From IMG/VR virus record IMGVR_UViG_3300020436_000114, positions 1-21,894 of that record: a stretch of DNA of 21,894 nucleotides; one strand, written 5' to 3'. Below are positions 1 to 21,894 of the stretch, one piece after another. Made by a program: the position numbers and the translations under genes. This DNA comes from a virus. The notes beneath the pieces were generated by a model. The model was not told the DNA's origin. It searched no databases and worked only from the letters and a program-made list of their open reading frames with translations. Position 1 is the first letter of the stretch; every line of letters starts with the position of its first letter.

Positions 1-838
1 TAGGAACTTTTAATTCTGGTGCTTTTAATTTTATAATACTTTCTACAGCTTCTTTATTCTTATCATATTGTGGTAAAAGTTTGTCAAAATCTGTTTCAAA
101 TAACTCAGGTATAAGTTCTGGTTTTAAATCTACTTTTGGTGCAAATTGACCAAAAGGACCAGAAAATGCAGACCCATCTTTAATTGCTTCGTTTGCTTGT
201 TCTTTTGTTAAACCTCTTGTAGTTATTAATTGATCTCTATATTTTTTAAGTTCATCAACTTCTTTTTGAATATATTCAATTCTTTCTCTATCACTTTTAA
301 AATCCGTCCTACCTTTTAGAAAATCAATAGTACCTCGTGCTGGTCCTTTATCTTGGTCACTTTTATATTCACCTGCTTGTACAAATACTGCATTATAATC
401 TTCTTTAAATAATTGAGAATCTCTTTCTATATTTCTTGCTTGATTTTCAACATCTGCTAAATTTTTTGTGATTTCATCTTTTAAAGCAATTTCACTATTT
501 CTTCTATCTCGTAAAAAAGCTCTGTCTTGCATTGCTTCGTCAGTTAACCTTTCTTGTATTTCTACATTTCGTCTAGTTAAGTTAACATTTTGTTGATTTA
601 TATCAAGAGTTCTCATAGCTTTGTCTATGTCAAAATCAAGTCTATCTCTATTTAAATCCATAGTATCAGCAAATTGACGTTGTTGCTGTGCTTGTCTTTC
701 ATTAAACTGCCTAATATTTTCACTTAATTGTCTGTCTCTAAACTTAGCAGCATCATCTTGCTGTTTTAAATCTAAAGCATATCTAGGTAGATTATCAAAA
801 AAATTATTAATTGGGTCTTGTGTTATTTGTATAGCCAT
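1..838 (-). CDS. Glutamine-rich coiled-coil virion protein (partial, runs off left edge)
   Basis: An open frame of 279 codons begins at an ATG at 838 and stays open to the left edge, so the C-terminus is missing. A GGAG ribosome site lies about ten bases upstream, and the start follows the previous gene's stop by 3 bases. The protein begins MAIQITQDPINNFFDNL and then has a long charged, Gln/Arg/Asp-rich stretch (about residues 25-175), likely a long coiled coil. It has no signal peptide or membrane segment. Lying last after the tail hub and two similar proteins, it fits a short-tailed phage internal virion or ejection protein; that role is inferred from position and composition, and I recognise no domain. 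Its N-terminus and style resemble the preceding gene. Confidence 0.8.
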   Translation of the reverse strand, partial: MAIQITQDPINNFFDNLPRYALDLKQQDDAAKFRDRQLSENIRQFNERQAQQQRQFADTMDLNRDRLDFDIDKAMRTLDINQQNVNLTRRNVEIQERLTDEAMQDRAFLRDRRNSEIALKDEITKNLADVENQARNIERDSQLFKEDYNAVFVQAGEYKSDQDKGPARGTIDFLKGRTDFKSDRERIEYIQKEVDELKKYRDQLITTRGLTKEQANEAIKDGSAFSGPFGQFAPKVDLKPELIPELFETDFDKLLPQYDKNKEAVESIIKLKAPELKVP

Positions 839-841
839 TGT

Positions 842-1960
842 TTAATCTCCGTATGTGTCATAAAAATTTTGACCTGCTGTTGTATCTCTATAACCTTCTC
901 TATTTCTCATATAATCTTGTGCTGATTGACTTAAACCAGGTTGTATAGGATTTAAAGCATCAAAATCACCTTGAATGCCACCACCTACATTAAAAGGTAT
1001 TTCTGGTACTACAGTAGGAGTACTAGTTACTCCTGATGGATAACCTATTTCTCCTGTTCCAAATGCATCATCCATCCTACCCATAGTTTGTTCAAATGCT
1101 ACATCTGCATCAAAATTAGGGTCTGTATAGTCTAGCATATTATTTTGTGGGTTTGTTCTAACTTTTTGTTCTGCAGTTCCTATTTCAAATGGTTTTAAAT
1201 CTGCACCTGTTTCTAATAATTTTAACAAAGTATCTCTTGTATCACTTGCAAATCTTTGTCTCATACCAAACACATCTTGCTCAAAACCTAATGATGCTCT
1301 ATCTAAATCTCTTTGTGCAGTTTGTTCTACATCTCTTAAATTAAATAATTGATTTTCAAAAGTACCTCTTTCTGCATCTATAGCCCTTTGTGCTTGTATA
1401 TCTCTTCTACCAGAACCAGCAAATCCTCCACCCATATTTTCTTGTTGTTGTTCATAGATGTTAGCTAAATTCATTCTTCCTTGAGTTTGCTGTGTGTCAA
1501 AACCACGTTGCTGTTGTTGTAGTCTAGCATTTATAGCATCTTCTTGCATTGCTAAATTTCTTTGAGCAAAAGCTTCTTGTGATAAATCATAGGGATCAAA
1601 ATATTGTCCAAACTCATTCATTAATGCACGAGTATCATAAGTATCTAAAATATCTGCAAAATCAGCACTAGGTGCAGTTGGGTCAAAAGGAGTATTATTT
1701 GGACCTGCTGTAGATAAATCTGTTACATAACTTTCATTTGTTTGTGCTGTTAACAAAGGAGTATTAGGTAAATAATTAGGATTAGATTGTGGTGTAGATG
1801 CAGGAGTATTCATTGAACCTAAATTTGGTATAGCTGGTGCAATGGTAGGCATAGCAACAGGTTGTCCTAAATTTTGTGTACCTGACTCTACTGTATTGTA
1901 GTTAATATTAGGAGAAATAGCTTGTCCTGTAAACATTTGATTAAAATTATTTATAGCCAT
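842..1960 (-). CDS. Gln/Asn-rich probable internal virion (ejection) protein
   Basis: This is a 372-residue protein with an ATG start and an AGGA ribosome site just upstream. Residues 1-90 are Asn/Pro/Thr-rich and look disordered. Residues about 110-250 are a Gln-rich helical stretch (AMQEDAINARLQQQQRGFD and similar), likely coiled coil, containing a short glycine loop MGGGFAGSGRR near 175-185. The C-terminal third is again low-complexity. No enzyme motif is visible. It sits between a 280-residue protein with a glycine-rich hydrophobic zone and another Gln-rich protein, downstream of the tail hub. Podoviruses often place internal virion or ejection proteins there, so that is the inferred role. 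A tail accessory protein is the alternative. Confidence 0.8.
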   Translation of the reverse strand: MAINNFNQMFTGQAISPNINYNTVESGTQNLGQPVAMPTIAPAIPNLGSMNTPASTPQSNPNYLPNTPLLTAQTNESYVTDLSTAGPNNTPFDPTAPSADFADILDTYDTRALMNEFGQYFDPYDLSQEAFAQRNLAMQEDAINARLQQQQRGFDTQQTQGRMNLANIYEQQQENMGGGFAGSGRRDIQAQRAIDAERGTFENQLFNLRDVEQTAQRDLDRASLGFEQDVFGMRQRFASDTRDTLLKLLETGADLKPFEIGTAEQKVRTNPQNNMLDYTDPNFDADVAFEQTMGRMDDAFGTGEIGYPSGVTSTPTVVPEIPFNVGGGIQGDFDALNPIQPGLSQSAQDYMRNREGYRDTTAGQNFYDTYGD

Positions 1961-1969
1961 AATATAGTC

Positions 1970-2812
1970 CTATCTTATTTGTCCGTAATTTGTAAAATCA
2001 GTCATAGGTATTGTTTGTGTAGCAAAAGAACTAGCCATTGTTGGGTCATTAGCAGTTAAGGACATAGCTTGATTTAAAGGATTATTTATATTTCCAAAAC
2101 CTGCAATATTGCTTCCTCTTGTTCCAAATTGTGTAAATGTGCGATTACGAAGTGGTTCATAAAAATCCATTTGTGGCACAAATCCTTCAGGTTTTACAAA
2201 TGGGTTAAAAAATTCAGGATTTTGTGCTGTTGGTACATTTGTTGTTTTTCTTAAAATATTTGGGTCTGCTAATACACTTCCACTTGTATCTGTAAGCCCA
2301 CCTAAATTAGATGAAGATATTACATCTACTGGTGGTGCTACTGAAGTAGAAGGAGTTGCACCTCTTGTTAAAAAAGTATTTGCTTTATTTGTAACATCTT
2401 CAAAAAAATCAGTACCTGATAATACATATGTGCTAAATGCATCACTTGCTGCAGATTGTGGAATTGCACCTACTAACATATCTCTAGCATCTCCACCTTG
2501 TTGATAAGCTTCTTTAAACTGCTTATTTAATAATTTATCTTGAACCATTGGGTCTTGTTTAACACTAGCAGCACCTAAATATTGAGTAAGACCAGAACCT
2601 ACTCCTGAAGCTAAAGCTAATTGAAGAGGAGTTAATGCTCCACCTGTTGAAGCATTAATTGCAAAAAGTGCAGCATTTGAAAAAAGTCTACCATATCCTT
2701 TTCTTTTATTTATTTTTTGTAAATTTTCTTGTGTTCTAGTATTATACTCCATTAACTTATCAAACGATTCGTTTGTATCTACTATTCTCAATAATTCTGC
2801 TTTTGTTGCCAT
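1970..2812 (-). CDS. Probable internal virion protein with glycine-rich hydrophobic segment
   Basis: The protein has 280 residues. I place the start at the ATG at 2812 rather than at an upstream TTG (2830), because a GGGAGG ribosome site lies between the two and the ATG gives a TAATG overlap with the preceding gene. Residues about 40-80 (LFSNAALFAINASTGGAL onward) are Gly/Ala-rich and hydrophobic, like the glycine-zipper segments of phage proteins that insert in membranes during DNA ejection. The rest is Asn/Thr/Pro-rich with no catalytic motif. The position after the tail hub, in a set of three low-complexity proteins, supports an ejection or internal core role. This is inference; I do not recognise the family. 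Confidence 0.8.
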   Translation of the reverse strand: MATKAELLRIVDTNESFDKLMEYNTRTQENLQKINKRKGYGRLFSNAALFAINASTGGALTPLQLALASGVGSGLTQYLGAASVKQDPMVQDKLLNKQFKEAYQQGGDARDMLVGAIPQSAASDAFSTYVLSGTDFFEDVTNKANTFLTRGATPSTSVAPPVDVISSSNLGGLTDTSGSVLADPNILRKTTNVPTAQNPEFFNPFVKPEGFVPQMDFYEPLRNRTFTQFGTRGSNIAGFGNINNPLNQAMSLTANDPTMASSFATQTIPMTDFTNYGQIR

Positions 2813-3033
2813 TATGTTAAATCCTCCCAATTATTGGTTTGAACTTCTTCTATAGGTGTAAATTCATTATAGTATAGTTTTGTTCCCTTTTTTACATATA
2901 ATCTTAAATTTTGATTAGGAGATAAAACATATACCTGTTCTTCATCATTTAATTGGTCAGGTGAAGGTGGTGTATTTAAAAACACAACTTTACGCTGACC
3001 TAAATTTCTTAATCTTCTTTCTATACTATCCAC
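2812..3033 (-). CDS. Small conserved-type phage protein next to tail hub
   Basis: This is a 73-residue acidic protein. Its ATG overlaps the end of the tail-hub gene by 8 bases, and its stop overlaps the next ATG (TAATG), so translation is probably coupled on both sides. The N-terminal 20 residues (MDSIERRLRNLGQRKVV) look helical. The C-terminal half contains LRLYVKKGTKLYYNEF, a strand-like pattern I have seen at the ends of small phage tail-associated proteins. There is no membrane segment. It may be a minor tail or assembly protein, but the function is unknown. Confidence 0.75.
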   Translation of the reverse strand: MDSIERRLRNLGQRKVVFLNTPPSPDQLNDEEQVYVLSPNQNLRLYVKKGTKLYYNEFTPIEEVQTNNWEDLT

Positions 3034-5485
3034 TTGTTACTCTCTTAAATAAAGGTCTATACTCTATTGATATGTCATTAATTTGTATTCCTGTAGTAGT
3101 ACTAGTAGTTGTAGTGTTTTCTATCTTAATTTTAATACTTTGAAACTCTACAGGAGAAGATACTACTGCTCTAAGTTTTTTCCAAGCAGAAGATACTTCC
3201 ATGTTACCATTCATTGCTACAAAAGTATCAGAACCATCTATTGCATAAAATATTGGATTTGTTTGTGCAACATCACTTTTATAAGTAATTGTAACTGCAT
3301 ATAATTTTTTTGCTTTTGCAGGTATTCCTAAATCAAAATCTTTTGTAGCTATACTAAATTTACCACTAGCTACAGCTCTTGGATTATCAGACCACTCTTT
3401 AACTACTACATTATCACTAGATGATTCCCAAACTCTATTCTCTAAACTATTCCATGTAGAAAGAACTTTATCTGTTGTAGGTTCAGTTCTAAGTTTATTA
3501 GAATATGCAACTAACATATTACCATTCCAATCAGTAACCATATTAGACCTATTTACACTATTGTCAAATGCATCTGTGCCCTTAACAAAAGATTGTGTTC
3601 TAAAATCGTATATATAAACTGTACCACTATTTGCAGTAGCAAATGAATCATTTAAAATAATTACATAATATTTTTTAGGATTATAACCTACTGCAGTAGC
3701 TTTGCCAAAAAATGATTCCCATTCAGATTCTTTTATTTTACCTCTAATTAAATTAGTTACACTACGACCATCATATAAAAATACTCCATATTCATTAGCC
3801 CACACTATTCCAAATTCTGTTTTAACAGATGCACCTTGATGTGATATACCACAAAAATCTTTTATATCTTCTAAAAACCAAGAAGAAGATGCACCAGATA
3901 TGTTAATGACATATAATCTTTTTTGTTTAAATGCTAATAATCTATCTGAATATTCTTCTAGTTTAACATACTCTTCTGAATCACCTTGAACCACATCAAC
4001 AAAATAACTTCTTGGAAATGTATCAAATTTATTTACAGGACTATACATTATTCTGTCCCTCATTTGAACTAACTCTCCATCATTATTTAATGTTTTTACA
4101 TTAGCAACAAATGTTCTTTTGTTAGCAACTACAGAAGTTTTATAACCTTCTCCGTTACCACTAATTGTAATTTTAGTTTCATCAGGTCCAAAGCCATTTA
4201 ATATTTCATATGTTTCTAAATTTGGTCCTGTAGATATTAATGCAGTATTGCTTATCTTTGCTTCTGTATTATCACTACCATTTTCCCATGGATTATAAAG
4301 ATTAGATAATTTAGTTCTAGCACCATCTCTCATACTAATATCTAAAAATAAACCCCAAGGATCATCACTACCATCTTCTCTATAATATATTCTTGCACCT
4401 GACAATCTAGGTTCATATGCAGACTTTGCTCTTAACTCTATAGTTATAGGACTAAAATCATTAGTTGGTGAAAATGTATTATTAGAAGATGGTACTAATA
4501 ATAAAGATTCTTGTCCACTTTCATCATAAATAAATGATAATGCAAATTGATATGTTTTTGCACTTCTCCATGAACCAGTATTTGCAGTACCACTAGCTAA
4601 AGTAAATTCAAACCCTGTTCCACTACTTGGATAATCAGATGCATGGATAGTTAAATTAGTAGGTTCTGCTAATGTATTAGCTTTTGAAAACCAATTATTA
4701 TATGTATCTACAGAACTTGTTCCATGAAAATGTGAACGTTTAATATATAAATATTTATATGGTTGTAATTGTTCTCCAAAAGCTCTATCTGCAACTCTTA
4801 ACCCTTCATTAGCATAATAAAATTCAGCTTGAAACATTTTACTTAATGTAGGTGTACCACTTTCATTTGCATCTGTTATTAATTCACCAGAGTGGTCTAA
4901 TGTAATTGTATTTGCAACTACATCTTTTACTTTTAATGATGCGAAATTATTTGCTTCATCATTAACACCAACCAAACTAATTATATCTCCCTTTCTAATA
5001 CCATCAATATTACCACTACCCCCATCTAAATCTAAAAATGTACTATCATCATCTACAATAGTATCAAATGCTCCAGATGAACCTTGGTTAAATGCTAATT
5101 TATTTGCACTAAATTGTTTAGAAGTTACTGTACCTAAATCTATTGCTTCAGCTTCAAAAGAATCGTCTGTTAAATTATAAAGGTCAACAGTACCTGTAAT
5201 ACCATCTGCAAGTGCTAACCAATTTTCCCCTGTATCTAAAGAACTAGAACCTGCTTCATGGTCTGACTCAAATACAAATACTCCAGTACCTGCAGCAATT
5301 CCACCTGCTTGTGTAGATGGAACATCTTGATGTGTAATATTACCACCTAACGCTTTAATACTATTTCTTTCATCAAGAATAATATTGTCTGCTAACGATA
5401 ATGCATTTTCTGGAATGTCTCTAGCATTAGTTGCATTAATTAAACCTGCATCAAATCTATTTACGTTTATTAGAGCTTTTGGCAT
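3026..5485 (-). CDS. Probable podoviral tail hub/nozzle (P22 gp10-like beta-propeller type)
   Basis: This is the largest protein of the window, with 819 residues. The N-terminus has the pattern of short-tail hub or stabilisation proteins: a Gly/Leu/Asn start (NRFDAGLINATNARDIPENA), then LADNIILDERNSIKALGG, comparable to the 'NVVFDEVGAVRKRPG' pattern of that group. The middle is a long series of beta-rich repeats with a Trp/Tyr-Gly-Val-Phe-Leu-Tyr-Asp-Gly segment (NEYGVFLYDGRSV, about 560-575) typical of beta-propeller blades. The last 100 residues look like a beta-sandwich. In P22 such a protein plugs the portal channel and holds the packaged DNA. The family call is from pattern and position, not from a search; a tail-fibre-like protein is the alternative. 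Confidence 0.7.
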   Translation of the reverse strand: MPKALINVNRFDAGLINATNARDIPENALSLADNIILDERNSIKALGGNITHQDVPSTQAGGIAAGTGVFVFESDHEAGSSSLDTGENWLALADGITGTVDLYNLTDDSFEAEAIDLGTVTSKQFSANKLAFNQGSSGAFDTIVDDDSTFLDLDGGSGNIDGIRKGDIISLVGVNDEANNFASLKVKDVVANTITLDHSGELITDANESGTPTLSKMFQAEFYYANEGLRVADRAFGEQLQPYKYLYIKRSHFHGTSSVDTYNNWFSKANTLAEPTNLTIHASDYPSSGTGFEFTLASGTANTGSWRSAKTYQFALSFIYDESGQESLLLVPSSNNTFSPTNDFSPITIELRAKSAYEPRLSGARIYYREDGSDDPWGLFLDISMRDGARTKLSNLYNPWENGSDNTEAKISNTALISTGPNLETYEILNGFGPDETKITISGNGEGYKTSVVANKRTFVANVKTLNNDGELVQMRDRIMYSPVNKFDTFPRSYFVDVVQGDSEEYVKLEEYSDRLLAFKQKRLYVINISGASSSWFLEDIKDFCGISHQGASVKTEFGIVWANEYGVFLYDGRSVTNLIRGKIKESEWESFFGKATAVGYNPKKYYVIILNDSFATANSGTVYIYDFRTQSFVKGTDAFDNSVNRSNMVTDWNGNMLVAYSNKLRTEPTTDKVLSTWNSLENRVWESSSDNVVVKEWSDNPRAVASGKFSIATKDFDLGIPAKAKKLYAVTITYKSDVAQTNPIFYAIDGSDTFVAMNGNMEVSSAWKKLRAVVSSPVEFQSIKIKIENTTTTSTTTGIQINDISIEYRPLFKRVTSG

Positions 5486-5597
5486 TCTTTACTTTCTTTT
5501 TCTTTTTTTTACCATAATGTTTTCTACGTTCTTGATTTATACCTTTAATAGTTTTCATATTAATTAAATATTTAAATAATCCTCCAAGTGAACTCAT
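5457..5597 (-). CDS. 46-residue lysine-rich microprotein
   Basis: This small open frame fills the gap before the tail-hub gene. It starts at an ATG that overlaps the previous stop as ATGA, and it ends 29 bases inside the hub gene in another frame. The sequence starts MSSLGGLFKYLINMKTIKG and ends in a run of six lysines followed by a basic tail. A second ATG at codon 14 could also serve. Such short basic proteins recur at 7503-8563. Coupling to its neighbour and the lack of any other gene in the gap support it. Function is unknown; nucleic-acid or acidic-surface binding is only a guess from charge. Confidence 0.55.
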   Translation of the reverse strand: MSSLGGLFKYLINMKTIKGINQERRKHYGKKKKKKVKNAKSSNKRK

Positions 5598-5905
5598 TTC
5601 ATATTATAAATCATATCTCTTAATCTAAATATCTCAGCCTCATGTTTTGCCATTTCTCTTTCAAGAAAACGAAGAGACGTATTTTGTATGTGGTCTGAAC
5701 TTATTGGTTTATCCTGTGAATTAGCTTGTTCAGTTTGTATAGATTCAATATGTTGACTATTACTAGATGTCATTGTTTCCAAAAAACTGATTCTTGAATC
5801 TAACTGACTGTATCCCCAAACTCCAAGTACGATTGCAGTAATTATTTGAATGAGAAAACTGAGGCTGAATTTTATTCCAGAACTCTCTTTTAACTCTGTA
5901 GTCAT
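5594..5905 (-). CDS. Membrane-anchored coiled-coil protein, possible spanin- or holin-type lysis factor
   Basis: The protein has 103 residues. A hydrophobic segment at about residues 12-31 (KFSLSFLIQIITAIVLGVWG) forms one membrane anchor. It is followed by a mostly helical, Gln/Glu/Ser-rich tail with heptad-like regions (SRISFLETM and REMAKHEAEIFRLRDMI). A short N-terminus, one membrane span and a long coiled coil match inner-membrane spanins and also single-span holins, and the sequence alone does not separate these. It starts inside the phosphoesterase stop (ATGA) and follows the endolysin by two genes, so a lysis role is reasonable. No lipobox-bearing partner overlaps it, which weakens the spanin reading. 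Confidence 0.75.
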   Translation of the reverse strand: MTTELKESSGIKFSLSFLIQIITAIVLGVWGYSQLDSRISFLETMTSSNSQHIESIQTEQANSQDKPISSDHIQNTSLRFLEREMAKHEAEIFRLRDMIYNMK

Positions 5906-6660
5906 TTAATTAACTCTCCATTTAATGATGTTCTACCTTCTATAATAGTCATAACATTTAAATTAAAAAAACCATCTTTATAAATATCTAGTATTCCCAT
6001 ATTATGTGTCCAATTTGTTGACCTATTTTTTAAAAATTCTTTATTCATATCGCACAGACATCCCATAGAGTGTGCCATTTTTGGACCATCCAAGTGTGAA
6101 ACAACACTTTTAATTGCATCATGAGTGTGCCCATAAATAATGTTAACTCCCAAATTTTGGACATGAGACCTTGTATGGTTAATACCAGACCAATGACCCC
6201 CATGGTATGCATACAGTTTACTATTAAGAATTTTAAATTCAAGACCATAATCATACCATTTGTAACCACGCTCTTTAATTTGTAATGCTTTTTTACTACC
6301 ATATTGCTTTAGATAAGGATTTTCTTCTACAAAATTATCAAACCAAATCTCATGATTGCCTTGTGCAAATAATTTAGTTTTAACATTTATTTTATCTAAT
6401 ACCTCATCAATCCTATCAAAATGTTTATTAACTTCATTTACTTCCTTTTCAATATCAGGTAATTGATATTCAATAGGAGGTCTCTTCTTTTTTTTCCACT
6501 TCCAATGTGATACTGAATTACCTTCAGCTATATCACCTAGACACAAGAAAGCAGATGGTTTTACTATTTCTAACACTTTCAAAGCACATTTAAATGCTTT
6601 TTCATCATGTAAAGGAAAATGTAAATCAGGGAAGATTACAACTTGTTCTAAAGCCTTCAT
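5902..6660 (-). CDS. Calcineurin-like metallophosphoesterase
   Basis: This 252-residue protein shows the full set of dimetal phosphoesterase motifs in order: D12-x-H14 (FPDLHFP), G42-D43 (LGDIAEGN), G101-N-H-E104, H153-GGH156 and G177-H-T-H180. Enzymes of this superfamily cleave phosphomono- or diesters in nucleotides, nucleic acids or proteins, so the substrate cannot be read from the sequence. It has no signal peptide and should act in the cytoplasm. Its start overlaps the endolysin stop (ATGA) and its stop overlaps the next start the same way, placing it firmly in the late lysis block, where its purpose is unclear. Family call is strong; role is open. Confidence 0.92.
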   Translation of the reverse strand: MKALEQVVIFPDLHFPLHDEKAFKCALKVLEIVKPSAFLCLGDIAEGNSVSHWKWKKKKRPPIEYQLPDIEKEVNEVNKHFDRIDEVLDKINVKTKLFAQGNHEIWFDNFVEENPYLKQYGSKKALQIKERGYKWYDYGLEFKILNSKLYAYHGGHWSGINHTRSHVQNLGVNIIYGHTHDAIKSVVSHLDGPKMAHSMGCLCDMNKEFLKNRSTNWTHNMGILDIYKDGFFNLNVMTIIEGRTSLNGELIK

Positions 6661-7052
6661 GCATCTCTGATTTCAAAATGAGGAAGATCATCAAAGTTAT
6701 TATCTTTAACTTGGGTATCCATATCCCAATCTCCTCCCCATCTGATTTTTAATCCCATTTCATAAGCTATACCTAACACATAACCTGCAAAGTATGTAAA
6801 TCTTTCTCTATCATTCCAATCAATTGGATATGGAGCTACATCTACTGCTTTACTTGGTATTGCATTATGCTTACCTTTGGGATATTTCAGCTTAGATTTC
6901 CCTTCTTTAAATAGTTTATTTTGCCTATCTTTACTTCTATGACCTTCAATAATTGTACAGTCAAACTTTTTTACTACACGTAAAAACAAATCTTGTATAC
7001 GTTTATCACAAGTCTCTAGTTTAGATAAAGATTTTTTACTAAATCTAGGCAT
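6657..7052 (-). CDS. M15-family peptidase endolysin (L-alanyl-D-glutamate/D,D-peptidase type)
   Basis: A 131-residue single-domain peptidoglycan peptidase. The zinc site of the M15/VanY-like class is visible as H62 (KHN), D71 in the SKAVDVAPYP segment, and H125 in DLPHFEI. The RWGGDWD block (104-110) and ERFTYFAGYVLGIA helix are typical of phage M15 endolysins. It would cut the peptide part of the host cell wall at the end of infection. There is no signal sequence, so it needs the holin to cross the membrane. It lies downstream of the holin-like gene and a 61-residue gene, with TAATG and ATGA overlaps on its two sides. Confidence 0.92.
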   Translation of the reverse strand: MPRFSKKSLSKLETCDKRIQDLFLRVVKKFDCTIIEGHRSKDRQNKLFKEGKSKLKYPKGKHNAIPSKAVDVAPYPIDWNDRERFTYFAGYVLGIAYEMGLKIRWGGDWDMDTQVKDNNFDDLPHFEIRDA

Positions 7053-7237
7053 TACTTTCCTTTAGTAAGAACACTTTCTAATACTTCACTTATAGTGCTC
7101 CATACTGCTTTCAAAATTTTTTCTTCTGTTTTCTCATTGATAATAGGGATATTGATATTTGCATTTAACTTTTCAATAACCTGTTTTTCAACTTCTTCAT
7201 CAGTAATATAATCAAGAATTAGTTTTCCTACATTCAT
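7052..7237 (-). CDS. Small protein between holin-like and endolysin genes
   Basis: A 61-residue protein of mixed charge, beginning MNVGKLILDYITDEEVEKQ and ending ILKAVWSTISEVLESVL. It is predicted to be largely helical and has no clear membrane span. Its start overlaps the holin-like stop as ATGA and its stop overlaps the endolysin ATG as TAATG. The tight coupling to both suggests a lysis accessory role, such as an antiholin or regulator, but the sequence gives no direct support for one. I recall similar small proteins beside phage holins without a named function. Confidence 0.75.
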   Translation of the reverse strand: MNVGKLILDYITDEEVEKQVIEKLNANINIPIINEKTEEKILKAVWSTISEVLESVLTKGK

Positions 7238-7503
7238 GCTCCAGCCTTTCTCTTTTGTTTACTACCACGACCATTACCTAATTTTGCTTCTATATAATTA
7301 AGTTGGTCAGTTACTTCATCATTAAGTTCTTTAAATTCATCTTTCATTTCATTTTTAGAATCTATTAACTTAATTATTATACCTTCAAGTCTATCTATTT
7401 TTTTAGTTAACTCTCCAGTCATCCACTTAAATACTGTGAATAAAAGTACAGCAGCTAAACCTGCGAAACCTAACTCAGCTATTCCTTCCATTCCATTCAT
7501 CAT
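7234..7503 (-). CDS. Holin-like protein (one membrane span plus coiled coil, BhlA/UviB style)
   Basis: The protein has 89 residues. Residues about 8-27 (AELGFAGLAAVLLFTVFKWM) form one membrane helix. They are followed by a charged coiled coil (KKIDRLEGIIIKLIDSKNEM onward, to about 75) and a basic C-terminal tail (GSKQKRKAGA). This layout matches BhlA/UviB-type holins, which make lesions that release or activate the endolysin. It is encoded two genes upstream of the M15 endolysin and coupled to the next gene by ATGA. The start codon could be any of three close ATGs (7503, 7500, 7491). Confident as a membrane coiled-coil protein, less so as the functional holin. Confidence 0.75.
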   Translation of the reverse strand: MMNGMEGIAELGFAGLAAVLLFTVFKWMTGELTKKIDRLEGIIIKLIDSKNEMKDEFKELNDEVTDQLNYIEAKLGNGRGSKQKRKAGA

Positions 7504-7634
7504 TAATATCTAGTACTTACTTTCTTAGCATTAGTTCCTTTTTTCTTACCCATTTTAGGTCTAGAACTTGTTTTGATTTTTTTCATTTTAGACTTTTTAG
7601 GCTTTTTACCAGCGTTCATTTTTCCATACGCCAT
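7503..7634 (-). CDS. 43-residue lysine-rich microprotein
   Basis: A short open frame with an ATG at 7634 and a good GGAG ribosome site about ten bases upstream. Its stop overlaps the start of the holin-like gene by one base. The protein starts MAYGKMNAGKKPKKSK and is about one third Lys/Arg with no acidic residue. It is one of a run of basic small proteins here. The ribosome site and exact fit into the 7504-7635 gap make it likely real. Function is unknown; high charge suggests binding to nucleic acid or membrane. Confidence 0.65.
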   Translation of the reverse strand: MAYGKMNAGKKPKKSKMKKIKTSSRPKMGKKKGTNAKKVSTRY

Positions 7635-7635
7635 T

Positions 7636-7845
7636 TTACTTTCTCCTTTTTTTAGCTTGTTTAACACGAGATTTTTCTACTGCTTTTAAATTTATTTTTT
7701 TACCTGCCTTATATAGCTTTGCAGTTCTTTTTATTTCTGCTGCTTTTTTCTTAGGGTTCTTAGAACCCTTAGTGTATTTAGCAGGAACTCCATATTTATA
7801 TGGTTGCTTTCTTTTACTTTTTCTTTTTTGTTTTTTTCTTTGCAC
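7636..7845 (-). CDS. Lysine-rich small phage protein (69 residues)
   Basis: Very basic protein with a Lys/Arg-only opening, then KYGVPAKYTKGSKNPKKKAA and a helical EIKRTAKLYKAGK stretch. I recall the 'GVPAKYTKG..NP..KAAEIKRTAKLYK' pattern from unannotated small proteins of marine phages and cyanophages; no function is known to me. No ATG is available in frame: the start is a GTG at 7845 with only a weak ribosome site. The first 32 bases overlap the preceding gene in the +1 frame, across a long A-rich run. An 8-base inverted repeat (7753-7769) lies within the gene. Confidence 0.7.
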   Translation of the reverse strand: MQRKKQKRKSKRKQPYKYGVPAKYTKGSKNPKKKAAEIKRTAKLYKAGKKINLKAVEKSRVKQAKKRRK

Positions 7846-8086
7846 CTTTTCTCAAATCCGTATCATGTTTTCTACTACCTCTAATAAAAGAGTTTACTCT
7901 ACCCATAGCCCATGCTGCCATAGGTACATTTCTACTACCACTAGAAAGATATGCAGCTTGACCTCTTTTGTACACCTTTTTAAGTGTACCAAGAGATATG
8001 CCAGAACTTTTAGCTTTTGCTGCTAGTCCTTTACCACCACTACTTTTTTTCTTTACTGGCTTTTTCTTCTTCTTCTTTACTGCCAC
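7814..8086 (-). CDS. Lysine-rich small phage protein with LGTLKKVYKRG...AWAMGRVNSFI motif
   Basis: I choose the GTG at 8086 (90 residues, MAVKKKKKKPV...) because a GGAG lies 6 bases before it. Upstream candidates (GTG 8104, ATG 8098) lack such a site. After a poly-lysine opening come SGISLGTLKKVYKRGQAAY (about 32-50) and AAWAMGRVNSFIRG. I recall this pair of blocks from many unannotated proteins of cyanophages and other aquatic phages. The C-terminus is again KKKTKKKK. The 5' end overlaps the preceding small gene and the 3' end overlaps the next. Near its stop is an A-AAA-AAG heptamer in the reading phase known from dnaX-type slippery sites (7829-7823). Function is unknown. Confidence 0.75.
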   Translation of the reverse strand: MAVKKKKKKPVKKKSSGGKGLAAKAKSSGISLGTLKKVYKRGQAAYLSSGSRNVPMAAWAMGRVNSFIRGSRKHDTDLRKGAKKKTKKKK

Positions 8087-8222
8087 AACATTCTCCATTC
8101 TCACAACAGTCTAGCAAGGCTTGTTTATATCCAAGCAATTGATTTTGCTCTGCACTTAATGTAGCTATTTGTTGTGGTATTTCTTTTAAACGTCTTTCAA
8201 TATCTTCTTTTGTTAATGCCAT
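8040..8222 (-). CDS. Small coiled-coil protein with CC..G.CC cluster
   Basis: A 60-residue protein with an ATG start after an AAGGTAGAAG leader. Residues 1-38 form a likely coiled coil (KEDIERRLKEIPQQIATLSA followed by EQNQLLGYKQALLD), then a cysteine group CCENGECCG (39-47), then a Glu/Lys tail. Four clustered cysteines could bind a metal or form disulphides, but nothing in the sequence decides this. It overlaps the next gene by 47 bases in another frame. The coiled coil with a 'NQLLGYKQAL' turn recalls small phage proteins annotated only as hypothetical. Confidence 0.7.
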   Translation of the reverse strand: MALTKEDIERRLKEIPQQIATLSAEQNQLLGYKQALLDCCENGECCGSKEEEEKASKEKK

Positions 8223-8230
8223 TTTATCTT

Positions 8231-8563
8231 CTACCTTTTCTTTTTAGATTTAGCTTTTTTAGCTTTGTTTCTTTTACTTATTGCTTTTGCTTTTTTTCTA
8301 GCATCAGCTTTACTACTTGCACCCCAAGCATTTAAAGATAATAAAAGCCTAGTCTTTTCTCTCTTACCAGTTTTTTTATTTACCTTATACTCAGGACCTT
8401 TAGCTCCACCCATTCTAGCTAAAAAAGATGCTCTTCTAGGGTTATCACCACTTTTAACTGGTGGTCTTAATGTTCCACCTTTATAAGATGCTCTACCCTT
8501 AGCATTTAATCCACCCTTTGGATTCTTACCTGCTTTTCTTTGCCATGCTGGAGTTTTAGCCAT
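8231..8563 (-). CDS. DUF6321-like basic phage protein
   Basis: The ATG at 8563 gives 110 residues, beginning MAKTPAWQRKAGKNPKGGLN. A frame extension upstream would use a TTG (8578) and lie inside the previous gene, so I reject it. The blocks PAWQRKAGKNPKGGLNAKGR (4-23), DNPRRASFLARMGG and LSLNAWGASSKADARKKA match what I remember of the DUF6321 family in phages and large algal viruses. The assignment is from memory, and the family has no known function. The C-terminal 20 residues are almost all Lys/Arg/Ala. The TAATG overlap with the upstream gene indicates coupling. Confidence 0.75.
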   Translation of the reverse strand: MAKTPAWQRKAGKNPKGGLNAKGRASYKGGTLRPPVKSGDNPRRASFLARMGGAKGPEYKVNKKTGKREKTRLLLSLNAWGASSKADARKKAKAISKRNKAKKAKSKKKR

Positions 8564-8802
8564 TAATACAATATCCAATCACTTGCTATGTCATTCCAAT
8601 CTTTATATCTAGTTCTATTAGTATCTTTTTTTACAACTTCAAACTCTTCATGATTATAACACCAAAGCATTGTACTATCTTCATTAAAGTGTAGTATTCT
8701 ATTGTAAAAATGTTTTTCGCCATTCTGATCTTGTATATCCATACTACCTACTCCATTACAACTTAAAGAAAGTAATATAGGTATAGTTAATCTCTTAAGC
8801 AT
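8563..8802 (-). CDS. Small protein with N-terminal signal or lipoprotein-like segment
   Basis: I place the start at the ATG at 8802 (79 residues), which overlaps the tail-fibre stop by 8 bases. The GTG at 8826 lies deeper inside the fibre gene. The N-terminus MLKRLTIPILLSLSCNGVGS has Lys/Arg, a short hydrophobic core and a cysteine at about 15, as in a short signal peptide or weak lipobox. LSLSC is not an ideal lipobox. The rest is hydrophilic and aromatic (TMLWCYNHEEFEVV, RYKDWNDIASDWILY). If exported it could be an outer-membrane or periplasmic factor such as a superinfection or spanin-like lipoprotein. This is speculative. Confidence 0.65.
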   Translation of the reverse strand: MLKRLTIPILLSLSCNGVGSMDIQDQNGEKHFYNRILHFNEDSTMLWCYNHEEFEVVKKDTNRTRYKDWNDIASDWILY

Positions 8803-9904
8803 TTTCAAGAGCAGTAACCTTAACACTTAATTCTTGAATAGCTTTAATCATTGGAGCAATAAACTCTGAATATCTTAATCCTAGATTACCACTACCTCCA
8901 CCAGCAGATGGGTCTATATATCCAGCAAAGTCTTGTGTTGCTACAGAAAGTTCATCTAATGTTGCTTTAACATCTTGTGCAATTAAGCCATAATGTTTTC
9001 TAGTATGAACAATTTCAGCATGTTTTACATCACCAGCTTTTTTATTATCATTACCTGTTGGTTCGCCATCCTCATATTTTTGCTCAGGAGTATTTTTCCA
9101 TTTAAAACTTTTAGGTTTTAATTTATTAATAAAAGATAATCCTAAAGATGAATCAGCAATATTTTCTTTTAAGTCTTCATCAGAGGTTTGTATTGTACTA
9201 TTAGTAGCATAAATATCATTCCACCTATAACTACCTGTTCCTAAATTTTTAGCATCATCTGTATTTGGATACCATTGAGAACCATCCCAAATAACATTTT
9301 CACTTTGAGCGTGAAGATAATTGCTAGATGTAGCTATACTAAAAATACTTACAGTAGTTCCGTATATATATTGATGATTACTAGTATCATAAAAATATAA
9401 TCTTCCTGAAGCAGAACTTGAACCAACCCTTGGTATTAATATATTATTATCAGAATACATACACAATACTTCAGTATGTGAATTGTCTCCATCAGTTGTA
9501 AAAAACTTTAAATCTGTTCCATTTTCACTTGCACTCCATCCAGCAGAGCAAATAGCTTGTATTGATGCACCTACAATAAGATTATTTGAAGCATCTTCTG
9601 CTCCTAAGAATTCAATTATTCCTAATCTGTGAGTGTCTGCCATAGCAGCCCCATCATCTGTTATAAGCTGTAAACCAGCTCCTGCACTTGTACTACTAGC
9701 TGTTGATGTTTGTATTTTAAACCCAGGATTTGCTAATGCACCAATAATACCTGCACTTGTTGTTGCAAGTTGTAATGCAAAAGTAGTACCATTATCACCA
9801 TCTTTTACATTAACTAAAGTACTAGTATTACCTCCTCCATCTCTATCTACATGCAATAGTTGTTCATAACTATCTGCTATTGTTTGTCCTGTTAAAGCTG
9901 CCAT
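8795..9904 (-). CDS. Tail fibre/spike with C-terminal S74 intramolecular chaperone
   Basis: The protein has 369 residues, with a GGAG ribosome site and ATG start. Residues 1-60 (ALTGQTIADSYEQLLHVD, then DGDNGTTFALQLA) form the N-terminal module I recall from marine phage fibres, probably the virion-binding part. The middle is beta-rich. From about 225 the peptidase S74/endosialidase chaperone domain is clear: RWNDIYATNSTIQTSDEDLKENI, with S241 and K246 as the expected Ser-Lys pair for self-cleavage just before S241. HYGLIAQDVKATLDEL and the ending coiled coil IKAIQELSVKVTALEN follow. The chaperone trimerises the fibre and is then released. The fibre is short, in keeping with receptor binding by a podovirus. 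Confidence 0.9.
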   Translation of the reverse strand: MAALTGQTIADSYEQLLHVDRDGGGNTSTLVNVKDGDNGTTFALQLATTSAGIIGALANPGFKIQTSTASSTSAGAGLQLITDDGAAMADTHRLGIIEFLGAEDASNNLIVGASIQAICSAGWSASENGTDLKFFTTDGDNSHTEVLCMYSDNNILIPRVGSSSASGRLYFYDTSNHQYIYGTTVSIFSIATSSNYLHAQSENVIWDGSQWYPNTDDAKNLGTGSYRWNDIYATNSTIQTSDEDLKENIADSSLGLSFINKLKPKSFKWKNTPEQKYEDGEPTGNDNKKAGDVKHAEIVHTRKHYGLIAQDVKATLDELSVATQDFAGYIDPSAGGGSGNLGLRYSEFIAPMIKAIQELSVKVTALENA

Positions 9905-9916
9905 ATCTAAATCTCC

Positions 9917-10048
9917 TTATACTGATTGTTCCCAATTATTTTTTTGATTATCCCATAAGTCCACATGTGTTTCCCAAAAACTTTTAAGTGAAGCTATGGA
10001 TTCTTCTAAAATTGTTTTAAGTGTGTTTGTTATTCCTAATCTAGGCAT
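9917..10048 (-). CDS. 43-residue microprotein before the tail fibre
   Basis: The open frame starts MPRLGITNTLKTILEESIAS and ends in a Trp-rich amphipathic stretch (SFWETHVDLWDNQKNNWEQS). It begins 2 bases after the upstream stop, and its own stop is followed at once by the ribosome site of the fibre gene. It lacks a clear ribosome site of its own, so translation would depend on coupling. It fills the only gap between two structural genes. Small proteins just ahead of fibres can be assembly or virion attachment factors, but I cannot show that here. Confidence 0.55.
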   Translation of the reverse strand: MPRLGITNTLKTILEESIASLKSFWETHVDLWDNQKNNWEQSV

Positions 10049-10049
10049 T

Positions 10050-10394
10050 TTATGGTGCAAAGTAAATAACTACTTTGTCTCCTCCTGTTTGTAATGTTAG
10101 GTTTAACCATCTACCATATATAGTTACACCTTTAGGAAAGGTATCACTATTTGCAACAGTTGCACCATTTGTACCAGGTGCTGCTGCAGTTGTTCCATAA
10201 TGGAAACTTGTTGATTCAGGTGTAAGAGTAGCAAACTCTACATCTGTTAACATTGTTATAGCAACAATAACTGAACCTGTTGGTGGGGTGTATGCACTTG
10301 TAGTATCTGTATATGCTGCTCCAGTTTGACCTAAAGCAATATTTTGTGCTTCAACTACTGTGTAATTTTGAGCTGAACTTTTTCCAATAGCCAT
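10050..10394 (-). CDS. Small beta-rich virion protein, decoration-like
   Basis: A 114-residue protein with an ATG start and a strong AAGGAG site. It is rich in Thr, Ala and Val with alternating beta pattern. The block GSVIVAITMLTDVEFATLTPE (about 60-80) and the later FPKGVTIYGRWLNLTLQTGG are ones I recall from short structural-type proteins of cyanophages and other marine phages. It has no charge clusters, membrane segment or catalytic motif. A capsid decoration or small tail protein is likely from composition and place in the structural block. An upstream hairpin (10416-10451) may affect its transcript. Confidence 0.75.
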   Translation of the reverse strand: MAIGKSSAQNYTVVEAQNIALGQTGAAYTDTTSAYTPPTGSVIVAITMLTDVEFATLTPESTSFHYGTTAAAPGTNGATVANSDTFPKGVTIYGRWLNLTLQTGGDKVVIYFAP

Positions 10395-10415
10395 TTTCTT
10401 TCTCCTTGTTTATCG

Positions 10416-10451
10416 TATGCCTTTCCGTGCAAGAAATTTCACATGGGCATA
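10416..10451. other. Inverted repeat in the gap before the decoration-like gene
   Basis: TATGCC at 10416-10421 pairs with GGCATA at 10446-10451, with a GTG/CAC inner pairing possible. The heptamer TATCGTA also occurs as a direct repeat at 10411-10417 and 10450-10456, flanking the element. There is no T-run on the minus strand after it, so it is not a standard terminator. It may be an RNA processing or stabilising hairpin upstream of the ribosome site of the next gene. Confidence 0.35.
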
Positions 10452-10456
10452 TCGTA

Positions 10457-10552
10457 TTAACTTGCTTCTGTGTATTCAGATGTTTCTGTCATAGTAGTAG
10501 TTGATACCACAACTTCTGTTATTGTTGCTGTAGATATTACTACTTCTGTCAT
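10457..10552 (-). CDS. Possible 31-residue Thr/Val-rich microprotein
   Basis: The frame starts at an ATG that overlaps the previous stop as ATGA and encodes MTEVVISTATITEVVVSTTT followed by MTETSEYTEAS. It contains an internal near-repeat (TEVVIST / TEVVVST), alternates polar and beta-branched residues, and has no Lys or Arg, unlike the other microproteins here. The coupling and the lack of any other gene in this gap support it weakly. It is short enough to be chance. If real it could be a beta-strand-forming virion peptide. Confidence 0.4.
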   Translation of the reverse strand: MTEVVISTATITEVVVSTTTMTETSEYTEAS

Positions 10553-10983
10553 TCCTCATCTCTATCTCTTGTGCTATGTACTGTTGGTTCAAAACCTTGT
10601 AGCTTAATAACTGTTTTTTGAACTCTTCCAGTATTAGCATATCTTTTTCCTTCTATAACGCCTAAATTATATTGACGTTCCCAATAACTTGCAACTTGTA
10701 AAGTTTGTGGATTTAATTCATATCCTCTTTGAATAGCCTTAGCTACAATTGCATGTCTAAATTCTTCTGGAATATCTGGTTCTTCAGTATATCCTGTTGT
10801 TGTATTTGTAGTTCCTGTATCAGCAGAAACAAATTTATTAGGTCTTTTAACTGCAAATATAGTTACAGTTTTAACTTCATCTGGTGAATTATAAGTTGTT
10901 GCTGTATCGCCAACAGATCGTTTAACAATTGCTATTGCATCTCTTTCTACATAATATGCAAAATTACGTTGACTACTTGGCAT
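10549..10983 (-). CDS. Connector/adaptor protein, C-terminal half of a split gene
   Basis: A 144-residue protein beginning MPSSQRNFAYYVERDAIAIV, then a variable beta region, then DIPEEFRHAIVAKAIQRGYE (about 91-110) and SYWERQYNLGVIEGKRYANT. In phage head-tail adaptor proteins I recall a 'YYIEGDRLAIVE' strand in the middle and an 'LPSQFHEALVYKAIADGYK' helix near the end, in the same order. This protein therefore looks like the C-terminal half only, with the N-terminal half encoded at 11131-11400. The two halves are in the same reading frame, separated by a microprotein gene in another frame and by several in-frame stops. A connector role is likely; whether the halves assemble together is inference. 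Confidence 0.65.
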   Translation of the reverse strand: MPSSQRNFAYYVERDAIAIVKRSVGDTATTYNSPDEVKTVTIFAVKRPNKFVSADTGTTNTTTGYTEEPDIPEEFRHAIVAKAIQRGYELNPQTLQVASYWERQYNLGVIEGKRYANTGRVQKTVIKLQGFEPTVHSTRDRDEE

Positions 10984-11134
10984 TTTTATGTTTCATCATT
11001 ACAGAAAACTTAGCTGCCTTAGATGCTCCTTTATGTGGTTTATAACCACCTGCTGGGTTTTTCATTAACTTATATGTAGTCTTTCCTGTTTTCATCCAAT
11101 GATACCCTTTTGGGGCTGGTACTGATTTCATCAT
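10973..11134 (-). CDS. 53-residue basic microprotein inside the split connector
   Basis: The protein reads MMKSVPAPKGYHWMKTGKTT, then YKLMKNPAGGYKPHKGASKA and a Met/Lys/His-rich end. The ATG overlaps the upstream stop as ATGA and the 3' end overlaps the next start by 11 bases. I recall 'PKGYHWMK...KLMK...G.YKPHKGAS..AKF' from unannotated small proteins of marine phages, which supports a real gene. It lies between the two halves of an adaptor protein in the +2 frame relative to them. The function is unknown. Confidence 0.7.
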   Translation of the reverse strand: MMKSVPAPKGYHWMKTGKTTYKLMKNPAGGYKPHKGASKAAKFSVMMKHKNAK

Positions 11135-11400
11135 GTTATATCTCTCTTTTCTGGTCTAGTTCCTAATCTTGGAATATCATATCCATCATAATCTACTGAA
11201 ATTATTTCTATTATATCATCAGATAAACCATAATATCTTTGGTCTGCTACTGTACTAAATGTAAAAGCACCTTCTTTAATTCTTGTTTTTCTTGCAAAAT
11301 CATCCATAGCTTGATTTAAAAATAATCTAATTTGTGTTTCACTAAGTGTAGGATGATGTTGTCTTACCATTTCTATCATTTGTTTTTGTGTCATAGCCAT
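11131..11400 (-). CDS. Connector/adaptor protein, N-terminal half of a split gene
   Basis: An 89-residue protein: TQKQMIEMVRQHHPTLSETQ, then IRLFLNQAMDDFARKTRIKE and ADQRYYGLSDDIIEIISVDYDG. This is the usual N-terminal layout of phage head-tail adaptors: helix, 'LNxAxxDFxRxT' helix, then 'QRxYxLxDDIIEIxxVxxDG' strands. Such proteins are commonly about 200-250 residues, so this is short and stops after RPEKRDIT. The matching C-terminal portion is at 10549-10983. It abuts the upstream gene without a gap and starts at either of two ATGs two codons apart. Confidence 0.65.
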   Translation of the reverse strand: MAMTQKQMIEMVRQHHPTLSETQIRLFLNQAMDDFARKTRIKEGAFTFSTVADQRYYGLSDDIIEIISVDYDGYDIPRLGTRPEKRDIT

Positions 11401-12021
11401 TTATTTTTGACCTCTAATTCTTTGTAACTCAGCACGATAATCTTGTTCTAAATTTTGTGCAGAGGCTAACGTTGCATTTTGTAATTCTATATCTTCATTA
11501 GCATTTTCTTCAGAAGATAATTTAATCATAAACTTAGCAGCAGCTCCTAGTGATACAGCATATTCAGCACTACTAGGAAAATTATCAATAGCAGTTGCAT
11601 TATTTATATTATTGCTAGTATCAAAAACTGTAGGATATGCAAAACTTAATATCTCACCTTTTTGACTTGATGTAGGTGTATCTAGTATAAATAAACTACT
11701 ACCTTTATAATAAAATACTGGGTCTCTATCTTGAGTAGTATCAGCAAAATAGATAGAGCCTGAATCAGTAATTCTAGCAGATTGTCCATATGGAACTTCA
11801 TTAGCATAAAAACCATTTCTACTTACAGACAATATTCTACTATCACTTATATCAGTTGGATTACTAGTAACTTCTGTAAGTGTAGCATTTTGAATAAGAT
11901 TTTTTGTAGGTAAAGTATCAGCTACTTCTCTTGCTGTAGATAATAACATATCATCTAATGCATCAGTATCTGTTATTATTCTTCCTACTAAATCTTCTAC
12001 TTGTACTTTAAATGTTGACAT
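11401..12021 (-). CDS. Probable head-completion/connector protein
   Basis: A 206-residue protein: helical N-terminus (KVQVEDLVGRIITDTDALDD), a central beta region with PVFYYKGSSLFILDTPTSS, and a helical C-terminus (NFPSSAEYAVSLGAAAKFMI then an amphipathic helix to the end). The pattern of an 'EYAVxLGAAxKxM' helix followed by a long coiled C-terminus is common among phage adaptor proteins that sit under the portal. It is the first gene after the hairpin at 12042-12069 and has a purine-rich ribosome site (GAAAGAAG). No catalytic motif is present. Connector is the best call by order (after capsid, before adaptor) and style. Confidence 0.65.
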   Translation of the reverse strand: MSTFKVQVEDLVGRIITDTDALDDMLLSTAREVADTLPTKNLIQNATLTEVTSNPTDISDSRILSVSRNGFYANEVPYGQSARITDSGSIYFADTTQDRDPVFYYKGSSLFILDTPTSSQKGEILSFAYPTVFDTSNNINNATAIDNFPSSAEYAVSLGAAAKFMIKLSSEENANEDIELQNATLASAQNLEQDYRAELQRIRGQK

Positions 12022-12041
12022 TTCTTCTTTCTAACAGATTT

Positions 12042-12069
12042 GGGGTAAAACCTTTATACGTCTTACCCC
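12042..12069 (-). terminator. Strong hairpin between decoration and connector genes
   Basis: GGGGTAA (12042-12048) pairs perfectly with TTACCCC (12063-12069), with a 14-base loop. It is GC-rich for this genome and lies just after the decoration-like gene. On the minus strand it is followed by AAATCTG and not by a U-run, so it may act as an imperfect terminator or a 3'-end stabiliser that sets capsid mRNA apart from downstream genes. Confidence 0.5.
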
Positions 12070-12089
12070 TAGTTCTGCTTAACTATTTA

Positions 12090-12524
12090 TTAAGTTGCTA
12101 CAGTAATACCTGCATTAACTCCACTAACGCCATAAGCGTAGTAGATTGAACCATCAGTAAAAAGTTCTATAAAGTCTCCTTTTACTGCTGTATTGTCAAA
12201 GGCAATAGTATCACTTGCATCATCAGTAACAACATCAGAGTTTGCATCTATAAAGTGTGTTACCATAACATCACTTTGTCCATCACTAAGTATTACATCC
12301 TCACCACCACTATTATTGAGTGTTGCACCTGCAGCTACGTTAACAATGAATTTAGCATGAAAACCTACTCCTGCATTAGCTGGTGTAGGTAATGTTATAG
12401 TATATCCTGAACCTCCAGAATCAGTAATCATGAAAACTTTTCCTGAATCTGATTTACCTAGAGTAGTTGCAGCACTTATACTTTCAACTCCTGCTATTGT
12501 TCCTCCATGAAATGGTCTAGCCAT
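12090..12524 (-). CDS. Capsid decoration-type protein
   Basis: A 144-residue beta-rich protein with a strong GGGAGG ribosome site, placed 12 bases after the major capsid gene. The segment LGKSDSGKVFMITDSGGSGY, then TITLPTPANAGVGFHAKFIV, follows the 'DSGKvf.l....g.tvtLPaa..G..f.fiv' pattern of small phage head surface proteins. It has no cysteines or membrane segments. Decoration or head-fibre proteins typically follow the capsid gene and stabilise it from outside. The role is inferred from position and fold pattern. Confidence 0.7.
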   Translation of the reverse strand: MARPFHGGTIAGVESISAATTLGKSDSGKVFMITDSGGSGYTITLPTPANAGVGFHAKFIVNVAAGATLNNSGGEDVILSDGQSDVMVTHFIDANSDVVTDDASDTIAFDNTAVKGDFIELFTDGSIYYAYGVSGVNAGITVAT

Positions 12525-12536
12525 AGTTTACCTCCC

Positions 12537-13847
12537 TTAATCTGTTATTGTAAATAGTTTATGGGATTCTACTAAGGTTATACCAATACCTTCATCAGAC
12601 ATATATTGATCCTTTACTCCATCAAATGCATCATCAGTTTTGATGTTTGTTTGATAGACTGGTGGTCTATATACAGCATGAAAAAGGTTTTCATCAGATA
12701 CGATAAGCATTTGCTTATTGTGTGGTCCTCTAAGAACTGGTGTTGGAATTAACATAAGAACTCCATGAGGAGATTCTAATTGTCTGTAGTTAAAACCATA
12801 TGAACTTCTTTCAGTTGGTCCTAAGTTTACAGTCCAACCTGAAGCTCCAGCAATACCAGATGCACCGTCTATTTTAGAAAAATAACTCATTGCACCTCTA
12901 CCACAGAAAGCCATTTTCATACCTTCTTCAGGGACATATTGAAAAACTTTTTCCATATCATCCACAAAGTTGCTATATGAATATGTAGCTTCTGAGATAG
13001 TAAAGATATTTTGGTCATCACCTGAGCTTGAACCATGGTCTTCAATTGCAGTTATAATACCATTAGTAGTACGTACTGTATTACTATTAACATCTGTTAC
13101 TGCTGAATCAGAAAAAGAATCTGCACTTGCTGCTGGACCTCCATCACCAAGGTTTGTACCCTCAGGACTTGAGCCAAACAAGAAAGCTCTTTCTTTTTGG
13201 ATTTTATGCTCTTGTGCTTTTTGCATTCTAAGTCTTGCTAACTCAGAAGATTCTCCACGTAAAGCAGCAGCTTCTAAAGTACCTGTAATTTCTAAAGGTG
13301 TTTTAAAAATTTGTGTACTATTAAAAACTACTTTTAATTCATCAGACCATGCAGTAGGTGCAGTTGTACCTTCACCATGTGCATTACCTACTACTACGAA
13401 AACATCATTATCAGCAACGTCTATAGCAGCACTTCTATCTAAGTTTTTAAACTTAATAGATGATGTAGATACAGCAGTTGTAATTAATACATGTCCTCTT
13501 TTTGTAGTTTTAGTTGAATCAAAAACTTCACAAACTAAACCTACCCATGAACCATCAACAGAACTTGAAAGTCCTACGATACCATCTACGTCAGTTGCAG
13601 CAGATTCTGAATTATCAGCATTCAAAGATGCTGGGTTTGAAGCAGCAGAAAACTCTTGCTTTTGCCAAGGATTTCTATGTTCAAACATTTTAAAAACTGG
13701 GTCTGTTGGTGTTCTTTGCTCACGATTGGCTACTACAGTTGTAAAAGGTGTTACATCTGTCCATAGTTCTTTTACTACATCTGGACTAATGTAAAAATCT
13801 CGCCTATCAGTAAACAATACACCAGAGCCACTAAGATTTTTAGCCAT
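12537..13847 (-). CDS. Major capsid protein (HK97-fold, SU10/DUF5309-like)
   Basis: A 436-residue protein directly after the scaffold gene. The N-terminal region DVVKELWTDVTPFTTVVANR (24-43) matches the 'PxxTPF' start of this capsid group. Residues 201-225 (SELARLRMQKAQEHKIQKER followed by AFLFG) match the long spine-helix block I recall from SU10-type (DUF5309) capsid proteins. KMAFCGRGAMSYFSKI and MLIPTPVLRGPHNKQMLIVS are further expected P-domain pieces. An inserted beta region at about 85-165 probably forms a surface domain. No protease lies upstream, and a scaffold is encoded separately. Capsid identity is strong from gene order; the exact family is from memory. Confidence 0.88.
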   Translation of the reverse strand: MAKNLSGSGVLFTDRRDFYISPDVVKELWTDVTPFTTVVANREQRTPTDPVFKMFEHRNPWQKQEFSAASNPASLNADNSESAATDVDGIVGLSSSVDGSWVGLVCEVFDSTKTTKRGHVLITTAVSTSSIKFKNLDRSAAIDVADNDVFVVVGNAHGEGTTAPTAWSDELKVVFNSTQIFKTPLEITGTLEAAALRGESSELARLRMQKAQEHKIQKERAFLFGSSPEGTNLGDGGPAASADSFSDSAVTDVNSNTVRTTNGIITAIEDHGSSSGDDQNIFTISEATYSYSNFVDDMEKVFQYVPEEGMKMAFCGRGAMSYFSKIDGASGIAGASGWTVNLGPTERSSYGFNYRQLESPHGVLMLIPTPVLRGPHNKQMLIVSDENLFHAVYRPPVYQTNIKTDDAFDGVKDQYMSDEGIGITLVESHKLFTITD

Positions 13848-13852
13848 TTGTA

Positions 13853-14731
13853 TTATTTCCTTCTTTTATATGATTTACTAAGAAGAGCTTCATTAAACAT
13901 AGCTTCATCATCCATTTGAGGCTGTGAAGTTCCAGGGGCAACAGCTGTTGTTGTAGGAACTTTTAAAGCTTCATTTTGATTTTGAATAGCTTGTTTTTTT
14001 TGCTCTACTTGTTGTTGTTTAATTCCAGGAGATTTTTGAATATTATATAGCTTTACAAGTGAATCCATTGTGATGTTTTTAGGGTCTTGAGCCCAACCGA
14101 TAAAGTCGGCAGCTTTTACTTGGTCAAATCCATAAGCATTTTGTACTTGTGTATATGCTTGATTTACCATTTGTTTTTCTTGTTGCTTTGCAAATTGAGC
14201 TTGTTGCTGTTTTTGCCTAGCATACTCTAATCGCTCTACATAATCTAAACGTGCATCACGATATTTATCATATTGTATTCTATATTTAAACGAATCACTC
14301 TCTGGGTCGTTATAAGCATCAACCTCATTATAGGATATAGGTCTTTCAGGTTTGATTGGCTCTTCAATTGAATCAGAACGTAGCCTATTCTGGGATTCAT
14401 TGGAGACTGATGATTGTCTTACTTGCTCAAGTGCTTGTTTGTATTTATTTGCTTCTTCTGCAAGTATAGCTGCATCATTCTTTGCCTTATCAGTTTGTGA
14501 TTGCCAATATGCTATTCTGTTAGGGTCGTCTTTTGCAGATACTTCTGGTTGTACTTCAGCAACTGGATTGGCTTCTTCAGTTTGAGGTACTTCTTGATTT
14601 TGAACTCTTGTTGTTTGAGTAATTGTAGGCTCAGGTTGTATTGTATCTGCTGTAGGGTTTTCGTACATAAATGCACCGTCAACTCTATTATCTACCTGTG
14701 CTTCAGCATTACTTTGTTCTGTTTGTTCCAT
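13853..14731 (-). CDS. Scaffolding protein
   Basis: A 292-residue, Gln/Glu/Lys-rich, highly charged helical protein with a disordered acidic N-terminus (about 1-75), a central coiled coil (QTDKAKNDAAILAEEANKYK, then EYARQKQQQAQFAKQQEKQM) and a basic C-terminus ending SKSYKRRK. Scaffold proteins of P22 type end in a basic helix-turn-helix that binds the capsid protein, which fits. The ATG overlaps the portal stop as TAATG with GGAGG just before it. Lying between portal and capsid genes makes the call strong despite low sequence conservation in this class. Confidence 0.85.
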   Translation of the reverse strand: MEQTEQSNAEAQVDNRVDGAFMYENPTADTIQPEPTITQTTRVQNQEVPQTEEANPVAEVQPEVSAKDDPNRIAYWQSQTDKAKNDAAILAEEANKYKQALEQVRQSSVSNESQNRLRSDSIEEPIKPERPISYNEVDAYNDPESDSFKYRIQYDKYRDARLDYVERLEYARQKQQQAQFAKQQEKQMVNQAYTQVQNAYGFDQVKAADFIGWAQDPKNITMDSLVKLYNIQKSPGIKQQQVEQKKQAIQNQNEALKVPTTTAVAPGTSQPQMDDEAMFNEALLSKSYKRRK

Positions 14732-16929
14732 TAATCCTCCAATGGTATGATTGTGTCATTCGTAGGTTCTTCCTCGGCAACGACATTTTTTATTTTCTTT
14801 AGTTCATCTTCACTTCTTGACTTATAAAGCTGTGTAGCTAAATCAGCCCTGTTTGCAGTTGAACTAAGTCGAGTTTTGAATTTCTCAACTTCTACTCTCT
14901 GCCTAGCATGAATAGTTTCACGTTGTGCAGTTTGCAAGTCTCCTCGCAAATCTTTAATTTGTTTATCTTGCTGTTGCAATCTTTTCATCATTTGTTGCAT
15001 TTGACCTTTTCTATTAAGAACATCTTCTACATTTGCAACATCAGTTTGTTTAAGAACTTCAACTTGGTCTACGATACCTGCCTTATAAAGTTCCATATAA
15101 TATTCAAAACGTGCATATCTATTTGATGGTAAAGTAGAACCAGTTACTACAACAATATCATATTTACCAACTGTTACGTCATTAAGTTTTCCTAAAAACT
15201 CACCTGAGACCTCATCATATATTGGTTGATTTAAAATTACTTTCTTTGGTTTATGGTTTGGTTGTAATAATCGTATTACTTTTTGAACAGTATATGTTGC
15301 TTGTATATATTGCAATACACATTTAGCAACTTGATTTACTGCACCTTCAATATCATCACGTTTTGATTTAATTCTTCTTTGCCCATATTCATCAATTGCT
15401 AATGTACCTTTATAGGTTTGTGGCATTTGACGAGTATCTCCTTGCATTAATGCATATATACCTAATATTCTTTCTATATCTGCTTTTGCATCTGCTTCAT
15501 TTTTATATAATTCATTAGGTAATGGTACTGGACCTGCAACAATAGGTTGTCCTAATTCAGGGTCAAACTCTATTACAGCAGTACCTGCTCTACCCCATTC
15601 TTCTTCTAATTGTTTTCTATTCATAGAACCTCTTGGTATAAGAAGCTTGACATTAGTAGAAGATGATGCATGTGCAACTATAAGTGATCTAATTTTATTT
15701 ATATATGCTTGTAATCCTTTTACCATTCTTACATCACTTTGTGGATAAGGATTTCTATTATGATTATTCATCATAGTAACTATAGGATAGTCTTCTATTG
15801 GTAATATTGCATCAAACATTAACTCACCACCTGCTGATACAACTTGTCTAATTCTATCTATTTCAAACTCTGTAACTAAAATATCTCCTGTTTCTATTAA
15901 TTCTGCAAAAGTCATTTTCTTTATAATAGTTGTACTATCTTTTACACCTACAGGAGTTTCTTCTCCTCTTACCATCATTTGTTCTTGAGTAATAGGATTT
16001 TGCATTAAATGAAAAGTATTACCAAATTCTTTTTCTATATCTTCATATTGTTTTACTTCATTATCATCTGTAATAATTCTATCTCTAGTTTTATTAGAAA
16101 CTTTGTAACCTATTTTTAATTTATACAATTCAAAATCTTCAGGTGATAAAATTCTTTCGTTATTTAAATTTGGGTCAAATATTCTATAATGTGGTATACG
16201 AATCTTAGTATATCTTTCTATTACTTCTATTTGTCTTTCATCCCTATTGTTCATATTATAACTTTGTATTTCATTCTTAGAAATAATCTGGTCTTCTAAA
16301 CCAAAGTTAATAGTTTCTACAGTAGGAGCTACTTGACTTTCATTAGCCCTTTCAATAATATCTTTAAACTCAGGATACATTTCCATTAAAGTCATTTCTG
16401 AGAAAAGACGTGAGATAATTATATTAGAGGCATCTCTTGAGAAAGGGTCAGTCGAAGATGGGCATATGTATAAATCAAGAGGGTCTATTGCTTTTATAAA
16501 TATCTCACCTTTTCCATAATCTGCATTTGGGTCGCTATATGTTAAAAGTGCACCTATACCTTTGACATAATAATCATCTATAGCTTGTTTAAGCTCAGTA
16601 TTACCTGCTGATTGTTCCCAAATCCAACTCATCAAATCAGACATAGTTTGTCCTGTTTTTACATCACTTCCTTCTCTGCCTGTAGATTGAAATCTTGGTG
16701 AGTTTGCAGTTAACATAGCTTTAGCTTGTTCTACTGCAGGGTATATAACATTTACTACTAATGGCTCTTGAGCTCTTTTACGTAATTCATTGACCTGTTC
16801 TTTGGTCCATTGCATACCATTTCTATACTCATTATCTTCAGTTGCTTGTCTTGCCCATTTAGTACGGACAGAAGCATACTCCGTTAAGAGTTCTTCATTT
16901 CTCTTTACTTCTGGATGTTTCTCTGCCAT
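14731..16929 (-). CDS. Portal protein (P22-like)
   Basis: A 732-residue protein, close to the 725 residues of the P22 portal and much longer than HK97-type portals. The N-terminus carries TEDNEYRNGMQWTKEQVNEL, then RAQEPLVVNVIYPAVEQAKA (53-72), as in the P22 group. The motif YYVKGIGALLTYSDPNADYG and the block GKGEIFIKAIDPLDLYICPS are typical of the portal wing and stem. The C-terminal 100 residues form a Gln/Arg-rich coiled coil (MQQMMKRLQQQDKQIKDLRG), comparable with the barrel of long portals. It forms the dodecameric ring for DNA packaging and tail attachment. No ribosome site is obvious before its ATG. Confidence 0.92.
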   Translation of the reverse strand: MAEKHPEVKRNEELLTEYASVRTKWARQATEDNEYRNGMQWTKEQVNELRKRAQEPLVVNVIYPAVEQAKAMLTANSPRFQSTGREGSDVKTGQTMSDLMSWIWEQSAGNTELKQAIDDYYVKGIGALLTYSDPNADYGKGEIFIKAIDPLDLYICPSSTDPFSRDASNIIISRLFSEMTLMEMYPEFKDIIERANESQVAPTVETINFGLEDQIISKNEIQSYNMNNRDERQIEVIERYTKIRIPHYRIFDPNLNNERILSPEDFELYKLKIGYKVSNKTRDRIITDDNEVKQYEDIEKEFGNTFHLMQNPITQEQMMVRGEETPVGVKDSTTIIKKMTFAELIETGDILVTEFEIDRIRQVVSAGGELMFDAILPIEDYPIVTMMNNHNRNPYPQSDVRMVKGLQAYINKIRSLIVAHASSSTNVKLLIPRGSMNRKQLEEEWGRAGTAVIEFDPELGQPIVAGPVPLPNELYKNEADAKADIERILGIYALMQGDTRQMPQTYKGTLAIDEYGQRRIKSKRDDIEGAVNQVAKCVLQYIQATYTVQKVIRLLQPNHKPKKVILNQPIYDEVSGEFLGKLNDVTVGKYDIVVVTGSTLPSNRYARFEYYMELYKAGIVDQVEVLKQTDVANVEDVLNRKGQMQQMMKRLQQQDKQIKDLRGDLQTAQRETIHARQRVEVEKFKTRLSSTANRADLATQLYKSRSEDELKKIKNVVAEEEPTNDTIIPLED

Positions 16930-16972
16930 AGTGGTATCTATTAGTTATAAAGTAATTTAATACTAAAAAGTT

Positions 16973-18442
16973 TCAAGAAACCATCCAATCTGTAGTTTTT
17001 TTTGCAAAATTAGTGGTGGAGTGATGATTTTCTGTATTTATTTTTTTATTATAGGGTGGATAATTATGTTTAGTTGCATAATACAACCCATCAAGCAAGT
17101 CATCATGTTTGCCTCTAGGAAACATTAATAACTCATCTTTTAATTCATTCATATCTTCTAATATATAAATCTTTTTTTGTGCAAACCATGGTTGCATTGT
17201 TTCTAACCTTGATGATTTACTATTACGTGGAGTTTCTTTTATTTCAAGTCCAGGTATAAATAAACCTTCTTCTTCTGCTCTTTGACGTAAATAATCTCTT
17301 AACATCTCTTGATACCCTACTGATTCTATTCTGGTCTTCATAGGTTTATACTTTTTAAAGTATTCTATAATGTGATCAGCTAGTTCCATAGGTGTAGACC
17401 TTTTTCTATAGTAGGGGAGTACGTATTTGTTATTCTTAGAATCTACAGCAACAACGACTATTGTGGAGTAGTCAGCATGTTTTTTTACAGAACTAGCTGG
17501 GTCAATTCCCATAAATATATTTACTGGTATTACTTTACCAGATTCAAACTCAAGACAATGGTCTTCTTCTATAAATTTAAATTGTCCTTGATAATATTGC
17601 AAATAACTTTCTTTAAACATTTGGTCTTCATCACCAATTATCTCACATTGATATTCACGATAAAAAGAAGATACTCTACCAATAGAATCTAATGATTTCT
17701 TTTCTTCTAATAGTTTTTCTTTAGACCACATCTTTTCCCATAATGCTGTTCCATCATCTAGCAACGCTTTATACCTTTTTGATACCCAACCATCTGTTTT
17801 ACATAACATCTCAACCATGCAACGCTGATGTTGTGGTGTACCAATAATAGCTATTCTACCTCGTCTTGCATCTAATGATGGAACTAAGCTTTGTAATAAC
17901 CAACGTAAGTTATACTCCATAGCTTCAGATGTTTTAGTATTTACCATATCTTCTGGGTCATCTAATACAACTAGAGTTGGTCTTTGATTACCATGTTTTA
18001 ATCCAACTACCTGCTGTCCAGTACCTCTACACATAATCATAGTATCATCTTTTAGTACTATCTCAGTACGTGCCCATTGTTTAGCAGAGTGTTGACCCCA
18101 GTAACCATATATACTTCTAAGCTCTGCACTATACTCTAATGCATTTTTAATTGTTTGTAATAATCTAACTGCATGTCCTTCAGTCTTAGATGATAGTACT
18201 ACAAACTTAGGACCTTGCTGTGTAAGTATATGCCATATAGGAAACACACATGCAACTAAAGAAGACTTAGCATGTCCTCTAGGTGCAATAATATTTAATT
18301 TATTATTACCCATATCTTCTAATAATCCAGCAATTTCGTAATGAAATGGTGGAGAATCTGTAGAAAACATATTAGGAAAACAGATTTTTCCAAATAAAAT
18401 AATATCTGCAGATAGTTTTTCTTTAATTTGGGAATTTTGCAT
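16973..18442 (-). CDS. terL: Terminase large subunit
   Basis: A 489-residue packaging motor. The ATPase part shows Walker A APRGHAKSS (53-61), Walker B TLVVLDDPED (156-165) and the coupling segment IIGTPQHQ (199-206). The nuclease part shows D314 in MGIDPASS, an acidic E373 in TRIESVG, and the final D447/D448/D451 cluster (KHDDLLDGL). All catalytic acids expected of the RNase-H-like nuclease are present. It cuts concatemeric DNA and drives it into the procapsid through the portal. It starts inside the stop of the small subunit (TAATG). There is a 43-base gap to the portal gene. Confidence 0.96.
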   Translation of the reverse strand: MQNSQIKEKLSADIILFGKICFPNMFSTDSPPFHYEIAGLLEDMGNNKLNIIAPRGHAKSSLVACVFPIWHILTQQGPKFVVLSSKTEGHAVRLLQTIKNALEYSAELRSIYGYWGQHSAKQWARTEIVLKDDTMIMCRGTGQQVVGLKHGNQRPTLVVLDDPEDMVNTKTSEAMEYNLRWLLQSLVPSLDARRGRIAIIGTPQHQRCMVEMLCKTDGWVSKRYKALLDDGTALWEKMWSKEKLLEEKKSLDSIGRVSSFYREYQCEIIGDEDQMFKESYLQYYQGQFKFIEEDHCLEFESGKVIPVNIFMGIDPASSVKKHADYSTIVVVAVDSKNNKYVLPYYRKRSTPMELADHIIEYFKKYKPMKTRIESVGYQEMLRDYLRQRAEEEGLFIPGLEIKETPRNSKSSRLETMQPWFAQKKIYILEDMNELKDELLMFPRGKHDDLLDGLYYATKHNYPPYNKKINTENHHSTTNFAKKTTDWMVS

Positions 18443-19191
18443 TAAATCTCAGTTTTTCGTTGAGCAATCATCTTCTTTTCTTCAGTTTCAATCTTATCTG
18501 CTATCTGATTAGTCATATCTATCTGCAATGTATCTGTTGTAATCTTTTTATTAGGTTTCATTTCTAACATATCTACTAAATTCTCTGCAGCACGTAGCAT
18601 ATTTGAAACATCTTCTTTATTTTCTGCTATATCTATAGATTTTCTAATGACATCTAGTACAAATCCTCTATTTATACCTTTAGATGCTAGTACTTCCTTC
18701 ATTTTTTCTTCTACCATTTGTTTTACTACCTTTTCTTTAAATAATCTTTTAGCTGTAGCTGCAGGTTTTTTCTCATCACCCCTATATATTGTACCTATTT
18801 CTTCCCAATCTACCTTTTTACCTGCAAATATTTTAGATACGTATGCATTTACTGCATTTTTAGTACGAGTTTTACCTGCTTCACGTTCTTGCCAACTTTT
18901 TGGCTTAACCATAGAGTAGATACCTGCATCTCTATTAGGTTCATATAATAATTTAGAGGTTGGTGATACCCATTGTATACCACAGGTAAGTTTTATTAAA
19001 CGTTTTACTTTACCTTTTGAATCTTTATAAGTTGTTCTATCTAAACATTGGGCTACATATCCATCATCTGTTTCTGCCCAACCATCTTTCCATGCTTGTT
19101 TCCAATGCACAGAGTAAGGATGATTCTCATCTTTTTTAAATACAGTAAACTTTTGTACTTTATTATCTACTCTTCTTGTTATTGTTTCCAT
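18442..19191 (-). CDS. Terminase small subunit with extra N-terminal domain
   Basis: I choose the ATG at 19191 (249 residues, METITRRVDNK...); a GTG extension to 19230 would encode only an AT-tract peptide. The C-terminal half has the small-terminase layout: FKEKVVKQMVEEKMKEVLAS, a GINRGFVLDVIRKSIDIA helix, then NMLRAAENLVDMLEM and a basic tail. The N-terminal about 100 residues (WKQAWKDGWAETDDGYVAQC, then a beta pattern with RLIKLTCGIQWVS) form an additional domain. It directly precedes the large subunit. It should recognise the packaging site and regulate the large subunit. Its ribosome site is weak. Confidence 0.8.
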   Translation of the reverse strand: METITRRVDNKVQKFTVFKKDENHPYSVHWKQAWKDGWAETDDGYVAQCLDRTTYKDSKGKVKRLIKLTCGIQWVSPTSKLLYEPNRDAGIYSMVKPKSWQEREAGKTRTKNAVNAYVSKIFAGKKVDWEEIGTIYRGDEKKPAATAKRLFKEKVVKQMVEEKMKEVLASKGINRGFVLDVIRKSIDIAENKEDVSNMLRAAENLVDMLEMKPNKKITTDTLQIDMTNQIADKIETEEKKMIAQRKTEI

Positions 19192-19204
19192 ATATGTAGG
19201 GATT

Positions 19205-19227
19205 AATATATATATATTATATATATA
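19205..19227. repeat. Alternating AT tract upstream of terminase
   Basis: A 23-base run made only of A and T, almost perfectly alternating, including a TATAAT on the minus strand (19221-19216). It lies in the leader of the terminase small subunit gene beside the palindrome at 19229-19264. It could be a late -10 region with no convincing -35, or an easily melted segment. Confidence 0.5.
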
Positions 19228-19228
19228 C

Positions 19229-19264
19229 ACTAGTAATACATTACCTATGTATTACATTACTAGT
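19229..19264. promoter_or_regulatory. Nested inverted repeats before the packaging genes
   Basis: Two perfect 9-base inverted repeats overlap: ACTAGTAAT (19229-19237) with ATTACTAGT (19256-19264), and GTAATACAT (19233-19241) with ATGTATTAC (19247-19255). They cover the stop codon of the 66-residue gene and lie just upstream of the minus-strand AT tract and terminase. As DNA this is a candidate operator. As RNA it could fold in two exclusive ways, and on the plus strand it is followed by TTTTT, as in a terminator. Confidence 0.5.
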
Positions 19265-19460
19265 TTTTCTCCTTATTCTTTTTTAATGTTAACTTTTGTT
19301 TCACGATCTCGTGTATAATTTCTTTTTCAGCTTGATAATATTGGTAATCTTCTAAGAATACTTCCATAGCTTTATCTATCTCTGCTTGTGTAGTATAATC
19401 TTCTTCCCATTTACCAGTTGTAGCATTAAATACCTCATATTTTACTTTTTTCATAGCCAT
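19260..19460 (-). CDS. Small acidic/basic protein, first gene of the leftward operon
   Basis: A 66-residue protein: KKVKYEVFNATTGKWEEDYT, then a helical TQAEIDKAMEVFLEDYQYYQ and a Lys-rich end. There are two nearby ATG starts (19460, 19454) and an AAGG element further up. It has no cysteines or membrane segment. It is the first minus-strand gene left of the divergent region, so it should be transcribed first among leftward genes, which would suit a regulator or early protein. I recognise no DNA-binding motif and cannot name it. Confidence 0.7.
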   Translation of the reverse strand: MAMKKVKYEVFNATTGKWEEDYTTQAEIDKAMEVFLEDYQYYQAEKEIIHEIVKQKLTLKKNKEKN

Positions 19461-19547
19461 GTAATAATATAACCTTTTTATATTTTAACTGCAAGTGGAG
19501 TGATGAAGTTTCAAAATTTACATTAAAATGTGTGTGAGAGATGTTTA

Positions 19548-19579
19548 CGTTACCCACTCCCCTTCGGTTCGTGGGTACG
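19548..19579. promoter_or_regulatory. Inverted repeat TACCCAC/GTGGGTA
   Basis: TACCCAC (19551-19557) is an exact inverted match of GTGGGTA (19571-19577), extended by CG on both sides with one unpaired T at 19550. The 13-base spacer contains CTTCGG, the sequence of a very stable RNA tetraloop. It lies just upstream of the rightward promoter, so as DNA it could be an activator or repressor site. It would be in RNA only from a leftward transcript or from a start further upstream. Confidence 0.5.
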
Positions 19580-19581
19580 AC

Positions 19582-19599
19582 TTTTCAACAAGTTGAAAA
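19582..19599. promoter_or_regulatory. Perfect 8-base palindrome overlapping the -35 box
   Basis: TTTTCAAC and GTTGAAAA are exact inverted repeats separated by AA. The right arm contains the TTGAAA -35 hexamer of the rightward promoter. A dimeric protein bound here would block RNA polymerase, so this is a good candidate operator. Confidence 0.55.
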
Positions 19600-19620
19600 C
19601 TCTTGTTTGTGTGTTACAAT
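19593..19620 (+). promoter_or_regulatory. Rightward sigma70-type promoter
   Basis: TTGAAA (19593-19598) and TACAAT (19615-19620) each match the sigma70 consensus at five of six positions, with a 16-base spacer. Transcription would start near 19627, just before the AGGAGG ribosome site (19636-19641) and the ATG at 19650. It is the best promoter in the window and probably drives the rightward small genes. Confidence 0.6.
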
Positions 19621-19649
19621 TTATTAATATTAATTAGGAGGTCATCATT

Positions 19650-19823
19650 ATGACTGTTAATCACAAATCTTTCACTATCAAAGTTCCATTCATAGAGGGA
19701 TTCTTCTCTTTCTTAAGTAAAGCAATACGTGTATTGTTTATCACTTCAGGTAAGACAATCTCTTCAGTTCCTACAGCGTTCGACCACGTTGTAAAACTAT
19801 CCAAGTCTGAATGGAATAAATAA
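19650..19823 (+). CDS. 57-residue protein, first gene of the rightward region
   Basis: The frame has a perfect AGGAGG ribosome site 8 bases before its ATG. It begins MTVNHKSFTIKVPFIEGFFS and continues with an amphipathic hydrophobic stretch (FLSKAIRVLFITSG, about 21-34) before a polar tail ending SKSEWNK. A single amphipathic helix could touch membrane, but it is too polar for a clear span. It is followed by an intrinsic terminator at 19834. As the first product of the strongest promoter it is probably made early and in quantity. I do not recognise the family. Confidence 0.8.
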   Translation: MTVNHKSFTIKVPFIEGFFSFLSKAIRVLFITSGKTISSVPTAFDHVVKLSKSEWNK

Positions 19824-19833
19824 TCCATACAAT

Positions 19834-19872
19834 AGAGAGGGAGTTACTAAAGTAACTCTCTCTTATTTTTGT
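19834..19872 (+). terminator. Intrinsic terminator after the first rightward gene
   Basis: GAGTTACT (19841-19848) pairs with AGTAACTC (19851-19858), extended by AGAGAG/CTCTCT outside one unpaired base, followed by TTATTTTTG. The tail CTCTCTTATTTTTGT is shared base for base with the linkers at 20498 and 21055. Confidence 0.8.
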
Positions 19873-19908
19873 ATTATTTTTTTAAAAACAAAAGTAAAGG
19901 GAAATATT

Positions 19909-20106
19909 ATGTCAAAAGTAAAAGAAATTAGTCCAGCAGAGTGGGTACGTATTCAAGATAAATTAATGAGGGAAGTCCCAATACATGAGGTAGAATGTAA
20001 ATCTTGTGATAATTGGCTGTGTCTAAATCGTTCTGATGACCCAGACTATTGTGATGGACCAGAATATAGCGATTCTATATTTGGTGGGTTAAATAGAATA
20101 GATTAG
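19909..20106 (+). CDS. Small protein with C-x2-C-x4-C-x9-C motif (copy 1)
   Basis: A 65-residue acidic protein with an AAGGG ribosome element and ATG. The N-terminal part (ISPAEWVRIQDKLMREVPIH) is helical. Cysteines C30, C33, C38 and C48 form C-x2-C-x4-C-x9-C with the core CKSCDNWLCLN...YCDGP, a likely single zinc site. The gene at 21098 has the same four cysteines at the same spacing and shares the CLN, P and CD residues, although its N-terminus differs. Small zinc proteins made early often bind host proteins or nucleic acids, but here this is inference. It sits in its own cassette, closed by a terminator at 20115. Confidence 0.8.
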   Translation: MSKVKEISPAEWVRIQDKLMREVPIHEVECKSCDNWLCLNRSDDPDYCDGPEYSDSIFGGLNRID

Positions 20107-20114
20107 AATAAATT

Positions 20115-20145
20115 AGAGAGGCATTAGTTTGTCTCTCTTTTTTTT
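20115..20145 (+). terminator. Intrinsic terminator, GAGAGGCA type
   Basis: AGAGAGGCA (20115-20123) pairs with TGTCTCTCT (20130-20138), nine pairs including one G-T, with a 6-base loop, followed by a run of seven T. It belongs to the same series as the hairpins at 20479 and 21300. Confidence 0.85.
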
Positions 20146-20180
20146 GTATGTTTAATTAAATATAATAAAGGAGAAATCTT

Positions 20181-20465
20181 ATGTATTATGCAGACAAATA
20201 TTGTCAGTTCGAAAAAGTATTTGGTGAATCCATTGATGATGAGGATTCATATACAATAACTGGAAATGTAATAGAGTTCCATAAATTAACACGTGAATTA
20301 ATTGTTACCAATAAGAGATATACAGTTAAAGGTGTCTTGTGTAAAGACATATTTCGTTATCGTCAAGGAGAACTTATACAAAATTGTTTTCCATACTTAT
20401 CAGTAACAGATCGTGAGTTCCTTATAAGTGGTCAAGTTGATGAACTGGAGGAAAATTATTTATGA
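20181..20465 (+). CDS. Conserved-type early phage protein with DREFLISG motif
   Basis: A 94-residue protein with GGAG ten bases before the ATG. The first half is beta-rich and acidic (YTITGNVIEFHKLTRELIVT). The C-terminal part FRYRQGELIQNCFPYLSVTD then REFLISG (58-83) matches a block I know from many small unannotated phage proteins ('G..IQ..FP.LS..EREFLISG'), usually among early or accessory genes. The function of that group is unknown to me. Its stop overlaps an ATG (TTATGA) that opens a 20-codon frame running into the following terminator. It forms a single-gene cassette. Confidence 0.8.
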   Translation: MYYADKYCQFEKVFGESIDDEDSYTITGNVIEFHKLTRELIVTNKRYTVKGVLCKDIFRYRQGELIQNCFPYLSVTDREFLISGQVDELEENYL

Positions 20466-20479
20466 GAGAAATAATCATA
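20459..20479 (+). repeat. 21-base direct repeat, copy 1 (gene end/linker junction)
   Basis: TTTATGAGAGAAATAATCAT plus A is found exactly here and again at 20723-20743. In both places it covers the end of a gene (TTA TGA) and the start of the linker. An exact match of this length so close by suggests duplication of a cassette border. Confidence 0.9.
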
Positions 20480-20510
20480 AGGGAGGCATTCATTTGCCTC
20501 TCTTATTTTT
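20479..20510 (+). terminator. Intrinsic terminator, GGGAGGCA type
   Basis: AAGGGAGGCA (20479-20488) pairs with TGCCTCTCTT (20495-20504), ten pairs with one G-T, 6-base loop, then ATTTTT. It closely resembles the hairpins at 20115 and 21300. Confidence 0.85.
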
Positions 20511-20552
20511 GTGTTTCAATTTAATAATTAAATAATAGGAGAAATATATATT

Positions 20553-20729
20553 ATGCTATATATATTAAGTTTAATAATGTTTATGTCTGGTTTCGGTGGT
20601 GGTTATTTTTATATCTTATATAAATATGAAACTATGGTAAAAAACTATAATACGATAGTTAATGATTATACAAAATTGCAAAATAGTTACGATAAACTTG
20701 CAAAAGATTTTCGTGAGGTTTGTTTATGA
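20553..20729 (+). CDS. 58-residue single-span membrane protein
   Basis: It has an AGGAG ribosome site 11 bases before the ATG. Residues about 2-22 (LYILSLIMFMSGFGGGYFYI) form one membrane helix with a glycine triplet. A polar helical tail of 35 residues with heptad-like spacing (VNDYTKLQNSYDKLAKDFRE) follows. It has the form of small phage inner-membrane proteins that block superinfection or alter host membrane functions, but no known family is recognised. The stop overlaps an ATG (ATGA) that opens a 22-codon hydrophobic frame. The last bases form the second copy of the 21-base repeat. Confidence 0.75.
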   Translation: MLYILSLIMFMSGFGGGYFYILYKYETMVKNYNTIVNDYTKLQNSYDKLAKDFREVCL

Positions 20730-20743
20730 GAGAAATAATCATA
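20723..20743 (+). repeat. 21-base direct repeat, copy 2
   Basis: Identical to 20459-20479. Here the sequence after the repeat departs completely from copy 1: the GGGAGGCA terminator is missing, and the CTCTCTTATTTTTGT tail that should follow appears only at 21055. Confidence 0.9.
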
Positions 20744-20794
20744 TGGACAATAGCATCCCTTATTGGGGTGCTTTTGTTTTTACAATCTTTATAA
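20726..20794 (+). CDS. Possible 22-residue hydrophobic peptide
   Basis: The ATG overlaps the upstream stop as ATGA and the frame encodes MREIIIWTIASLIGVLLFLQ then SL. This is one charged N-terminal turn followed by a complete membrane-spanning helix. Coupling with another membrane protein supports it. Against it, the same ATG in copy 1 of the repeat leads to a non-hydrophobic frame, and a terminator-like hairpin (20752-20781) is built into the frame. It could be a real micro-membrane protein or chance. Confidence 0.4.
   Translation: MREIIIWTIASLIGVLLFLQSL
20752..20781 (+). terminator. Intrinsic terminator after the membrane-protein gene
   Basis: AGCATCCC (20752-20759) pairs with GGGGTGCT (20765-20772), eight pairs with one G-T, 5-base loop, followed by TTTGTTTTT. 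It is unrelated in sequence to the other cassette terminators. Confidence 0.7.
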
Positions 20795-21052
20795 AAAAAA
20801 GAAAGGTGTAGACACTTGTTGTGTCTACCCTTGGTCATTAAGAATGAAGGCAATGTGTGCACCCTTGTTGTGTGCACTTAGAAGATTTGTTCTCTCTTTC
20901 ATAAAAGTAATGTGTGTAAAACTTTCAGTTTTACCCATTTTTATTCACTCATTCTATTTTAAAATCTTAAACTCACTACGTTCGTTTATGATTTTTGCCT
21001 TTGAAAACACAAAGTGTGTTTTCTTTTTGCCGAAGATTAAGAAAATCAATAT
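20795..21052. other. Hairpin-dense non-coding segment
   Basis: No convincing gene lies here. At least five stem-loops follow one another: 20808-20828 (GTAGACAC/GTGTCTAC, loop TTGTT), 20857-20877 (GTGCAC/GTGCAC around loop TTGTT), 20916-20934 (GTAAAAC/GTTTTAC, loop TTTCA), 20961-20995 (AAAATC-TAAAC/GTTTA-GATTTT) and 21003-21023 (GAAAACAC/GTGTTTTC). Four have 5-base loops. The first two share the 10-mer CTTGTTGTGT, and AATGTGTG precedes the second and third. The segment could be a structured RNA or a stack of terminators from lost cassettes. Confidence 0.6.
21003..21028 (+). terminator. Intrinsic terminator at the end of the hairpin segment
   Basis: GAAAACAC (21003-21010) pairs perfectly with GTGTTTTC (21016-21023), 5-base loop, followed at once by TTTTT. 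It has the complete form of a rightward intrinsic terminator, though no gene precedes it. Confidence 0.65.
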
Positions 21053-21097
21053 GTCTCTCTTATTTTTGTATTTTTTTTTAATCAAATTGGAGGAATT

Positions 21098-21292
21098 ATG
21101 TCTGATTTATATAACAAATTGGCTCAAATAATAAATGAGTTAGAAGAGGAAGAATCCAAATTATTTTATCTTCAAGAAGGTTTAACTAAAACCGAAATTG
21201 AAGATATGAAATGTAAAATTTGTGGTAATCTTTCTTGTCTCAATCAACCTGGTGTACCAAATGAATGTGATATATTAGAGTGGATTGATTAA
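21098..21292 (+). CDS. Small protein with C-x2-C-x4-C-x9-C motif (copy 2)
   Basis: A 64-residue acidic protein with TTGGAGG eight bases ahead of the ATG. Residues 3-36 form a Glu-rich helix (LYNKLAQIINELEEEESKLF). C39, C42, C47 and C57 give CKICGNLSCLN...ECDILE, with spacing identical to the gene at 19909 and the same CK-x-C-x-N-x2-CLN...P-x2-CD frame. The helical N-terminus is unrelated to the other copy, so the zinc module is shared while the partner-binding part differs. It lies in a cassette ended by a terminator at 21300. The function is unknown; zinc binding is inferred. Confidence 0.82.
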   Translation: MSDLYNKLAQIINELEEEESKLFYLQEGLTKTEIEDMKCKICGNLSCLNQPGVPNECDILEWID

Positions 21293-21299
21293 ACTAAAT

Positions 21300-21330
21300 G
21301 AGAGGCATTAATTTGCCTCTCTTTTTTTTT
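21300..21330 (+). terminator. Intrinsic terminator, GAGAGGCA type
   Basis: GAGAGGCA (21300-21307) pairs perfectly with TGCCTCTC (21314-21321), loop TTAATT, followed by nine T. It is near-identical to those at 20115 and 20479. Confidence 0.88.
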
Positions 21331-21340
21331 CATTGTTTAA

Positions 21341-21370
21341 ATGTTTATACTTATACCAAATGTTTTATAC
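21341..21370. repeat. Direct repeat ATGTTTATAC / ATGTTTTATAC
   Basis: ATGTTTATAC (21341-21350) recurs as ATGTTTTATAC (21360-21370), about two helical turns apart, with a further TTATAC at 21351. This lies in the 142-base gap before the last gene, which otherwise holds only the terminator and A- or T-runs. It may be a binding site or a weak promoter region for the next gene. Confidence 0.4.
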
Positions 21371-21434
21371 AAAAAAAATACATTCTCTTTTTTGTGTTTC
21401 TTATTTTAATAACTAAATAGAAAGGGATATTATT

Positions 21435-21758
21435 ATGTCCGAAAAAATGCTTATGGATTTATCCATAGAAGAACATCAAAGTGCTCAACAAGCACCAGAA
21501 AAAGATTATCAATTTTCAACACAAGATGAAAATGAGAATTGGAAATATTTTTCTAATGTAAAAGATGTTGAGGAAAATGATTTTTGTTTTCTACGTTTTG
21601 AAAAGGCTACTATAAGCCTTCGTGATGAAATAAATAATCAACTTAAATTAAAAAATTTAAGATTGTATAGTTATGAGGTATCACAAGGTAATCCACCAGC
21701 CATATCAAAAACAAAAGATGGCAGACAATCAATAAAGTATAAAGTTATTCCTTTATAA
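21435..21758 (+). CDS. 107-residue early-region protein of unknown function
   Basis: ATG start with AAAGGGAT upstream. The first 35 residues are acidic and Gln-rich, likely disordered (DLSIEEHQSAQQAPEKDYQF). Then follows a mixed domain with WKYFSNVKDVEENDFCFLRF, KATISLRDEINNQLKLKNLR and a C-terminal strand pattern RQSIKYKVIPL. It has a single cysteine and no membrane segment, and I recognise no motif. It is the last complete gene of the rightward series and is followed by a hairpin at 21800. It may be a host-interaction protein, as its neighbours seem to be, but that is only context. Confidence 0.75.
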   Translation: MSEKMLMDLSIEEHQSAQQAPEKDYQFSTQDENENWKYFSNVKDVEENDFCFLRFEKATISLRDEINNQLKLKNLRLYSYEVSQGNPPAISKTKDGRQSIKYKVIPL

Positions 21759-21799
21759 GTTTGTCTTTTTCCTTCCTCTCATTTGCCTTCCTCATTATG

Positions 21800-21848
21800 T
21801 TGGGTGTAATTCATTTTGCACCCAATATATCTTTCTCTTTTTTTTGTT
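21800..21848 (+). terminator. Terminator-like hairpin after the last gene
   Basis: TTGGGTG (21800-21806) pairs with CACCCAA (21819-21825) with a 12-base loop. A long T-run starts only after TATATCTTTCTC, so termination may be inefficient. Nothing further is recognisable between here and the right edge except T- and A-runs and a purine-rich AAAGAAAAAAGG that may lead into the next gene. Confidence 0.5.
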
Positions 21849-21894
21849 CTTTTTTTTTAAAGAAAAAAGGTGTTAAGAAACTCATACATTACTA

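Follow-up and report, generated by a model that had tools for sequence, protein, structure and literature searches.

A candidate noncoding RNA element kept among movable early gene cassettes of a phage

Comparison of three phage genomes suggests that positions 20795-21038 of the DNA analysed here encode a noncoding RNA element, about 245 bases long and on the plus strand, that is resident in a zone of early gene cassettes. We put the probability of this reading, which includes a transcription, processing and function that we infer, at roughly 0.5. Positions refer to the window, the whole stretch that was analysed (21,894 bases; IMG/VR record IMGVR_UViG_3300020436_000114, positions 1 to 21,894). 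The two relatives that carry the hairpin segment are L053 (IMGVR_UViG_3300037961_002688, which also comprises L001, L071 and L114-115; 36,105 bases) and L076 (IMGVR_UViG_3300009703_000234).

Results

The minus strand of the window carries the terminase (phrog_38), portal and major head genes, and from about 19650 small early genes (57-107 codons) run on the plus strand. Nearly all of these early genes end with a terminator-like hairpin, after which come a spacer and a ribosome-binding site, and 12 terminator-like sites are found in 19000-21894 where 0.9 are expected. Promoter-like sites number 11 against 17.5 expected by chance. The terminase is about 26% identical to those of the best-listed GenBank phages, which are not T4-like. 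IMG/VR holds 52 terminase relatives, down to about 71% identity; none was found in the genome_contigs collection, a DNA search for cultured relatives gave no match, and the closest relative of the phage is a 36-kb genome. Two observations stand apart from the hairpin segment. A stretch at 19498-19564 (AACTGCAAGTGGAGTGATGAAGTTTCAAAATTT...), beside the small terminase region, is kept in many distant relatives and is perhaps a regulatory site of a divergent promoter region. A single ORF of 3097 codons occupies L115 4576-13869 (IMGVR_UViG_3300037961_002688, 22576-31869) in a 36-kb phage genome.

Six hairpins, H1 to H6, can be read directly on the plus strand of the 311-base segment at 20744-21054, as a sequence-only reading of this DNA had described; the 5-base loops that it reported for most of them are present in H1-H3, whereas H4 and H6 close to 3-base loops. 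H1 (20752-20772) is terminator-like in the window and L053, and in L076 it is a 17-bp hairpin without a U tract. H2 (20808-20828; GTAGACAC-TTGTT-GTGTCTAC) is invariant in the three genomes. Its loop is identical to that of H3 (20857-20877; GTGCACCC-TTGTT-GTGTGCAC), which is perfect in L076, and the two hairpins resemble each other further, with CTTGTTGTGT in common, the same CAC-TTGTT-GTG top, and two stem positions that differ by matched changes (GTAGACAC versus GTGCACAC in L076). H4 (20916-20934; GTAAAACT-TTC-AGTTTTAC) and H5 (20961-20995) follow, and the row ends with H6 (21003-21023), which is terminator-like and has a T run.

Such stems are far more numerous than chance would give. The segment holds three perfect stems of at least 7 bp, whereas 1000 dinucleotide shuffles averaged 0.13 and never exceeded 2; other 311-base stretches of the window hold at most one each. 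A sliding-window fold scan of 18900-21894 finds 20701-20900 to be the most structured part (z -6.19). The 20744-21094 transcript has an MFE z of -5.74, with corresponding values of -4.98 and -9.74 in the two relatives, which bears out the earlier claim of a structured element. In 19000-21894 no Rfam covariance model matched at E = 1 or below, and L053 and L076 gave no relevant match; a tRNA and tmRNA search found nothing. The stretch from H1 to H2 shows no conserved promoter. The linkers pair with phage gene starts no better than shuffled sequences do, and no phage target emerges for them.

A conserved protein encoded across the segment would contradict a structured-element reading, and none spans it. 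An open frame of 122 codons (20763-21131) does cross the hairpins and reaches 119 codons in L053; a stop-free run of this length arises in 1 of 2000 shuffles. We reject protein coding because a 1-base deletion in L076 breaks the frame midway and because the codon changes between the window and L053 (four nonsynonymous, three synonymous) give no sign of protein selection. The stop-free run remains a minor oddity. The earlier statement that the segment holds no convincing gene is right for this frame and wrong for the first 51 bases, which belong to a small hydrophobic ORF of 22 codons on the plus strand (MREIIIWTIASLIGVLLFLQSL, 20726-20794) that also contains H1. This ORF is kept in L053 and L076 despite different preceding genes, and its ATG overlaps the stop of the gene before it, which is DREFLISG in L053 and the membrane-protein gene in the other two genomes.

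The same ORF bears on a 21-base repeat, TTTATGAGAGAAATAATCATA, which extends to 27 bases at 93% and whose copies, with the hairpin and tail that follow, are read directly where they had been reported. Copy 1 (20459-20479, plus strand) covers the last bases of the DREFLISG gene, stop included, and a vestigial small-ORF start (ATGAGAGAAATAATCATA), and GGGAGGCA...TGCCTCTCTTATTTTT comes after it; copy 2 (20723-20743, plus strand) contains the start of the intact ORF. In L053, the bases matching copy 1 continue into the intact ORF. The repeat is a copied start of the small membrane ORF, of which the window retains a truncated remnant behind DREFLISG. The linker tail, CTCTCTTATTTTTGT, occurs at 20498-20512, 21055-21069 and also 19858-19872.

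Both relatives contain the segment, at 97% identity in L053 and about 91% in L076. L053 matches the window at no less than 94% but lacks two blocks that L076 has and that we describe as movable gene cassettes, both on the plus strand. Cassette 1 (20480-20722) consists of a terminator hairpin, spacer, ribosome-binding site and 58-aa membrane-protein gene (20553-20729), and cassette 2 (21039 to about 21330) of the tail CTCTCTTATTTTTGT, a ribosome-binding site, the MSDLYNKL gene (21098-21292) and a terminator. The half-terminator tail at 21055-21069 moves with this downstream cassette. In L053, the DREFLISG gene, ending in ENYL*, leads directly to ATGAGAGAAATAATCATATGG and the hairpins; L053 6280-6594 corresponds to window 20724-21038, and this junction sets the 3' border of the element at 21038. 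L076 keeps the order of the window (membrane-protein gene, segment, MSDLYNKL gene), with a different gene replacing DREFLISG and joining, at ATAAGGGAGGCATTC, a linker 100% identical to that of the window over 72 bases. Because the cassettes are absent from L053 and the upstream gene is another one in L076, the hairpin segment is constant and the surrounding genes vary. On these alignments the segment appears to be the resident piece, with genes on either side that come and go.

Further carriers were sought in three ways. Scans for the patterns of H2, H6 and a 16-mer from a linker hit only L053 and L076, the remaining matches being unrelated; a covariance-model search of 25 records and 42 further loci returned only the three known carriers; and an exact search for H2 in bacterial and archaeal genomes found none.

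Conservation of the structure was judged solely on the 51 pairs of H1-H6, all of them in stems that form in the window. L053 has nine substitutions, none of them in stems (P 0.07). L076 has 30, four of them in stems, and one pair is broken compared to 7.1 expected (P 0.002). Random substitutions free of compensatory changes, which the sequence-only reading had named as evidence against itself, are not the pattern in these relatives, where substitutions avoid breaking stems. Pairing probability is near 1 in all three genomes for H1, H2, H4 and most of H5 and H6, and 0.5-1.0 for H3. On identical stems, the entire loops of H4 (TTC in the window, AAA in L076) and H6 (AAG or TTC) are replaced. H5 shows one double compensatory change relative to L076, from A-U to U-A, in an alignment that has gaps in H5, and one H3 mismatch and one H5 mismatch are paired in L076. 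Template switching, in the course of quasi-palindrome repair, is another way in which stems could be restored. With only three sequences to compare, the covariation does not reach significance, since 180 of 500 shuffles do as well. The three genomes have no global fold in common: a single multibranched fold with a closing stem, P1, and a stem P3 was considered and rejected, since P3 appears in the fold of L076 alone and P1 in none of the three.

Discussion

We favor a model in which the element would consist of local hairpins in series, H2 to H6, closely preceded by H1, with well-kept single-stranded linkers between them and the terminator-like H6 last. It would be transcribed along with the early genes, and a small RNA would most likely be released between H1 and H6, to act in trans or on its own transcript. 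The neighboring genes, each with its terminator, spacer and ribosome-binding site as a linker, would be gained or lost by recombination at or near these linkers. If the membrane-protein cassette arrived, a direction that we infer, the small-ORF start would have stayed on the DREFLISG gene and produced the 21-base repeat. This direct repeat around cassette 1 may also permit its precise loss, and gain in the window's line and loss in that of L053 are both possible.

The strongest alternative, possible yet clearly less probable, is a cis-acting intercistronic cluster, in which the hairpins serve as early-operon terminators, processing sites or mRNA-stabilizing structures and no separate RNA is made. 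H1 and H6 do score as terminators, a terminator-like hairpin follows nearly every early gene, and the hairpins are local rather than parts of one fold. However, H2-H5 have no clear terminator T runs, the linkers between hairpins are well kept, and one hairpin would be enough to terminate or stabilize a transcript, as it is elsewhere in the linkers of this region.

Substitution rates bear on a second alternative, that the segment is a drifting relic of deleted cassettes, made of orphan terminators and decayed genes. The segment is 92.4% identical to L076 and 96.7% to L053. For comparison, the MSDLYNKL gene next to it matches L076 at 90.8% of third codon positions, and the structural and terminase genes match L053 at about 97-99% of theirs. 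By these figures the segment does not clearly appear to evolve more slowly than its surroundings, and a rate near theirs is what a relic would show. Identity at fourfold sites is 77% for terminase and 71% for portal in a comparison with the contig L003, which comes from the sample that also yielded L076 and may be part of that phage; an exchange confined to the early region could account for the contrast with the segment in L076. The adjoining half-terminator tail and the long stop-free frame, which could be a former gene, also fit a relic. We nevertheless regard decay as improbable, because stems are retained while loops change and because the segment is in all three genomes though both of its neighbors vary.

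The sequence-only reading had proposed that a selfish or duplicated hairpin element was inserted into, and interrupts, a duplicated linker. The two repeat copies and the half-terminator tail of the window suggest as much, but L053 carries the segment with a single repeat copy, DREFLISG directly before it and neither cassette, and this makes insertion very unlikely. Neither an empty site, the uninterrupted linker that related phages were expected to show, nor a second copy of the segment occurs in any genome searched. Perfect palindromic arms and restored stems would also suit a DNA-level replication or packaging site that forms cruciforms, an idea we consider the least credible of all: three variable pairs, C-G to U-G in H1, G-C/G-U in P3 and G-U/A-U in outer H4, pair only as plus-strand G-U, leaving A-C mismatches on the other strand, and favor plus-strand RNA over DNA cruciforms.

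More distant relatives do not have the segment, and their early regions hold unrelated noncoding blocks that fold strongly. Blocks at z of -4 or below occur in 7 of the 12 loci examined, although these z-scores include terminators and genes shorter than 55 codons may hide in some blocks. In IMGVR_UViG_3300030328_001859 (L116), two such structured noncoding blocks lie at 8430-8830 and 10230-10790 (z -6.1 and -4.7), and parts of them are absent in the relatives L011, L015 and L038. Rfam gave no match for the structured blocks of relatives. These blocks suggest that RNA cassettes may be common beside protein cassettes in such regions. A broader proposal, which we offer as speculative and on balance doubtful, is that the early region of this lineage is a cassette array exchanging noncoding RNA genes as modules beside small protein genes, with the segment and the relatives' blocks belonging to a pool of undescribed host-manipulating phage RNAs.

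Two further features of the relatives were noted. Beyond the end of the window, a second conserved noncoding block of about 400-500 nt lies at about 7900-8340 in L053 and about 3150-3660 in L076. It has a closing stem, GAAATCATC/GATGATTTC, with a matched change (AAATAGG..CCTATTT to AAATAGA..TCTATTT), an extra hairpin in L076, a terminator-like end and no Rfam match. At about 7100, 7960 and 8870 of L116, linkers repeat a motif like TTCACACCCTTTTATAATC before the ribosome-binding site, a possible early promoter.

If transcribed, the element would represent an undescribed family of phage noncoding RNA in a lineage for which GenBank phages include no close isolate. Comparing the three genomes also gives a base-resolution view of small early genes entering or leaving a phage genome at stem-loop linkers. 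We consider the structured noncoding blocks of the relatives to be the part most worth following.

Several known systems offer comparisons. Like the segment, the ornate phage RNAs GOLLD and ROOL are structured and of unknown function; GOLLD members are often longer than 800 nt and multiple pseudoknots are predicted for ROOL (PMC12286853), whereas the segment is about 245 nt of simple hairpins and matches no Rfam model. The ICP1/PLE transcripts (PMC7567579), as well as c4 RNA of P1/P7 and other phage sRNAs (PMC12197685), are likewise noncoding, intergenic and phage-encoded. We found no sequence relation between these phage transcripts and the segment, and no complementarity to gene leaders here; unlike them, the segment is a putative transcript.

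The closest likeness is to the promoter-early stem-loops (PeSLs) of T4-type phages (Arbiol 2010, Comeau 2014, as cited in PMC4503421). PeSLs are stem-loop linkers between small early genes, and at these linkers genes are swapped between related phages (PMC4503421). Here, too, terminator-like stem-loops lie between the genes, and the genes between these motifs differ among related phages, L053 and L076 compared to the window. PeSLs are single stem-loops, in contrast to the 245-base hairpin array described here. We do not classify the linkers as PeSLs: the definition includes an early promoter, for which the scan gave no enrichment of promoter-like sites, and the phage, with its 36-kb relative and phrog_38 terminase, is not T4-like. 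By analogy, the cassette zone can still be called PeSL-like, and its neighboring cassettes may behave much as in the PeSL shuffling of T4-type phages.
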